Positions 1 to 64,000 of a DNA stretch of 64,000 nucleotides are shown piece by piece. Position 1 is the first letter of the stretch. Each line of letters opens with the position of its first letter. A program made the position numbers and the translations under genes. Under the pieces are notes generated by a model. It did not search any database. It was not told where the DNA came from and saw only the letters and a list, made by a program, of their open reading frames with translations. The DNA is from Syntrophobacteraceae bacterium (GTDB lineage: Bacteria > Desulfobacterota > Syntrophobacteria > Syntrophobacterales > Syntrophobacteraceae): positions 1 through 64,000 of the forward strand of contig JARLHO010000117.1 of the NCBI GenBank assembly GCA_031292215.1, given 5' to 3'.

Positions 1-195
1 TATAGAGGCCGACCTACCGATAGGTTCTCCGGTGAAATTGAGAGCGGAAATCGTCATGCGATTCAGCAAAGGCTAAAAATCTCGGGAGCCTGGTGGCTAA
101 AGGAAAACGCTGACAATATGTTAGCCCTGCGAACCACAAGGGCGAACTCCGACCGGGGCAACTACTGGCGTCAGTGCGGCGAGGAAGCCGCTTAG
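1..195 (+). CDS. Transposase C-terminal fragment (ISKra4-like)
   Basis: An open frame runs from the window edge to a TAG at 193-195 (64 residues visible). It contains an SGEIESGNRHAIQQRLK stretch followed by SGAWW and later MLALRTTRANSDRGNYW. This arrangement, GxIESGNRH then an RLK..GAWW block then a LALR block ending near a W, is what I associate with the C-terminus of ISKra4-type DDE transposases. The 5' part lies outside the window, so completeness cannot be judged. No terminal inverted repeat was identified downstream. Family assignment is from memory of the motif and is moderately sure; that it is a transposase end is more likely than the exact family. Confidence 0.6.
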   Translation, partial: YRGRPTDRFSGEIESGNRHAIQQRLKISGAWWLKENADNMLALRTTRANSDRGNYWRQCGEEAA

Positions 196-336
196 CGTAT
201 CAGTTTGAATTACACCCTTGTTTCCTATTCCGGTTGACCGCGCTCGGGCGCCCAGCGCATGGCGCGACACCTGCCGCATCGCACTAAAGAGCGGTTACCT
301 CCGAGGAATCCGGGGCGCCCGAGACATCGGGCGGGC

Positions 337-516
337 TCACCACCAGGCGCCGTGAGTCAGCCCCAGAATCCCGATTACGATAAGATAGATGGCGACAACG
401 TAGTTGAGAAGCCTTGGGACTATAAGGACCAAAACCCCCGCGATAAGGGCCGCGAGCGGTCCGAGCGGTATGTGGGATAGGTGCGGCAGGTTGGATAATA
501 GGTGCGGCATGTTCAT
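337..516 (-). CDS. DUF3096 family small membrane protein
   Basis: A 59-residue protein too short for many gene callers. A good ribosome site (AAAAGGAGAGAG) lies just upstream of the ATG at 514-516; a second in-frame ATG is at 508-510. The core PLAALIAGVLVLIVPRLL followed by NYVVAIYLIVIGILGL is characteristic of DUF3096: two short hydrophobic helices split by an invariant-looking PR and NY. It is predicted to sit in the inner membrane; function unknown. It ends with a TGA at 337-339 and stands alone between a transposase remnant and the CoA-transferase genes. Confidence 0.8.
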   Translation of the reverse strand: MNMPHLLSNLPHLSHIPLGPLAALIAGVLVLIVPRLLNYVVAIYLIVIGILGLTHGAWW

Positions 517-1114
517 TTTCTCTCTCCTTTTGAAATTCCCCGGTGCTCAGGTCCCGCCCCAAAAAGCTGCCGCGCGCGCCGGCAACAATAAGGATATTTA
601 CCGTACTAAAAGTAATCACTTTGGTTCGGGTTTTTCAATACCATGGCGCATGTTCCACATTCCCAAACGGGCTCATGGGAGCGCGCCGGCAAATATTGGC
701 CAAAAATAGTTTGAAAATCGAATCGGTTATCTAATATTATCTGGCTTTCAAACACTGCCGGCCCCCTCTATCGATTCACTCTATCATACGTTTTTCCCCA
801 TGCTGCTTCACTCTGGTTGCCGGCCGGTTTCGGTTTTACCGGGACAAAATCGCCTGCTCGCGCAGCTTTTTCCCTCCCGGACGTTGTAGTGAGATCGAGC
901 GGCCCGCAGTGCGGAAACCGGCGGATTGATTAGTGTATTTTTCAGCTCTAAGAGGTGTTTTTTACCCCCCGGCGCCAAGCCTGCCTGAGGTTTCGGGCCG
1001 GGTCAACAGACGGCGCCGGCGGGAGAAAAACCCGGATGGCGAAGCGTTTTGGCCGGTTGATCAAAGACTTGCCGCTCTCCCCCTGTGCGGGGAACGGCTG
1101 GAAGGAGCTAATCG
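517..1114. other. Intergenic region without recognised gene
   Basis: About 600 bases between the DUF3096 gene and the CoA-transferase pair. Short open frames here have no recognisable protein features. The last 30 bases hold the ribosome site (GAAGGAG at 1101-1107) of the next gene. The stretch near 720-800 is comparatively AT-rich and could hold promoters for either direction, but I cannot point to a convincing one. Confidence 0.4.
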
Positions 1115-2449
1115 ATGAAGCAAGACGGTTCGTACCTAGAGTACTTAAAGCAGGAATACGACGTCGGAAATCTTTTCGACAAGCCTGAACCGCTAAAGGG
1201 CGTAAGGGTCCTTGAATTGTGCTACGTCGTCCTTGGCCCCGCCGCTTGCGATTACCTCGCCGAATTCGGCGCCGAGGTGATTAAGTTCGAAGGGCAGAAG
1301 GGGGACCAGATGCGCTTTGTCACCCCTTACGCCTTTTTTTGGAAAAACATGTCCCCGGGCATGGAGGAGCAAAATCACAACAAGTATTGGGTCGGGATGC
1401 ACATGGGAAATCCCAAGGCAAAGGAGATTTTTCTAAACCTGGTGAAAAAAGCCGACGTTGTCGTAGATAATCTCACCCCGGGCCGATTGGCCTCCTGGGG
1501 GCTTAGCTACCGGGAACTAAGCGAGATAAATCCTCGAATTATCCAGCTTCATGTCTCGGGCTACGGGAGCTGGGGGCCGTGGACCGGGAGAACTTCCTAC
1601 GACGCGGTGGCCCAGAGCATGGGGGGGCTATCGGCCATCACCGGCTTTGAGGAGCGCGGGCCGATCAAATCGGGGGTCTGGATAGCCGACTGGGCCACGG
1701 GGCTTATGTGCGCGATAAGCATCATGGCCGCGCTAAACTACCGGGAAAGAACGGGCAAGGGCCAGTTCATAGACTACATGCAGGTGGAAAACGTCATCCG
1801 CTGGCTCGACTGGACCTGGCTTTTCACACATAAGACCAACACCGACCGGAAGCGGTCGGCAAACCGCGATCTTGCGATCTGCCCCTCGGATCTTTTCCGG
1901 TGTTCCAACGGCTGGGCCGCGGTCGCAGCGTTTAGCGAACAAGAATTTAAGGGGCTGTGCGAGGCGATGGGCCACCCTGCGCTTTTCGAAAAGTTCCCTG
2001 ACCCGATAGAACGGCTAAAGGACGAAAACGCCCGTGTGATCCTTGAGGCTATCGAGGCCTGGGCGGCCACAAAGACTGTCGAAGAGATGGAAGGGCTTGG
2101 CAGCAGGCTGGGGTTTTCGGCCTCGCGCGTACTTAGCGCAAAGGACGTCTACGAGAGCCCCCACTTCCGGGAACGGGGGACCATGCAGGAATACGACGAC
2201 TGCCTCTATGGCGAAATGGTGCAGCACTGCTATCCGCCCCGTCTAAGCGAGACCCCGAGCAAAATCAAATGGAGCTCCCGGCCGCTTGGCTTTGACAACG
2301 AATACGTGTTCACCAAACTCCTGGGCTTTACCAAGGCCAGGATAAGGGGCCTGCAGGAAGAAGGGGTCATTTTCAAGTGGAACCCGAGCATCCGGTCTCA
2401 TTGTCCACCGCCGGACTGGGATGAGGTGAGCGGAAAGAAACTTTCCTGA
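1115..2449 (+). CDS. Class III CoA-transferase subunit (BbsE/BbsF-like)
   Basis: A 444-residue family III (CaiB/BaiF/Frc) CoA-transferase, which moves CoA between carboxylic acids through an aspartyl-CoA thioester. Visible family features are LKGVRVLEL at about 28-36, FGAEVIKFE at 51-59 and the [11 protein letters not shown] block with the presumed catalytic Asp near 163, followed by SAITG. The start is supported by AAGGAG 8 bases upstream. The next gene encodes a second, divergent family III protein 15 bases away, and both keep the Asp-containing block, so the product is probably one half of a heteromeric enzyme. Paired genes of this type are known for succinyl-CoA:(R)-benzylsuccinate CoA-transferase (BbsEF) and related systems. 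The actual substrate cannot be read from sequence, and no other bbs genes are present here. Confidence 0.85.
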
Positions 2450-2464
2450 GTCGGGAGGACTGAC

Positions 2465-3817
2465 ATGGACGACAAGAGAATAGTCGGGATGGCGCACGAC
2501 GTGGAATTTGCCAGGTGGGCTCACGGGGAAACGAACCCCGAGGACATTTTCAATAAACCCGAGGCCCTGGACGACATGCTGGTGCTCGATGCGAGCCAGG
2601 GCAGCTTTGCCGGCCTTTTTGCCTCATCTATCCTCTCCGAGCTCGGGGCCGAGGTGATCCGCATCGAGCCGCCCGGAGGCGACCTAGCGCGCAAGATGAG
2701 CCCCTACGGAATGATGGTGAAAGACTCGGGGCTCGCCTACCTGACCGAGGCCAGGAACAAGTTCCACGTCACCTTGGACATAGCGACGGAGGAAGGGGCA
2801 AAGATTTTTAAACGGCTTGCCCGAAAAGCCGACATAGTGATCGAGACTTTCAAGCCCGGCTACCTCGACGAACGGGGTGTGGGCTATCGCCGGCTCGCGG
2901 CTGAGAACCCGGGGCTTATCTATTGCCCGATCTATGTCTACGGGCAATTCGGAGAAGATGCCGAAAAATGCTCCAACCAGCCCGACTACGATATCGCCTG
3001 CCAGGCAAGGGGCGTGGTCATGTCGATTACGGGCGAACCCGATCTGGACACCGAACTGGCCTCCGAATACAAGCGCCCCTTAAAGCAGGGCAACTGGATG
3101 GGTTGGTATGCGGGCGGCGCATGGGCTGCCTTCGGGATCTTAACGGCCATGTATCACAAAAGGAAAACCGGCAAGGGCCAGCTCGTCGACTGCTCGCCCC
3201 CCGAAGGCCTTATCACCATGTCCAATTACGTCATGCAATATTACCACATGACGCACAAGCTCATGCCACGCGCCGGAAACTTCGACTACGCGGTCTTCCC
3301 CTATACTTACGTCAAATGCAAGGACGGCTACACCTTCATCTCCGGGTTCACCGATCCCAACTGGCACGCCCTGTGCGAAATAATGGACCGCCCGGACCTT
3401 CGCGACATGTTTCCCACCATCAAGGAGCGTTTGGACCCGGTTAACCAGCCGGTGGCCCAGCGGGAAATCGAAAAATTTACCTCCCGCTACACGGCCGACG
3501 AACTCCAGCGCATCGTGGGCTCGTATATGAAAAGCCCCGAGCGAAAAGGCACAGTGGTCGTGGGGGGCCTCGAGGGGCCCACCGAGGTGGTGCAACGGGA
3601 ACACTGGCAGGACCGCGAGACCTTCTATCAGACCGAGGACCCGATCTACGGGGATATCTTCATCCAAAACTCCTCGTTTAAGTCCATGTCGCTTACTCCG
3701 GGCCGCATCAAGTGGGTTTGCAGACCAATTGGGGCAGACAACGGCTACATCTACCTCAAGTATCTCGGGATAGGCAAAACGAAGCTAAAAGGGCTAAAAG
3801 AGGCAGGCGTGGTCTAA
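2465..3817 (+). CDS. Class III CoA-transferase subunit (second of pair)
   Basis: A 450-residue family III CoA-transferase. [15 protein letters not shown] near 59-73, [13 protein letters not shown] near 129-141 and [11 protein letters not shown] with the candidate catalytic Asp near 176 mark the family. It starts 15 bases after the preceding CoA-transferase gene with its own GGGAGG site, so the two are almost certainly co-transcribed. The two proteins resemble each other in layout but not closely in sequence, as expected for subunits of a heteromer rather than a recent duplication. A convergent aldehyde dehydrogenase follows on the other strand. Substrate unknown; an aromatic or branched dicarboxylic acid is possible by analogy with BbsEF. 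Confidence 0.85.
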
Positions 3818-3960
3818 TTAGGGCAAAAGGGCAGGCGGGAAAGGGGAAAAACGAAGTTTTGCCTTGTAGGGGGCGGGCGCGCTGCGGCAAGTCGCGCGCG
3901 CCCCTTCGGGCGAAGATGAATATCCTGAAGCCTGGTGGCCAACAGATGGAGGACAACGGG

Positions 3961-4027
3961 AAATCCCCCCAACCCCCCTTTGAAAAAAAGGGGGGCGATC
4001 GGGCCAATTGAGCGCACGTGCGGGTAA
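3961..4027 (+). repeat. Interspersed C/G-tract repeat, copy A
   Basis: A 67-base unit: AAATCCCCCCAACCCCCC, TTTGAAAA, a G run, CGATCGGG and a tail GCGCACGTGCGGGTAA. Closely related units occur at 45776-45872 (reverse orientation) and 46035-46165. The first half folds on itself (CCCCCCTTT against AAAGGGGGG). It sits between two convergent genes and may act as a terminator as well as a repeat. Confidence 0.75.
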
Positions 4028-4029
4028 GT

Positions 4030-5487
4030 CTAGAACGGATACTTCCGGGGAGTGCGCTGCACGCTTATCCACCGCAATTCCGTAAACTCTTCGAGCGCGG
4101 CCCGGCCTCCAAACCTTCCCCAACCGCTGTCCTTAACTCCCCCGAACGGCACCTGGGGCTCATCGTGCACTGTCTGGTCGTTAATGTGAACGATGCCCGA
4201 TTCAATCCGCTCGGCGATGTCTAGCCCCTTTTTGAGATCTTCTGTGAAGACACTGGCCGAAAGGCCGTAAGAAGTTTCATTGGCAACGGCTATCGCCTCG
4301 TTAGCGTCTTCGACCTCGATTATCGAGACCACCGGCCCGAAGGTCTCCTCGCAACTAAAGGCGGTGTTTCGCTTTACACCGGCAAGAACGGTAGGATGAC
4401 AGCAAAGCCCGTCATATTTCATGCCGCACAGCACTTTTGCGCCGTCTGCAACCGCTGCCTCCAGGCTTTTCTTTACCTGCTCCAACTGCTGAGAATTGAT
4501 GAGCGGGCCGATAACCGTGTCCGGTTCCCGGGGATCGCCAACCTTAAAGGAAGAGGCCTTCTCTACGAATTTGGCGCTAAATTCTTCGCTGACCGGCTTT
4601 TCAACGATGATCCTGCGGGTGGACATACAGATCTGCCCCTGATGGAGAAACGCGCCAAAAGCCGCCGCGTTTACCGCATCATCGATGTTTGCATCCCGCA
4701 GGACGATCATGGGGTTTTGCCCCCCGAGTTCCAAGGCCACCCGCTTAAGGTGGCGTCCGGCCTTCTCGGCCAGTTGGCGGCCTACCCGCGAAGACCCGGT
4801 AAGGTTAATTCGGCGGACCTTCGGGTTTTCGACCAGCTCGTCTCCGATCTCGGAGCTCCCGCCTGGCCCATTGATCACAAGGTTTAACACCCCTTCGGGA
4901 AATCCCGCTTCGTGAAAGACCTGCGCGATTACGACCCCTCCGGCCGCCGCCGCTTCGGTCGAAGGCTTAAGGACCGCCGTGTTGCCGTAGGCAATCGGCA
5001 GACATACCGCCCGAAGCGACAAAATAAGGGGAGCGTTCCAGGGACCTATCCCGGCAACGACCCCGACGGACTGGCGTATGGCCATGTGCATCGCCCCGGG
5101 CAGATCCGAGGGGATTATTTCGCCAATGGCCCCATGTGTCTGGGCTGCCGCTTCGCGCAACAACCCGGGGGTAAACATCGTCTGAAACATGGCAAATCCG
5201 AAAGTGCACCCGGTTTCATCGGCAAGAATGCTAACGATCTCGTCCCGTTTGTTCTCAAGGATTTGGGCGGCCTTCAAAAAAAGGGCCTGCCGCTCGCCGG
5301 GAAGAGTTTTGGACCATGCGGGAAACGCCTCCGCCGCGGCATCGATCGCCCGCCTTGCATCGGCCCGCTTTCCCGCCGGCGCCCTGGCGAAAATCTCCCC
5401 CGTATAGGGGTTCATATCATCGTAGAGACTCCCGTCCAACGCGCCAACCCATTGTCCATCAATGTACATCGAGTATTGCTCAGCCAT
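4030..5487 (-). CDS. NAD(P)-dependent aldehyde dehydrogenase
   Basis: A 485-residue aldehyde dehydrogenase, the family's normal length, oxidising an aldehyde to the acid. Seen: the catalytic Cys in HQGQICMSTRR at about 287, the general-base Glu in ALELGGQNPMIV at about 253, cofactor-binding GPWNAPLIL near 148-156, and the EETFGPV motif. The C-terminal block INDQTVHDEPQVPFGGVKDSGWGRFGG resembles the vanillin/salicylaldehyde/benzaldehyde dehydrogenase subgroup, which is inference. It starts at ATG 5487 with GGGAGGAGCAAA upstream. It converges on the CoA-transferase pair, so it is not in the same transcript, though a shared aromatic or dicarboxylate pathway is conceivable. Confidence 0.93.
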   Translation of the reverse strand: MAEQYSMYIDGQWVGALDGSLYDDMNPYTGEIFARAPAGKRADARRAIDAAAEAFPAWSKTLPGERQALFLKAAQILENKRDEIVSILADETGCTFGFAMFQTMFTPGLLREAAAQTHGAIGEIIPSDLPGAMHMAIRQSVGVVAGIGPWNAPLILSLRAVCLPIAYGNTAVLKPSTEAAAAGGVVIAQVFHEAGFPEGVLNLVINGPGGSSEIGDELVENPKVRRINLTGSSRVGRQLAEKAGRHLKRVALELGGQNPMIVLRDANIDDAVNAAAFGAFLHQGQICMSTRRIIVEKPVSEEFSAKFVEKASSFKVGDPREPDTVIGPLINSQQLEQVKKSLEAAVADGAKVLCGMKYDGLCCHPTVLAGVKRNTAFSCEETFGPVVSIIEVEDANEAIAVANETSYGLSASVFTEDLKKGLDIAERIESGIVHINDQTVHDEPQVPFGGVKDSGWGRFGGRAALEEFTELRWISVQRTPRKYPF

Positions 5488-6695
5488 CTTTTGCTCCTCC
5501 CTGCACGGAAATGGATCGTTTCAATTTTGCCCCAAAGGGGTACGGCCTGCCTTCTCGAATGAGTCTTTAACGCGACAAGGACCGGCGCGCGCAAGCGTGC
5601 GGAGATCCCCGGGATCGAGTGGAATGAAGCGAACACGCACAGTGGAAATAGCTGCAATACCAAGATGATGGGACCAGGACGCACTCGCGCCGAAAGCTTT
5701 TCGGGCCCCCGGGCGGATACACGAAGTGCTCTTCGTCTTGCTTCTCATTACCCGGCGGCGCGGCGCCAAGTCAAGAAGAATGGGGGAGCTCTCCCCCGAA
5801 TTAGCGCGGTCCGCTAAACTTTACACCGCGCCTAAGAGCCGGCAGCGGTAAAACGATCGGGACCCGCGCCCAGCCTGCGCAAAGATTCATATACCTGAAA
5901 TATATTTTTCTTTTCACTTTTTTGAGTAGATAGTATACCCTATATCTACACCCTAAAATCCCCCTTTACAGGTCACAATAATTGTTCAAAATGAAAAAAT
6001 CCTAACCCCAATGAAGAATTCATCCGATAGAAGCAGTGAGGGACAAACGGGAAGAAATATCCGGGGGCCAGGGAAGTAATTGGCGCGGAGAAAAGTCAGG
6101 GAAACGAAAGAGTCGGCCAGTTCGATGGCTCTCATAATATATAGTGAATATTTATCATTAATTTCAATTAATTACTTGTTACTGGCTCCTTTGCACTTGA
6201 TTTTTGAGTAATTTGTCCTTTTATTGACACCGTAACTTATCAGTGCTTTAGTAATATTATTCTTATATACCGGGTTTTGCAGTGATTAGCAGCGGGGGCT
6301 GCTTCGCCTGCAGGAATTTTGGGCAGGCGCCTGAATGAAATGAAATAACACGATGGATAAGGGGACGGTGCGGAGCAATTTGTTTCCCGGGCCTGCCATG
6401 TTGGCTCGGGTTTCTTTAACTGCCCCTTCCCCGCACGCGCACTGGATATTTATAAAAGCAGTCGTCGGCTCTTCTGTAACCGAGTTGGCGGAGCCATGTC
6501 GCTCTTTTCAGCGTGAAAGCCATATCTCAACATACTTGTAATCCGAATTTATTGGCGTTATTCATAAATATTTTCCCGGATAGATGTGGTCTTTCATCCA
6601 TATCGTATAGAGTAGCGGTCGCACCGATGGCCCCATCTTCTCTGGATGCGGGGATACTCAGCAACTCAAATTCTTAGTCGGAAGGCAAAACAGCC
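5488..6695. other. 1.2-kb intergenic region ahead of the EPS locus
   Basis: No convincing gene. The first 400 bases have the GC level of the genome, while 5880-6330 is clearly AT-rich, as expected of a regulatory region between divergent transcripts. A sigma-70-like pair, TTGACA (6224-6229) and TTTAGT (6247-6252), is separated by 17 bases. No riboswitch, tRNA or CRISPR structure was recognised. Confidence 0.5.
6224..6252 (+). promoter_or_regulatory. Candidate sigma-70 promoter for the EPS locus
   Basis: A perfect -35 TTGACA and a weak -10 TTTAGT at 17-base spacing lie in the AT-rich stretch about 440 bases upstream of the sugar transferase. The -10 is a poor match and the leader would be long, so this is only a candidate. 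Confidence 0.3.
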
Positions 6696-7862
6696 ATGCA
6701 AGATTCATCGTCGCCGAGGGTCCTCAAATTCCCCCAGTCATCGCCAAGACCTTCCTGCGAGACTTTGCCTCAAGTCGATGCGCTGCCTTCGCTGGAATAC
6801 GACGAAGAGGCTTTCAATAGAATTCTAGCCCTGGAGCGCAAGAGATCGGAAAGGTCCAAGAGGCCTTTCATGTTGATGCTCCTCTCTCTGGAGGGGATAC
6901 CTGGCGGGGAGATGGGCGGTGATGTCCGCTCGAAGATATTTTCGTGCCTGGAATCGGCCAAAAGGGACATAGACGTCCTGGGGTGGTACAAGTTCGATTC
7001 GATTGCCGGGATCATTTTCACCGAAATATCGGATTTAAGCGACGGGGCGGTAGCCGACTCCATAGTAAATAGAATCAAGTCGAATCTTGCAGTGAGCCTG
7101 GAAGCCGACGAAATAAAAAAAATCGTTATAAATATCTATTTTTTCCCGGAAAACTCCAATCCCGAGGGGTGGTCCAGTCGCCTTACCTTGTATCCGGACA
7201 TCCGGGAACACCTGCGTTCGCATAAAAAAAGCCTGTTTGTAAAAAGGCTCTTGGACATCACTTTATCGTTTATCGCCCTGGTGCTGTCCGCGCCCCTTTT
7301 TGCCGGTATCGCCGCCCTGATAAAGCGTGGTTCGAAGGGTCCCGTTTTTTTTCGCCAGGATCGTGTGGGCAAATACGGCAAAACGTTTACATTCATCAAA
7401 TTCCGGTCGATGTATGCCGATAACGATCCATCCATTCACAGGGACTATGTGAGGAAGCTGATAAGCGCCTCGGGCGAGCGGGAAGGCGACGCGCATAAGG
7501 ATGAAGTCTTTAAGATTCAAAATGATCCTCGCGTCACCCCGATCGGAAGATTTCTCAGGAAAACCAGCCTCGATGAGCTTCCCCAGTTCATAAATGTGCT
7601 ACGGGGCGAAATGTCTCTTGTGGGCCCTCGTCCTCCCATCCCCTATGAGCTGGAAAACTACGACCTCTGGCACAGAAGACGCGTGCTTGGCATGAAACCG
7701 GGCATAACGGGAGTCTGGCAGGTCGAGGGAAGGAGCAGAACCACTTTTAACGAAATGGTGCGCATGGATATCTATTACGTGACAAACTGGAGCCTTTGGC
7801 TGGACTTAAAACTTCTTGTAAAGACCCCGCTGGCCGTTTTGACCAGCAAGGGCGCCTATTGA
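6696..7862 (+). CDS. Initiating sugar-phosphate transferase with N-terminal GGDEF-like domain
   Basis: A 388-residue two-part protein. Residues 35-155 read like a degenerate GGDEF fold ([10 protein letters not shown], then [19 protein letters not shown]) with no GGDEF signature, so it is probably catalytically dead and regulatory. A membrane segment ([20 protein letters not shown]) at about 187-206 leads into a bacterial sugar transferase domain with [43 protein letters not shown] and [13 protein letters not shown]. Such enzymes load the first sugar-1-phosphate onto undecaprenyl phosphate at the inner membrane. It is the first gene of the long plus-strand polysaccharide locus. The ribosome site GGAAGG is a little far from the ATG. 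Confidence 0.9.
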
Positions 7863-7929
7863 GCAATTTGGCGATCGGTGCGAGATCGCCGGGGCGCCCC
7901 TGCGGGTTTTCCGGCAAAAGGAGAAGGCT

Positions 7930-8931
7930 GTGATCCGGATCGGCATAGTCGGATATGGATACTGGGGCCCCAATGTCGCCAGAAATTTCAACAGCGCGCA
8001 GGGATGCCGGGTCGTAAGGATTTGTGACGGAAACCGGGAGGCTCTTAGTCGCGCGCAAAAGGACATTTCCGGCGTAGAGACGACTACGGAGCTAAAGGAA
8101 CTGGTTGAGGCGCCCGATATCGACGCGGTAGCCATCGTCACCCCTGTTTCCACTCATTTTGAAATTGCCAAAAGAGCGCTCGAAAACGGCAAACACGTCT
8201 TTGTCGAAAAGCCCTTCACCGCAACTTCGGCCCAGGCGCTGGAGTTAATCGAGATTTCCGAGCGCAAAAATCTAAAAATCATGATCGATCACACGTTTCT
8301 TTTTACGGGAGCCGTTCGAAAAATCAAGCAACTCGTCGATGAGGGCGTGGTCGGCCAGATTTATTACTACGACTCGACCCGGGTGAACCTGGGGATTTTC
8401 CAGCACGACGTAAATGTCATCTGGGACCTTGCTCCTCACGATATCTCGATAATGGACCACGTGATCGCGGAAAAGCCCGAGGCGATACTGGCGACGGGGA
8501 AAAATCATTTCAGCGATTATGAATATGTGGCCTACGTCACAATTTATTTTTCCAATAACATTATCGCTCACCTAAACGTTAACTGGCTCTCTCCCGTGAA
8601 GGTAAGGACCACCCTTCTTGGCGGGGAAAAAAAGATGCTCGTCTGGAACGATCTGGACTCGGACGAAAAGGTCAAGGTCTACGACAGGGGAGTGGAGATC
8701 GAAAATCGCCAGGGGGTCTACGATCTGCTCGTTAGCTACCGCTCGGGAGACATGTGGTCGCCAAGGCTCGACCAGACCGAAGCCCTGAAACTTGAGACAA
8801 AGCATTTTATCGATTGCATCGACAAGGACTCAAAGCCCTTAAACGATGGCTGGGCGGGCTACCGGGTGGTCCGAATGCTCGAGGCCGCGCACCGGTCGAT
8901 AAAGAACAGGGGAGAACTGGTTTGTCTGTGA
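7930..8931 (+). CDS. Gfo/Idh/MocA sugar dehydrogenase (WbpB/WlbA-like)
   Basis: A 333-residue NAD-dependent oxidoreductase. The Rossmann motif IGIVGYGYWGPN is at residues 3-14, the EKPF motif appears in the usual place and DHTFLFTGAVRKIK opens the C-terminal domain. The GTG start has AAAAGGAG 6 bases upstream. With the acetyltransferase that overlaps its stop codon and the aminotransferase that follows, it forms the trio known from UDP-2,3-diacetamido-sugar synthesis: WbpB oxidises the 3-OH, WbpE transaminates, WbpD acetylates. Assignment to that trio is from gene order and family, not from specificity residues. Confidence 0.85.
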   Translation: MIRIGIVGYGYWGPNVARNFNSAQGCRVVRICDGNREALSRAQKDISGVETTTELKELVEAPDIDAVAIVTPVSTHFEIAKRALENGKHVFVEKPFTATSAQALELIEISERKNLKIMIDHTFLFTGAVRKIKQLVDEGVVGQIYYYDSTRVNLGIFQHDVNVIWDLAPHDISIMDHVIAEKPEAILATGKNHFSDYEYVAYVTIYFSNNIIAHLNVNWLSPVKVRTTLLGGEKKMLVWNDLDSDEKVKVYDRGVEIENRQGVYDLLVSYRSGDMWSPRLDQTEALKLETKHFIDCIDKDSKPLNDGWAGYRVVRMLEAAHRSIKNRGELVCL

Positions 8932-9437
8932 GCTTTTTATCCATAGCCGACGATGTCGAGCTTGGAGAAAATGTCAAACTTGCCCAATTTATAAATCTTT
9001 ATGGCTGCAGGATCGGTGACCATACCAAGATCGGAGCGTTTGTCGAAATCCAAAAAAACGCGATGGTTGGCAAAAACTGCAAGATATCGAGCCATACCTT
9101 CATCTGCGAGGGCGTAACCATCGAAGACGAAGTCTTCATCGGCCATGGAGTGGTTTTCGTAAACGACACCTATCCCCGGGCGACCGGTTCCACCGGGGGA
9201 CTCCAAACGGAAGCGGACTGGAAGGTGGAGCGGACCCTGGTGAAAAAGGGCGCATCCATTGGCTCGGGGGCGACGATTCTTGCCAACATAACGATCGGTG
9301 AAAGTGCCATCGTGGGTGCAGGAGCTGTCGTAACCGCAGACGTTCCCGAAAAGGCCATAGTAGCCGGAAACCCGGCGAAAATCCTTAGGATTCTAGGCGA
9401 AACCCGGCCAGGGCCAGATCCTGGCAGCTCAACCTGA
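8928..9437 (+). CDS. Left-handed beta-helix N-acetyltransferase (WbpD/WlbB-like)
   Basis: A 169-residue hexapeptide-repeat acyltransferase with LGENVKLAQFINLYG, IGAFVEIQKNA, IGHGVVFVND and the closing AIVAGNPAKILR. I chose the GTG at 8928, which overlaps the TGA of the preceding gene, because homology begins directly there; a TTG at 8922 is an alternative, and the longer upstream frame only overlaps the neighbouring gene. It probably acetylates the 3-amino group made by the next gene's aminotransferase on a UDP-sugar in the cytoplasm. Confidence 0.85.
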   Translation: MSFLSIADDVELGENVKLAQFINLYGCRIGDHTKIGAFVEIQKNAMVGKNCKISSHTFICEGVTIEDEVFIGHGVVFVNDTYPRATGSTGGLQTEADWKVERTLVKKGASIGSGATILANITIGESAIVGAGAVVTADVPEKAIVAGNPAKILRILGETRPGPDPGSST

Positions 9438-9475
9438 ATACCACCCCTTCGGCGGTTTAGAATTCGAGACCTCCC

Positions 9476-10657
9476 ATGAACGATTTCGGTAGCGCCCCTG
9501 TCCCCTTCCTCGATCTCGCGACCCCTCACCACGAACTGGAAGAAGAGCTGGTTGCGGTTTTCCGGTCGGCTCTTAAAACCGCCGGTTTCATCGGGGGCCC
9601 GATGGTCGAAGGCTTTGAAGAGGACTTTGCCGCCTTTTGCGAAACGAAATATTGCGTAGGCGTGGGATCGGGAACCGACGCCCTTCGGTTCGCGCTGATC
9701 GCTGCGGGGATAGCTCCGGGCGAGATCGTGGTGACTGTCCCAAACACTTTCATCGCCACAACGGAGGCCATTTCACAGGCGGGGGCAATACCCGATTTCG
9801 TTGACGTTTGCGAGTCGACCTGCAACATGGACCCGGAAAAATTGGGCGAATACCTCGAAAAACGGTGCGTGGAAAAGTCGGGCAGGCTGTTTCACCGGGA
9901 AAGCGGCCGACCGGTTGCAGGGGTTATCCCCGTGCACCTCTACGGTCAACCGGCGGACATGGCGCCAATCCTTCGCCTCGCTAAAGAATACAACCTCATA
10001 GTTATCGAGGACGCCTGCCAGGCTCACGGCGCCCAATATTTTTCCAAGCCCGAAAACTCTTGGAAAAGGGCCGGCTCGATGGGACATGCTTCCGCCTTCA
10101 GCTTCTATCCGGGGAAAAACCTTGGCGCCTGCGGGGAAGCGGGAGCGGTTACAACCGATGATCCGGCTCTTTGCGACCGGGTGAGGATGCTTCGAGACCA
10201 CGGGCAGGCGAAAAAATACCATCACGACGTGGAGGGCTGGAACGGCCGGCTCGATGCCATCCAGGCGGGCCTTCTCCAGGTCAAGCTAAAGAGATTGCCC
10301 GAGTGGAACGAAAAGCGCTTAGAACGGGCGGCCCTCTACAATGAGCTGCTGGCAAACGTCCCGGGCGTAACCGTCCCGTTTGTTTTACCCGGGACAAAGC
10401 CCGCCTGGCACCTCTACGTGATCCAAACCGAGAGAAGAGACGCTCTCCAAAAGCACCTGGCGGATAATGGCGTTGCAACCGGCCTCCATTACCCCGTGCC
10501 GCTGCATCTGCAAAACAGCTACCGGGCCATGAATCTTTTCCCCGGCTCTTTTCCGGCAGCCGAAGCGGCCGCCTCGCGGATACTTTCGCTTCCGATGGGT
10601 CCAACCCTTACAACCGGGCAGGTCGAGCGGGTATCGGAGCTTATCCGCGGGTTCTAA
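9476..10657 (+). CDS. DegT/DnrJ/EryC1 sugar aminotransferase (WbpE-like)
   Basis: A 393-residue PLP-dependent aminotransferase. VGVGSGTDALRFAL is the cofactor phosphate-binding region, VIEDACQAHGAQY carries the PLP-contacting Asp, and FSFYPGKNLGACGEAG contains the Schiff-base Lys. It closes the oxidoreductase/acetyltransferase/aminotransferase trio and should convert a 3-keto UDP-sugar to the 3-amino form using glutamate. The ATG at 9476 has only a weak ribosome site. Confidence 0.87.
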   Translation: MNDFGSAPVPFLDLATPHHELEEELVAVFRSALKTAGFIGGPMVEGFEEDFAAFCETKYCVGVGSGTDALRFALIAAGIAPGEIVVTVPNTFIATTEAISQAGAIPDFVDVCESTCNMDPEKLGEYLEKRCVEKSGRLFHRESGRPVAGVIPVHLYGQPADMAPILRLAKEYNLIVIEDACQAHGAQYFSKPENSWKRAGSMGHASAFSFYPGKNLGACGEAGAVTTDDPALCDRVRMLRDHGQAKKYHHDVEGWNGRLDAIQAGLLQVKLKRLPEWNEKRLERAALYNELLANVPGVTVPFVLPGTKPAWHLYVIQTERRDALQKHLADNGVATGLHYPVPLHLQNSYRAMNLFPGSFPAAEAAASRILSLPMGPTLTTGQVERVSELIRGF

Positions 10658-10702
10658 AAAAATTGCATCCACCGCAGAGGCGCGGGGATAAGTCTTTCCG
10701 TC

Positions 10703-11731
10703 ATGGAATTCGAATTCATAAATCCACTAAACTTTCCGGGCTGGGACGATCTTGTCCTTTCCGCGGGCGACTACAGCTTTTTTCATTGCACAGCCTGGAC
10801 CCGGGTGCTTTGCGAGTCGTACGGCTACAGGCCTTCATTTTTCGCCATGACCGAGAAGGCAAAACTCTTAGCGGTCATTCCATTTCTGGAAGTAAACAGT
10901 TTTCTTACGGGACGACGCGCCGTATCGCTGCCGTTTAGCGACTATTGCGAACCGCTTGTTTTCGGCCAACCCTGTTTTTCCGACATTCCAGGGAGTCTGA
11001 TCGAGGCCGCGAAAAAGGCCGGCTGGAAGCACCTCGATTTCAGGGGACAAAGCATTTTCGCGCCGGGGATTCCGGTGTGGTCCCGGTATGCGGGCCACAG
11101 GCTAAAGCTTTCCAATGCGCAAGAGCTCCGCTCAAAACTTCATACGAACACGGTTCGCAATCTAAAAAAGGCCAAAGCGCGGGGGATTGAAATCGAGGTT
11201 TTGGATTCCTTCGAGGGAATGGGGGAATATTACAGACTCCATTGCCTGACCAGAAAAAGACAGGCCGCGCCGCCCCAGCCCTTCTATTTTTTTAAAAAGA
11301 TCCAGGAGCACATATGCTCCAAGGGCAAGGGCCGGGTGATTCTTGCGCGTTATCGGGGAAAAGCCGTCGCGGGAGCGGTCTTTTTCCATTTCGGCCAAAA
11401 AGCCCTGTACAAGTACGGGGCTTTGGACATGGATTTTGGCCGGCTGGGCGCCTCCGCCGCCGTCATGTGGGAGGCCGTAAGCCAGTATGCGGCAGAAGGG
11501 CGCCACTCTTTTTGTTTCGGTCGAACCGACCTTGACCACCAGGGACTCAGGCGCTTTAAGCTGGGGTTTGGCGCAGAGGAATATTTTCTCGACTACCGCC
11601 GCTTTGACGTTTCAAAGAATGGTTTCGTCGAAGGCGCCCCAAAAAACCGGCTGCCTCTTTCCGGATTTATGAAGCACATGCCTCTACCGGGACTTAAAGC
11701 CGTAGGCCTGGCTTACAGACATTTCGGTTGA
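10703..11731 (+). CDS. FemAB-like/GNAT-fold protein of EPS locus
   Basis: A 342-residue protein of the FemAB-related acyltransferase superfamily (double GNAT fold). Features are FHCTAWTRVLCESYGYRP near the N-terminus, LHTNTVRNLKKAKARGIEIE in the middle, AGAVFFHFGQKALYKYGA and the closing FGRTDLDHQGLRRFKLGFG. FemAB-family members accompany exosortase/PEP-CTERM polysaccharide loci, and an exosortase lies 17 kb downstream in the same cluster. The acyl donor and acceptor are unknown. It has no signal peptide, so it is cytoplasmic. Confidence 0.75.
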   Translation: MEFEFINPLNFPGWDDLVLSAGDYSFFHCTAWTRVLCESYGYRPSFFAMTEKAKLLAVIPFLEVNSFLTGRRAVSLPFSDYCEPLVFGQPCFSDIPGSLIEAAKKAGWKHLDFRGQSIFAPGIPVWSRYAGHRLKLSNAQELRSKLHTNTVRNLKKAKARGIEIEVLDSFEGMGEYYRLHCLTRKRQAAPPQPFYFFKKIQEHICSKGKGRVILARYRGKAVAGAVFFHFGQKALYKYGALDMDFGRLGASAAVMWEAVSQYAAEGRHSFCFGRTDLDHQGLRRFKLGFGAEEYFLDYRRFDVSKNGFVEGAPKNRLPLSGFMKHMPLPGLKAVGLAYRHFG

Positions 11732-11757
11732 AAACCACTCCTGCACAAAACACTCAC

Positions 11758-11858
11758 TCACCGCAAAAGACGCGGAGAACGCCGGGTTTTGCGAGCCTGA
11801 ACCGGGGGTTGCGGGCCACGCGCCGCCCGCTTGGCGCTCGCTGAAGACTTTGCGGTGA
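11758..11858. repeat. Small inverted-repeat element (MITE-like)
   Basis: A 101-base intergenic segment bounded by a perfect 10-base inverted repeat, TCACCGCAAA (11758-11767) and TTTGCGGTGA (11849-11858). The interior is GC-rich and has no gene. A related fragment (CCACCGCAGAGGCGCGG) occurs near 10667-10684. Confidence 0.5.
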
Positions 11859-11895
11859 ATCCGTCCTTGCGCCCCCTAAGTCGTGGAGCTTTCCC

Positions 11896-14013
11896 ATGAA
11901 CCTTAGAGATTTGTACTACGACGTTCGGCCATTTATCCCGAGGCCGCTCCAGGTTGTCTTGCGCCAGCAGGTTGCCGCGGCCAGGCGAAAATCGGTTGCC
12001 AACAGGTGGCCGATAGACGCCGGCGCCGCCCTTGCGCCGCTTTCCTGGCAAGGTTGGCCGGATAAGAAAAAGTTCGCTCTGGTTCTCACTCACGATGTCG
12101 AAACCGCTGCGGGCCAGGCCAAATGCCGCAATCTTTTGGACATCGATCGGGCCATGGGTTTTCGGTCCTCGTTTAACTTCGTAGCGGAGGGCTACGAAGT
12201 CTCGGCCGCTCTCAGGCGCTACCTTGCCGACAACGGGTTCGAGGCCGGAGTCCACGGCATCCTTCACGACGGAAAAGACTTCAAGTCCCGGCAGATTTTC
12301 GATCGGCGGGCCCCCAAGATCAACCGGTATCTCAAGGAATGGCAGGCCGTCGGGTTTCGTGCTCCCGCCATGTACTGCAAATTCGACTGGCTCCAAGAGC
12401 TCGACATCGAGTATGACGCCTCGACTTTCGATACCGACCCGTTCGAAGTCGGATCGATCACCGCGCGGACCATTTTTCCGTTTTACGTAAACGCAGGCGC
12501 CAACGGAAAGGGGTTTGTCGAACTGCCCTACACCCTGCCCCAGGATTTCACTCTTTTCGTCATCATGCGGGAGAAAACCCTCGAAATCTGGAAACGCAAG
12601 CTCGACTGGATCGCCGAACACGGTGGAATGGCGCTCATGCTGACCCATCCCGATTATATGAATTTTAACGGCGATAAGGCCCTGGTGGACCAATATCCGG
12701 CCGGCCTCTACGAGCAGTTTCTAGACTATGTAAGGTCCAAATACAAAGACCAGTTCTGGAACCCCCTGCCCAAAGAGATCGCCAGGTTCTGGCGCGCTCG
12801 GACGGGCGGGAGTTCAAAGAACGGGAACGGGAGCGGGAACGGACATATAAATGTAAACGGGAATGGAAATGGGAATGGGCATATAAACGGGAACGGACAT
12901 ATAAAAGTAAACGGGAACGGGAACGGACATATAGGCGGGAACGGAAAACACGGACGCATATGGATCGACCTGGACAATTCCCCTCACGTTCCCTTTTTCA
13001 GGCCGGTGGTCGAAAAGCTCGAGGCCAGGGGGTTCGACGTTTTGCTCACTGCCAGACGCTGCTCACAGGTCTGCGGCCTGGCCGATAAATTCGAGATGGA
13101 CTACCACCTGGTCGGCCAGCACCACGGGAAACACAAAATTATTAAAGCGGCCGGCCTCTTTGTAAGGGCCGCCGAACTTGCCCCGCTTGTGCTAAGAGAA
13201 AAACCGGCCCTTGCGCTCTCCCATGGATCGAGGGCGCAGATCATTGCCGCAAATATTCTCGGGATTCCATCCATCCAGGTTTTGGACTATGAGCATTCAA
13301 AGCACATCCCCTTCGTGTCCACCCCCAAATACCTGATCGTCCCCGAGGTTTTAAAGGACTACTATACCCGTCAACATTCCGTACGGTTTTTCACCTATCC
13401 CGGGATAAAGGAAGATGTCTATGTTCCGTTCTTTAAGCCGGACGTGTCCATTCTAAATACCCTCGGCCTGAGCAGGGAGGACATCATTATCACCGTAAGA
13501 CCTCCCGCCGTGGAGGCCCACTATCACCGGCAGGCAAGCGAGGAGCTTTTCGAGGCCGCGATGGACTACCTGGGCGCAATCGATGAGGTGAAAATGGTGA
13601 TGCTCCCCAGATATGACAGCCAGGAGAAATTCATCAAAGATAGGTGGCCGGAGCTTTTTTCCAGCCAAAAAATGATAATCCCCCCCAAAGTGGTCGACGG
13701 TCTTAACCTGATATGGTTTTCCGACCTGGTGATATCGGGCGGGGGGACCATGAATCGGGAGGCCTCAGCGCTTGGCGTGCCGGTCTACTCTATTTTCAGG
13801 GGAGAAATGGGCGAGGTCGACCGGTATCTATCGGCAAATTCCAAGCTGGTTATGATCGGAGATGACAGCGACTTGCGAACAAAGATTCGCATTGTTCGCC
13901 GAGAACGTCCAAAATACCCGGAAAACATCGGCCATGCGGCGCTCGATACACTTGTAGACGAGGTGATCTCCCTGGTTAAAAATGGCAATGGGACCAATGG
14001 GGTAGGGAAATGA
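11896..14013 (+). CDS. Polysaccharide deacetylase - Asn/Gly linker - DUF354 fusion
   Basis: A 705-residue fusion. Residues about 55-300 are a polysaccharide deacetylase of the NodB group: ALVLTHDVE carries the first metal/catalytic motif, EAGVHGILHDG the second and GFRAPAMYCKF the third. Residues about 305-353 are a low-complexity linker rich in NGNGNGHI units. From about 354 the DUF354 domain begins with RIWIDLDNSPHVPFF and runs to the end. DUF354 looks like a GT-B-type glycosyltransferase, but its activity is not established. The gene overlaps wecB by 4 bases (ATGA). The fusion would couple N-deacetylation of a polymer or lipid-linked sugar to another sugar step; that coupling is inference. 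Confidence 0.88.
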   Translation: MNLRDLYYDVRPFIPRPLQVVLRQQVAAARRKSVANRWPIDAGAALAPLSWQGWPDKKKFALVLTHDVETAAGQAKCRNLLDIDRAMGFRSSFNFVAEGYEVSAALRRYLADNGFEAGVHGILHDGKDFKSRQIFDRRAPKINRYLKEWQAVGFRAPAMYCKFDWLQELDIEYDASTFDTDPFEVGSITARTIFPFYVNAGANGKGFVELPYTLPQDFTLFVIMREKTLEIWKRKLDWIAEHGGMALMLTHPDYMNFNGDKALVDQYPAGLYEQFLDYVRSKYKDQFWNPLPKEIARFWRARTGGSSKNGNGSGNGHINVNGNGNGNGHINGNGHIKVNGNGNGHIGGNGKHGRIWIDLDNSPHVPFFRPVVEKLEARGFDVLLTARRCSQVCGLADKFEMDYHLVGQHHGKHKIIKAAGLFVRAAELAPLVLREKPALALSHGSRAQIIAANILGIPSIQVLDYEHSKHIPFVSTPKYLIVPEVLKDYYTRQHSVRFFTYPGIKEDVYVPFFKPDVSILNTLGLSREDIIITVRPPAVEAHYHRQASEELFEAAMDYLGAIDEVKMVMLPRYDSQEKFIKDRWPELFSSQKMIIPPKVVDGLNLIWFSDLVISGGGTMNREASALGVPVYSIFRGEMGEVDRYLSANSKLVMIGDDSDLRTKIRIVRRERPKYPENIGHAALDTLVDEVISLVKNGNGTNGVGK
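12802..12955 (+). repeat. In-gene minisatellite encoding NG-rich linker
   Basis: Irregular tandem copies of a short unit around GGGAACGGACATATAAA encode the Asn-Gly-His-Ile linker between the deacetylase and DUF354 domains. All unit-length differences are multiples of 3, so the frame is kept. The length is likely to vary between strains by slippage. Confidence 0.85.
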
Positions 14014-15188
14014 AGATACTAAGCGTCGTTGGGGCGCGCCCCAACTTCATGAAGATTTCTCCGATCATTTCGGCGATCGATGCCTATAACGCCGGTAGTT
14101 TCACTCTTTCGCCATCCCCTGGCCGGGAAAAGATCGATCATTTCCTTGTCCACACCGGGCAGCACTACGACCGGATTATGTCTGAGTCCTTCTTCCAGGA
14201 CCTGGGGATCTGCCAGCCCGACGCCTCGCTGGGGGTGGGCTCCGGCACGCATGCCGGCCAGACCGCCGAAATCCTGCGCAGGTTCGAGCCCGTTTTGCTC
14301 GAAGAGCGCCCAGACCTGGTACTAGTTGCAGGCGATGTCAACTCGACTCTTGCCTGCGCCCTGGTTGCGGCAAAAATCTCTTACGGCTCCAACGGAAAAC
14401 GTCCCCTCATAGCCCACGTGGAGGCGGGTCTAAGATCATTTGACCGCACCATGCCCGAGGAAGTAAACCGCGTTGCGACCGATCATCTGTGCGACCTGCT
14501 CTTTGTGACCGAACAAAGCGGGATAGAAAACTTGAAAAGGGAGGGCATCCCGGAGGAGAAGATTTTCTTTGTCGGAAACACGATGATCGACACGTTGATG
14601 CTGTTTCGCGAAAGGGCCTCACAATCCGATGTGCTAAAATCGCTGGGGCTAATCGAGCGGAGTAACGGCTCAGAGAGAATCTCGCCCTATGCTCTTCTTA
14701 CACTCCATCGGCCTTCAAACGTGGATAACAGGGAAACCTTTACAGGTATTCTCGACGCAATGGAAAAGATCTCGGCGCGGCTGCCGGTGGTTTTTCCAGC
14801 CCATCCGCGCACCAGAAAGCAGATGGACTCACTCCAAATCCAAAACGTTTCCCGTTCCTCGGGTCCCGGGGCGATGGTAACCGAGCCTTTGGGCTATATC
14901 GATTTTTTATGCCTCATGTCGAATGCAAAACTGGTACTGACCGACTCGGGCGGTATCCAGGAAGAGACAACGTGTCTGGGGGTGCCGTGCGTGACCATAA
15001 GGGAAAACACCGAAAGGCCGGTTACGGTGACCCAGGGCACAAATCTTTTAAGCGGGGTGAAACCGGATGCGATCGTAGATGCAGCCAATCGGCAACTCGC
15101 GAGGCAAAAAGGCAATTCAGCTCCCGAATTCTGGGACGGCAGGGCCTCTTATCGGATAGTTGAGGCCATACGGGGGCGATTCCCCTGA
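14010..15188 (+). CDS. wecB: Non-hydrolysing UDP-GlcNAc 2-epimerase family (WecB/WbpI-like)
   Basis: A 392-residue member of the WecB family. Seen: GARPNFMKISP at the N-terminus, HVEAGLRSFDRTMPEEVNR with the catalytic acids and His, LLTLHRPSNVD, LTDSGGIQEETT and RENTERPVTV. It interconverts a UDP-HexNAc with its C2 epimer. Because a WbpB/D/E-like trio is in the same operon, it could act on a UDP-2,3-diacetamido sugar as WbpI does, rather than on plain UDP-GlcNAc; sequence alone does not decide. The ATG lies in an ATGA overlap with the preceding fusion gene. Confidence 0.93.
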   Translation: MKILSVVGARPNFMKISPIISAIDAYNAGSFTLSPSPGREKIDHFLVHTGQHYDRIMSESFFQDLGICQPDASLGVGSGTHAGQTAEILRRFEPVLLEERPDLVLVAGDVNSTLACALVAAKISYGSNGKRPLIAHVEAGLRSFDRTMPEEVNRVATDHLCDLLFVTEQSGIENLKREGIPEEKIFFVGNTMIDTLMLFRERASQSDVLKSLGLIERSNGSERISPYALLTLHRPSNVDNRETFTGILDAMEKISARLPVVFPAHPRTRKQMDSLQIQNVSRSSGPGAMVTEPLGYIDFLCLMSNAKLVLTDSGGIQEETTCLGVPCVTIRENTERPVTVTQGTNLLSGVKPDAIVDAANRQLARQKGNSAPEFWDGRASYRIVEAIRGRFP

Positions 15189-15281
15189 CGACGCAAGGCA
15201 TATCGCAGCCGGCCCCGTCAGTCATACGCAGTGAACGTGCGCGCCGGATCGTGCCTCAGAGCCCGGAAAAAAGGAACACGC

Positions 15282-16409
15282 ATGTCCAATACGACCCGAG
15301 TTGCCCCGGGATCGGCGTCCCATGTAAACAGCCCTGTCCATGAGCTTGTTGGCCTGGCGCTAAAAGGTCTAGGCGAGGCGTATGATCGCGAAAATGAGCT
15401 TTTCCACTTCAAAATAAGGAAGACTGGGAGCGGTGTCGTAAAGCTCGGCCATTCGCTAAGGTATACGATCATATGTCTTTTGGGCCTGGCCAAAATCGAA
15501 GCGGCAGGCAAGACTTGCCCGGTCGATGTAGGAAAAGCCCTGGAATCGATTCTACGAAGGGCCCACTCCATACACGACACGGGAGACCTTGGCCTGCTTA
15601 TTTGGCTCTGTTCCATGGCTTCTGCCCATGATGCCGAAAGGCTCTGCTCTGAGTTACATATCAGGGATAACTTTTCGGCGTATCTATCGAGTAACGCATG
15701 CACAACTACCGAGCTCGCATGGTGCCTTACAGCTCTATCCTATGCCTGCCTTGCTTTGGATGGAAAAATCCCGCAGTTGCTCGAACTTGCCGATGGTTTC
15801 TACCGTAAGCTGGTTGCGGGCTATGGGGGGCGAGGTATTTTCGGACACGGAAATTGCGGCGGCGTAAGAGGACTGCTCAGGGCAAACATTGGCTGCTTCG
15901 CCGACCAGGTTTATCCGATCTACGCTCTTTCGAAATATTTCACGGTAAGCGGCAACCCCGAGGCGTTAAGAATAGCAGGCGAATGCGGGAGTGCGATTTG
16001 CAAACTCCAGGGCAACCTGGGGCAATGGTGGTGGCACTACAATGCGGCAACCGGAAAGGTTGCTGGAAGGTACCCGGTTTATTCGGTCCACCAGGACGGG
16101 ATGGCCCCCATGGCCCTGTTTGAACTCGGCAAAACCTCCGGGACCGACTATTGCGACTCGATCGATAAGGGACTCGCGTGGATCTACGGGGGAAACGAGC
16201 TGAATCGGAGCATGCTCGATAAAGACAGGGCCGCGATCTGGAGAAACTTCCACAGGCCCGAGATCCTCAAGTACATGGAATTGACCTCATCAGCGCTCTT
16301 TGGTCTTATCTGGCGCAAAGCCCCGCGCGATCTCAAAATGCTCTACGAGTGCTGGCCGTATCACCTGGGCTGGGTTCTCTACGCGTTTGCAGACAAAGCG
16401 CCTTCATGA
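15282..16409 (+). CDS. Unrecognised helical protein of EPS locus
   Basis: A 375-residue soluble protein I cannot place in a family. It is rich in aromatic and helical segments: LGHSLRYTIICLLGLAKIE, AHSIHDTGDLGLLIWLC, ELAWCLTALSYACLAL, CFADQVYPIYALSKYF, WWWHYNAATGKVAGRYPVYS and QDGMAPMALFELG. Regularly spaced helical pairs with Trp/Tyr-rich loops suggest an alpha/alpha-toroid, as in several glycan-processing enzymes. That is inference from appearance. I prefer the ATG at 15282 (AAAGGAACACGC upstream) over a GTG at 15231 with no ribosome site. It overlaps the next glycosyltransferase by 4 bases, so it is an integral part of the operon. Confidence 0.7.
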   Translation: MSNTTRVAPGSASHVNSPVHELVGLALKGLGEAYDRENELFHFKIRKTGSGVVKLGHSLRYTIICLLGLAKIEAAGKTCPVDVGKALESILRRAHSIHDTGDLGLLIWLCSMASAHDAERLCSELHIRDNFSAYLSSNACTTTELAWCLTALSYACLALDGKIPQLLELADGFYRKLVAGYGGRGIFGHGNCGGVRGLLRANIGCFADQVYPIYALSKYFTVSGNPEALRIAGECGSAICKLQGNLGQWWWHYNAATGKVAGRYPVYSVHQDGMAPMALFELGKTSGTDYCDSIDKGLAWIYGGNELNRSMLDKDRAAIWRNFHRPEILKYMELTSSALFGLIWRKAPRDLKMLYECWPYHLGWVLYAFADKAPS

Positions 16410-17470
16410 GTCGACAGGGGGCATTGGTGACAGAAAACATCTTCCATTCAGGCAGTCAAAATCCTATCCAAGCAAAGACAGAAGAAGTTGCCGGCAGCCC
16501 GGGAAAGGGCTGCGACATCTCTTTTATCATAGTGAGCTGGAACGCAACGGAATACTTGTCCCGCTGCCTGGCCTCGCTGCGCAATGGTGTTGCGGATTTG
16601 CGAAGCGAAGTTATCGTGGTGGACAACGGCTCGACCGACGGCTCCTGGCAGATGGCGCGCAGTCACTATCCAGAGGTGCGACTCCTTCGCAACGCCCATA
16701 ACGCGGGCTTTGCGGGCGCCAACAATCAGGGAATCGACGTTTCTAATGGAAGATACGTGTGCCTTATTAATTCGGACGTCGAAGTATTTCCCGATACCGC
16801 CAGGGTCCTTTTGGAATACATGGACGCGCATCCGGATGTTGGAATCCTCGGCCCGAAGGTGCTAAACAGCGATCTATCTTTGCAGCATAGTTGCCGCACG
16901 CTGCCCACACTCCGCGACTCTTTTTTCCGCGCGCTCAAACTCGATACGACCTTTCCGAATTCAGGTGTTTTCGGAAGACACCAGATGATGAACTGGGACT
17001 ATTCCGATACACGCGAGGTCGGGAGCCTGAGCGGCTGTTTCTGGGTGATCCGCCGAAAAGCCCTGGAGGATGTGGGACAACTTGATACCCGCTTTTTTAT
17101 TTACGGAGAGGACATGGACTTTTGCAGGCGCCTCCATGAAGTGGGCTGGAAAGTCATCTTCTATCCCGAGGCGCTTATAGTCCACCATGGCGGCGCCAGT
17201 TCGGGAAGCGATCCCGCGCGATTCTGGATCGAGATGCAGCGGGCAAACCTCCAGTATTGGTCAAAATACAACGGCAGGGCAAGCACTTTTGCTTATTATT
17301 CATGCCTTTTGCTCCATAATCTCGTTCGGGTTATAGCTTTTGGCGGGAAAAACCTGGTTGGGCGACACGGCCACGACGGCCCGCAGCAGAAGCTGGTAAG
17401 CAGCAGACGCGGACTGCTTTGGCTGTTGTCGCCGGAAACGGTCTTGTGGCTGACAGGGGGCCGATGTTGA
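16406..17470 (+). CDS. Glycosyltransferase family 2 (rhamnosyltransferase-like)
   Basis: A GT2 enzyme of about 354 residues. ISFIIVSWNATEYLSRCLASL opens the GT-A fold, EVIVVDNGSTDGSW is the nucleotide-binding strand, and NSDVEVFPD carries the metal-binding acids in place of the usual DxD. GSLSGCFWVIRRKALEDVG, FFIYGEDMDFCRRL and IVHHGGASSGSD are the acceptor-side motifs typical of WbbL/rhamnosyltransferase relatives. ATG 16406 overlaps the previous stop as ATGA; a GTG at 16427 is an alternative. Cytoplasmic, adding a sugar to the lipid-linked repeat unit. Confidence 0.88.
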   Translation: MSRQGALVTENIFHSGSQNPIQAKTEEVAGSPGKGCDISFIIVSWNATEYLSRCLASLRNGVADLRSEVIVVDNGSTDGSWQMARSHYPEVRLLRNAHNAGFAGANNQGIDVSNGRYVCLINSDVEVFPDTARVLLEYMDAHPDVGILGPKVLNSDLSLQHSCRTLPTLRDSFFRALKLDTTFPNSGVFGRHQMMNWDYSDTREVGSLSGCFWVIRRKALEDVGQLDTRFFIYGEDMDFCRRLHEVGWKVIFYPEALIVHHGGASSGSDPARFWIEMQRANLQYWSKYNGRASTFAYYSCLLLHNLVRVIAFGGKNLVGRHGHDGPQQKLVSSRRGLLWLLSPETVLWLTGGRC

Positions 17471-18384
17471 CATCGCTGCCTGCCGCCGCAGCCGGCCGTT
17501 ATGTGCTGGTCAGCGCCTGCCGCAATGAGGCGGCGTACATCGAGGGGCTTATTGGCGCCGTTTCGGCGCAGACGCGCAAGCCATTGCGGTGGGTAATTGT
17601 CGACGACAATTCCACGGATGAGACTAGCGCGGTTGCCATGGCGAGAGGCAAGGAGCTTGAATTTTTTCAACTCGCCAGGATGTCGGACGATCGCCCGAGA
17701 AACTTTGCTTCCAAAGTCTTCGCTGAACAGCACGGTTACGAATTGGTACGTCACCTGGAATTCGAGTTCGTTGGGTTCCTCGACGCGGATATACTCCTGC
17801 CGGAAGACTACTACGAACAAGTCATTGACTCCTTCAAGGCGGAGCCCGATCTCGGACTGGCCGGAGGGGTGGTCCTGGACCGAGAAGAGGGACGCGTCGA
17901 AAACTCTCGAAAGGGCAGCGAAAACCACCACGTCGCGGGCGGAGTGCAACTGTTCCGACGCCGTTGTTTTGACCAGATAGGTGGGTATCGGCCTATAAAA
18001 GGGGGCTGCGAGGACACCGTGGCGGAAGTAATGTCCATAATGCATGGCTGGAAGGTACGGACTTTCCCCTCGATAAATGCGATACACCTGCGTCCCGACG
18101 GATTTGTCAGAAAAAACCCGTTTCAGGCCGGAATGGCCTGGGGGAGCAAATTCTATCGCATCGGCTATCATCCCGCTTACTACACAGGCCAATGCCTGCG
18201 GCGCATAGGTCGCCGCCCGATAATCGTGGGAAGCCTCTTTAGCCTTTTCGGCTTCATCATAGCCAGTCTCAAGGCAGAACCTCGCCCCGTTTCCAAAGAT
18301 TTCGTTCGGTTTCTAAGGAAGATGCAGGCGCGCCGTATCACCGAGGCTCTAAATTCAGTACGACTTCTGCCCGAGGCGAAATGA
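17464..18384 (+). CDS. Glycosyltransferase family 2
   Basis: A 306-residue GT2 enzyme. YVLVSACRNEAAYIEGLIGAV and WVIVDDNSTDETSA form the nucleotide-binding half, FVGFLDADILLPEDYYE gives the DxD-like DAD, and HHVAGGVQLFRRRCFDQIGGY and GCEDTVAEV follow. The C-terminus has a hydrophobic stretch (IIVGSLFSLFGFIIASLK) that may dip into the membrane. ATG 17464 overlaps the previous gene's last codons; a longer TTG-started form has no ribosome site. Confidence 0.87.
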   Translation: MLTSLPAAAAGRYVLVSACRNEAAYIEGLIGAVSAQTRKPLRWVIVDDNSTDETSAVAMARGKELEFFQLARMSDDRPRNFASKVFAEQHGYELVRHLEFEFVGFLDADILLPEDYYEQVIDSFKAEPDLGLAGGVVLDREEGRVENSRKGSENHHVAGGVQLFRRRCFDQIGGYRPIKGGCEDTVAEVMSIMHGWKVRTFPSINAIHLRPDGFVRKNPFQAGMAWGSKFYRIGYHPAYYTGQCLRRIGRRPIIVGSLFSLFGFIIASLKAEPRPVSKDFVRFLRKMQARRITEALNSVRLLPEAK

Positions 18385-18484
18385 GAGCTTCGTCACAGTC
18401 AATGAAGAAGCCATCGGGCTCGATGCCAAACCTTGCGGGGGGCAACCTTTTTATTTTGCCGCTTGCTTTCGGGTCTTTAACCAA

Positions 18485-19837
18485 ATGAACTCTGTCAGCG
18501 CGTCCATATTGATCTTTCTAATAGCCGTCGTGTCGTTTGGGTCACGTCGATTGGCACTGCTCGCCATGGCTGCCGGTGTGCTATACCTTACGGAGTTCGA
18601 TGCCATAAAAGTGGCCGGCTTCAATATGTTCGCGATAAGATTTCTCGAAGTGGCCGGTTTTATTCGCGTGATGGCGCGCCGCGAGTTCGGTTTTTCCAGA
18701 CTCAATCGATTCGACCGCCTGTTTTTGCTCTTTTACAGTTATCTGACCATAATTTTTCTTCTTCGCTCCAATGAAGGCCAGGCCTTTCAGGCGGGCCTAT
18801 TTATCGACGCCGTGTTTTGCTATTTCACCTTTCGCGGACTGGCCGGAGACATGGAAGATTTTGTCTGGTTCCTGCGAACCTTCGTCATCCTTCTTGTTCC
18901 TTATGTTGCTCTTCTTTTTGTAGAAATGTGGACAACTCGCAATCTTTTTTCAATCCTTGAAGGCGGCGCGGTAGAACACTTCTTGCGGGCAGGAAGGATC
19001 CGCTGCACCGGCAGCTTCAGGGAGTACAGCATCCTGGGTTCTCTCGGGGCAAGTTTTCTCCCGCTCTACATCGGCCTGGGCCGTTCCAGACCCGGTCGGT
19101 GGCATGCCATGGCAGGCGTCATCCTGTGTTTGGCGATTGCAGGCCTTTCCAACTCCGGGGGCCCCTTGGCCTTTGTCTGCATCGTAGTGCTGGGTTGGAT
19201 GCTGTGGCCGCTCCGTGACAGGATGGGTCTAATACGCCGCCTCGGATTGGCGGGACTCGTCGCCCTTGCCATAGCGATGAAAGCGCCGGTATGGTACCTG
19301 CCTGTCCACTTCGCCTTTGGGGGCGACGCCTGGCACCGATCATACCTGATTGAGCTCGCGGTCCGGCATCTTGGCCAATGGTGGCTTTGGGGCATGCCGA
19401 TCAGCATGACGAGCAACTGGTTTACCTATAGGGTCCAGGGAGTGGCAGACATCACGAACCAATTTCTCTTTTTCGGGCTGGCGGCCGGGTTGATGGCGAT
19501 GATCCTGTTCGTCTGGATGCTTGCAAGGGCTTTCGCAGGACTGGGGGAGCAACTGGCCACGGTCCGCGCCCTGCCCTCGGAAAATCCTGCCGAGGCCGAA
19601 TACCTCCTCTGGGGTCTTGGTGTCATGCTCGCGGGGCATGTCGCCAATTTTTTCTCCATAACCTATTTTGACCAATTCTACGTTATCTGGTTCATGCAAC
19701 TCGCTTTCATTTCAACTCTCAGCCAGGAACACGGAAATGCCTACCTACCGGCTGTAGCTGCGCGATCCCTGCCCCTTAATTTCGGACACGATTCGGTTGC
19801 ATACTCGAGCATCCAGCAGGAGACCTCCCGGCGATAG
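18485..19837 (+). CDS. O-antigen ligase/polymerase-like membrane protein
   Basis: A 450-residue polytopic protein with about ten to twelve hydrophobic segments and a long periplasmic loop, the layout of the O-antigen ligase/Wzy/ExoQ group. After the N-terminal helices, FLRAGRIRCTGSFREYSILGS precedes the membrane helices LGASFLPLYIGLG and AMAGVILCLAIAGLSNSGGP, a feature of this family (R..G.F..P-like block followed by SxSR-like). It probably polymerises or ligates the repeat units after flipping. It is the only polymerase candidate in the cluster, which supports the role. Confidence 0.75.
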   Translation: MNSVSASILIFLIAVVSFGSRRLALLAMAAGVLYLTEFDAIKVAGFNMFAIRFLEVAGFIRVMARREFGFSRLNRFDRLFLLFYSYLTIIFLLRSNEGQAFQAGLFIDAVFCYFTFRGLAGDMEDFVWFLRTFVILLVPYVALLFVEMWTTRNLFSILEGGAVEHFLRAGRIRCTGSFREYSILGSLGASFLPLYIGLGRSRPGRWHAMAGVILCLAIAGLSNSGGPLAFVCIVVLGWMLWPLRDRMGLIRRLGLAGLVALAIAMKAPVWYLPVHFAFGGDAWHRSYLIELAVRHLGQWWLWGMPISMTSNWFTYRVQGVADITNQFLFFGLAAGLMAMILFVWMLARAFAGLGEQLATVRALPSENPAEAEYLLWGLGVMLAGHVANFFSITYFDQFYVIWFMQLAFISTLSQEHGNAYLPAVAARSLPLNFGHDSVAYSSIQQETSRR

Positions 19838-20223
19838 AGATAAAGCTTGATCACACCGCGCATGGACCAGCCGCCCGGTAGCCCGGCCGCAGGCATCGTC
19901 GTGTTGCACGCCCTCCTCCCGACACGGGTTTGCCAACGGACCCAACTCCACAAAATTAGCCCTCGGCGCACGCCTTCGGGTTTCACGACACAAACGTTTC
20001 GGCCGTTTTCCTACCAACTCCCCGGAGCCGTGGCCCGGCAACAGTAATTCTTCTCTTCAATTACATCGTCGTAAGACCAATTACACCCCCCTGGAACTTC
20101 CGCGCGACAGTGGGCGCCCGACGTCAAAGGGCTCGCAAGCTATTGAAGATTATGGCGCATATATTGCTTATCTCCTTACCGGTACACTTGAGAAATTGAT
20201 TTTGCTTACACGAGGAGATTCCA
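19838..20223. other. Intergenic region ahead of the beta-helix gene
   Basis: A 386-base gap, one of the longest inside the polysaccharide locus. No gene is recognised. The last part is AT-richer and ends in a strong ribosome site (CGAGGAGATTCCA). A separate promoter for the secreted beta-helix protein is likely here but not clearly identifiable. Confidence 0.4.
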
Positions 20224-21687
20224 ATGAAATCCATGAGAAATATCGCCCTCCCCATACTTGCACTCGTTCTTTTATCCGCGCTCACTTGCGTCAATGCGCT
20301 TGCTGCGACCTACTACATCGACTATGCCAGTGGTTCCGACAGCAACAAGGGGACATTAGAGACGACGCCGTGGCAACACCAGCCGTACATGCAGGGCTGG
20401 ACAGGCAACTATACGCATCAACCAGGCGATAGATTCATTTTCAAGGGCGGGGTTACCTGGCCCCACACCTGCTTTCAAATGACAATATCCACCGGAGGGT
20501 CCGCAACCGCTTCCGATTACTACGGGGTTGATAAATCCTGGTATTCGGGATCGTCCTGGAGTCGCCCCATATTTAGTGGTGATTCCGTAACATTAGCTTC
20601 CGGCCAGAACGCCAGCATAATCACCTTATACGAAACAACCTATGTAACAATTGACAATATTGAAATTACCGGCCTTCTGATTGACAGCAATACATTTGCA
20701 GTATCTTCTATATTGAATCAGAGCTCAAATTTTGTCACCATTCAGAATTGCTATATTCATCACTGGGATGCGTCCTCAAATGTGACACAAGACGATGCCA
20801 GAGGAGGTATAATAGGCAATTTTTGGAGTCCATTCACAAATGATCATTTTATAGTTGATTCGTGTATAATTACGAACGCCGACAATACAACGAAGATGAA
20901 TGGCGTAGCGACAAGATGCGTAGGCACTGTAAAAAACACTACAATTCATGATGTTCCCACCGCCGATTTATTTGACAGCAACGTGCATGACTGCGTTTTT
21001 TACAATATCAACTATCCTGTTTCAGATTTCGATCCAGCCTATCACACCAATCTGGCGTATACATCTCCAGGAAATGGGACTTCATCTGTCTACAATAACA
21101 TTTTCCATGACAGTCAGGCGGGCGCCCAACTCTATCTTGAACCATGTTATAATAATACTAACGGTACGATCTATGCTTTTAATAATGTGATGTACAACAT
21201 CGGGGGCGGGGGCGGGGGCGATATTCTCGCGGACTCGGAGGGAGGAGGCGCCGGATGCGGGACTGTATACATCTTCGACAACACGCTGCAATCAACAGGC
21301 TCTTTGATCAGGTACCTGGTGCGCACGGCTGGATCGTCTTACATCGGCAAAATGGTGATCGCCAATAACCATTTGATCACCGACGGCAGCCCTTTCGTTG
21401 TAGGAAGCGGCGGCATTACACCGACGACGACCCAAAATCTGACCCAATCCAACGCAGGTGCAACTTCCCAGGGCTATCTGCCCGTCAACGGCTACGCGCC
21501 TGTTTCACCGTCGTCTGCAACGGTTGGCGCCGGAGCCAATCTAACTTCCGTAGGTCAGCAGAGCTTGGATTCCGATATCAGGAACAACCCTCGCCCCTCT
21601 GCGACAAGCTCGAAATGGGACATCGGCGCATATCAATTTCAGACTTCGGCCATCGTGCCGCCAGGGGGTCTTCGTCTCGTCCAGTAG
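20224..21687 (+). CDS. Secreted right-handed parallel beta-helix protein
   Basis: A 487-residue exported protein with a signal peptide (MKSMRNIALPILALVLL, cleavage likely after NALAA). The mature start YYIDYASGSDSNKGT with PWQHQP is the common entry to DUF1565/pectate-lyase-like beta-helix proteins. Helix-rung patterns follow: VTIDNIEITGL, NFVTIQNCYIHHW, HFIVDSCIITNAD and VYIFDNTLQST. It may be a polysaccharide lyase or an adhesin. The middle (about 20630-21200) is clearly richer in A/T than neighbouring genes, a sign of transfer. It ends in IVPPGGLRLVQ with no membrane anchor. Confidence 0.85.
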   Translation: MKSMRNIALPILALVLLSALTCVNALAATYYIDYASGSDSNKGTLETTPWQHQPYMQGWTGNYTHQPGDRFIFKGGVTWPHTCFQMTISTGGSATASDYYGVDKSWYSGSSWSRPIFSGDSVTLASGQNASIITLYETTYVTIDNIEITGLLIDSNTFAVSSILNQSSNFVTIQNCYIHHWDASSNVTQDDARGGIIGNFWSPFTNDHFIVDSCIITNADNTTKMNGVATRCVGTVKNTTIHDVPTADLFDSNVHDCVFYNINYPVSDFDPAYHTNLAYTSPGNGTSSVYNNIFHDSQAGAQLYLEPCYNNTNGTIYAFNNVMYNIGGGGGGDILADSEGGGAGCGTVYIFDNTLQSTGSLIRYLVRTAGSSYIGKMVIANNHLITDGSPFVVGSGGITPTTTQNLTQSNAGATSQGYLPVNGYAPVSPSSATVGAGANLTSVGQQSLDSDIRNNPRPSATSSKWDIGAYQFQTSAIVPPGGLRLVQ

Positions 21688-21905
21688 GCAGGACTGCGGG
21701 GTGAGGACCTCTTGATGAGGTGCGGCATAGCCGCGAGAAAGCCGGCAAAGATTGCCGCTCGGTCTGCGGGGCTCCGTGCGCCATGTCCGCGCCCTGTCTC
21801 GACTTGGATTTACTGCTTAGGTATCGGAATATTGAGACATCAGTCAACGACTAAAGACATTGGCCTGAAAAGTCGCTGCTATATACCCACCGAGGGGCTA
21901 CAGGT

Positions 21906-22505
21906 ATGGGCCTGAGACTTCTGGGCAGGATTTCCGTGGGCGTCTATCGACTCGCGGTAAGAGCCCGATCTAAGCTATTTAGCCTGATGGCAGGCGGTGC
22001 ATTCTCAAAATTCGGGAAAAAGAGCGTGATCGTCCTTCCGATCAGACTTCACGGAGAAGGTCGGATCGAAATCAACGACCGGGTATTCATAGGCGCCAAC
22101 TGCTGGCTGCAGACACTGCCCGACGACCAAAACACCTCACCCGCCATTTCTATCGGAAGCCAAACCAGCATCGCAGGGTCGTGCGTTATTTCCGCCGTAC
22201 GACAGGTTCGGATAGGAAAGAGCGTGCTGTTTGCAAGAAACGTTTACGTATCCGATCATAAGCACAAATACTCGGATCCGAATCTGCCGATAATCGCCCA
22301 GGGCGTTGACAAAGTTTTTCCTGTTGTCATAAAGGAGGGCGCCTGGATCGGCCAAAACGTCATCGTATGCCCTGGCGTGACCATAGGAAGGGGTGCGGTG
22401 ATAGGAGCGAATTCCCTCGTTAATAAAGACATTCCGGACTACTGTCTTGCAGCGGGGTCGCCTGTTGCAATAATCAGAAAAATTAGTGAATCGCCAGACC
22501 GATAA
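21906..22505 (+). CDS. Hexapeptide-repeat acyltransferase (WcaF/LacA-like)
   Basis: A 199-residue left-handed beta-helix acyltransferase. Seen: IEINDRVFIGANCWLQT, AISIGSQTSIAGSCVIS, the catalytic-His-like VYVSDHKHKYSD loop, WIGQNVIVCPGVTIGRGAVIGANSLVNKDIP and CLAAGSPVAIIRKI. It probably O-acetylates a sugar of the polysaccharide. It follows the beta-helix gene after 218 bases and leads into the glycosyltransferase at 22799. Confidence 0.87.
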   Translation: MGLRLLGRISVGVYRLAVRARSKLFSLMAGGAFSKFGKKSVIVLPIRLHGEGRIEINDRVFIGANCWLQTLPDDQNTSPAISIGSQTSIAGSCVISAVRQVRIGKSVLFARNVYVSDHKHKYSDPNLPIIAQGVDKVFPVVIKEGAWIGQNVIVCPGVTIGRGAVIGANSLVNKDIPDYCLAAGSPVAIIRKISESPDR

Positions 22506-22798
22506 GGCGGCCGTCAAAAACGTTCCACTTTCCATTCTCAAAAATCATAAGCCATTTCACGCGACGTTCAGGATTTGCGTGCAGTAGATTGCGCAGGCAC
22601 AAGGTCTGAAAAGCATTTGACGAAAAACCGGCAAGATGGGTAGATTGGCGCGAGCAAAAGAGTCTACCCGGCAGATCAAACGATATGGTCGGGTTGGCGT
22701 TCGGGCCCAGGGTTTAATTGGCCCGCATACGCCTCACAATCACTTTTGGGTGACCATAAGGCGCATCGACGGCCTGGGCATCGAAACCGGAGCACGAA

Positions 22799-23869
22799 AT
22801 GCCGAGTCGACCACTTTTTACTTTCGCCCTGTTCGCCTACAATCAGGAAGGCTTCATAAACGATGCGGTAAGGGGTGCGTTGAGCCAGACCTATTCCCCG
22901 CTCGAAATCATTCTGAGCGACGATTGCTCCACAGACGGGACATTCGCCGTCATGCAGGAGATGGCCTCCAATTATAAGGGCGCCCATCACATCGTTCTAA
23001 ACCGTAATCCCCAAAATCTTGGTCCTGCCGGTCACCTCAATAAAATTATAAGGATGTCAACCGGCGAGTTGATAGTTTTCGCCGAAGGAGACGACACGTC
23101 CCTCCCGGAGAGAACAGCCGCTATCTACGGAGCCTGGGAGTCCTCCGGGCGACCGGCAATCTCAATTTATTCAGATTATCTGGTTATTGATAAATCTGGC
23201 GCCTTATGGAATTCAGAAAATCAGGCGAAGGGGGAATGCGGCCCTCCATTCCAGGTTGAGCGCGGGGATTTGCTGGAATTTCTTGCCACATGGAGACCAA
23301 TGATCAATGGCTGCACTCATGCATGCTCCCGGCGTCTTCTCCAGCACTTCGGTGAACTCCCCCGCTGTTTGAAATATGCCGACATCGTTTTTGCCTTCCG
23401 CTCACTGGGGATTAATGGTCTTTTACATGTCAACCGGCCGCTCGTTAAATATCGCAGGCACGACAACAATTTTTCCTTTCACGCAGCCGATGATACACTC
23501 GATCAGAAGTCTTTCGCCGCATACGATGCCAAACGCATGGACTTGTTGCATGGGCTCGCCCTGTCTTATGAGACAATGATTCGCGACATGGGCGCGTTGG
23601 GAGAAATCGCCGGCCATGACCGGCAGTATTTGGCCAAATTAGAACTGGAGGCCCGCCGAGTACAGCTCCTTTATCTGCTCGAGCGGCAAATGATCTGCGA
23701 GCCATTCCCCCTGCGACTCCGCGCCATGTCTCGGATTTTGTCGCGAGGAGGTCCTCGATTCGCCGCAATACTGGCGCCGCAACTGCTTCCAAGGCGGCAG
23801 TATCATAAGCTGAGGGACTTCAAGCGGACCATTGTGAACCACCTCCGCAACAAAACCGGCATGAAATAA
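22799..23869 (+). CDS. Glycosyltransferase family 2
   Basis: A 356-residue GT2 enzyme. FTFALFAYNQEGFINDAVRG and EIILSDDCSTDGTFAVM are the nucleotide-binding half, and GELIVFAEGDDTSLPER holds an EGDD in the DxD position. MINGCTHACSRRLLQHFG and VKYRRHDNNFS are acceptor-side features. GGAG lies 7 bases before the ATG. It starts a tight sub-operon with the aminotransferase and the ATP-grasp/HAD gene. Confidence 0.87.
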   Translation: MPSRPLFTFALFAYNQEGFINDAVRGALSQTYSPLEIILSDDCSTDGTFAVMQEMASNYKGAHHIVLNRNPQNLGPAGHLNKIIRMSTGELIVFAEGDDTSLPERTAAIYGAWESSGRPAISIYSDYLVIDKSGALWNSENQAKGECGPPFQVERGDLLEFLATWRPMINGCTHACSRRLLQHFGELPRCLKYADIVFAFRSLGINGLLHVNRPLVKYRRHDNNFSFHAADDTLDQKSFAAYDAKRMDLLHGLALSYETMIRDMGALGEIAGHDRQYLAKLELEARRVQLLYLLERQMICEPFPLRLRAMSRILSRGGPRFAAILAPQLLPRRQYHKLRDFKRTIVNHLRNKTGMK

Positions 23870-23879
23870 GAGGTTACAG

Positions 23880-25049
23880 ATGATTAAGCCGTTTCCAAAA
23901 CCTATATATGTGACGAGGCCCTTTCTTCCGCCGTTGGACCAGTTCTCGGCAGGGCTCGAAGAGATATGGAACAATCGCTGGCTCACCAACGACGGCCCAA
24001 TCCTCAAACGCTTCACAGGCCAGCTTTGCAACGCCTTCGAAACCGATAACCTGTGCCTTTTCAATAACGGAACACTCGCGCTCCAGATAGCCCTGCAGGG
24101 GATGGAGATCTCGGGTGAGGTTATCACCACCCCTTTTACTTTTGTGGCCACTACGCATGCTTTGTTCTGGAACAAGATCAGGCCCGTCTTCGTAGATATA
24201 GAACCCGACTACTACACACTCGACCCGGAAAAGGTCGAGGCCGCGATCACCCCATGGACGACAGCCATTCTAGCGACCCATGTCTACGGCCACCCATGCA
24301 AACTAAACAAGCTCGCCGATATTGCTCGCCGGCACAATCTCAAACTCATCTACGACGCCGCTCACACCTTCGGAGTAACAGTGGACAACAAGTCCATTGC
24401 TCACTTCGGCGACCTCAGCATGTTCAGCTTCCACGCCACAAAGCTGTTTCACTCTCTTGAAGGAGGGATGGTGATCTTCAAGGACGCTGGACTAAAGAGC
24501 AGGTTCGACTACCTGAAGAATTTCGGTTTCAAAAATGAGGTCGAAGTGGTGATGCCGGGGACAAACGCAAAAATGAACGAGATGCAGGCGCTGATGGGCA
24601 TCCAGGTCTTGGGATATCTCGATGAAATCATAGAGAAACGCTCCAGGATCGCCGCACTCTACCGCGACGGCCTGAAGGACGTTCCAGGCGTTCGCCTCGT
24701 GCCTCCCCTTGCTCACGAGATAAAATACAACTACGCATACATGCCTGCTGAGATCGACGAGCAGGAATTTGGTATGGATCGTGAGGCCTTGTATAAAAAA
24801 TTAATTGAGTGGAATGTGTTTACTCGTCGTTACTTTTATCCGCTGGTGTGCGATTATGCTTGCTATAGGAGCGTTACGGTAAACGGCCCCCTGACAGTGG
24901 CCCGCAGGGTGGCTGACCGCATTCTGACGCTCCCGATCTACGACAGCCTTGATCTCTCGGATGTCGAGGCCATTTGCGAGATCATCAGGTCTATTCAGAC
25001 CGCAAAGGCTGGGGCCCTTTCCGCTAATATGGCATCGACAGGGCAATGA
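23880..25049 (+). CDS. DegT/DnrJ/EryC1 nucleotide-sugar aminotransferase
   Basis: A 389-residue PLP enzyme distinct from the WbpE-like one upstream. CLFNNGTLALQIALQG, TPFTFVATTHALFW, LIYDAAHTFGVTVD and MFSFHATKLFHSLEGGMV (Schiff-base Lys in ATKLF) are seen. The subgroup resembles enzymes that make 4-amino-4,6-dideoxy sugars. It starts 10 bases after the preceding GT2 gene and overlaps the ATP-grasp/HAD gene by 4 bases, which suggests that the amino sugar it makes is the substrate of that protein. Confidence 0.88.
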   Translation: MIKPFPKPIYVTRPFLPPLDQFSAGLEEIWNNRWLTNDGPILKRFTGQLCNAFETDNLCLFNNGTLALQIALQGMEISGEVITTPFTFVATTHALFWNKIRPVFVDIEPDYYTLDPEKVEAAITPWTTAILATHVYGHPCKLNKLADIARRHNLKLIYDAAHTFGVTVDNKSIAHFGDLSMFSFHATKLFHSLEGGMVIFKDAGLKSRFDYLKNFGFKNEVEVVMPGTNAKMNEMQALMGIQVLGYLDEIIEKRSRIAALYRDGLKDVPGVRLVPPLAHEIKYNYAYMPAEIDEQEFGMDREALYKKLIEWNVFTRRYFYPLVCDYACYRSVTVNGPLTVARRVADRILTLPIYDSLDLSDVEAICEIIRSIQTAKAGALSANMASTGQ

Positions 25050-26323
25050 ACAGAAAAAAGGTATTCGTATTTCCCTGCGGTTCCGAGATCGGCCTGGAGA
25101 TTTATCGTTCGCTTTGGTGCGCAAAAGAGGTCGATCTTTGGGGCGGGAGCAGCGTACCGGATCATGGGCGGTTTGTATACAGGCAACACATCCCCGATAT
25201 ACCGTTTGAAAGCGATGGCTCATTTCTCGACCATGTCAACAAGCTGATCCACGATCAAGGATTTGACTATATCATCCCTGCCCACGACAGTGTGGTGCTT
25301 AGACTTGCAGAGGCCCACCACCTGAGGAGCCTTGCCTGCCGAGCTTTGACCTCACCGCTTGAAACCTGCAGGATTGCACGCTCAAAAAAGCTCACCTTGG
25401 AACACTTTCAAGGAACGGTCCCAACGCCCAGACTGTACACGAGCCTTGCCGATGTGAGTTCATGGCCGGTGTTTCTAAAACCCGACGTCGGACAGGGATC
25501 GAAGGGAACGGTCCTGGCCAGTTCGCCGCAAGAAGCCCAGTATCACCTGTTAAGGGGCCAGGAACTTCTGATCTTGGAATATCTCCCGGGCAAAGAGTAC
25601 ACCGTGGACTGCTTTACAGATCGGAACGGGAAGCTTCTTTTCGCGGGAGGCAGGGAGCGGCGCCGGATCGCAAACGGGATCAGCGTAAATACGAGACCCG
25701 CCAAACTCAATGAGTTAAGAGAAGTAGCGGCAAAGATCAACGCGAAACTGCATTTTACGGGTATGTGGTTTTTCCAGGTGAAGGAGAACGCCGGTGGAGA
25801 GCTGGCCTTAATGGAAATTGCGCCTCGTCTCGCCGGTACGATGGGTATGTATCGCAATTTGGGAATAAATTTCTCCCTCATGAGCATATACGATGCTGAG
25901 GGCCTCGATCTTCACCCCCTGGTCAATGTCTTCGACATCGAAATGGATAGAGCGTTAGGTGGGAAATTCAAACTTGGCATCGATTATACTGACGTATATA
26001 TGGATTTCGACGATTGCCTTATTTTAGACGAACAGATCAACACGCAGGCAATCTGCTTCCTTTTTCAGTGCCTTAACAAGGGTGTTCGGATTCATCTCAT
26101 CACAAGGCATGCGCAAGACGTTGAAGAGACGCTCCGAAAATTCAGACTGGATAGAATGTTCGATTCGGTTGTTACTATTGCCGGGGGAGAAAAGAAGTCA
26201 GCGTACATTACCGGGGCCAAAGCGATCTTCATCGATGACTCATTTTCCGAACGTTTTGACGTAAGCACTAGCCTGGGCATTCCCGTTTTCGCACCCGATA
26301 GCATAGAATCGCTTCTGGACTAG
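25046..26323 (+). CDS. ATP-grasp ligase - HAD phosphatase fusion
   Basis: A 425-residue two-domain protein. Residues 1-100 form a Rossmann-like pre-domain (KVFVFPCGSEIGLEIYRSL; DYIIPAHDSVV). Residues about 105-300 are ATP-grasp: PVFLKPDVGQGSKGT, LLILEYLPGKEYTVDCF and LMEIAPRLAGT. Residues about 315-425 are HAD-like: YMDFDDCLI with acids at about 320 and 322, LITRH with Thr 353, then GGEKKSAY and IFIDDSFSER. I recognise this fused layout as recurring in surface-polysaccharide loci, but no biochemical function is known to me. With the aminotransferase in front, ligation of an amino acid or acid to an amino sugar is a reasonable guess. Confidence 0.85.
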   Translation: MNRKKVFVFPCGSEIGLEIYRSLWCAKEVDLWGGSSVPDHGRFVYRQHIPDIPFESDGSFLDHVNKLIHDQGFDYIIPAHDSVVLRLAEAHHLRSLACRALTSPLETCRIARSKKLTLEHFQGTVPTPRLYTSLADVSSWPVFLKPDVGQGSKGTVLASSPQEAQYHLLRGQELLILEYLPGKEYTVDCFTDRNGKLLFAGGRERRRIANGISVNTRPAKLNELREVAAKINAKLHFTGMWFFQVKENAGGELALMEIAPRLAGTMGMYRNLGINFSLMSIYDAEGLDLHPLVNVFDIEMDRALGGKFKLGIDYTDVYMDFDDCLILDEQINTQAICFLFQCLNKGVRIHLITRHAQDVEETLRKFRLDRMFDSVVTIAGGEKKSAYITGAKAIFIDDSFSERFDVSTSLGIPVFAPDSIESLLD

Positions 26324-26447
26324 TCAGGTGAGCAATTACGGCGCCCCTGCGGATATAAGTATTCACACTCCGGGTGCAGCGCTGCGCATGACGCATTATA
26401 CGGTAAGATATGGATGTCTTCATTAGGCATATAGGGACTGCAGCGCC

Positions 26448-27914
26448 GTGGACGACAATTTAAAAGCCGACACAATCAACGCCCTCTCGTGGAGTTTTCT
26501 TGAGTCGGCTGTGACCGGAGTACTCCGATTCGTTATCGGCGTAATCCTGGCTCGCCTCCTGTTTCCGGAGCAGTTCGGCCTGATAGGGATGCTGCTTATT
26601 TTTATCGCCGTAGCCCAAGTCTTTGTACAGAGTGGCTTTGACGCAGCCCTGATCCAAAAAGTCGATGCTACGCCTGTCGACATCTGTTCGATATTCTACT
26701 TCAATATATTTGTGGGCATCTCTGCCTGGGGGGTTTTGTGCCTGGCAGCTCCGTGGATCGCAGCCTTTCTCAATCGACCTGTACTTAACCCACTGCTGAG
26801 GGTGCTGTCGTTAACCATCGTCATCGATTCGCTGGGGGCTATCCAAGGCACTCTCTTTAATAAAGAAATCAATTTTAAAGCCATAACGGAAGTGAGCCTC
26901 ATTGCCGGGTTGCTGTCCGGCATCGTCGGGATCACCCTTGCCGTTAAAGGTTTTGGTGTTTGGAGTCTGGTCGCCCAACAGGTCTCGCTATCTCTTTTCC
27001 AGGCCATCGCCCTGTGGGTGCTCAGCCCTTGGCGGCCCGATTTGATTTTCAGCTTTCAATCCTTGCGCCAAATGTTCGGATTCGGCTCACGGTTGCTATT
27101 TTCGGGGATACTCCACCAAATATTCGAGAATATCTACTTTTTGGTGATCGGCAAGTTGTTTTCCGCAGGGGATCTGGGTCTCTTCACCCGAGCAAAAACA
27201 ATGCAGGACCTGCCCTCACAGACCATGTCGACTGTGGTTGGCAGGGTCACGTTCCCAGTTTTCTCCCAGAACCAGAGCGACCCTGCTCGGTTGAAAAGGG
27301 GCCTCAAGAAAGCCGTAAAAGCTCTCGTCCTGATTAATTTCCCTTTGATGGTTGGCCTCTCCGCCACCGCTAAGCCCCTGGTCATTGTGCTTTTAGGTCA
27401 AAAATGGGCCGGGTGCATACCTTTCTTGCAGCTATTATGCGCTGTAGGCTTGCTATACCCCCTGCAGGTCATGAACCTGAATATACTTACCTCAGTGGGC
27501 AGGTCGGATTTGTTCCTGCGCCTGGAGATCGTCAAGAAGGCGCTGACTGTCCTGAATCTCCTAATAGCCTGGCGCTGGGGCATACTCGGCATCATCTACG
27601 GTATGGTCGCCATGTCGATCATATCCTTCTATTTGAATAGCTACTATACTCGGAGGTTGATCGATTACTCGCCGGGAGAGCAGCTAAAAGACCTGCTTCC
27701 CTACCTGAGTATCGCCGCGCTCATGGGCGTAGCGGTTTTCTGCATTGGGTTGTTCCGATTCCACAACCTACTAATGTTACTATTAATTCAGATTCTCACC
27801 GGAGCGGTTGTCTATCTAGGCCTCTGCCGGATATTTCGACTGGCCGCATTTGTCGAAGTCCGCAGGGAATTGTGCGACCGAATCCCCTTCTTGAGGACAG
27901 GCTCTACCGCTTAG
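26448..27914 (+). CDS. Wzx-like polysaccharide flippase (MOP superfamily)
   Basis: A 488-residue membrane protein of the WzxC/polysaccharide exporter type with about 12-14 helices. The N-terminus DTINALSWSFLESAVTGVLRF, then ARLLFPEQFGLIGMLLIFIAV and FVQSGFDAALIQK, is diagnostic of the group. It should flip undecaprenyl-linked repeat units to the periplasm. A GTG start at 26448 fits the homology, though its ribosome site is weak. It is the only flippase in the cluster. Confidence 0.9.
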   Translation: MDDNLKADTINALSWSFLESAVTGVLRFVIGVILARLLFPEQFGLIGMLLIFIAVAQVFVQSGFDAALIQKVDATPVDICSIFYFNIFVGISAWGVLCLAAPWIAAFLNRPVLNPLLRVLSLTIVIDSLGAIQGTLFNKEINFKAITEVSLIAGLLSGIVGITLAVKGFGVWSLVAQQVSLSLFQAIALWVLSPWRPDLIFSFQSLRQMFGFGSRLLFSGILHQIFENIYFLVIGKLFSAGDLGLFTRAKTMQDLPSQTMSTVVGRVTFPVFSQNQSDPARLKRGLKKAVKALVLINFPLMVGLSATAKPLVIVLLGQKWAGCIPFLQLLCAVGLLYPLQVMNLNILTSVGRSDLFLRLEIVKKALTVLNLLIAWRWGILGIIYGMVAMSIISFYLNSYYTRRLIDYSPGEQLKDLLPYLSIAALMGVAVFCIGLFRFHNLLMLLLIQILTGAVVYLGLCRIFRLAAFVEVRRELCDRIPFLRTGSTA

Positions 27915-28246
27915 CCCTGCTGCCTTATGGCATCCGGTCGAGACGCAGGTGGCGATGTCAGAGGGTATGACGCCGATACTTCATCCTATTTAGACCTCAT
28001 AGCGTTTTCGGCGAAAATAAAATATCGGAGATCGAAATTTTTATGAACCAGGCGATGCCAGCCCTGTGACCATTTTCGGGGACGGCGGAAAGACCTGTGT
28101 CATCAGATACATAAAGGACATTGCGCTCATTATCGCCAGATCCGGCTCTTCGCGGTGAATAAATATCCCGGCTCGATATCACCTCCGAGACCGCTGCGGC
28201 CTTGCGGTTAATTCTCTTTTTCCTGTCCTGTTAAAGGATACCAATC
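27915..28246. other. Intergenic region ahead of exosortase
   Basis: A 332-base gap with no recognised gene or riboswitch. The final bases carry the exosortase ribosome site (TTAAAGGATACC). The GC content is lower around 27990-28040. The gap suggests that the exosortase/kinase pair has its own promoter. Confidence 0.4.
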
Positions 28247-29197
28247 ATGCAAGAAAATAAAAGCCATGCTCGTCTTCTTGCTTTTCCCTCGGATTCACAG
28301 ATCGAGACCTTTGCCAACAGCCGGCGCAGGCGATTCGCCTACTATTTCGCATCCCTTTTTGTCGGCATTTGTCTATTCGCAGTACCTCTTAAAGCCCTCC
28401 TGGCGATGTCCATAAGCTCCGAGCTCTACGACTACATCCCCCTGATGTTCGCATTATGCGGCTACCTGCTGATAAAGGAGCGAAAAGAGGTCTTCGAAAA
28501 CCCCGACTGGTCTTTTGGCTACGGCCTCCCGGTCCTGGTTTTGAGCCTTGCGGCCGCAGCGGCGGGTCTAAATTATAGGGATGTCCTAAAGCCCGAAGAT
28601 TACCTGTGCGTCATGTCTTTTTCCTTCTGGCTCTACCTCATGGGGACATTCCTGCTGTTTTTTGGCCCGGCAGCTTTCGCCAAGGCTATTTTCCCGCTGT
28701 TTATGCTCCTTTTTACAGTCCCGCTTCCGGCCTGGCTTCTGGATAATGCCGTGGAACTTTTGCGGGAAGGATCGTATTTTTCGGCCGGATGGATTTTCCA
28801 CACCCTGGGGATGGTCCCGCTCGAACATGGATTTTCGTTCACGTTTCCGGAAATTTCCATAGAAGTCGCCAAAGAGTGCAGCGGCATTCACTCCTGCACG
28901 GCTCTCGTCATCATGGCCCTTCTTTGCGGCCGCTATTTTTTGCGCTCCGGGGTAAACAAGTTTCTGCTCGCTATTTGCGCAGCCCTTATCGCAACGTTTA
29001 AAAACGGGGTAAGAATCGCCGCCCTCACCCTGGCGGCCATCTACATCGACCCCAATATCCTGGAGACCGCCTGGCACAGGAACGGGGGCATAATCATTTT
29101 CGGCCTGGGTGTTGGCTGGCTCGCCCTCGTTTTGCTCGCGATGAGAAAGGTCGAAAAAAGAAAGCTACACCAGCCGGCAAGTGTAGCCTCGAAATGA
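28247..29197 (+). CDS. Exosortase (XrtA/EpsH-type)
   Basis: A 316-residue polytopic membrane protein with the exosortase catalytic triad: Cys 211 in VAKECSGIHS, Arg 256 in KNGVRIAAL and His 277 in AWHRNGG. Hydrophobic segments surround these motifs. Exosortases cleave and anchor proteins with a PEP-CTERM-type C-terminal signal, usually in EPS-producing bacteria. No protein in this window ends with a PEP-CTERM signal, and no EpsI/DUF3485 partner is adjacent, so its substrates must lie elsewhere. The PrsK-like kinase follows after 94 bases. Confidence 0.92.
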   Translation: MQENKSHARLLAFPSDSQIETFANSRRRRFAYYFASLFVGICLFAVPLKALLAMSISSELYDYIPLMFALCGYLLIKERKEVFENPDWSFGYGLPVLVLSLAAAAAGLNYRDVLKPEDYLCVMSFSFWLYLMGTFLLFFGPAAFAKAIFPLFMLLFTVPLPAWLLDNAVELLREGSYFSAGWIFHTLGMVPLEHGFSFTFPEISIEVAKECSGIHSCTALVIMALLCGRYFLRSGVNKFLLAICAALIATFKNGVRIAALTLAAIYIDPNILETAWHRNGGIIIFGLGVGWLALVLLAMRKVEKRKLHQPASVASK

Positions 29198-29291
29198 TTC
29201 ATCTCGTAAAAGATTTAGCGTACAAGCTGCGACGCGGCGCCTAAGCGGACCGCTATTCGCCTTTACCCTTCGATTTTCGGACCTTCGACTT

Positions 29292-31388
29292 TTGCCTTTC
29301 GACTTCGCCACCCCCCCCATCCTCTGCCTTGCGGCCTCAGTCCTTTGCGCCGTGACGGGTTCGCTCGCGCTCGCGCGAGACATCCGCTCGCCCGCCTACA
29401 GAGCGTTTGCCCTGGGGATGGCGGTATTTATGGCCGAAACGCTCCTCTCCTTTTTTAGCCGTAACGCGGTTCTCTCTGAGCGGGCCGTTATGTGGTCCAG
29501 GTGGCAAATGGCCGCCGAGGCGCTTATTCCCGGCGCCTGGCTACTGTTTAGCCTGGGCTATGCGCGCGACAATTTCGACGAATTCAGCCGCAAGTGGAAG
29601 TGGGTGATCGTTTTCGCTTTTGTCGCCCCGATAGGGCTTGTCTCTTCGGGCTGGACTCATTTGCTCGGAGGAGGCGCAATACCGGCCGGAAGCGGAGGCT
29701 GGATCATCCCCCTTGGCCGGTCGGGCTACGGCCTCCAGGTCACTTTGCTGATAGGTTCGGTCCTGGTGCTGGCAAACCTTGAAAAAACGCTTAGGACCTC
29801 ATCGGGGGCCATCAGGGTCCAGATCGAGCTTTCCATACTCGGAACCGCCGCTCTTTTTGCCGAAAGGATCTACTCGTCGGTAGAGATCCTGCTCTTTTCG
29901 GCCCTGAGAACCGATGCTTTCACCTTAAACGCCGTGATTCTCACCGGCGCCAACGCGCTGCTCATAGTTTCGGCTCTGCGAAACCGGCTCCGCGAAGTAA
30001 AACTCACTGTTTCGCAGGACGTCTTGCACGGCTCGCTAACGATCCTGGTGATCGGCCTCTATCTGCTCGCGGTCGGCCTGTTTGCCAAATTGGCGGTGCA
30101 ATTTAAAATCGGCAGGGCTTTGTTTGAAAACGGCCTCATTATTATTGCGGCCATTTCGGGAGCTATCCTTCTTCTTTTCTCGGTCAAGATCCGCCACAGA
30201 ATCCGCCGCTTCATTCATGTGCATCTTCGAAGACCTGCCTACGACTACAGGAAGATATGGACCGATTTTACCCGGAAAACCTCATCGGCAATCGATCTCG
30301 ATCGCGTTTGCGCGGCGATTGTCAATACGGTATCCGAAACATTCGCCGCCTCCGTTGTCACTATCTGGCTTTTTACCGAGGGCTTTGACCGGCCCGCCAT
30401 GGCAGCCTCCACGGGGTCCCAGCCTAAAGATGCCGATAAATTTCACGAACCCGCAGCCTCTTTATTGCGGTTTGCGCGCGACCGGCGCGGCCCAATCGAA
30501 ATCGGTTGCGCAGACGTTGGCGAAATACCCGGGGTTTCCCGGCAATATCTTGAAAGGGCCAAGATCGATTGCTGTGTCCCCCTGGGGACAGGCAGCGCAT
30601 TCATCGGAATGCTGACCTTGAACAGCCCGACCGATTCGCAGTTTTGCGCCGAGGACCTCGATCTTTTGCAGACTTTCGCCGACCAGGCCGCAGGCCTCAT
30701 AATCAATCGCAAGCTTTTCGAAAACCTCGGGCAAGCGAGGGAGCTCGAAGCTGTCCAGGCCGTTTCAGCCTTTTTCGCCCATGACCTAAAAAACGTGGCC
30801 TCAACTCTTGCGCTTACCCTCGATAACCTTCCCGCCCATTATTCGGACCCGGAGTTTCGCGCCGACACGCTTACAATCATGTCCAAAAGCCTCGAAAAAA
30901 TCCGCAATATGTGCAGCCGCCTTTCGCCGCTCGACAATAAGTTCGAGTTGGAGTTAAGCGAATGCGACGTAAACGAGCTTGTTTTCAGCACGGTATCGGG
31001 CCTTAACTTCGGCTGCCCGCTCGTCTGCGACCCGGGTCCCCTCCCAAAGGCGCGACTAGACCCGGAGCAAATCCGCAAAGTGTTGCTAAACCTTGTTCTA
31101 AATGGTTGCCAATCGTCTGCCGGAGGCTCTGAAATCCGAATCTCCACCGGCCGGGAAGGCGAATTCGTGCGTTTATCGGTAACCGATCGGGGCTGCGGGA
31201 TGTCGCGGGATTTCATGAGAAAAAACCTTTTCCGTCCCTTTAAAACCACGAAGAAAAATGGGTCGGGGATAGGGCTCTACCAGAGCAAAATGATCGTCGA
31301 AGCCCACGGAGGCCGAATCGAAGTCAGGAGCTGTGAAGGTCGGGGCAGCACTTTTTCGGTCCTTTTGCCCCTGGCGGGGCCGAGTTGA
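29292..31388 (+). CDS. prsK: PrsK-type membrane histidine kinase of exosortase/EPS system
   Basis: A 698-residue sensor kinase. About seven to eight N-terminal membrane helices (residues 1-300) are followed by a GAF-type domain (about 330-480; LDRVCAAIVNTVSETF, then LLQTFADQAAG) and a kinase core. The phospho-His is 497 in AFFAHDLKNVASTLAL; HATPase motifs are LLNLVLNGCQSS, VTDRGCGM and GSGIGLYQSKMIVEAHGG. The HDLKN motif and GAF layout match PrsK, the partner of sigma-54 regulator PrsR in XrtA loci. No prsR is adjacent. I see only a TTG start at 29292 without a good ribosome site; the first helix begins just after it. Confidence 0.87.
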   Translation: MPFDFATPPILCLAASVLCAVTGSLALARDIRSPAYRAFALGMAVFMAETLLSFFSRNAVLSERAVMWSRWQMAAEALIPGAWLLFSLGYARDNFDEFSRKWKWVIVFAFVAPIGLVSSGWTHLLGGGAIPAGSGGWIIPLGRSGYGLQVTLLIGSVLVLANLEKTLRTSSGAIRVQIELSILGTAALFAERIYSSVEILLFSALRTDAFTLNAVILTGANALLIVSALRNRLREVKLTVSQDVLHGSLTILVIGLYLLAVGLFAKLAVQFKIGRALFENGLIIIAAISGAILLLFSVKIRHRIRRFIHVHLRRPAYDYRKIWTDFTRKTSSAIDLDRVCAAIVNTVSETFAASVVTIWLFTEGFDRPAMAASTGSQPKDADKFHEPAASLLRFARDRRGPIEIGCADVGEIPGVSRQYLERAKIDCCVPLGTGSAFIGMLTLNSPTDSQFCAEDLDLLQTFADQAAGLIINRKLFENLGQARELEAVQAVSAFFAHDLKNVASTLALTLDNLPAHYSDPEFRADTLTIMSKSLEKIRNMCSRLSPLDNKFELELSECDVNELVFSTVSGLNFGCPLVCDPGPLPKARLDPEQIRKVLLNLVLNGCQSSAGGSEIRISTGREGEFVRLSVTDRGCGMSRDFMRKNLFRPFKTTKKNGSGIGLYQSKMIVEAHGGRIEVRSCEGRGSTFSVLLPLAGPS

Positions 31389-31456
31389 TTGATCCACTTT
31401 CCTCGGAGCAGTCAACTCTTGGAATCATGCCGGGACCAATTCCCGAAAAAAACGAT

Positions 31457-31498
31457 TATCAAAAGGGGAGTGAGGTAATTCTCACTCCCCTTTTGATA
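31457..31498 (+). terminator. Strong hairpin downstream of prsK
   Basis: A perfect 18-base stem (from TATCAAAAGGGGAGTGAG) with a 6-base GTAATT loop. It ends in TTTTGATA, so it could stop transcription in either direction. Confidence 0.75.
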
Positions 31499-31510
31499 TG
31501 GAGAAGGCAG

Positions 31511-31554
31511 AAAAGGGGTCGGAAGGGGACACAGCTCCCCGTTTGACCCCTTTT
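31511..31554 (+). terminator. Second hairpin downstream of prsK
   Basis: AAAAGGGGTC at 31511-31520 pairs with GACCCCTTTT at 31545-31554, with a partial inner stem (GGGG/CCCC). It lies 13 bases beyond the first hairpin and resembles a diverged copy of it. It is likely a tandem terminator. Confidence 0.5.
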
Positions 31555-31668
31555 CACAATCGATAGGGCGCTTTACGCCACGGCCGCACAGAAGTTTGCC
31601 GCGTGAAGGCGGGAAGAACTCGGCGCGCGCGCGCCCCGATTAGACCGAGTTGCGTATACCAATTACCT

Positions 31669-31703
31669 TGTCGGGTTTCGCTTCGCTCAACCCAACCTAC
31701 AAA
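31669..31703. repeat. REP-like palindromic element
   Basis: TTGTCGGGTTTCGCTTCG followed by CTCAACCCAACCTACAA. GGGTT pairs with AACCC around a CGCTTCGCTC centre. This type of GGGTTTCG..CAACCC element is common as a dispersed intergenic repeat in proteobacteria. Here it contributes the stop codon of the CBS-ACT gene. Confidence 0.55.
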
Positions 31704-32475
31704 GGCAGCTTGCCCCCTGGCTCTTTAGGGGCACGCGGTTGGCTGGAGTTACTCCCCGACACCCGGGGCAGGCTCGCCATTTGTGAATCGGTCTCCGTTA
31801 TTCCCGGAGTGAAAAAGAGCTTTCGGCTGTTCATCCGATGGTCGACCAGATAGAGCATGGTGGCCTTTTCTTTTAGCCGTTCCTCCAGTTCCCCCAGCCT
31901 GTTTCTGTCCAGGCCGCGCACCCGGATGTGCACCCGACGGCGCCCCTTGGGGGCCCGAATATGCACCGTCACGATGCTCACCAGCCTTCCGCCAAAGGAG
32001 CGCATAAGGTCGGTTAGGACCATGATCGACCCCGGAACGTCTTCGATGATAAAGCCGCAGGCAATCCCTCCGTGCCACAAACCGGTCACCGCCACCAGCA
32101 CGCGATTTAAATCGGTTTGCGTGAGCACGCCTACGATGCGGTTTTGTCCATCGACTACGACCAGCCCCGAGACTCGGTCGGAAAGCATCGCCTCGGCGGC
32201 CTCCCCCACCGTGAAATCCACGGGGATGGTGACCGGGGCGCAAGCCATGATGTCTTCGACCGTTATCTTCTGAAAAACGTTGGGTTCCAAAGAGGCGCCC
32301 GCCGCGTTTCGAAACGGCCTAAGGTCCGTATCGGCTACGAATCCGACAAGTTTTTCGTCCTTTACAACCGGAAGCATGCCGATGTCATTTCGGGTCTGAA
32401 GCTCGATCGCCTCAATGACCGAAATACCCGGTTTAACGGTGATTACGGTTTGCTCATCCGGTCAGCGACCAACAT
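31697..32475 (-). pseudogene. CBS-pair/ACT protein, frameshifted near its N-terminus
   Basis: A strong ribosome site (AAGGAGCGGTTAC) precedes ATG 32475, and translation gives MLVADRMSKP, the usual start of CBS regulators. After AAACC near 32443 the frame must shift by one base to continue VITVKPGISVIEAIELQTR and then the CBS pair. The total length of 779 bases is one short of a multiple of three. Downstream come MLPVVKDEKLVGFVADTDL, a second CBS motif and an ACT-like domain (GSIMVLTDLMRSFGGRLVSI) to about 31790. This is either a genuine inactivating single-base loss or a sequencing error. The C-terminus reads into a REP-like repeat, which supplies its TAG. It is last in the hydrogenase operon; CBS-ACT proteins usually sense adenylates or amino acids. 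Confidence 0.8.
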
Positions 32476-32515
32476 GTAACCGCTCCTTGTCTTGCAGGAA
32501 GGAAAACCGCCCGTC

Positions 32516-32776
32516 CTACTTCTCGGCTTTATCGCCCTCAGCCTCTGCTTTTATCTGCTGGAATCTTTCGGTTTCGCTAAAAAGCATGGCCTCCGCGTTT
32601 TTTGCGTCTTCATCGGTCAAATGGATTCTCCCGCAGGCGGGGCAGTGGAGTTCACGGCTCTCTATGCGAAATCTTTCAACCAGCTGGTCCACGGTCATAT
32701 GCGGAACTTTCCCACAGGCCGTATCGACGGCCTCAACTTTTACGCCTTTCTTTTTTACATCCCTGCCGGCACTCAT
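32516..32776 (-). CDS. Small CPxC-motif protein of the hydrogenase operon
   Basis: An 86-residue cytoplasmic protein starting at MSAGRDVKKKG with an excellent AGGAGG site 8 bases upstream. It contains FRIESRELHCPACGRIHLTDED, a single CxxC knuckle in a zinc-ribbon-like context, an additional Cys earlier (DTACGK) and a charged C-terminal helix. I do not recognise a named family. It lies 29 bases after the mvhA stop and before the CBS-ACT gene, so a role linked to the hydrogenase complex (metal handling, assembly) is possible but unproven. Confidence 0.75.
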   Translation of the reverse strand: MSAGRDVKKKGVKVEAVDTACGKVPHMTVDQLVERFRIESRELHCPACGRIHLTDEDAKNAEAMLFSETERFQQIKAEAEGDKAEK

Positions 32777-32804
32777 AATTGGCCTCCTACAAAGCAATAT
32801 CTGG

Positions 32805-34259
32805 CTAATCGCGGTTATCGGGCCAATTGCCTACCACCCTGCCCTTGGAATCCCTGATTACCATCGAGATAGACGTCCCGCCATCCAGGCGGTGTGTAGC
32901 GCAAGACATTCAGGGGTCGTAGGCGCGAACCGCCATCTCAATCTTATTGAGACACCCTTGGTCCACGACGCCGTTTTTTATAAGCATCCGGGCAGCCTGG
33001 TTCACGCTCATGTTAATGGGCCCCAGGTTATGGGTGGTGCCAACGATTAAGTTCGCGCTCTTTATCAGGCCGTTTTCATCGGTTGTGTAGTCGTGAATGA
33101 GAGTTCCGCGCGGGGCCTCGACGCAGCCAACCCCTCTTCCGGCCCGCGGCTCGACTTTGGCCCGAACATCGGGGTTGGTGATTTCCGGGTCTTCCAGGAG
33201 CTCGATTGCATGCTCGCAGGCATAGACCTCTTCTATGAGCCTTGCCCAGTGATGGAGCAAAGTAAACTGGGCTGGCCTTCCGAACTTTTCGCGAAATTCT
33301 TCGAGCTCGGCCTGCGCCTTCGGGGTAGCCATCTTATCGGCCACGTTGATCCGCGCCAGGGTGTTTGCCCGGTAGATCCCCTTCGGATTTTCCAAATCGA
33401 GCGAAAACCCCTCGTTCCAGGCGCGCGCGTAGGGCATTTTCCCCATGGAGTAGGGTTCGACGTGCTCGGCTATGTGGTCGCGGTAATCCTGGGCGTCAAA
33501 ATCGGTATAGGCGCCGTCGGGCTTCATCAAACGCAGTTTTCCGTCGTAGAAGTTAACCGCGCCCTCCGGGTCCACCGTGCCGATAAATCCCGTTTTTATC
33601 ACCCCGAGTTCGGTTACCTCGTGTAGATATTTCGGAAACACTTCCTTTTTGGCAAAATCCATGGTGAAGAGGGCAAAATCGAGCACCTCCTGCATTTTGG
33701 AAAGAATTTCTCGCCTTTCCTCCTCGGTCATAGCTTTCGAAAAACCGCCCGGAACACCTGCCACGGGATGGATCGCCTTGCCGGCAAATTTTTCCAGAAT
33801 CATCTTGGCGGCGTAGCGCATTTTCACAACGCGCCGGGCCAACTCGGGCGCAGCCTTAACGATTCCCATGACGTTTCGTACCGAGTAATCGGCATCCGGG
33901 CCCATGACAAAATCGGGAGCCGCCAGGAAAAAGAAATGCAGCACCTTGTCTTCGGCATGGGCGACGGTTTGCATCAACTCCCGGAGCAATCTGCCGGAAC
34001 GCGTCGGCGTCACCCCAAAGCAGCGGTCCACCGCCTTATTTGAGGCCAGATGATGCTGCCACGGACATATTCCGCAGATGCGGGTAACGATTCGAGGCAG
34101 CTCTTCGGCAGGTTTTCCCTCAACAAATTTTTCAAACCCGCGAAGCGCCATGACATGGACTTTGCTCTCCGATACATTTCCCTGGTCGTCTAACTCAATG
34201 GTTATCGAGGCGTGGCCCTCGATTCGCGTTATTGGCTGAATGTTTATTACCTGTCCCAT
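32805..34259 (-). CDS. mvhA: [NiFeSe] hydrogenase large subunit MvhA, selenoprotein (UGA at 32910-32912)
   Basis: A 484-residue large subunit of the F420-non-reducing (Mvh/Vhu) hydrogenase. RICGICPWQHHLA near 61-73 gives two Ni ligands. At residue 450 a TGA lies in VRAYDP-UGA-MSCATH, exactly where the first Cys of the DPCxxC Ni-binding motif is expected. Reading through as selenocysteine gives DPUMSCATHRLDGG and a C-terminal extension of about 25 residues, which the maturation protease would cut after ATH, ending at TAG 32805-32807. Translation stopping at the UGA would remove both Ni ligands, so recoding is required for function. A SECIS-like hairpin follows 22 nt downstream. AGGAGG precedes the ATG and overlaps the mvhG stop. 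It oxidises H2 to feed electrons to MvhG/MvhD/HdrA. Confidence 0.95.
32878..32892 (-). promoter_or_regulatory. Bacterial SECIS-like hairpin of mvhA
   Basis: On the minus strand, CCGCC-TGGAT-GGCGG forms a 5-bp stem with a 5-nt loop containing GGAT. The loop begins 22 nt after the UGA, within the spacing used by SelB. Confidence 0.8.
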
Positions 34260-34271
34260 GGTGTAGGCCTC

Positions 34272-35201
34272 CTAGCCTTTTCGAGAAGGTCGGAGCAGGC
34301 CGTGTGCTCCGGAAAATCGCAGAAAGGATACGGACTCGGGAAGAGTCGATATGTCGATCCCGTTTGAAGCCAGCGCGTTTAGCATGTCAAAGCGCTGGTT
34401 CCCGTTTTCTTTTACCGGTCCATAGCAGCCCCTGCACGGAACCCGTGCGACAAGGCACCGGGGGGTGAGCCCCTCTCCGCCGCATCCACCTCTTGTGACC
34501 GCCCCCATGCAAAGAATCCCCTGCTCCATGAGGCAGCGCATTTTACCCAGCGGCTCACCCGGGGCGCCGTACCGGGGGGGTTGCAAAAACCGGCGAAGCT
34601 GCCCCACCTTGCCTTTTCCTTCCCGAACGGTCGGGCAGGTGTCGCAGACGCTTTTTGCGGGCAGATCGAGGGGGGTTCCATCCAGGAGCGCGATAAGCGC
34701 TGCAAACACCTGGTCGGGATTGGGCGGACATCCCGGCAGATAGATATCGACTTTTACGTTCTCATCGAGCGCCGTGCAGCACTGCTCAAGATTTGGCAAT
34801 CCGTCGGAGGGGACCTTTTCGGGCTTATCGGTTGTCTCCGTCGAGTAATATCTATCCAGTATTTCATCATTTCGGTAGGAATTGGCAAGAGCTGGAATAC
34901 CGCCATGAGTCGCGCAGGCGCCAAGGGCGATTAGCACCTGGCATTTTTTGCGCATCTCGGTTAGCACTTCCAGGTGCTCCTCGTTTCTTACCCCGCCGGA
35001 TACCAGTCCCACCACCGCCTCGGGTATCTGGAGATGATTTCCGCCCCCGAGCTGCCCGAAGTATTTGTGGTCCATAAGGACCGGGCCATGAACGAATTCG
35101 ATGAGACCCAGCACATCGAGGAGCCGCTCGCCCATATCCACCAGGGATATTTCACAGCCGGAACAGGAATTTAGCCATTCCTGAGCAACTTTTACCGCCA
35201 T
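34272..35201 (-). CDS. mvhG: [NiFe] hydrogenase small subunit MvhG
   Basis: A 309-residue small subunit carrying the Fe-S chain. WLNSCSGCEISLVD (proximal cluster CxxC) lies at about 10-23, IALGACATHGGIPA in the middle, and IYLPGCPPNPDQV supplies the fourth ligand. The C-terminal half is Cys-rich (VCDTCPTVREGKG; CLVARVPCRGCYGPV). No Tat signal is present, so it is cytoplasmic, as for Mvh-type enzymes. ATG 35201 with AAGGAGGGCGAG was chosen over an upstream ATG at 35264 inside mvhD. It passes electrons from MvhA to the 2Fe-2S protein MvhD. Confidence 0.95.
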   Translation of the reverse strand: MAVKVAQEWLNSCSGCEISLVDMGERLLDVLGLIEFVHGPVLMDHKYFGQLGGGNHLQIPEAVVGLVSGGVRNEEHLEVLTEMRKKCQVLIALGACATHGGIPALANSYRNDEILDRYYSTETTDKPEKVPSDGLPNLEQCCTALDENVKVDIYLPGCPPNPDQVFAALIALLDGTPLDLPAKSVCDTCPTVREGKGKVGQLRRFLQPPRYGAPGEPLGKMRCLMEQGILCMGAVTRGGCGGEGLTPRCLVARVPCRGCYGPVKENGNQRFDMLNALASNGIDISTLPESVSFLRFSGAHGLLRPSRKG

Positions 35202-35211
35202 CTCGCCCTCC

Positions 35212-35646
35212 TTATAAAGCAGCAGCGGCCGGGGAAACGGCGCGGTTAAAGGGTGAAGGCCCAAGGGCGCGAATATGTTCGGTCATCTCGGTCACAGCCG
35301 CTACAAACCTGTCGGCTTCCGCCGAGGAACACCACACGATCTCAAACCTCTCAGCTTCGAGTCCAAGAGCTTCCACCATCAGTTTTATAACGTCCGAACG
35401 GGCCAAGGCCTTGTAATTACCATCCTGGTAATGGCATTCTCCAAGGTGTCAACCCATTACCATCACACCGTCGGCGCCCTTTTCAAAGGCCTGCGCCACA
35501 ACTTTTGGGTGCACCATCCCCGAACACATCACCCGCACGAGCCGCACGTTGTGCGGGTACTGCATGCGGGAGACCCCGGCAAGATCGGCCGCTGCGTAAC
35601 TGCACCAGTTACAGGTAAAACCGATTATTTTGGGTTCAAATGACAT
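35212..35646 (-). CDS. mvhD: MvhD iron-sulfur linker subunit, selenoprotein (UGA at 35449-35451)
   Basis: A 144-residue delta subunit that connects the hydrogenase to HdrA. The first half reads [20 protein letters not shown] and [14 protein letters not shown]. At residue 66 a TGA stands in [24 protein letters not shown], where the family has Cys (GCHLGDCHY). The same frame continues unbroken through [20 protein letters not shown] and IRALGPSP to TAA 35212-35214. Sec at this position is known in VhuD of some methanogens. A SECIS-like hairpin follows at 22 nt. The gene lies 51 bases after hdrA and 10 before mvhG. Confidence 0.94.
35416..35432 (-). promoter_or_regulatory. Bacterial SECIS-like hairpin of mvhD
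   Basis: ATTACC-AGGAT-GGTAAT on the minus strand: a 6-bp perfect stem with loop AGGAT, starting 22 nt after the UGA. Confidence 0.8.
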
Positions 35647-35697
35647 TATATTTATTCCTCTCCTGGATCTAATTTTTCGTACGGGATTAGATGAGGA

Positions 35698-38600
35698 TTA
35701 AATGGCCAGGGCCGCATCGACCTGGGCCGCGATCTGCTCGAGCGAAAAACCGGCGACAAAGACGCCGTCCTTGGGGCAGGTCGCCTGGCACAAACCGCAC
35801 CCCTTGCACCGGGCAAGATTTATTTCCACCCGCAGGCCCGCCTTCGCCCCGGCCACCTCTGCAGCAACCAGAGATATTGCGTTGTAGGGGCAGACGTCGA
35901 GGCACATCGCGCACCCATCGCAGTTGGCGCTTACAACCGTTGCCTTGGTGGGCTCAAGATCTATGCTGCTGTTGGCAAGCACACTTACCGCCCGTCCGGC
36001 TGCGGCCTTGGCCTGGGCAATCGATTCGTCCACGGGCTTGGGACAGTGAGCCAGGCCCGCCATGAAAATTCCATCGGCTGCGAAATCAACCGGCCGAAGC
36101 TTCGCGTGGGCTTCCTGGAAAAAGCCGTCGGAATCGATCGGGAGCCGGTAGATGTCGGCCAGCTCAGCCGTTGCCGCATTGGCAACGACAGCCGTCGCCA
36201 ACACCACGATATCGGCTACGATCCGAAGGGGCTCGTGCAACACGTGGTCAAAGACCTCCACTTCGAGCCGGCGAGGTTCGAGGGATTTGACCCGGGGCTT
36301 GAGATGGGATTCATAATGGATGAAGACCACCCCCTTTTCCCTCGCCTTTCGGTAGAGCTCCTCCCGCTGGCCGTACGTTCTCATATCGCGATAGAGGATA
36401 AACACTTCGCCGTCGGGGTTTTCTTCCTTAAGCTGGAGGGCGGCCTGCACCGAATGGGTGCAGCACACCCGGGAGCAGTACATCCGCTCCTCGCATCTGG
36501 AGCCGACGCACTGGATGAAGACGTAATTTTTGGCCTCTTTCATGCGGCGGTCGCCCGCCATGTGGAGCTTGTCGAATTCGATGGCGGTAAAGACCCGGCT
36601 GGACGTCCCGAAAAGATATTCGCCCTCGGGCACATAGCCCTGCGCGCCCGTAGCGAGGATGGTGACGCCGTGGTCTATGGTTGTTGAAGTTTTGCCGCTT
36701 AGAATCGTGGACTTGAAATTTCCGACAAAACCTTCGGCCGAAGCAACGGTCGAATCCAGGTGGAGGGCGATAAGGGGGTTGCTTCGCACCCGGGCGTCGA
36801 GTTCCTGGAGGGCCGGCTCGATCCGTTCGCCCTTCCAGGTGCGAAAGAGGTGGCGAGCCTGGCCGCCAACCACGCTGCTTTTCTCCACAAGCGTTACGGG
36901 GAAGCCGTGATCTGCCAGCGCAAGGGCCGAGACCATCCCCGAGAGCCCGGCGCCAACCACGAGGGCCGCCTGGCTAACGGGAACCGAAATCGCTGGAAGC
37001 GCTGAGAGAAGCCCCACCTTGGCAACGGACATCCTTACGAGATCCATCGCCTTTTCGGTCGCCCTTTCGGGTTCTGCCGCATGGACCCACGAGTCCTGGT
37101 TGCGGATATTGGCCATATCGAAAAGATAGGGGTTTAGTCCCGCCGCCTTCAAAGTCTCCCGGAAAAGCGGCTCATGGGTCCTTGGCGTACACGCGGCCAC
37201 AACGACCCGGTTTAGACCCTTTTCCTTTATGGTGTTTTTGATGCTATCCTGGGTGTCCTGCGAGCAACTGAAAAGATTTCGCGCGACATGGGCAACGCCT
37301 GGTAGCGTTTGCGCATACCGGGCGACCCGCTCCACATCCACTACCCCGGCGATATTGGCGCCGCAGTGGCAGATGAAGACCCCGATGCGTACCGGCTGGT
37401 CGCATACCTCGATTTCCGGTGGAAATTCCCTCTTTTGAGTGAGGCTGTTACGAGCCCCGGCCAACAAGCGGGTCGCATCGGCTGCTGCTGCCGAGGCCTC
37501 CATCACCGTCTGGGGAATGTCTTTGGGGCCCGAAAAGGCGCCGCAGGAAAAAACCCCGGGCCGGGAAGTCCCGACGGGGTCAAAGGAGGAGGACTCGACG
37601 AAGCGATTCTCGTTTAGCTCAACGCCTGCGTGGTATGCGAGCTCGAGTGCCGAGGCGGGCGTGCAAAGCCCCACCGAAAGGACCACCATGTCGTATCGGG
37701 CCTCAATCTGCCGGCCCTTCTCGTCAATGTAGCGAAAATAGATGTCGCTTGTATCCCTTACCGGCTCAAGAGAGTGGACGCGGCAGCGTTGGAACCCGAT
37801 CCCGAGATCTTTTGCCCGCTCGTAGTAGCGTTCGAACTCCTTGCCGTAGGTCCTCATGTCCATATAGAAGATCGTCGCCTCAAGGTCTTTTACATGGTCT
37901 TTTGCGATCATCGCCTGCTTTATGGCGTACGTGCAGCAAACCGAGGAGCAGTATCCGTTTTGCGATTTATTGAGGTCCCGGGATCCCACGCACTGAATGA
38001 ATGCGATCCTTTTTACCTCTTTTTTGTCCGAAGGGCGTACGAGGTGGCCATCGGTTGGCCCCGAGGCGGACAGATACCTTTCGAGCTCCATCGAAGTGAT
38101 AACGTTTTTGAATGTGCCATAGCCCCAGGTGCGGATACCGCTCGGATCAAAGGTCGAAAATCCCGGGCTTAAAACGATGGCCCCAACGTGTAAGCTCATC
38201 GTTTGGGGCTTATCCTCGAAATTTATCGCGCCCGCCGGACAGAACTTTTCACAGGCGCGGCATTTCCCGCTTTTAAAGTAGATGCAGTTGTCGCGATCTA
38301 TTGCGTACTTCTGGGGGACCGCCTGCGCATACGGGATGTAGATGGCCTTTCGCTGCGAGATCTTCTCGTTATATTCGTCATCTACCTTCTTGGGGCATTT
38401 CTCGGCGCACACGCCGCAGGCGATGCACTTTTCGGTATCCACAAACCGCGGACGCCGGGTCACTTCCACGGTAAAGTCTCCCGGCCCGCCTTTTACGTCG
38501 GTTACCTCGGCAAGAGTGATCAGCTCAATATTTAAGTGCCGGCCGACCTCGACCAGCTTGGGCGAAATAATTCACATCGCGCAGTCATTGGTTGGGAATG

Positions 38601-38763
38601 TCTTATCGAGCTGGGCCATTTTGCCGCCAATGGCCGGACGCCGTTCCAGCAAATACACGTAGAACCCGGAGTTGGCGGCGTCGAGTGCTGCCTGCATCCC
38701 GGCTATTCCCCCGCCGGCAATCAAAACCGAGCCTTTACCCTGTTCGCTCATTTTCCACTCCAT
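35698..38763 (-). CDS. hdrA: Long HdrA flavoprotein, selenoprotein (UGA at 38572-38574)
   Basis: A 1021-residue HdrA, the flavin-bifurcating core of the heterodisulfide reductase/hydrogenase complex. The FAD motif [16 protein letters not shown] lies near 14-29. At residue 64 a TGA occurs in [21 protein letters not shown], where HdrA has Cys (DCSMC), and the frame continues through [12 protein letters not shown] near 115 and further clusters. This is the long form: a second dinucleotide-binding motif ([14 protein letters not shown]) starts about residue 520, with further [16 protein letters not shown] motifs and two C-terminal 4Fe-4S motifs ([24 protein letters not shown]). ATG 38763 or 38751 are both possible starts. 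It follows the hdrD-like gene by 5 bases. Electrons from H2 would be split at its flavin between ferredoxin and a disulfide-type acceptor. Confidence 0.95.
38538..38557 (-). promoter_or_regulatory. Bacterial SECIS-like hairpin of hdrA
   Basis: GCTGGTCG-AGGT-CGGCCGGC on the minus strand: an 8-bp stem including G-U pairs, with an AGGT loop. The loop begins 22 nt after the UGA, as in the other three genes. Confidence 0.75.
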
Positions 38764-38768
38764 TTCGG

Positions 38769-40247
38769 CTACTCCCGCTCTTCCTTGCCCGAATCGAGGA
38801 TAAGGGCATCGGAGACCAGTTCCCAGATATATTTGACGTCGATATCGAGCTTATATTCCTTGCGAAGGCTCTTTAGGATCTGGTCGCGGCAGTTGTGGCA
38901 CGAGGTTACGACCAGCTCGGCCCCGGTGGAACGTATCTGCCGTTCCTTAAACCGCCCGTAGAACACCCGCTCTTCCTGGAAAGGCAGCGCCCATGCGCCC
39001 CCGCCGCCCCCGCAGCAGTAGTTTCCTTCCCTGTTGGGATACATTTCGACAAAATTATCGCAGCAGTGGCCGAGGATCTCTCGGGGTTCCTCGAAATAGC
39101 CCCGACCGAAGGTCTTAAGCGACTTTCTGCCGTAGTTGCACGGATCGTGATAGGTGGCGAGCTTGGGGTGGACGGATTTATCGATTTTTATTCGACCGCT
39201 GCGGATGTAGTCGAGCAAAAGATCGAACACCGTAACGATTTCAAAGCGCCTAGCCTCGTCGGCGTACCATTTTTCCAACCCGAACCGGGTTGCATAGTAG
39301 GCATGGCCTCATTCGGGCAAGAGGAGTTTTTTGCAGTCGAGCCGCAACATGTTGTCGACTATGCGGCCGACCATGATGCGCATCGCATCGTCGTCTCCGG
39401 TGAAAAGGCCCCAGTTTACCCCCTCCCAGTTCTCCGAGGAAATGGTCCAGGACTCGCCGGCGGCATGAAAGATCTTCCACCAAAATTTCATGTCGTCGGG
39501 CTCGCCAAAGGGTTCCTTGGAATTTACGGTCACCAGAAGGCCCGCCCCCTCGACATCGATCGGGGTAACAAAGCCCGGACAGCATTCCTCGGCGAGCTCT
39601 TCTCCCACCTCTTCGAGGAGCCCCACGAAATCGGCCCGGGGTATGCCGAGGTTATTGCCCCGTCGAAGAGCCATCACCACGCCCTTGTGAAGAGGCCCCG
39701 GGACCTTGTCGCGCTCCCGAAGAGAGCGGATCCGGCGAAAGAGCTTCACCAGCTCCAGATTCATGGGGCACGCTTCTTCGCATTTTCCGCACATCGTGCA
39801 CTTCCACGGCCAGTTTGAGGCGACCACCTCGCTCGTTCGCCCCAAGACAACCATGCGGACGATTTTTCGGGGATCGAGGCCGTCTACCCCGGAAATGGGA
39901 CAGGCGCTGGCACAGCTCCCACAGGTAAGGCACAGGTCGGCCCACCCCGGGTCGGCCCGCAAAACGCTTTGCCGGTCGCCAACCGTTCTCGCTTCCCCAA
40001 AAGATGACTGCGGCATGATTTTTTCCTCCCTTCCTGCCCAATAGGACTCTTTTGACACCAACCGGGAAACCACGTTTTCGGGAATCCCTTGAAGAGCGCA
40101 GAATCTGCGGAACTCCTTTTCTTCGACGAAATATTTTTTGGCAACAGTGGCCGAGGCGGCAAGCGCGCCGCTCTTAATCCAGTTTCTGACGGTGTTTCGG
40201 TGCACGCCAAAAATATCGGCAATCTCTCCGACTCGTATTTCGATCAC
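38769..40247 (-). CDS. HTH-HdrD-like (HdrC-HdrB fusion) subunit, selenoprotein (UGA at 39309-39311)
   Basis: A 492-residue frame. Residues 1-60 are an excisionase/MerR-type helix-turn-helix ([20 protein letters not shown], then [16 protein letters not shown]). From about 78 it is HdrD-like: two HdrC-type 4Fe-4S motifs ([24 protein letters not shown]), then HdrB-like CCG regions ([26 protein letters not shown]). At residue 313 a TGA stands in [18 protein letters not shown], where relatives have ECGHA. Two starts are plausible: GTG 40247 (GGAG 9 bases upstream) gives the HTH fusion, while ATG 40016 has a strong GGGAGG and gives 415 residues without HTH. It should hold the site that reduces the disulfide-type acceptor. 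It is first in the hdr-mvh operon. Confidence 0.9.
39276..39292 (-). promoter_or_regulatory. Bacterial SECIS-like hairpin of the hdrD-like gene
   Basis: CAACCC-GGTTC-GGGTTG on the minus strand: a 6-bp perfect stem with a 5-nt GG-containing loop, starting 22 nt after the UGA. Confidence 0.8.
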
Positions 40248-40735
40248 TTTGCGACGCTCCGCGGTGTTTGGGTTTGTGCAAACGATGCCAATTGTGCGAA
40301 CGGCCCGATTTTACGTTTTGCATCGCGCTTGTCAAGGAACATTTGGCACAACGGGCGCAAAAGCACCACACATTTTTTCTCGCGGCGAAAAATTTTCTCC
40401 CGTCAAGACGCGAAGACATTAAGAAGTTAAGACGCGCAGAAACCTTTTCATGGTTTCCGGGTGTCCCGGCGGGAACAGGCGAAACTGCTTCGAAAAGAGG
40501 CGCAAAGACGAGCTGAGAGGAAAGACTGCGGTGGATTCAGGTGTACATGGAGGCGACAACTATCGGGGCTTTGACCAAAGGCAATCCCAAACAGTCGATT
40601 TAGCGGAGAGATTAAGTTAGAAAAGAGCACCCACGGGCCGCGAAAGCGGACCCCTTGCCCCAAAGACCCTAACGGATATATAATCACCCGCCGGCAGGGA
40701 GCGAAATAATTCTTAAGAATCTGCGAGATTTCCTT
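40248..40735. other. Divergent intergenic region between hdrD-like gene and maturation protease
   Basis: A 488-base region that must carry the promoters of the hydrogenase operon (minus) and the maturation protease (plus). It contains AAGACGCGAAGAC-type dispersed repeat sequence near 40395-40440. I could not identify a convincing sigma-54 or sigma-70 pair. Confidence 0.4.
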
Positions 40736-41236
40736 ATGACAAGTGACATGTTCGAAAAAGAGGTCCTGATCTTTGGATGCGGCAACACGCTGCTCGGAGA
40801 CGATGGGTTTGGCCCGGCGGTTATAGAATATCTCGAAAAAAACTTCCGTTTGCCCCCCTCGGTCATGGCGCTGGATGCGGGAACGGGAATACGGGGTATT
40901 CTTTTCGATCTGATGCTGATTGAGACCAGGCCGCGAGAGCTCATAGTAATCGATGCCGTCGAATACCCCGGCCGTACCCCCGGGGAGCTCTTCGAGATTC
41001 CGGTAGAAGGGATCCCGGACGCCAAGGCCGGCGATTTTTCGATGCACCAGTTTCCAACGGTCAATATGCTTTTGGAATTACAAGACCATGCGGACATCCA
41101 TGTGCAAATCCTCGTGGTGCAGATCGAATCGATACCCGGGGAAGTAAGGCCGGGGCTTTCCGGGCCGGTGGCTCAAGCCGTCCCCCGCGCCTGCGCCTAT
41201 CTTATGGAGAAGATAGAAAACATCCTGGCCGTTTAG
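40736..41236 (+). CDS. Hydrogenase maturation protease (HycI/HyaD/FrcD family)
   Basis: A 166-residue endopeptidase that removes the C-terminal extension of a hydrogenase large subunit after Ni insertion. The signature VLIFGCGNTLLGDDGFGPAV lies at about 10-29 with the Ni-sensing acids, and LDAGTGIRG and ELIVIDAVEYPG follow. The likely substrate is the Sec-containing MvhA encoded divergently, whose predicted tail after ATH is intact. No other hydrogenase large subunit is in the window. Confidence 0.9.
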   Translation: MTSDMFEKEVLIFGCGNTLLGDDGFGPAVIEYLEKNFRLPPSVMALDAGTGIRGILFDLMLIETRPRELIVIDAVEYPGRTPGELFEIPVEGIPDAKAGDFSMHQFPTVNMLLELQDHADIHVQILVVQIESIPGEVRPGLSGPVAQAVPRACAYLMEKIENILAV

Positions 41237-41269
41237 CTCCGCTAAGGCGCCCCCCCCCAGAAAACTCTG

Positions 41270-41298
41270 TTGACTCGTTTACTGAGTTTTACTATAGT
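41270..41298 (+). promoter_or_regulatory. Sigma-70 promoter of fluoride operon
   Basis: TTGACT (41270-41275), a 17-base spacer and TATAGT (41293-41298) lie just upstream of the riboswitch. Strength and position are right for the crcB transcript. Confidence 0.75.
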
Positions 41299-41311
41299 TT
41301 TTAGCCGTTAT

Positions 41312-41366
41312 ATGCGGTGATGGAGTCCACCCGAACCGCCGCCTGCCGGCTGATGACTCCTACCTT
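41312..41366 (+). ncRNA. Fluoride (crcB) riboswitch aptamer
   Basis: The sequence GCGGTGATGGAGTCCACC, followed by CGAACCGCCGCCTGCC, GGCTGATGACTCCTACC, carries the conserved GATGG and TGATGACTCCTAC blocks of the fluoride aptamer, whose pseudoknot binds fluoride through magnesium ions. The CrcB fluoride channel gene follows, as expected. Confidence 0.93.
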
Positions 41367-41423
41367 GGCGACACTTTATACTAGTTGGGACCTGGTAGGG
41401 CGTTTTCGGATCGCGTAAGCCCC

Positions 41424-41461
41424 AAAGCTCTTGCCGGGTAAAAGCCCGGGAGAGCTTTTTT
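41424..41461 (+). terminator. Riboswitch expression-platform terminator
   Basis: AAAGCTCT and AGAGCTTT form the outer stem, CCGGG/CCCGG the inner stem, followed by a T run. It lies between the aptamer and crcB, so fluoride binding should prevent this terminator from forming. Confidence 0.8.
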
Positions 41462-41559
41462 GTCGCCCTCCAAAAAGCACTTACCCGGTTTGACCGATAA
41501 TCGGCATCATTTGCCGCCTTCCCTTTAGCGGCAAGGTTTTGGAGACTGCGAAGGATCGC

Positions 41560-41937
41560 ATGCTTAATGTATTGCTTGTCCTGGTTGGCGGAGGCCTGGG
41601 CGCTCTTTCCCGTTACGGAGTTTCGCTTCTTGCCGTCAAGCTCCTGGGAACGAGATTTCCTTTCGGCACCCTTATCGTTAACCTTTCCGGCTGTTTTTTG
41701 ATCGGACTATCTTTTGCTCTGGCCGAACGGGGTCTAAATATCATGAACCCGTTGATTCGGCTCTTTTTCATTACGGGTTTTCTAGGAGGTCTTACTACCT
41801 TTTCGAGCTACGCCATGGAAACGGCGAACACGATTCGAGTCGGCGCCTATCTGGTAGCGGCTGGAAATTTTTTATCCAATAATGTTATCGGTGGCGTCCT
41901 TGTCTTTATCGGGCTGTGGGTTGGCAAGATTTTATAA
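41560..41937 (+). CDS. crcB: Fluoride ion channel CrcB/Fluc
   Basis: A 125-residue membrane protein with four helices, the usual CrcB length. VGGGLGALSRYGVS, FPFGTLIVNLSGCFLIG (with the key Asn) and GFLGGLTTFSSYAMET are hallmark motifs. Dimers export fluoride. ATG 41560 has AAGGA 5-9 bases upstream; an upstream in-frame TTG is unlikely. It is controlled by the riboswitch in front. Confidence 0.97.
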   Translation: MLNVLLVLVGGGLGALSRYGVSLLAVKLLGTRFPFGTLIVNLSGCFLIGLSFALAERGLNIMNPLIRLFFITGFLGGLTTFSSYAMETANTIRVGAYLVAAGNFLSNNVIGGVLVFIGLWVGKIL

Positions 41938-41949
41938 GAGAAAAAAATT

Positions 41950-43230
41950 ATGCTTCGATATAAAGTGATCGAGATATTTACGAGCGAAGGGGAGCGCTGG
42001 AAAGGTAGACCTCTTTATAGCGCGGTGGTCGAGCACGTAAGAGATCTCAGGATCCCGGCAAGGTGCATCGTCACAAAAGGGATAGAAGGCTGCTACGAAA
42101 ACGGTGAAATCGCAACGGAAAGGCTTGAAGTTCTTTCGTACCACTTCCCCGTTCGCATTGCGATCATAGCTCCTGCCGTGGATATCGACTCCATTGTCGC
42201 AAGCCTGGGCGAAATGGTGAGCGACGGGATTATAGCCGTTCGCGACATGGAGGTAGTAGCGCACAAGACCACAGGACTCCCCATGCCACGAAACACCAGG
42301 GTACGGGAAGTCATGACCCCCGATCCCCGGTGGGTAAGAACCGATACCGCCCTAAGCGAGGTGGCCCGGCTTCTTCTTTCTTCAGACTTTACCGGCCTTC
42401 CGGTTGTCGATGAAAAAAATCGTCCAGTCGGGGTCATCGCCCAGGGGGACCTTATCTACAAGGCCGATCTGCCGATGCGCTTGGGCCTTTTGGCCGCCTC
42501 GGAGCAAGCAAAGATAGACGAAATAATCACGGGGCTCGACCCGAGGAAGGCCCTGGAAATTATGACCCGGCCGGCCATAACCATCGAGCAGGACAAACTC
42601 GTTACCGAGGCCGTGGCGCTTATGGTTACCAAAAAAGTAAAGCGTCTTCCGGTTGTGGATCAATCCGGGCGACTGGTTGGAAATATCTCGCGTGTAGACA
42701 TCTTCCGGACCATCGCGGCTGTGTGTCCCGATTGGCCCGCGTTCCAGGAAAAAAACATTGCAGTCGTTGGCCTGCGCTATGTCTCGGACATTATGCGCCG
42801 TGATATCCATACGGTTTTTCTCGATACGCCGATCGAGGAAGTGATCGCAGTCATTGACTGCAACGACATCCAGCGGGTCTGCGTGGTAGACGGCCAGGGA
42901 TTTTTCAAAGGCCTGATCTCGGACCGCGACCTTCTTTTCGCCTTCTCCGACCTTCACCCGGGGATCTGGGACTTCTTTGCGAGCAAGCTCCCGTTTGGCG
43001 AGCGCGGCAAAAGACACAAGGAGCTAATGGATCGCCTGAGGATGAAAACGGCCTCCGAGGTGATGAATACCGAAATCGTAACGGTTCGCGAGGATACGTC
43101 CACCGAAGAGGCCATTCGCATTATGGTCGAAAAGGCGCTAAAAAGACTTCCTGTGCTCGATTCCGAGGGTAGGTTCAAGGGTATGATCAGCCGGGAGACA
43201 CTTCTTAAGACAATCTTTCATTCCGATTAA
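41950..43230 (+). CDS. DUF190 - multi-CBS regulatory protein
   Basis: A 426-residue cytoplasmic protein. The first ~105 residues are DUF190 (YKVIEIFTSEGERWKGRPLY; VRIAIIAPAVDIDSIVASL), then four CBS motifs: VREVMTPDPRWVR, ALEIMTRPAITIEQ, VSDIMRRDIHTVF and ASEVMNTEIVTVRED, each followed by LPVVD- or VCVVD-like strands. DUF190 genes often sit beside crcB; this one starts 12 bases after it, so it belongs to the fluoride operon. It is probably a PII-like or adenylate-sensing partner of CrcB, which is inference. Confidence 0.9.
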   Translation: MLRYKVIEIFTSEGERWKGRPLYSAVVEHVRDLRIPARCIVTKGIEGCYENGEIATERLEVLSYHFPVRIAIIAPAVDIDSIVASLGEMVSDGIIAVRDMEVVAHKTTGLPMPRNTRVREVMTPDPRWVRTDTALSEVARLLLSSDFTGLPVVDEKNRPVGVIAQGDLIYKADLPMRLGLLAASEQAKIDEIITGLDPRKALEIMTRPAITIEQDKLVTEAVALMVTKKVKRLPVVDQSGRLVGNISRVDIFRTIAAVCPDWPAFQEKNIAVVGLRYVSDIMRRDIHTVFLDTPIEEVIAVIDCNDIQRVCVVDGQGFFKGLISDRDLLFAFSDLHPGIWDFFASKLPFGERGKRHKELMDRLRMKTASEVMNTEIVTVREDTSTEEAIRIMVEKALKRLPVLDSEGRFKGMISRETLLKTIFHSD

Positions 43231-43304
43231 GGGCGCCGTCCGTATCTTCCAATCGTATGAATTGGAGTCTTCCCATTATTTCGCCCCCTCCTCCCGATTA
43301 CAGA

Positions 43305-43334
43305 GTGTCACCGGACTCTTTGTAACTGTTACAC
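43305..43334. promoter_or_regulatory. TGTAAC palindromic site, copy 1
   Basis: GTGTCAC, eight bases, then TTGTAACTGTTACAC. It contains a perfect palindrome TGTAAC-T-GTTACA. Related sites are at 47347-47398 and 54808-54839. It lies 290 bases upstream of the LprI-like secreted protein. Likely a transcription-factor binding site. Confidence 0.5.
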
Positions 43335-43624
43335 CTCATCGGGTTTTTCGGGGCAGTTCAGCATTCGCTGCACCAGACCTTCAATTTGGCGAAATATCAA
43401 AGACTATGGGAAATTGTTTTTCCCTTGCGCTTCCGGCATGCCTTTTGACTATCCCCTTTGGGGTTAGGGCGTCGAACCCGATACCCGGAGCCCTGAAGCT
43501 TTCGGCCGCCTTATATTATCACACCTTTTCCTGGACCGGGGTGTTTCGAGCGAACATTAGGGACTGCCATCGGTTGCCATGCGGCTTGCCTGGCCTCGGC
43601 AGATTGGAACGAGGAGAAAATCCG

Positions 43625-45061
43625 ATGCGTTCATGGTTCTGGATTTTTTGTCTATCCTGGGGCCTGGTTTTTCCGGGCTTTTCGCGCGCCGCGGGATTTG
43701 ATTGCGCCAAGGCCCGCACGAACGTCGAAAAGATGATTTGCGCCAACCCGCAAGTTTCTAAACTAGACAGTAATCTCGCCTCTCTTTACAAAGAAGCCCT
43801 CGATGCGGCAAACGACCCCCGGGCGCTTGGAAACGTCCAACGGGCCTGGCTAAAGACCCGCAACGCATGCCGCGACGGCGCCTGTCTTACCCGGGCTTAC
43901 GGGGTCCGCATCGCGGCTTTGGAGAAACAGGCAAGGGCAAGGGAAAGGGCCTATCGGCGCGGCTGGGCCCTGCGCGACTCCTGGTACAAGCGCCTTAAGT
44001 GGCCGGCCGGCTGCGAGGCGGAGTACAAAGGGCAGTTTACGGGCGTTAATGGCCAGTCGCCCGGTGCTTCCGGCCGCTACGGCTTTGGCCTGGACATCTA
44101 CAAGTTGCAGGGCGACTGGCGACTGGCCGTGGTCGATTGTTCCTTTGCCGCCTACCAGGGCACATTTGTGGCGTTGAGTTTCGAGCAAGGTAAGGTTAAC
44201 CCGGCGCGCCTTCTAACGCTTTCCGATTATGAGCGCGACCGCTCCGGCCATGTCACACCAATTAATGCCCCTGAGCGGACCGGCCTGGCCTCTTTTAACC
44301 CTGCATCCCGCACCCTTGCGGTCCTGGATAAGGCTCGTGGGCCCGGCGACTGCGGTTCCCTGGTGACCTTTGCCTTTAAGGAGGGCCGGCCGCTCGTAAC
44401 CGATGCCCGCGCACAGTACTGCTTTGACGATCCCAAAAAACTAATCGCCGACCCGACCCATTGGCCCGCGGTGCAAGCGCTGTCCACGGCCGGCCGGGGA
44501 CAGAAGGCTCTAACCCTAAAGGAGGTCGAAAATCGACTGGTGCGGGGCGGCTATATCGAGACCCTTGCAAACGCCGGTTGGGCCGCAAGCCAAGGTGCGG
44601 CCATCGTGCCGATCCTTTCGCGAATGCTTGGGCAGCGCAAGGGCTACGACAAGGAACTGGGGGGAGCAACGGGGGCCTTTCCCTTCGATGCCCTCTGGGC
44701 TTTGGGCCATATCCCCCTGTCGTCTGCGCTAAAGGTCCTGGAAACTTATGGCGCAGCCGGCCACGACCCTGCGGCCGCCCTGGCCGTAAAAGGCTGGAAG
44801 CTGCGCGCCCGAAAGAAGGGGCAGGGATACGGCGTACTGGCCAATGACGGAGCGCTGCTTGAGAATCCTTCCGCCGCCGCCCGGGTGGTAAAACGTCTCA
44901 AGGCCGGCCAGGCGGTTCAAATCGAGCGCACCATGATCGCTTGCCCCGGCGAGCAAGGTCCTCGCGGCGGGCCGGCGTATTACGACCGGGTAAAGCTTCT
45001 TCCAGGCGGCGAGCAGGGCTACATCGGCCGGGCCGGAGACGATTTTTCGCCGTTCCTGTGA
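43625..45061 (+). CDS. Secreted LprI-domain/DUF1176-like protein
   Basis: A 478-residue exported protein. The start at 43625 follows GAGGAGAAAATCC and gives a signal peptide (MRSWFWIFCLSWGLVFPGF) cut near SRAA; a longer upstream frame is unsupported. Residues about 24-95 are an LprI-type domain (FDCAKARTNVEKMICANPQV, then LDSNLASLYKEAL) with paired cysteines, like periplasmic lysozyme inhibitors. The middle (SGRYGFGLDIYKLQGDWRL; VVDCSFAAYQGT) resembles DUF1176. The C-terminal 130 residues are of unknown type and look SH3-like (RLKAGQAVQIERT, then YYDRVKLLPG). It heads a run of secreted proteins. Confidence 0.8.
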   Translation: MRSWFWIFCLSWGLVFPGFSRAAGFDCAKARTNVEKMICANPQVSKLDSNLASLYKEALDAANDPRALGNVQRAWLKTRNACRDGACLTRAYGVRIAALEKQARARERAYRRGWALRDSWYKRLKWPAGCEAEYKGQFTGVNGQSPGASGRYGFGLDIYKLQGDWRLAVVDCSFAAYQGTFVALSFEQGKVNPARLLTLSDYERDRSGHVTPINAPERTGLASFNPASRTLAVLDKARGPGDCGSLVTFAFKEGRPLVTDARAQYCFDDPKKLIADPTHWPAVQALSTAGRGQKALTLKEVENRLVRGGYIETLANAGWAASQGAAIVPILSRMLGQRKGYDKELGGATGAFPFDALWALGHIPLSSALKVLETYGAAGHDPAAALAVKGWKLRARKKGQGYGVLANDGALLENPSAAARVVKRLKAGQAVQIERTMIACPGEQGPRGGPAYYDRVKLLPGGEQGYIGRAGDDFSPFL

Positions 45062-45104
45062 ACCGGCCTTAAGGAAAAGCCATTAGACGATAAGGAGGAT
45101 AAAC

Positions 45105-45680
45105 ATGAGAAAAACAGCCCGGATCGGGCTTCTGGTAACGCTTTTACTAAGCCTTGGCAACCCCGTAAGCGGTGTGGCGGCAAAGCCGCAAAAAACACCG
45201 CCCCCCGCGGCTTTGACCGGACCGACAAAAGTCGTGTGGGATTATTACGCAGCCTATCTGGCTTATCTGCAAAATGACTTTAAAAAAGAAGACAAGACGG
45301 CTAAGCCCGCCCCCGATCGGAGCCTGGACCCCGGCTTTGTCACCGCCCATTTTGTTGCCTCCTACCAAAAATTGAAGGCCGAATGCGATAGACTTACCCC
45401 CAAGGGCGAGGTCGGCCCTTTGGATTATGATGTCATCATTTGCGCCCAGGATTTTCCGGACAGCATGGCCGGCTCAAACGTTATTGTGATAAAAGATACC
45501 GGGACCGAGGCGAGCGTAAGATTGGGGATGGGTGGCTTTACCCCTCCGGCGCCCCCGGTTATTGTTAACTTGAAGCAGGAAAAAAAGGGCTGGCGCATCG
45601 ACGCCGTTCTTTGTAACGGCCAGGACTTCGAGGCACTGTACAAGGACATAAAAAAGGACCAAACAAAGCAGAAAAAGTGA
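45105..45680 (+). CDS. Secreted hypothetical protein (DUF3828-like)
   Basis: A 191-residue exported protein with signal peptide MRKTARIGLLVTLLLSLG and a near-perfect AAGGAGGATAAAC site. VVWDYYAAYLAYLQND, LDPGFVTAHFVASYQKL, YDVIICAQDFPDSM and KKGWRIDAVLCNG resemble the DUF3828/NTF2-like group of periplasmic proteins; this is a weak recognition. It follows the LprI-like gene by 43 bases, so they are probably one transcript. Confidence 0.75.
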   Translation: MRKTARIGLLVTLLLSLGNPVSGVAAKPQKTPPPAALTGPTKVVWDYYAAYLAYLQNDFKKEDKTAKPAPDRSLDPGFVTAHFVASYQKLKAECDRLTPKGEVGPLDYDVIICAQDFPDSMAGSNVIVIKDTGTEASVRLGMGGFTPPAPPVIVNLKQEKKGWRIDAVLCNGQDFEALYKDIKKDQTKQKK

Positions 45681-45775
45681 CCGGGGGGGGGCGCCCGCAC
45701 AACGGTTCCCCAGCTAGCTGGTGTCCATACGGAAACCCACGTCTTGACGGCGGTGGGCAAGATACTGCCTCTTGC
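45681..45775. other. G9 tract and GC-rich spacer
   Basis: Immediately after the secreted-protein stop comes a run of nine G (45683-45691), followed by GC-rich sequence without a gene. One of several mononucleotide tracts in this part of the window. Confidence 0.5.
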
Positions 45776-45872
45776 AATTACCCACACCTGCGCCCACCTG
45801 CCACTTAGCGGAGAACCCCAAGAAGGGGCTTGGCTCAATCGCCCCCCTTTGCAAAGGGGGTTGGGGGGATTT
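45776..45872 (-). repeat. Interspersed C/G-tract repeat, copy B (reverse)
   Basis: Reverse-oriented relative of the 3961-4027 unit. AATTACCCACACCTGCGCCC is the reverse complement of the unit's tail, and the far end reads AAAGGGGGTTGGGGGGATTT. An internal insertion lengthens it to 97 bases. Confidence 0.7.
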
Positions 45873-46034
45873 CGAGTTTGTTCGTACAGCACGAAAGCCA
45901 TTTAAAAAATCCCCCCGGGCCCGGAGCGTCCAGGTCGCCCCTCGGTCTTTGCCCGGATTGCTCCCCCCCGCGCCGGACTGTTATCTATGGGACAGTTGTT
46001 TCGTTTTTTCCGGCTGGGGAAGCGCCTGGAGAGT

Positions 46035-46165
46035 AAATCCCCCCAACCCCCCTTTGCAAAAAAGGGGGGGCGATCGGGCCCAGCCCTTTGCGAAAGGGGG
46101 GCGATCGGGTAAGTGGGCGCATGTGTGGGTAATTGTCAGTTTGCAAAGGGGGGTTAGGGGAATTT
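46035..46165 (+). repeat. Interspersed C/G-tract repeat, copies C and D
   Basis: A forward copy (AAATCCCCCCAACCCCCCTT, G run, CGATCGGG twice, GGGCGCATGTGTGGGTAATT at its end) is followed directly by a reverse half-copy ending AAAGGGGGGTTAGGGGAATT. With copy B it fills the gap between two secreted-protein genes. Confidence 0.7.
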
Positions 46166-46472
46166 ACTCTGCTGCCGCCGGAAACAACAAGACAACTGTC
46201 AAGACGCCTCTGGCCCGGGAATTTTTTAAATGCTTCCCTCTAGCCGCAGCCTCAAACCATTCGGTCGAAAGCCATCGGCAGTTATATTGTTTCTTCTTAC
46301 TGCCCGGGCGTGAAGTTGGTTGTAGAGCTTGACGCGCGGACAACACTCTACGGATAAAGTACAAATCTCCGCTAAGACCCGGCGCGGCGCCTCCCCCATT
46401 TCGGACCGTTCGCGGTAACCAGCGCGCGAACGGTCCCCCCCCCCCGGGGCGATCAAATTGCTGGTAAATCCC

Positions 46473-47051
46473 TCATTGGCCATTCACAATGTATTGGGTA
46501 AGGATGAACTTTCCCGATTGTTCCTCTATCCGGGCATCGAAGGTCCCGGCGCGGTCGGGTTCCTCGCCGGCCTTTTTCCATTGGGCCGGGGTCCCGTGAG
46601 GATCAAGAGTACTGCCCGAACCCGCGACATAGATGACCCCCTCGGCTCGATACAGGTGATCTCCCAGTTTCTTTAGCCGGCTTATCCGGGAGAAGACATA
46701 GGCCTCGCCGCTCGAATCGGGAACCGTATACTGTTTTTTGCGCAATTCTTTTATTTTTCGGCCAAAATATTTCACCGTCACCTTGTCGACCAACTCGGCC
46801 GGAACCAACACCGAATCCTTCGATTTCTTAAGCAAGCGATAGTCATTTCGTAAAACATGACAAATTGCAAAGTCCAGCAAAGCCTTGTCCGAAAGACTCC
46901 CCTTGGTAAAACTCTTCATGCCGGTTTCCGAAAAATTACTAAAAAACGTATCCAGAACTCGTTTCCGGGAAGCAGTCATTACTTCCGGCTGCGCCATGGC
47001 AGTCGTTGAAAAAAGGATCCCCAAAACAGCAAATGCAAAAACCTTCCTCAT
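46473..47051 (-). CDS. Secreted hypothetical protein
   Basis: A 192-residue exported protein with signal peptide MRKVFAFAVLGILFSTTAMA and GGAGAGAGGT before its ATG. The mature part (VLDTFFSNFSETGMKSFTKG, ALLDFAICHVLRNDYRLLKK, YTVPDSSGEAYVFSRISRLK) does not match a family I know. It is the only minus-strand member of the secreted-protein island. The palindrome at 47347-47398 lies about 300 bases upstream, between it and the next plus-strand gene, and could control both. Confidence 0.75.
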   Translation of the reverse strand: MRKVFAFAVLGILFSTTAMAQPEVMTASRKRVLDTFFSNFSETGMKSFTKGSLSDKALLDFAICHVLRNDYRLLKKSKDSVLVPAELVDKVTVKYFGRKIKELRKKQYTVPDSSGEAYVFSRISRLKKLGDHLYRAEGVIYVAGSGSTLDPHGTPAQWKKAGEEPDRAGTFDARIEEQSGKFILTQYIVNGQ

Positions 47052-47346
47052 ACCTCTCTCCTGTAAGCGAATAAGGGGAATTTTTTCCCTTGGCGTTCAG
47101 CGCGCCGGCCCTTGCGGTCCAATGCCGCCGCCTGCGGGCGCGCGTTGCGCCCCTCACTTTCTTTTAGAAGACACCCCATTTGCCCGCCGCCCTGACAATT
47201 TCAAGACTCATACCACATCGAAAGAAATCGCAAACAAATCATCGGAGACGCTCTACATTACGGCCGGTTCATTTGCTGCCATTGACCGCGTAAAGGCGCG
47301 GAGCGGGGCGGCATCGGTTACCTTTTCCCGAAGGGTGGCAACTCAT

Positions 47347-47398
47347 GCGTAACACTCGTTACAAAATGTAACGTGACATGTTGTAACGAGCGTTACGC
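47347..47398. promoter_or_regulatory. Extended GTAAC palindrome, copy 2
   Basis: Two 18-base arms, GCGTAACACTCGTTACAA and TTGTAACGAGCGTTACGC, are inverted repeats with one mismatch. Together with the 16-base centre they give five to six GTAAC/GTTAC half-sites about 9-10 bases apart. It is about 97 bases upstream of a sigma-54-like promoter, a typical activator distance. Confidence 0.6.
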
Positions 47399-47493
47399 CC
47401 CACCCCCTCTAAAGCTGCGCTCTTCTCTTGGCCGGTCGGGTTGAATTAACCGTAATATCGAGGCGTTATTAATCCCCTTTCATTTCCCCCCCC

Positions 47494-47509
47494 CTGGCAC
47501 GGTTATTGT
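47494..47509 (+). promoter_or_regulatory. Candidate sigma-54 promoter
   Basis: TGGCACGGTTATTGTT carries a perfect -24 TGGCAC and a -12 TTGT (consensus TTGC), with ten bases between the GG and GT dinucleotides. It points to the secreted protein at 47735. An almost identical core is found at 54692-54709. Confidence 0.55.
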
Positions 47510-47734
47510 TTATGGACTGAACCCGACTTCAAATTACCTTTGGCCGCTCGCCTGCTGTCGGTCAGAGGGTTTTAGTGAGAAGGGGGGGGGTTGAACGGGG
47601 GAAGGTTTTCTATAAAGATCGCAAGGAAGTGCGGAGGCGCAGGGAATGCGTGGATAATCCGCAAACCACTATCTTGCGGGTGCTTGTGCGGGGGGGGGGG
47701 GATCCTTAGCTTCGCCCGCAATAAGGGGAATTGC

Positions 47735-48160
47735 ATGAAAAGGATTTGGTTGGTAGTGCCAGTCTTACTGGCGGCGGTTTTATTTTCCGGCGCCTCCCGG
47801 GCATCGATAGTAAAAGAGATCCGATTTGCCGGTGGGAAAAGCTCTGCTGTGATAAAGCAAAGCGTCATCCGCGGAGAAAATGATCAGTATTTTCTCGCCG
47901 CCAAGGCGGGACAAAAGATGGATGTGGAAATAACAGCCCTGGAAAAAAACGCGGCCGTCACCATCTATCGACCCGGCTACAAAGCCGGCAAGGACTCCGA
48001 CGGCGTCCTGGAAGTACAGGGGGCGACTCTTACGGGCGCCGGCGAGGGCGAGGACGCAACCGGCTGGAAAGGGGTACTGCCCGAATCGGGCAGATATCTG
48101 ATCCTGGTGGGCCCCACCCGAGGCAACGCCACCTATCGACTAAAGGTTGTCATATTCTAA
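47735..48160 (+). CDS. Secreted small protein, PliG/PPC-like
   Basis: A 141-residue exported protein starting at ATG 47735 (AAGGGGAATTGC upstream) with signal peptide MKRIWLVVPVLLAAVLF and cleavage near SRA. The mature part has QYFLAAKAGQKMDVEITAL, NAAVTIYRPGY, WKGVLPESGRYLILVG and TRGNATYRLKVV, the jelly-roll pattern of pre-peptidase C-terminal domains and of PliG-type g-type-lysozyme inhibitors. The PliG reading is tentative. A G12 tract lies 34 bases before the start, inside the leader. Confidence 0.75.
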   Translation: MKRIWLVVPVLLAAVLFSGASRASIVKEIRFAGGKSSAVIKQSVIRGENDQYFLAAKAGQKMDVEITALEKNAAVTIYRPGYKAGKDSDGVLEVQGATLTGAGEGEDATGWKGVLPESGRYLILVGPTRGNATYRLKVVIF

Positions 48161-48200
48161 CGACAGGCTTTTTAAGCCAATTATCACAGGAAGGAATAGC

Positions 48201-48590
48201 ATGATGAACGGTAAGAAACGAGTGTGGCCGCTGGCGGCTATCTTAGGCGCTTTACTTTTCGTATTCACCACCGGCTCAGCCCTGGCCAACCCGGTATTTT
48301 ATGCGAAAATAGACAACAAAACGGATCATCCGGTAAGAATCAAATGGTATTTTTCCTACAGAAATGGCGGCAAATCCACCGACGTCCATGTGACCTCCAT
48401 CGCCCCCCATACAACCGAGCGTTTCCATGGGCCCCAGGGGTATGGTCGAATGGTTTATTCCTACGATACCGGTGGCAAGGTCATGAAGCAATACATCGAT
48501 GCCGACACGGACCCGAGGGCGCTCAATGCCTTTTGTTTCATCAAATATAACAGCCATGGGTACCTGCGCATAGTTAGACCCAATGGTTAA
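48201..48590 (+). CDS. Secreted small hypothetical protein
   Basis: A 129-residue exported protein with an AGGAAGG site and signal peptide (KRVWPLAAILGALLFVF; cleavage near ALA). The mature part VFYAKIDNKTDHPVRIKWYF, then VTSIAPHTTERFHGPQGYGR, looks like a small all-beta domain. No family recognised. It follows the PliG-like gene by 40 bases and is probably in the same transcript. Confidence 0.75.
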   Translation: MMNGKKRVWPLAAILGALLFVFTTGSALANPVFYAKIDNKTDHPVRIKWYFSYRNGGKSTDVHVTSIAPHTTERFHGPQGYGRMVYSYDTGGKVMKQYIDADTDPRALNAFCFIKYNSHGYLRIVRPNG

Positions 48591-48633
48591 CGAGAGAAAG
48601 TGTTTTTTTGGCGGTAAACGGGGGCATCCCCCA

Positions 48634-48677
48634 TGCTCGTAGGGGACAAGCTCTTAGGAGCTTGTCCCCTACGAGCA
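48634..48677. terminator. Long perfect hairpin after secreted-protein genes
   Basis: A 20-base perfect stem (TGCTCGTAGGGGACAAGCTC and its complement) with loop TTAG. No T run follows, so it could be a terminator, an RNA-stability element or a dispersed palindrome. Confidence 0.6.
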
Positions 48678-48969
48678 ACAATCAAACGGCCCGAGTGGGG
48701 GGGAGTCGCGCCCCCCGGGGTCATCCCCTTTTTTCTTTCTCCGATTTACATTGATTTTTTTGCTGTTCTAAAGCTTTACTCTCCTAAGATGGTTGGGACG
48801 AAAAACATGGCGCCCTCACCCGGGTAGAGCCCGGGTTTAAAAGCATCGCGGGCGGGGGCGTTTGCGGGCAGCCTCGACACGGCGGGGCCGGCGAGCAGCC
48901 ATCGAGCCCCGGATAAGCCCTTTGCGGCTCTATGACTTCCTTGGACCATCCGTTACGACAGGAGAGTGG

Positions 48970-51900
48970 ATGAAGATTTTCCAGGTGACACTGGCGCCCC
49001 TTCTTGTCGTCTTATTGTGCGGATGCATGGCCGAGAAGCACTCGCCGCCCATCGCCAGACACGGTTTACTCGATCTCGCGGGCTGGAGCCTTGCCGGAAA
49101 GGGCGCCGTGCCCCTTGACGGCGACTGGGAAATCTATTGGGGGCGATTGCTGACGCCGGCGGATTTCAAGGGCTCCCACTTTGCGGGAAAAGCCTGCCAC
49201 ATTGGTCTCCCGTCGACATGGGACGGAGTCGAGGCGCCGGGGAAAAAGCTTGGCGCAACCGGTTATGCCACACTGCATCTAATCCTTTCTCACGTTCCCA
49301 AAGACCGCGACTTGGCCCTGCGCATTGCCGGCATTTATTCGGCCTATGCGCTGTGGCTAAACGGAAGGCCGATAGCTCGAAGCGGTCGGGTCGGGAAAAG
49401 TGGCGGCGAAGAAGTCCCGAATCCGTCCATCGTGATTTGCGAATTTCAAAGCACGGGTAACCCCATCGAACTGGTTCTCCAGGTCTCAAACTTCCACTAC
49501 CGCAACGGTGGTGTGGCTTCCTCGATCCAACTCGGCATTGCGGATTCCCTTTATGCCGAGCAGAACAGACGGTGGGGAACATCGCTTTTTTTTATCGGAT
49601 GCCTCCTGGTAATGGGAGTCTACCACCTGTTTCTCTACTGTTTTCGAAGAAAGGACATAGCTCTCCTTTGCTTTGGCTTCTACTGTCTCTTGTGGATGGG
49701 CAACACCATTGCCTCCAACTCGAGCGACTGGGTCCTGCGGCTGTTTTTCCCCGGCGCCTCCATCGGGTTCCTTGAGGCGGTCGATCTGATCTGTTTTTTT
49801 GTTTCCGTCCCCGTGGGCTATCGGTTCTTTAGATCTCTTTATCCCGAGGAATTCTCCGTTCGCGTCCTTAGGTTCTCTCAGGTGGTTGCCGCGGTCTTTG
49901 TGGCCTGCGCCCTCTTTTTTTCCCTCTTGAGGCTAACCGATATCCTCCCCCTCTACTACTTGTCCTCCTTCCTGCTCATCCTCTACTGCCTGGCAATGCT
50001 TGCCAGGGCCAGAAAGAACGGGCGGGACGAGGCGACTTTCTTTCTCGCCGGGTTTTTCATCCTGGGGCTCGCGGGCATAAACGACATGCTCTTTGACCTT
50101 CATCTCATCCGTTCGGTCTGCCTGATACAAGTCGGAATGTTTATTTTCATCCTCTCCCAGGCATTTGCTCTTTCGCTCCGGTTTTCACGGGCCTTTACGA
50201 CTGTCGAGCAACTCTCGGAGGAACTAAAGGAAAACAACCTCGCCCTCTCCAGGATGAACCGGGTAAAGGATGAGTTTCTCGCCAACACCTCCCATGAACT
50301 CCGAACGCCGCTATCGGGAATCATAGGTCTATCCGAGTCCCTGCTGGACGGTGTGGCCGGCGGACTTGCGCCCAGGGCACTCGAAAACATTTCGATGGTG
50401 GCAAAAAGCGCCAGAAGGCTGGCGGGTCTGGTAAACGATATCTTGGACTTTTCTCTTTTAAACAACCAGGAGATCGCTCTTCGAAAAAAACCGGTGGACC
50501 TCCACTCTCTGGCCGATATTGCCCTGGCCACGATGAAGCCCCTGGCCGCAGGCAAAGGCCTCGCGCTGGTAAACGATATTTTCCCGCACACCCCGTGTGT
50601 TGATGGCGACGAGGATCGGCTGATGCAGATCTTTTCCAACCTGGTCGGAAACGGCGTCAAGTTCACAGAAAGGGGCGAGGTGAGGATTTGCGCCGAGCTC
50701 CGGGGCGAGTTCGTGGAGATAGCCTTTAGCGACACCGGGCCCGGCATTCCGGCCGACCGGTTAGAGTCGATCTTTTTGCCCTTCGAACAGGTCGATTCCT
50801 CTTCGAGCAGAGCCTCGGGCGGTGTGGGTCTAGGGCTTGCGATAAGCCGCAACCTGGCGCAACTCCATGACGGCGTGCTCTGGGCCGAATCAACTTTCGG
50901 GGAGGGCTCGACCTTTCATCTGAGGCTTCCGGTCTGCCTGGAGGTTGCCCCGCCCGCCGAATCGGCAGCGCTACCGGGATTGCCCCGGTCGCTAAAAGGG
51001 GTTGACGTGGCCAAAACCGCCGCAACACCTGCTTTTGGAGGCGCCCCGCCCGCCGGTTTGCCCGTTGGCGCCACACGGGTTTTGGCTGTCGACGACGACC
51101 CGATCAACCTGCAGGTCATCTGCAATCATCTAAACCTTCAGGGAATGGCGGTCACTACCGCGTCCGACGGTCCTCAAGCGCTTGTACTCCTGGAGGGGGG
51201 CAGGCCCTTCGATATCGTGCTGCTAGACGTCATGATGCCCGGGATGACCGGCTTTGAGGTATGCCGGAGGCTGCGGTCGCTCTACAGCTTGACCGAACTT
51301 CCGGTGATCATGCTTACAGCCAGAAACAGGACCTCGGACCTCATCGAGGGGTTGGACAACGGCGCCAACGACTACCTGGGCAAACCCTTCAGCAAAGGGG
51401 AACTGCTGGCCCGGATGAGCGTTCAGCTAAAGCTGCTCGAAGCCGAGGAGGAGGCCCGCAGCAAGGGACGGCTCGCCATGCTGGGGGAACTTGCCGCCAG
51501 TATCGCCCACGAGGTGAACACCCCGATCAATACGATCATAAATTCGAGCGAACTGATCTTGCTTGCCGAAAATCGCGAGGAACTGGAACACGACGCCATG
51601 ATCATAAAAGACGAGGGCAGGCGGATTGCAGGCATCGTGGGAGGACTGCTCTCCTTTGCTCGCCGGGGCAAGGGTGAGAAAACCTCATGCCGCGCCGACC
51701 GAATCGTCTCCGACACCCTGCGCCTTATCGGCGCCAAGCTTCGAAAGGAGCAAATCCGTTTGCTGGTAGATATCCCCGACTCGCTGCCCGATGTCAAAGC
51801 CAACCCGCAGCAGATCATGCAGGTCTTTCTAAACCTTTTAAACAATGCGGCCTATGCCCTCCACGATAAATTCCCGAACAGCCATGAGGACAAGACGATC

Positions 51901-52185
51901 CATATCATGGGGGAACAGGTTCGCTCCAGGCGCGGGGTTATCGTGCGCCTGAGTTTCCACGACAATGGAGGCGGCATCCCCGCCCCGCGTCTCGAAGAGG
52001 TCATGAAGCCCTTCTTTACCACAAAGCCCGTGGGCATGGGCACGGGTCTGGGCCTAAGCGTCGCCCGGGGGATCATGGACGACCATGGAGGCAACATCGG
52101 GATCGCAAGCGTTGAAGGTGAATTTACAAAGGTGACGATCGAGTTGCCGGCTGAAAGTGACCACTTAGGGCTTGTCGGCAAATAA
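48970..52185 (+). CDS. 7TMR-DISM hybrid histidine kinase with two kinase cores
   Basis: A 1071-residue sensor starting at ATG 48970 after AGGAGAGTGG. A lipobox-like LLCGC near residue 20 is followed by a 7TMR-DISMED2-type jelly-roll domain (about 30-205), seven membrane helices (about 205-415), HisKA with His 442 in ANTSHELRTPLSG, HATPase (GPGIPADRLES; GLGLAISRNLAQ), a receiver with Asp 753 in LLDVMMPGMTGFE, and a second kinase module with His 847 in ASIAHEVNTPINTI and its own HATPase (NNAAYALHDKF; GTGLGLSVARGIMDDHGG). The outer domain may bind carbohydrate. The sigma-54 response regulator follows. Two kinase cores around one receiver is unusual. Confidence 0.92.
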   Translation: MKIFQVTLAPLLVVLLCGCMAEKHSPPIARHGLLDLAGWSLAGKGAVPLDGDWEIYWGRLLTPADFKGSHFAGKACHIGLPSTWDGVEAPGKKLGATGYATLHLILSHVPKDRDLALRIAGIYSAYALWLNGRPIARSGRVGKSGGEEVPNPSIVICEFQSTGNPIELVLQVSNFHYRNGGVASSIQLGIADSLYAEQNRRWGTSLFFIGCLLVMGVYHLFLYCFRRKDIALLCFGFYCLLWMGNTIASNSSDWVLRLFFPGASIGFLEAVDLICFFVSVPVGYRFFRSLYPEEFSVRVLRFSQVVAAVFVACALFFSLLRLTDILPLYYLSSFLLILYCLAMLARARKNGRDEATFFLAGFFILGLAGINDMLFDLHLIRSVCLIQVGMFIFILSQAFALSLRFSRAFTTVEQLSEELKENNLALSRMNRVKDEFLANTSHELRTPLSGIIGLSESLLDGVAGGLAPRALENISMVAKSARRLAGLVNDILDFSLLNNQEIALRKKPVDLHSLADIALATMKPLAAGKGLALVNDIFPHTPCVDGDEDRLMQIFSNLVGNGVKFTERGEVRICAELRGEFVEIAFSDTGPGIPADRLESIFLPFEQVDSSSSRASGGVGLGLAISRNLAQLHDGVLWAESTFGEGSTFHLRLPVCLEVAPPAESAALPGLPRSLKGVDVAKTAATPAFGGAPPAGLPVGATRVLAVDDDPINLQVICNHLNLQGMAVTTASDGPQALVLLEGGRPFDIVLLDVMMPGMTGFEVCRRLRSLYSLTELPVIMLTARNRTSDLIEGLDNGANDYLGKPFSKGELLARMSVQLKLLEAEEEARSKGRLAMLGELAASIAHEVNTPINTIINSSELILLAENREELEHDAMIIKDEGRRIAGIVGGLLSFARRGKGEKTSCRADRIVSDTLRLIGAKLRKEQIRLLVDIPDSLPDVKANPQQIMQVFLNLLNNAAYALHDKFPNSHEDKTIHIMGEQVRSRRGVIVRLSFHDNGGGIPAPRLEEVMKPFFTTKPVGMGTGLGLSVARGIMDDHGGNIGIASVEGEFTKVTIELPAESDHLGLVGK

Positions 52186-52217
52186 ACCTTGGTTTTATTT
52201 ACCGACAAGCCCTAAGT
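52163..52217. terminator. Long hairpin overlapping kinase stop codon
   Basis: A 24-base stem with one mismatch (from ACTTAGGGCTTGTCGG), closed around CCTTGG. The kinase TAA (52183-52185) is in the left arm, and the response regulator starts 24 bases beyond the right arm. It may lower expression of the regulator relative to the kinase, or be a dispersed palindrome. Confidence 0.6.
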
Positions 52218-52240
52218 CTCGAATGGTGAAAGGACCAGGT

Positions 52241-53956
52241 GTGAAAAAGAAAATCCTCGTAATCGAAGATGATGGGAACCTTCGGGAAACCTTCAGGCGG
52301 TTTTTGACCAAAGACGGCTACGCGGTCGATACGGCCGATGACTATCAATCGGCGGTCGGACTGATCGAATCGCATTCCTACGACGCCATTTTTACCGATA
52401 TTAACCTTTCGGGGGAAAAGAGCGGTTTGGACATCCTCGCCGAATGCAAGGGCGAAAAGCTCTGCGTCCCGGTGGTCATCATCACCGGTTTTCCGAGCAT
52501 AGAGAGCGCAAGCGAGGCCGTGCGCCTGGGTGGCTACGACTATCTGTGCAAGCCGGTGGAAAAGGAGACGCTTCTCCATGTCGCCCGGGGGGCCGTGCGG
52601 CACAAGGAGCTAAGCGGGCAAGCCCATCGTTTTGCCCGAAATCTCGAGGCGGTTTTCCGCAGTGTCTCCGATGCGATCGTTTCCGTTGATTCGCAGATGC
52701 TCATCACCTGCTTAAATCATGGGGCCGAAGGGTTTTGTGTCTTCGACCGGGACTGCGTGGGAAAGCCTTTGAGCGAGACTGCGGCGAGCAGGGCCTGCTC
52801 GCAGGAATGTCAGAACCGGCTTTTGGGCGCCGTAAAGGAGTCCATTGGAACCGGAAAGCCGGTGGAGCTCCATGACTACGAATGCTCGGAGAAAAAAGCG
52901 GTCTACACCCTGAAGGTCTCGCCCCTGGAGGCCGGTCCCGGAGAAAAGAGCGGAGCGGTGATCGTTGGCCGCGATGAAACGCGGCTCGCCGCCTTGGAAC
53001 GCGACCTGGACCGGCGCCGGGATTTCCATCGGATCATGGTCGGAAAAAGCGAACCGATGCAGGCGATATATACACTGATCGAAAGCCTTGGCGCTATCCG
53101 CAGCACGGTTCTCATAACCGGGGCAAGCGGGACCGGCAAGGAATTGGCAGCCACTGGTCTTCACCATGCGGGAAGCCGCCGGGATAAGCCGCTGGTAAAA
53201 GTAAACTGCTCGGCTCTTACCGAAACACTGCTTGAAAGCGAGCTGTTCGGTCACGTCAAAGGCGCCTTTACCGGGGCTGTTCACGATAGGGTAGGCCGGT
53301 TCGAGATGGCCAACGGAGGGACACTTTTCCTAGACGAGATCGGCGATATTTCCCCCATCGTCCAGCAGAAGCTTTTGCGAGTGCTCCAGGAAAAGGAAAT
53401 CGAGCGGGTCGGCGACTCCAGGCCGATCAAAGTCGATGTCAGAATCCTTGCAGCCACCAACCGCGACCTAAAACAAATGGTGGCGGGTGGGCTTTTCCGC
53501 GAGGACTTCTATTACAGGATAAAAGTCGTCGAATTAAAAATGCCGCCCCTAAGAGCCAGGCGCGAGGATATCCCGCTTCTTCTCGACTTCTTTTTGAATG
53601 AATTCAGCGTGGAGTTCAATAAGCGAATAGACGGAGTCTCCTCCGATGTCATGGAAATGTTTATGAACTACGGCTGGCCCGGCAACGTGAGGGAATTAAA
53701 ACACGTCATCGAACACGGCGCCATTTTGTGTCGGCGGACGAAAATCACCCTGAATGACCTTCCAGACGATTTCGGCCAGAGCTACCCGGCCCCCCCCACT
53801 CCTGCGATTGAGCCCCAAGCCGTGTCGAAAAACGCAGAGGCGCTCCTCCAAATACTACAGGAAAACAAGTGGAACAAGACCGAAGCCGCTCGCAACCTGG
53901 GCATCAGCCGACAGACCCTCTACCGCAAGCTAAAAGAGGTCGGAATCGATGAGTAG
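52241..53956 (+). CDS. Sigma-54-dependent response regulator (REC-PAS-AAA-Fis)
   Basis: About 571 residues from the GTG at 52241, which has AAAGGA upstream; ATG 52223 is an alternative. Receiver: VIEDDGNLRET with the phospho-acceptor Asp 53 in FTDINLSG. A PAS-like region spans about 130-245. AAA+ domain: GASGTGKELAATGLH (Walker A), ELFGHVKGAFTGAVHDR with the sigma-54 contact GAFTGA near 341, and GGTLFLDEIGDIS (Walker B). Fis-type HTH at the end: NKTEAARNLGISRQTLYRKL. It would activate sigma-54 promoters when phosphorylated by the hybrid kinase. Sigma-54-like promoters at 47494 and 54692 are possible targets. Confidence 0.94.
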   Translation: MKKKILVIEDDGNLRETFRRFLTKDGYAVDTADDYQSAVGLIESHSYDAIFTDINLSGEKSGLDILAECKGEKLCVPVVIITGFPSIESASEAVRLGGYDYLCKPVEKETLLHVARGAVRHKELSGQAHRFARNLEAVFRSVSDAIVSVDSQMLITCLNHGAEGFCVFDRDCVGKPLSETAASRACSQECQNRLLGAVKESIGTGKPVELHDYECSEKKAVYTLKVSPLEAGPGEKSGAVIVGRDETRLAALERDLDRRRDFHRIMVGKSEPMQAIYTLIESLGAIRSTVLITGASGTGKELAATGLHHAGSRRDKPLVKVNCSALTETLLESELFGHVKGAFTGAVHDRVGRFEMANGGTLFLDEIGDISPIVQQKLLRVLQEKEIERVGDSRPIKVDVRILAATNRDLKQMVAGGLFREDFYYRIKVVELKMPPLRARREDIPLLLDFFLNEFSVEFNKRIDGVSSDVMEMFMNYGWPGNVRELKHVIEHGAILCRRTKITLNDLPDDFGQSYPAPPTPAIEPQAVSKNAEALLQILQENKWNKTEAARNLGISRQTLYRKLKEVGIDE

Positions 53957-54087
53957 AGGGGGACCTGCGCAGCAGACCGTGTCGCAACTGGCCGCCCAAG
54001 TAGAGGCAAAGGAAAGAAGCGCGGGGAGCTGTGCCCGCCCCCCCCCACGGGCCATGTTGTTGAGTCAAGCGACGAGAGCGACGATCG

Positions 54088-54148
54088 TGATCCCGGAGGG
54101 ATCAAAGCTATTAGCCGGGGGTTGAGGCCGTAAGGCCGATACCCCCGG
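54088..54148 (+). terminator. Paired hairpins downstream of the response regulator
   Basis: TGATCCC-GGA-GGGATCA (54088-54104) is followed by CCGGGGGT/ACCCCCGG (54115-54148) with an inner GGCC pairing and AAAA after it. Likely transcription end of the two-component operon, or part of a dispersed repeat. Confidence 0.5.
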
Positions 54149-54171
54149 AAAAGAAAGAGACGACCCCGAGG

Positions 54172-54215
54172 GGGCGCAGACCGGGCGCAGACCGGGCGCA
54201 GACCGGGCGCAGACC
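54172..54215 (+). repeat. Four tandem copies of an 11-base unit
   Basis: GGGCGCAGACC is repeated four times without change at 54172, 54183, 54194 and 54205. The region is non-coding. Confidence 0.9.
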
Positions 54216-54373
54216 GGAACCATCAATCAAGATATCTCCGATCATATTGGATCCCCGCCTTTCCCGGGAATTAGTGGTGTTCAAACAGGCAGGAAAAGCT
54301 CGGGACTTCTTAACTCAACAACATTGCCCCCCCCCACGGGTTCCCGGGGCTGCGCGGCAAGACACTCCGGCCT

Positions 54374-54619
54374 TTACTCCCTCCGGGGACCCTTTTGATT
54401 TTTCTTTTCCATGCAATGAATTCGATAGTACTCGCACAGCTCGAACCTTCCCGCACAAAGGTCCAAAACCCGCTCAGCCCAGATACTTTCGGACCGCAGG
54501 CAGTAGCACTCCGCAAACGGACTGTCGAGGTAGGGGCATGGAGCTTTTGCCAATGTATCCATTTCCGATTTCACAATCTTATCCAGAACCGCGTAACAGG
54601 AGACCTCCGGGGCCGCCAT
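54374..54619 (-). CDS. Small cysteine-rich hypothetical protein
   Basis: About 81 residues from ATG 54619; a TTG at 54670 would add 17. It contains eight cysteines, including APCPYLDSPFAECYCLR and VLDLCAGRFELCEYYRIHC. The pattern CP(Y)L, then ECYC, then C, then C suggests a metal- or disulfide-bound domain. I do not recognise the family. There is no signal peptide, and the ribosome site is poor, so the start is uncertain. A sigma-54-like promoter points at it from 54692-54709. Confidence 0.55.
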   Translation of the reverse strand: MAAPEVSCYAVLDKIVKSEMDTLAKAPCPYLDSPFAECYCLRSESIWAERVLDLCAGRFELCEYYRIHCMEKKNQKGPRRE

Positions 54620-54691
54620 CCCCCGAAGAACCCGGCACCGGTTGGACTTCGTGGGCGCTCTTGCCAACAATGAAACTAACCTGAAGCGCTA

Positions 54692-54709
54692 TATCAATAA
54701 CCGTACCCA
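54692..54709 (-). promoter_or_regulatory. Candidate sigma-54 promoter, minus strand
   Basis: On the minus strand TTGGGTACGGTTATTGAT shares the core ACGGTTATTG with the candidate at 47494-47509, with the same ten-base spacing between GG and GA. The -24 is GGTAC rather than GGCAC, so it is weaker. It faces the cysteine-rich gene. Confidence 0.4.
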
Positions 54710-54807
54710 AAAGAAAAGAAATCGACAAATTGGCTAAAAGATAGAAATTACGATATCTTGAGATATCCAGCGAAGATCCCTGGCCATACCTGTTCATAAA
54801 CAGTGGC

Positions 54808-54839
54808 GTGTCACATGTAACACTTTGTAAGCGTTACAC
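54808..54839. promoter_or_regulatory. TGTAAC palindromic site, copy 3
   Basis: GTGTCAC, ATGTAACA, then CTTTGTAAGCGTTACAC. It is closely similar to the 43305 site and about 100 bases upstream (in minus orientation) of the 54692 promoter candidate, the same arrangement as at 47347/47494. Confidence 0.5.
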
Positions 54840-54973
54840 TCCGAAAACAGGAAGGCAAAGGAAAACAGGACCGGCCAAGCCCGGGGGAAGAGTCCGTCTC
54901 CCCCCCCCCCCCCGGATTTTCTGAGGAAACGGCAAAAGAGATGGCGCAGACGATGTGTGAGGAGACAATCATG

Positions 54974-55258
54974 TTAGCCGACAATTTCCCAATTTGCCTC
55001 AAAAGTGTTGTCCAGAGTCGTGTAGCAGTAGCCCAGCATTTTCCCGATCCCCGGGACCTTGTCCTCTTGAATCTTCCAGAAACGGAGATAAATCGCCGGG
55101 ATAAGGCGTGGATTACCCGAGGCGGGATCATCTGCCGAATGTTCCCACATCTCACGTTTTTCCATGACCCTCCACAATGTCGCGTACTTTTTGCTCCGGA
55201 CCGTATCTCCGACCCGGGGCAGCGTTTTTCTCAATGCGATCTCATCGTGACTGCTCAT
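54974..55258 (-). CDS. Small hypothetical protein
   Basis: A 94-residue soluble protein. The start MSSHDEIALRKTLPRVG at 55258 has AGGAGGCGGAAAAA upstream; the longer frame is unsupported. VGDTVRSKKYATLWRVMEK, IPAIYLRFWKIQED and MLGYCYTTLDNTFEANWEIV suggest a small SH3-like or beta-barrel fold. No family recognised. It is followed (in its direction) by a 14-C tract at 54900-54913. Confidence 0.7.
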   Translation of the reverse strand: MSSHDEIALRKTLPRVGDTVRSKKYATLWRVMEKREMWEHSADDPASGNPRLIPAIYLRFWKIQEDKVPGIGKMLGYCYTTLDNTFEANWEIVG

Positions 55259-55493
55259 TTTTTCCGCCTCCTTTTCGTTTACACCCCTCCTCTTGGTATG
55301 ATAGCAGTAGAACGGTAACATCACAAGCGTAATCGGAAATATTTCGCCGGCTCGTGGACCCTGTGGCTCGCTCCCGGACCTCCGGAGTTTGCTTTCCTTT
55401 TGCGTCATGCCGGGGGAAAATCGACCTTGCCGTGGGCCTTGACACTTACTCTTACCAGCAGGCTAAACCGTAGAGCCCTTCTCGCATCCACCC

Positions 55494-58400
55494 CTAATGG
55501 CTCTCCCAGCTATTTGTGCTGAAATTAAAGAACCAGCGCGGCTTTGAGGAACCCACTACATAGTAGAGCCATGCCCCGTCACTTGCCCTGTAGACGTATG
55601 GATAAACCGTCGCGCTCGTCCACCAGAACCCGCCCATAGCCGAATCATAGAACCAGATGCTGTCGATAGATGTTCCGTAGGGGTAGAGCCAGCCGTGCTG
55701 CGCATGATATATCCAGGGGGAACAGCCTGTGTTGAAGCGCCCAAACCAGCTCAGCCATTCCCAGCCGCCTCCAAGGTCGGAGGCGTTTTTCCAGAGGCTC
55801 TGCGGCAAGGAGACGTTCGCCAGACAACTCGCGGCAGCGCCTCCGTTTATCCCCGCGCAGCTCCACCCCCACGGCCCCGAGCCGCTAACCGGCGAGGCCG
55901 CTCCGCTGACGCAAAGATCGGACGCGGGCTCTGTGCTAAAAGATGCGCCATTACTGCTCCCGCACGCGCCGTCTATCAGGAGACTGGCCGAGCAGTTTGC
56001 GGCAGCGCCTCCGTTTTGCCCCGCGCAGCTCCAGCCCCACGGTCCCGAGCCGCTAACCGGCGAGGCCGCTCCGCTGTCGCAAAGATCGGACGCGGGCGCT
56101 GTGCTAAAAGATGCGCCATTACTGCTCCCGCACGCGCCGTTTATCAGGAGACTGGCCGAACAGTTTGCGGTAGCCCCCCCGTTTTGCCCCGCGCAGCTCC
56201 ACCCCCACGGTCCCGAGCCGGTAACCGGCGAGGCCGCTCCGCTGACGCAAAGATCGGACGCTGGCGTTGTGCTAAAAGATGCGCCACTACTGCTCCCGCA
56301 CGCGCCGTTTATCAGGAGAGTGGCCGAGCAGTTTGCGGTCGCGCCCCCGTTTTGTCCCGCGCAGCTCCAGCCCCACGGTCCCGAGCCGGTAACCGGCGAG
56401 GCCGCTCCGCTGCCGCAAAGATTGGACGCGGGCGCTGTGCTAAAAGATGCGCCACTGCTGTTCCCGCACGCGCCGTTTACCTCGATTACGGCCGAGCAGC
56501 TTGCGGTAGCGCCCCCGTTTAGTCCCACGCAGCTCCACCCCCACGGTCCCGAGCCGGTGACAGTTGTCGCTGTACCGGCGCCGCATAGATTGGACACAGG
56601 AACTGTAAAGAAAGCCCCTCCGTTTGCAGAACCGCATGCGCCGTCAACTATCCGGATGGCGGCCACACAGCTTGCGCTCTCCCCCCCGTATTGTCCCGCG
56701 CAGCTCCAGCCCCACGTGTTGGAGCCCCGCGCAACCGAGGAAGCCGTACCGCTGCCGCAAAGGCTTGACGAGGGAGCCACGCTAAAGGAGCCGCCACTGC
56801 TGCTCCCGCATATGCCGCTTACAAAGAGGGGGAGCTCGGCTACAAAACTACTCTGGTCGGTGGATTTTGGTGTAGTCTGGAATGCGCCCGCAGTGACTGG
56901 AAAGTCGACAGAGGATGTGTAGCCCGTGATATAGGCGTTTCCCGAAGAAGCGATCGCTATGCCGTTTGCCCAGTCAACAGAGGTTCCGCCCAGGTAGCTG
57001 GAAAATACCAGTGAGGCGCCGCCGGGGGAGAGCTCGGTTAAAAAGCCGTTCATATCGCCCTTTAGCCTCGTCTGGAATGCCCCCGCAGTGACTGGAAAGT
57101 CGGTCGAAGATGTCCCTCCCGTTACATAGGCGTTCCCCGAGCCATCTATTGCTATAGCGTTGGAGAAGTCGTTGATATTGCTTCCGCCAAAACAGGTGGA
57201 ATAGACAAGGCTTGCTCCGCCTGCGGCGATCTCGGTGACAAAAATATTTCCCCGGGTCTGGAATGCGCCCGCGGTAACCGGATAGTCGGTTGAGTATGTC
57301 ACCCCCGTAACATAGGCGTTTTTCGAGGCGTCAATCGCTATGCCGTAGGCGACGTCGCCCTGGTATGGGCTATTTTGCCCGCCCCCGCCCAGATAGGTGG
57401 AGTAGACAAGGCCCGCTCCGCCTGCTGCGACCTCGGCTGCAAAAGCGTTCCGACTGCCTTTCATGCTGGTCTGGAACGCCCCGGGTGAAACGGGAAAGTC
57501 GGCTGAAGTCGTATAGCCCGTGATGTAGGCGTTTCCGGAACTATCCGTTGCTATGCCGTTGGCCTGATCTCCCGAATGTTGGCCCTGTTGCCCGCTCCCG
57601 CCAAGGCAGGTGGAATAGACAAGGCGAGAGCCTCCCGCTGCGATTTCGGCTACGAAGGCATTCCCCCAAGGGGATTGGAGCGTAGTCTGGAACGCACCTT
57701 TCGTGACGGGAAAGTCGGTTGAAAGTGTCTGGCCCGCGACATAGGCGTTTCCGAGACCATCGATCGCCATGGCCGTGGCAAAGTCGCCATTTCCTGTGCT
57801 TCCGCCGAGGAAGGTGGAGTAGATAAGGTTTGCCCCATCTGGAGAGATCTCGGCTGCAAAGGCATTGCCGCTAGTGGATTTTAGGGTTGCCTGGAACGCG
57901 CCGGGGGTTACGGGAAAGTCGCTCGAGTATGTCACTCCCGTGACATAGGCGTTTCCGGAGGCGTCGATCGCTACACCGCTCGCAAGGTCCTCATCGCTTC
58001 CGCCCAGGTAAGTGGAGTAGACCAGGGCCGCTCCGCCTGCTGCGATCTTGGTTACGAAGGCGTTGGCGGCGCCGTTCATGCCGGTTTGAAGCGCACCGGC
58101 GGTGACTGGAAAGTCGGGCGGGAATGTCCAGCCCGTGACATAGGCGTTTCCGGAGGCGTCGACCGCTATGCCCGTGGCGTTATCGTCTCCGCTTCCACCC
58201 AGGTACGTTGCGTAGACGATAGTGGGATCGACTACGAGTGGGGCGCTCCTATCATAGGGGCCGAGATGGAAGCCGCAGGTGAAGGTTCGAAGGGTTGCCG
58301 GGAAGCGGGCAGCAGATCTTTTTGCACGCGATGCCCCCCCCTCCTCCTCCACCTTGAACGAGCCGCTCCGCGCCACCCGACGTCCGCCCACCAACTGATA

Positions 58401-59165
58401 GACGAGGGGTTTTTGCTGCACAATGCTGCCTCCCGCGAAATCGATGGAAAGATCGCCGTTTTTGGCCACCCGAACATCCTTTGCCCCGGAATACCTGAAT
58501 TTTACGAGGGAGGGGTTCGCGCCGGGTGCTACGATGACATCGTATTCGAGCCGACTGTTGTTGCCGTAGAATTTGATGTCTATCCCCGGGTAGGCGTTGC
58601 GGTAGAGGACTGCTTTATAGGTTGGGATTCCGGTGCGCCATTTGCGCGGGTCGTGTCCGATGAGATAGTTGACTTTCCCCGGCTGCGGGGCTTCGGGGGC
58701 GATTTGAACATCTCTATTCATGCCGACCATGCCGATCCCAAGGTAGGACGCGCGAACATCGGCCGCCCTTCGATCCCGAGATCTTTCGGGGAAAACTTGC
58801 GACCTGTCCGATTTGCGCCCGCTCGCCCGATGGCTCTCCCGTTTTTCGAGACCCAGCACGATCCCTTTACGCGTAAAGAACATGGCGTGTCCCGGGCCGG
58901 CTTCGTAAAACTCGGCCTCCCTGTTCACCTGGCCCCGATTGGCGATAAAATAGAGGGGTAGGCGTCCAAACCCAACCCGCGCGGTAAAAGATTTTTGCGC
59001 CCGCACCGGCTGAGAGGGGAAACTCCCCGCATTGCCCGTAACCTCATGGATGCCGACGCCGCTCCTAAAAGCCGCTCCGCAACAGGGCGGCAGGGCGGCT
59101 GCAAGGACAAGGCACACGCAAAACGTAAAACCAATCGGTAAAACTTTCCCTCTCGGATAGCGCAT
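55494..59165 (-). CDS. Large secreted SBBP-propeller/cysteine-repeat surface protein
   Basis: A 1223-residue exported protein. After a signal peptide (GFTFCVCLVLAAALPPCCGA) comes a DUF7948-type N-terminal domain (FIANRGQVNREAEFYEAG; YDVIVAPGANPSLVKFRYSG). Next are seven SBBP repeats of about 66 residues (pattern VYSTYLGGS, then GIAVDASGNAYVTG, then DFPVTAGAFQT), enough for one seven-bladed propeller. Then six near-identical repeats of about 56 residues, each with four Cys (CGSSSGASFSTAP, LCGSGAAS, WGWSCAGQNGG, ANCS). The end is an aromatic-rich block (WIYHAQHGWLYPYGTS; WLYYVVGSSKPRWFFNF) that looks like a cell-surface C-terminal module. Probably an adhesin or surface-structure protein; the function is unknown. 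Confidence 0.88.
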   Translation of the reverse strand: MRYPRGKVLPIGFTFCVCLVLAAALPPCCGAAFRSGVGIHEVTGNAGSFPSQPVRAQKSFTARVGFGRLPLYFIANRGQVNREAEFYEAGPGHAMFFTRKGIVLGLEKRESHRASGRKSDRSQVFPERSRDRRAADVRASYLGIGMVGMNRDVQIAPEAPQPGKVNYLIGHDPRKWRTGIPTYKAVLYRNAYPGIDIKFYGNNSRLEYDVIVAPGANPSLVKFRYSGAKDVRVAKNGDLSIDFAGGSIVQQKPLVYQLVGGRRVARSGSFKVEEEGGASRAKRSAARFPATLRTFTCGFHLGPYDRSAPLVVDPTIVYATYLGGSGDDNATGIAVDASGNAYVTGWTFPPDFPVTAGALQTGMNGAANAFVTKIAAGGAALVYSTYLGGSDEDLASGVAIDASGNAYVTGVTYSSDFPVTPGAFQATLKSTSGNAFAAEISPDGANLIYSTFLGGSTGNGDFATAMAIDGLGNAYVAGQTLSTDFPVTKGAFQTTLQSPWGNAFVAEIAAGGSRLVYSTCLGGSGQQGQHSGDQANGIATDSSGNAYITGYTTSADFPVSPGAFQTSMKGSRNAFAAEVAAGGAGLVYSTYLGGGGQNSPYQGDVAYGIAIDASKNAYVTGVTYSTDYPVTAGAFQTRGNIFVTEIAAGGASLVYSTCFGGSNINDFSNAIAIDGSGNAYVTGGTSSTDFPVTAGAFQTRLKGDMNGFLTELSPGGASLVFSSYLGGTSVDWANGIAIASSGNAYITGYTSSVDFPVTAGAFQTTPKSTDQSSFVAELPLFVSGICGSSSGGSFSVAPSSSLCGSGTASSVARGSNTWGWSCAGQYGGESASCVAAIRIVDGACGSANGGAFFTVPVSNLCGAGTATTVTGSGPWGWSCVGLNGGATASCSAVIEVNGACGNSSGASFSTAPASNLCGSGAASPVTGSGPWGWSCAGQNGGATANCSATLLINGACGSSSGASFSTTPASDLCVSGAASPVTGSGPWGWSCAGQNGGATANCSASLLINGACGSSNGASFSTAPASDLCDSGAASPVSGSGPWGWSCAGQNGGAAANCSASLLIDGACGSSNGASFSTEPASDLCVSGAASPVSGSGPWGWSCAGINGGAAASCLANVSLPQSLWKNASDLGGGWEWLSWFGRFNTGCSPWIYHAQHGWLYPYGTSIDSIWFYDSAMGGFWWTSATVYPYVYRASDGAWLYYVVGSSKPRWFFNFSTNSWESH
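55822..56815 (-). repeat. Six tandem 168-base units inside the surface-protein gene
   Basis: Exact 168-base periodicity is visible from identical landmarks, for example CTGCTCCCGCACGCGCC at about 55955, 56123 and 56291. The three middle units are nearly identical in DNA, which favours unequal recombination and variable copy number. Confidence 0.85.
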
Positions 59166-59635
59166 TGTTTTAAGCCCCCCCCTTACGGGCCGGATTCAGG
59201 CTGTCGAAACCCGGCTTCCCCATTTGCCCCAAAGTCCGCCTGACACATCCCCAACCGATGCCCGGCCACTCCTTGGCCGGATGCCCTCTGTTTAATGTGC
59301 CCCGTTATTTGCCGTGATATTTGCCGTATGCGTATACTAGAGGAGATTGCCCGCTCGTTTTTGCGGGCCGGTATTTTGTGCGTGGGGGTTTTTCTTTTTG
59401 CCGCCCGCCGCCGCAAGTTTTTCGCGCCCGTCGGGGTTTTGAGATGGGAGCGGCCACCGGAGAGTGAAACGGCATGCGGCGCCAAAGCTTGAACGAGTGG
59501 GGAATTGGAGTGCGGCGGGATAAAGGCTGCCGCGGGTATGCACTTTCCCTGCTAAGCGGCTAAGGGGTTTTTTGGGTTTCACCGGTGGTGGTGGTGGAAA
59601 AGGAGGCCAACCGTGAGGAGTTGGTGGAGGCCGAT
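59166..59635. other. Intergenic region
   Basis: A 470-base gap between the surface-protein gene and a small plus-strand gene. It begins with an 8-C tract that supplies the purine-rich ribosome site of the surface protein on the minus strand. Short open frames, such as one from 59328, have no supporting features. Confidence 0.4.
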
Positions 59636-59749
59636 ATGCGGCGAGTAAAGACGACCAAAACGGTCAAGGTAGCGCTCTACTTTTTGAGGTTTTATCTTAT
59701 TGAGCTGATGATCCTGGTATTGGTGCGCCTCTTCAAGGGGGTGCATTGA
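59636..59749 (+). CDS. Putative 37-residue membrane peptide
   Basis: MRRVKTTKTVKV is followed by the hydrophobic ALYFLRFYLIELMILVLVRL and KGVH: a positively charged start and one membrane helix. GGAGG lies 5 bases before the ATG. In-frame GTG codons from 59585 would extend it to up to 54 residues. It ends 46 bases before the DUF488 gene. It is short, so only moderately sure to be real. Confidence 0.45.
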   Translation: MRRVKTTKTVKVALYFLRFYLIELMILVLVRLFKGVH

Positions 59750-59795
59750 AGATTGGCCAAGCCTTGAGCTGCGCCTCCTTGCCGGAGGAATTCCG

Positions 59796-60161
59796 ATGAT
59801 AAAAATAAAGCGCGTCTACGAACCTTTCGAACCTGGCGACGGGACACGATTTTTGGTCGAGCGGCTCTGGCCGCGAGGGATAAAGAAGGAGTCGCTAAAA
59901 ATGGAGGCCTGGCTAAAGGATGCGGCCCCAAGCGATGCTCTGCGCCGCTGGTTCGCACACGACCCCCAAAAATGGGACGAGTTCCAAGACCGCTATTTCT
60001 CCGAGCTCGATGGTAGACGGCAAGTCCTTATCCCCATAGTCGAAGCCGCCGCCAAAGGGGATGTGACCCTTCTCTACAGCGCCCGCGACACGGAAAACAA
60101 CAACGCGGCAGCCCTTGGCAAATACATCCAAAAACTGCCGGCCAACCAATCGGGAGTTTGA
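59796..60161 (+). CDS. DUF488 family protein
   Basis: A 121-residue soluble protein with the DUF488 signatures FLVERLWPRGIKKESLK and LRRWFAHDPQKWDEFQDRY, and the closing VTLLYSARDTENNNAAAL. CGGAGG lies 7 bases before the ATG. The family's biochemical role is not established; members are often stress-linked. It converges on nadC. Confidence 0.93.
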   Translation: MIKIKRVYEPFEPGDGTRFLVERLWPRGIKKESLKMEAWLKDAAPSDALRRWFAHDPQKWDEFQDRYFSELDGRRQVLIPIVEAAAKGDVTLLYSARDTENNNAAALGKYIQKLPANQSGV

Positions 60162-60196
60162 ATCGGGGAGGACCGAAAGAAAGGCGATTACCCCGT

Positions 60197-61060
60197 TTAT
60201 AGAACCGGGCGCGGACAATAATCGCCGGAAAATGGCGGAGACATTTCCATCGTCAAATCGATTGCCCTTGCCGAGTGGGTGAGCGCGCCGCAGCTCACAA
60301 AATCCACCCCCGTTCGGGCTATTGCCCCCACGGTCTTAAGGCTAACCCCCCCGGAGGCCTCCAGGAGCACGCGCCCCCCCGCGACCGCGACCGCTTCCTG
60401 CAACATGCCAGGGGAGAAGTTGTCAAGGAGCACGATGTCCGCCCCGGCGGCAACGGCCTCTAGCAGTTGCTCGATGTTTTCCACTTCGACTTCGACTCGC
60501 AGGGTATGCGGGGCCTTTTCGCGCGCCCGCCTCACGGATTGGGCCACACCACCGGCCGCCGCGATGTGGTTGTCCTTTATAAGGATACCGTCCGAGAGGC
60601 CGAACCGATGGTTTTTCCCCCCTCCGTGGAGCACGGCTTCCTTCTCCAGCCTTCGCCACAAAGGGGTGGTCTTGCGCGTATCGAGCAGCTTACAGCCGCC
60701 ATCCCCCATGGCTTCCACCATCTCGCGGGTCATGGTGGCGATTCCGCTTAGCCTCTGGGCAAAATTTAGCGCCGTGCGCTCGGCGCTTAAAAGCGTTTGG
60801 ACCCTGCCTTCCATTCTGAATACGGCAACGTCGGCTCCTATTTTTTCGCCATCGGCAAACAGGCATTCCACCCGGATTTCCGGGTCGAGGAGCTCGAAGA
60901 TTCTCCGGAATGGCTTCGATCCCGACAGGACAAACGACTCACGACCGAAAACGATTGCGCTGCCCGTTAGATCGCGTGCAATGGTTGCAAGGGTTGTCAG
61001 ATCTCCGCTGCCCATATCTTCGGCCAGCGCCAGATGAAGCAGTTTGTCTAGTTCAAACAA
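60197..61060 (-). CDS. nadC: Nicotinate-nucleotide pyrophosphorylase (carboxylating)
   Basis: A 287-residue quinolinate phosphoribosyltransferase of NAD synthesis, which makes nicotinate mononucleotide from quinolinate and PRPP. Seen: AEDMGSGDLTT near the N-terminus, LLDTRKTTPLWR, GGGKNHRFGLSDGILIKDNH and VEVEVENIEQLLEA. The start is a TTG at 61060 with GGGAGGC upstream, which fits the family's usual N-terminus. It follows valS by 49 bases and is probably co-transcribed with it. Confidence 0.97.
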   Translation of the reverse strand: MFELDKLLHLALAEDMGSGDLTTLATIARDLTGSAIVFGRESFVLSGSKPFRRIFELLDPEIRVECLFADGEKIGADVAVFRMEGRVQTLLSAERTALNFAQRLSGIATMTREMVEAMGDGGCKLLDTRKTTPLWRRLEKEAVLHGGGKNHRFGLSDGILIKDNHIAAAGGVAQSVRRAREKAPHTLRVEVEVENIEQLLEAVAAGADIVLLDNFSPGMLQEAVAVAGGRVLLEASGGVSLKTVGAIARTGVDFVSCGALTHSARAIDLTMEMSPPFSGDYCPRPVL

Positions 61061-61109
61061 GAGCTTTCAGCCTCCCGGTTTGAGATAGTTGGAAGTTGCG
61101 CCTCTCGAC

Positions 61110-63791
61110 CTACCCCGCGGAGTTTTCCCGCAACCCCCTCATGATCTCGAGTCTGCGGTTTAATTTTTCGATTTTTTCGCCAAGCCGCGCATTTTTTTCC
61201 CGCTCCTTGTCGATCACCTCGTGAGGGGCTTTTTGGAGAAAATCGTCGTTTGAAAGCTTTCGACTGGTCATGGAGAACTCTTTTTCCAGCTTGGAGAGTT
61301 CCTTTTGAAGCCTACCGGACTCGCTTTCGAAATCAAGGATGTCCTTTAAGATCACGAAAACTTCCAGGTTTCCGACAACGGTCCCCGCCGCCTGTTTGGG
61401 CTTGGCCGTTTCACCCGCCCTGGCCACGGTGAGGTTTGAGACCTTGGCAAGATCGCCTATGGTTCGCCGGTGGTCTTCGAGAAGCTGGATATGGGAATCC
61501 TGGTCGCTTATGCAGACGACTTCGACTTTAAGAGACGGCGCCACGTTCATCTCGCCTCGGATATTTCGGATAGCGACGATGACCGCCATAAGGGTTTCCA
61601 TCTGCTCTTCGGCCTGCGAGTCCAAAAGCTCGGGATGGGACTGCGGAAATGGCGCCCCCATGATGCTTTGTGGGCAATCCTCGGGCTTTATCCTCTGCCA
61701 GATCTCTTCGGTAATAAAGGGCATCACCGGGTGCAGGAGCACGAGGACATCGCGCATGACACTGACCGCGACCGACCTCGCCACGCGCCCGGCCTCGGCG
61801 TCCTCGCCGTAAAAATCGGGCTTTACGATTTCGAGGTACCAGTCGCAGTATTCGTGCCACAGGAATTGATAGAGCACCTGGGCGTACTGGTTGAAATGAT
61901 AGTTATCGAGGCAGTCGGCGATCTCGGCCGCAACCCGTTGAAGGCGGCTAAGGATCCAGCGATGGGCAAGACCGGTTACCTTTTCCGGGACCTCGAAGGG
62001 GCCGTCGAACCCTTCGAGATTCATGAGAAGAAGCCTTGCCGCGTTCCAGATCTTATTGACAAAATGTTTGTAGCCCTCGATGCGATCCTCGGAGAGCTTT
62101 ATGTCGCGCCCCTGGGCGGCGAAAGCGGCGAGTGCGAACCGAAGAGCGTCTGTGCCGTATTTGTCCATCATGAGCAGCGGATCGATCACGTTGCCCTTGG
62201 ACTTGCTCATCTTCTGCCCCTCGGCATCGCGCACCAGCGCATGCACGTACACTTCGCGGAAAGGGACCTCTCCCGGGAACCGCAGCCCCATCATCATCAT
62301 CCTGGCGACCCAGAAAAACAAGATATCGAAGGCAGTCACCAGGGCCGAAGTCGGGTAGAATTTTTCGAGCTCCCGGGTTTTGTGCGGCCAGCCAAGGGTT
62401 GAAAAAGGCCAAAGGCTCGAGCTAAACCAGGTGTCTAGAACATCGGGGTCCTGTTCCAGCGAGCTTTTCGAGCATTTGGGGCATTGCGCGGGGGCTTTGG
62501 TCGAAACGATCACCTCCCCGCACTCCCGGCAGTACCAGGCCGGAATGCGATGGCCCCACCATATCTGGCGGCTTACGCACCAATCCTCCAGGTTTTCCAT
62601 CCAGTTGTTGTAATCTTTTTCCCACTTGGCCGGGATTATCCTGGTTTTGCCCTGCTCGACCGCTTCGATGGCGGCCTGCGCAAGGGGCTTTACGGCGACA
62701 AACCACTGAAGCGATAGCATCGGCTCAACCACATTGTGGCAGCGATAGCAGTGGCCGACCCGGTGGGTGTGGGGTTCGGTCTTTACCAGAAAGCCGCCCT
62801 TTTCGAGATCTTTTAGAACCTGGCGCCGGCATGCGAACCGATCCAATCCCGCGTAGGCGCCGGCCCGCTCGGTCATGACACCGCGCTCGTCGATTACCTC
62901 CAAGACCTCGAGATTGTGTCGCACGTGGAGCTCGAAATCGTTAAAATCGTGGGCCGGGGTGACTTTTAAGGCGCCGGTGCCAAACTCGCGCTCCACATAG
63001 GGGTCCGCGATCACGGGTATGTGTCGGCCCGCTAGTGGCAGCGCCACCATTTGCCCGACGAAGGCCTTGTACCGGTTATCCTGCGGATTCACCGCCACGG
63101 CGGTATCGCCAAACATCGTTTCGGGCCTGGTGGTGGCCACTATCAGCGCCCCCTTTCCGCTTACCAGCGGATAGCGGACATGATAGAGAGAGCCTCCCAG
63201 CTCCTCGCTTTCCACCTCGATATTGGCGAGCGCGGTCATGCAGCGGGGACACCAGTTGATCATACGCTTGCCCCGATAGAGCAACCCCTCGTCATAGAGG
63301 GAAACGAAGACCTGGCGAACGGCCTCCGAGAGGCCCTCGTCCATGGTGAAACGCTCGCGGGACCAGTCGCAGGAGGCCCCGAGCCGCTTTAGCTGGTTGA
63401 TTATGAATCCGCCATACTTTGCCCTCCACTCCCACACGCGCTCTTGAAAGGCTTCCCTGCCAATGTCAAACCGTGTTAGACCGTCTGCGGCCAACTGCCG
63501 TTCGACGACGTTTTGCGTGGCGATGCCGGCGTGGTCGGTCCCGGGCACCCACAGCACCTCGAAGCCCCGAAGCCGCTTATACCGGCACAGTATGTCCTGG
63601 AGAGTATTGTTTAGGGCATGCCCCATGTGGAGCTGGCCGGTAACGTTCGGGGGCGGGATGACAACCGAGTACGGGGGTTTCGAACTGGTCTGGTCGGCGT
63701 GGAAAAAACCATTTTCCTCCCAATAGCTGTACCAGTGCGATTCAACTTCGGCGAATTCATATCCCTTGGCCAGAGCGGTGGTTTCGCTCAT
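61110..63791 (-). CDS. valS: Valyl-tRNA synthetase
   Basis: An 893-residue class I synthetase from ATG 63791 (GAGGAATCGATTTTT upstream); a further in-frame ATG at 63818 overlaps the preceding gene's end and is less likely. PPPNVTGQLHMGHAL is the HIGH region, ATTRPETMFGDTAVAV and HDFNDFELH are in the editing domain, QKMSKSKGNVIDPL is the KMSKS loop, and NKIWNAARLLLMNL opens the anticodon domain. The last 70 residues form the typical C-terminal coiled coil. Full length and apparently intact. Confidence 0.98.
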   Translation of the reverse strand: MSETTALAKGYEFAEVESHWYSYWEENGFFHADQTSSKPPYSVVIPPPNVTGQLHMGHALNNTLQDILCRYKRLRGFEVLWVPGTDHAGIATQNVVERQLAADGLTRFDIGREAFQERVWEWRAKYGGFIINQLKRLGASCDWSRERFTMDEGLSEAVRQVFVSLYDEGLLYRGKRMINWCPRCMTALANIEVESEELGGSLYHVRYPLVSGKGALIVATTRPETMFGDTAVAVNPQDNRYKAFVGQMVALPLAGRHIPVIADPYVEREFGTGALKVTPAHDFNDFELHVRHNLEVLEVIDERGVMTERAGAYAGLDRFACRRQVLKDLEKGGFLVKTEPHTHRVGHCYRCHNVVEPMLSLQWFVAVKPLAQAAIEAVEQGKTRIIPAKWEKDYNNWMENLEDWCVSRQIWWGHRIPAWYCRECGEVIVSTKAPAQCPKCSKSSLEQDPDVLDTWFSSSLWPFSTLGWPHKTRELEKFYPTSALVTAFDILFFWVARMMMMGLRFPGEVPFREVYVHALVRDAEGQKMSKSKGNVIDPLLMMDKYGTDALRFALAAFAAQGRDIKLSEDRIEGYKHFVNKIWNAARLLLMNLEGFDGPFEVPEKVTGLAHRWILSRLQRVAAEIADCLDNYHFNQYAQVLYQFLWHEYCDWYLEIVKPDFYGEDAEAGRVARSVAVSVMRDVLVLLHPVMPFITEEIWQRIKPEDCPQSIMGAPFPQSHPELLDSQAEEQMETLMAVIVAIRNIRGEMNVAPSLKVEVVCISDQDSHIQLLEDHRRTIGDLAKVSNLTVARAGETAKPKQAAGTVVGNLEVFVILKDILDFESESGRLQKELSKLEKEFSMTSRKLSNDDFLQKAPHEVIDKEREKNARLGEKIEKLNRRLEIMRGLRENSAG

Positions 63792-63810
63792 AAAAATCGA
63801 TTCCTCTTGT

Positions 63811-63999
63811 CTACTCAAACTCTTTTTTGAGCTTTTCTATTTCCTCGTCGATTATCGATCTCACGAGGCCGGGCAGCATGGATTCCACAACAGCCCGGAT
63901 ATGTTCCTGCAAACGGGACTCGATACGGCCGATGAGTTCTTCGACAGCTTCCGAGATTTCAGAAAGAGACGGACCGGCAACATTTACCAGGGGGTCGGG
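63811..63999 (-). CDS. Partial gene upstream of valS (C-terminus only)
   Basis: The last 62 codons of a gene that begins beyond the window; it stops at TAG 63811-63813. The tail SLSEISEAVEELIGRIESR, then MLPGLVRSIIDEEIEKLKKE, is helical and acidic. It resembles the C-terminal helices of PopZ/DUF2497-like and related polar proteins, a weak resemblance. It ends 19 bases before valS, so the two are likely in one transcript. Confidence 0.7.
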   Translation of the reverse strand, partial: PDPLVNVAGPSLSEISEAVEELIGRIESRLQEHIRAVVESMLPGLVRSIIDEEIEKLKKEFE

Positions 64000-64000
64000 T

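Follow-up and report, generated by a model that had tools for sequence, protein, structure and literature searches.

A BldC-like helix-turn-helix domain fused to a heterodisulfide reductase subunit, and conserved direct repeats that suggest autogenous control of its Hdr-Mvh operon

Background

The HTH_17 group of helix-turn-helix (HTH) domains takes in BldC, RdfS and Xis (PMC11963761). BldC protomers bind 9-bp direct repeats in a head to tail arrangement, one protomer to each repeat (PMC5859096). The domain described here resembles BldC, Pukovnik Xis and RdfS in its winged HTH (wHTH) fold, in the order of its elements and in its association with 9-bp direct repeats. The known members of the BldC family are small stand-alone proteins, whereas this domain forms the N terminus of an Fe-S redox subunit and apparently targets its own operon. 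Because the fusion partner is a 390-residue Hdr core, the protein, named HTH-HdrD here, carries a BldC-like domain and is not a BldC protein.

The trifunctional PutA (RHH-PRODH-P5CDH) represses put through its own N-terminal DNA-binding domain (PMC5293562). HTH-HdrD is alike in joining a metabolic redox enzyme to an N-terminal domain of DNA-binding type, and control of its own operon is proposed below. The DNA-binding fold and the enzyme are different, the latter being an Hdr Fe-S/Sec subunit, and the putative operator is a direct repeat. Two features of the PutA type are found, namely a DNA-binding-type domain on an enzyme subunit and, at the operon of that subunit, an operator-like element that is conserved. 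HdrR of Methanosarcina barkeri is a separate HTH protein that activates the hdr operon from a palindromic site (PMC11218639); it resembles the role proposed for HTH-HdrD in that an HTH protein controls an hdr operon, but differs in being separate, in being an activator and in the palindromic form of its site. The remainder of HTH-HdrD is clearly homologous to HdrC-HdrB fusions of the HdrD/HmcF/TmcB/DsrK type (NCBIfam HmcF E 1e-63, below cut-off). All three models score below their cut-offs (HmcF 215 of 750 bits, TmcB 176 of 735, DsrK 165 of 400) and match only after residue 100, leaving the HTH uncovered, and HTH-HdrD has selenocysteine (Sec) at residue 313. A search of the open literature found no paper describing a DNA-binding domain on a heterodisulfide reductase subunit. 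The reading favored here, with a probability of roughly three in four, is that HTH-HdrD is a PutA-like autogenous (trigger-enzyme) regulator of its own Hdr-Mvh operon that would act through a BldC-type domain.

Results and Discussion

Organization of the gene and operon

The window is a 64,000-nucleotide stretch of a Syntrophobacteraceae bacterium contig (JARLHO010000117.1), and its features are listed in Table 1. The HTH-HdrD frame is open from GTG 40247 to the stop codon at 38769 apart from a single in-frame TGA, and joins the HTH to the HdrD-like core. HTH residues 6-49 match Pfam HTH_17 (E 5e-9, 36.7 bits against a cut-off of 27), and the core matches Fer4_8 and CCG above their cut-offs, giving two [4Fe-4S] motifs and a Cys-rich CCG domain. 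Structure comparison of the core matched EtfD, HdrB and HdrC. Membership of the HTH in the MerR group was rejected, as those Pfam matches fell under cut-off.

Table 1. Coordinates of the HTH-HdrD gene, its regulatory features and its neighbors in the window
Feature	Position	Strand	Remarks
HTH-HdrD gene (wHTH, linker, HdrC-like 2x[4Fe-4S] and HdrB-like CCG core)	38769..40247	(-)	Sec at residue 313
Winged HTH domain, residues 1-66	40050..40247	(-)	HTH_17, BldC/Xis-like
Variable disordered linker, residues 67-100	39948..40049	(-)	low pLDDT
Sec codon TGA, residue 313	39309..39311	(-)	
Shine-Dalgarno GGAG for the GTG 40247 start	40257..40260	(-)	
Internal initiation site GGGAGG...ATG (ATG 40016, residue 78)	40014..40030	(-)	conservation limited to the window's clade
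Candidate operator, three 9-bp direct repeats GCACAATTG GCATCGTTT GCACAA	40274..40297	(-)	
Sigma-70-type promoter TTGACA-16-TAAAAT (11/12)	40308..40335	(-)	ends 10 nt before the operator
Inverted half-site TTGTGC, ~10 nt upstream of -35	40346..40351	(-)	partly by eye
HdrA with Sec	35698..38763	(-)	AMUIISPK; in-frame TGA about 38569
MvhD-like protein with Sec	35212..35646	(-)	identity from position, size and sequence
MvhG-like hydrogenase small subunit	34272..35264	(-)	
MvhA-like [NiFe] hydrogenase large subunit	32910..34259	(-)	
Hydrogenase-maturation-protease-like gene	40736..41236	(+)	named by sequence inspection

The in-frame TGA is read as Sec because 60 fused orthologues have TGA at this position and 11 have Cys, and because the genome encodes SelB (above cut-off). 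Leu, Gly or Thr, in one orthologue each (L049, L062 and L084), replaces Sec/Cys at this redox-active-looking position with the HTH retained; these are possibly regulatory-leaning copies. The in-frame TAG of some fused genes was also considered and is an ordinary C-terminal stop.

HTH-HdrD stands upstream of HdrA-MvhD-MvhG-MvhA in the window. The operon encodes three selenoproteins (HTH-HdrD, HdrA and the MvhD-like protein), each with an in-frame TGA. The protease gene is divergent here, and in most relatives it is the first gene of the operon.

Conservation of the fusion

Homologues were compared in 98 related genomes, where many align from residue 1-2 and in others the alignment sets in at about residue 100. 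Among named genomes, a scan yielded 80 fused loci across Desulfobacterota (Syntrophobacteraceae, Desulfarculaceae, Desulfobulbaceae, Desulfocapsaceae and others); the loci are mutually related, so their counts are of non-independent events, and several of the sequences are from MAGs. Most of these loci have the order protease - HTH-HdrD - HdrA - MvhG - MvhA. Several orthologues begin at an ATG immediately behind a stop codon (e.g. L012, L014, L020 and L024), and since orthologue alignments cover the query from residue 1-2 onward, the HTH is part of the gene. An assembly or reading-frame artefact is ruled out, the HTH being kept in isolates such as Desulfacinum, Desulforhabdus and Desulfopila. 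No orthologue among those examined carries the HTH as a separate gene before HdrD. The initial annotation had placed the HTH in frame with an HdrC/HdrB fusion and proposed orthologue comparison; the single open frame with its domain matches bears out the former, and the 80 loci establish that the fusion is conserved.

Ten residues are invariant across 34 aligned fused proteins (A10, G14, V15, H16, R17, N18, T19, N22, W23 and C50), and these take in the recognition segment of the HTH, GVHRNT..NW. Close relatives show the HTH evolving under purifying selection (dN/dS 0.07-0.31), with a faster-changing linker. The invariant C50 (codon 40100-40098) is the sole cysteine of the window's HTH and is a candidate thiol switch.

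Similarity of the fold to BldC

The AlphaFold model consists of the wHTH, the disordered linker and the Hdr core. When the HTH alone was compared with the PDB using Foldseek, the best matches were the BldC-DNA entries 6amk and 6ama (TMt 0.64-0.73, E about 9e-3), followed by Pukovnik Xis; structural E-values near 0.01 are as expected given the small domain size. The top match of a single-sequence search was also BldC (weak, E 0.038). The BldC residues Phe21, Val23 and Trp31, which form the head-to-tail hydrophobic interface, correspond to F/L13, V15 and W23 of HTH-HdrD, the latter two being invariant. At the base-contacting positions, Arg30 and Lys26 of BldC are replaced by the invariant Asn22 and Asn18, and because of these Asn residues the specificity of HTH-HdrD must differ from that of BldC.

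Relatives without the HTH and the internal start

Two close relatives, L146 and L134, lack the HTH and show 82% and 81% identity, respectively. In the tree both are nested in the window's clade (SH-aLRT 100); the neighbor of L146 is the fused L037 (SH-aLRT 99) and that of L134, placed with weaker support, is the fused L009 (82). Their start codons align exactly with ATG 40016 and follow a strong Shine-Dalgarno sequence, the start stretches of the two genes being AAAGGAGG-TAAGA-ATG and AAAAGGAGG-AAAAC-ATG.

The initial annotation had named two starts, and both have the ribosome binding sites ascribed to them, GGAG for GTG 40247 and GGGAGG (40030-40025) for ATG 40016. The internal Shine-Dalgarno and ATG are kept in all fused members read of the window's clade despite the variable linker. 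Codons 78-100 also exhibit lowered synonymous change in close relatives (dS 0.29-0.48 versus 0.74-0.92 for the core, over few codons). This pattern suggests that the second start probably adds an HTH-free catalytic form in the window's clade, so the earlier idea of two products from one gene holds for this clade and is not upheld for the rest of the family. The losses of the HTH in L134 and L146 would be survivable, on this reading, because the internal start works. Alternatively, only the full-length product of GTG 40247 is made and the internal site either survives from a time when the gene began there or arose by chance from Lys-Glu-Glu codons (AAGGAGGAA), as AAG-GAG-GAA is inherently Shine-Dalgarno-like and the site is unconserved outside the clade. 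The retention of the site, the precise starts of L134 and L146 and the lowered dS speak against this explanation, which is tenable but on balance doubtful.

A conserved 9-bp direct repeat at the operon promoter

Upstream alignments of the fused loci show GCACAA units recurring within otherwise diverged DNA. At the operon promoter, two to four copies of GCAC(AA) follow one another in the same direction, strictly every 9 bp. In 75 dereplicated upstream regions of 260 bp, GCAC recurs at exactly 9-bp spacing in 53 loci against 0.4 expected from dinucleotide shuffles. The runner-up spacing is 18 bp, a multiple of 9 (7 loci, 0.6 expected), and the remaining spacings occur in at most 4 loci. A motif-free test with any 5-mer likewise picks 9 bp (48 versus 18). 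A looser pattern is present in 68 of the 75 loci, 15 of which have three or four units, and is absent near the start in the other seven.

The repeats precede whichever gene heads the operon, which is the protease in most loci and HTH-HdrD in the window and others. They lie ~720 nt upstream in L037 and ~949 nt upstream in L009, beside a TTGACA-TAAAAT-like promoter, and the frames between repeats and gene in L009 resemble, by eye, a decayed protease. The inverted half-site upstream of the window's promoter is also present as TTGTGC in L034 and L036 and as CTGTGC in L035, which are close relatives of the window, and could be an auxiliary operator. A Rex-type inverted site was rejected as the main element, as what is conserved is an arrangement of direct repeats.

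The strict doublet was found in none of 36 HTH-less HdrD loci with up to 4.5 kb upstream examined (Fisher P 5e-14), most of these controls belonging to another Hdr paralogue clade. L134 and L146 are the only close-orthologue controls and so carry the most weight. Neither the HTH nor the repeats were found in those two, the L146 contig extending 1.6 kb upstream. Their positions in the tree point to two HTH losses within the window's clade, with the operator lost together with the HTH.

The 4.89 Mb genome has no second copy of the window's triple pattern. A genome-wide regulon was rejected for this genome, as the doublet GCAYN5GCACAA has 16 matches versus 15 in the control. One perfect doublet (G000:C89:16177) is attributed to chance and sits in an MHKMHK-coding repeat of a Mrp-like gene. 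Counts of the same type of doublet in eight other genomes are near or below control in some and above it in others (e.g. the genomes of L079 and L051).

The repeats might instead be the operator of another, trans-acting regulator, with the HTH of HTH-HdrD serving some other role, and HdrR is a case in which a separate protein regulates an hdr operon (PMC11218639). This is improbable, as the repeats accompany the fused HTH and are missing with HTH-less HdrD, including the two nested relatives, a BldC-type HTH binds just such a 9-bp repeat, and the window's own genome has no wider regulon. It is still less probable, and very unlikely, that the HTH-like domain does not bind DNA and serves the Hdr-Mvh complex in protein-protein contacts or assembly. 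Its fusion to and conservation with a structural/catalytic subunit would fit such a role, but its invariant residues are those of the recognition segment and a matching repeat is present at the promoter.

Proposed mechanism of autogenous control

An autoregulatory role for the fusion had been put forward in the initial annotation and now has strong comparative support from the conserved 9-bp operator, the joint absence of HTH and operator in two nested relatives, and the BldC-like fold. In the proposed mechanism, the BldC-type wHTH would bind the 2-4 GCACAA repeats at the promoter of its own operon, one protomer to a repeat and arranged head to tail. The repeats in the window lie just downstream of the -10 element, and because of this position binding should block transcription. 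Repression in Desulfobulbales is a positional guess, because promoters there are weakly predicted. The disordered linker of about 35 residues would tether the HTH so that the Hdr core is still free to join HdrA/MvhD, and the amount of free subunit, either unassembled or redox-altered, would be a plausible signal.

Judging from the orthologue sequences, Sec cannot be needed for regulation in general, since 11 fused orthologues have Cys and three have neither; the redox sensing via Fe-S/Sec envisaged in the initial annotation would be compatible with the evidence. An extension, regarded as unlikely, is that the electron or selenium status of the Hdr core gates promoter binding through cluster redox state, Cys50 or UGA termination at Sec313. 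In the selenium shortage variant, termination would leave a repressor made of the HTH and two clusters. If such gating were true, the operon would have a direct sensor of redox or selenium in its own electron-transfer subunit.

If autogenous control is correct, a hydrogenase-Hdr electron-transfer complex of sulfur-metabolizing anaerobes would be controlled by its own subunit, and BldC-type direct-repeat binding would no longer be confined to proteins of development and excision but would include a metabolic trigger enzyme. The family also gains a concrete operator prediction, GCACAA repeats with a 9-bp period.

Other features of the loci

HdrA follows HTH-HdrD in L038, L039, L041, L044, L046, L051, L079, L085 and L089, with no MvhG/MvhA in the fetched stretch, and the module may serve other electron donors in such loci. 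Adjoining the Hdr operon in the window is a fluoride riboswitch (Rfam RF01734, 57.6 bits) at 41307-41369 (+), upstream of a CrcB-like ORF at 41539-41937 (+).
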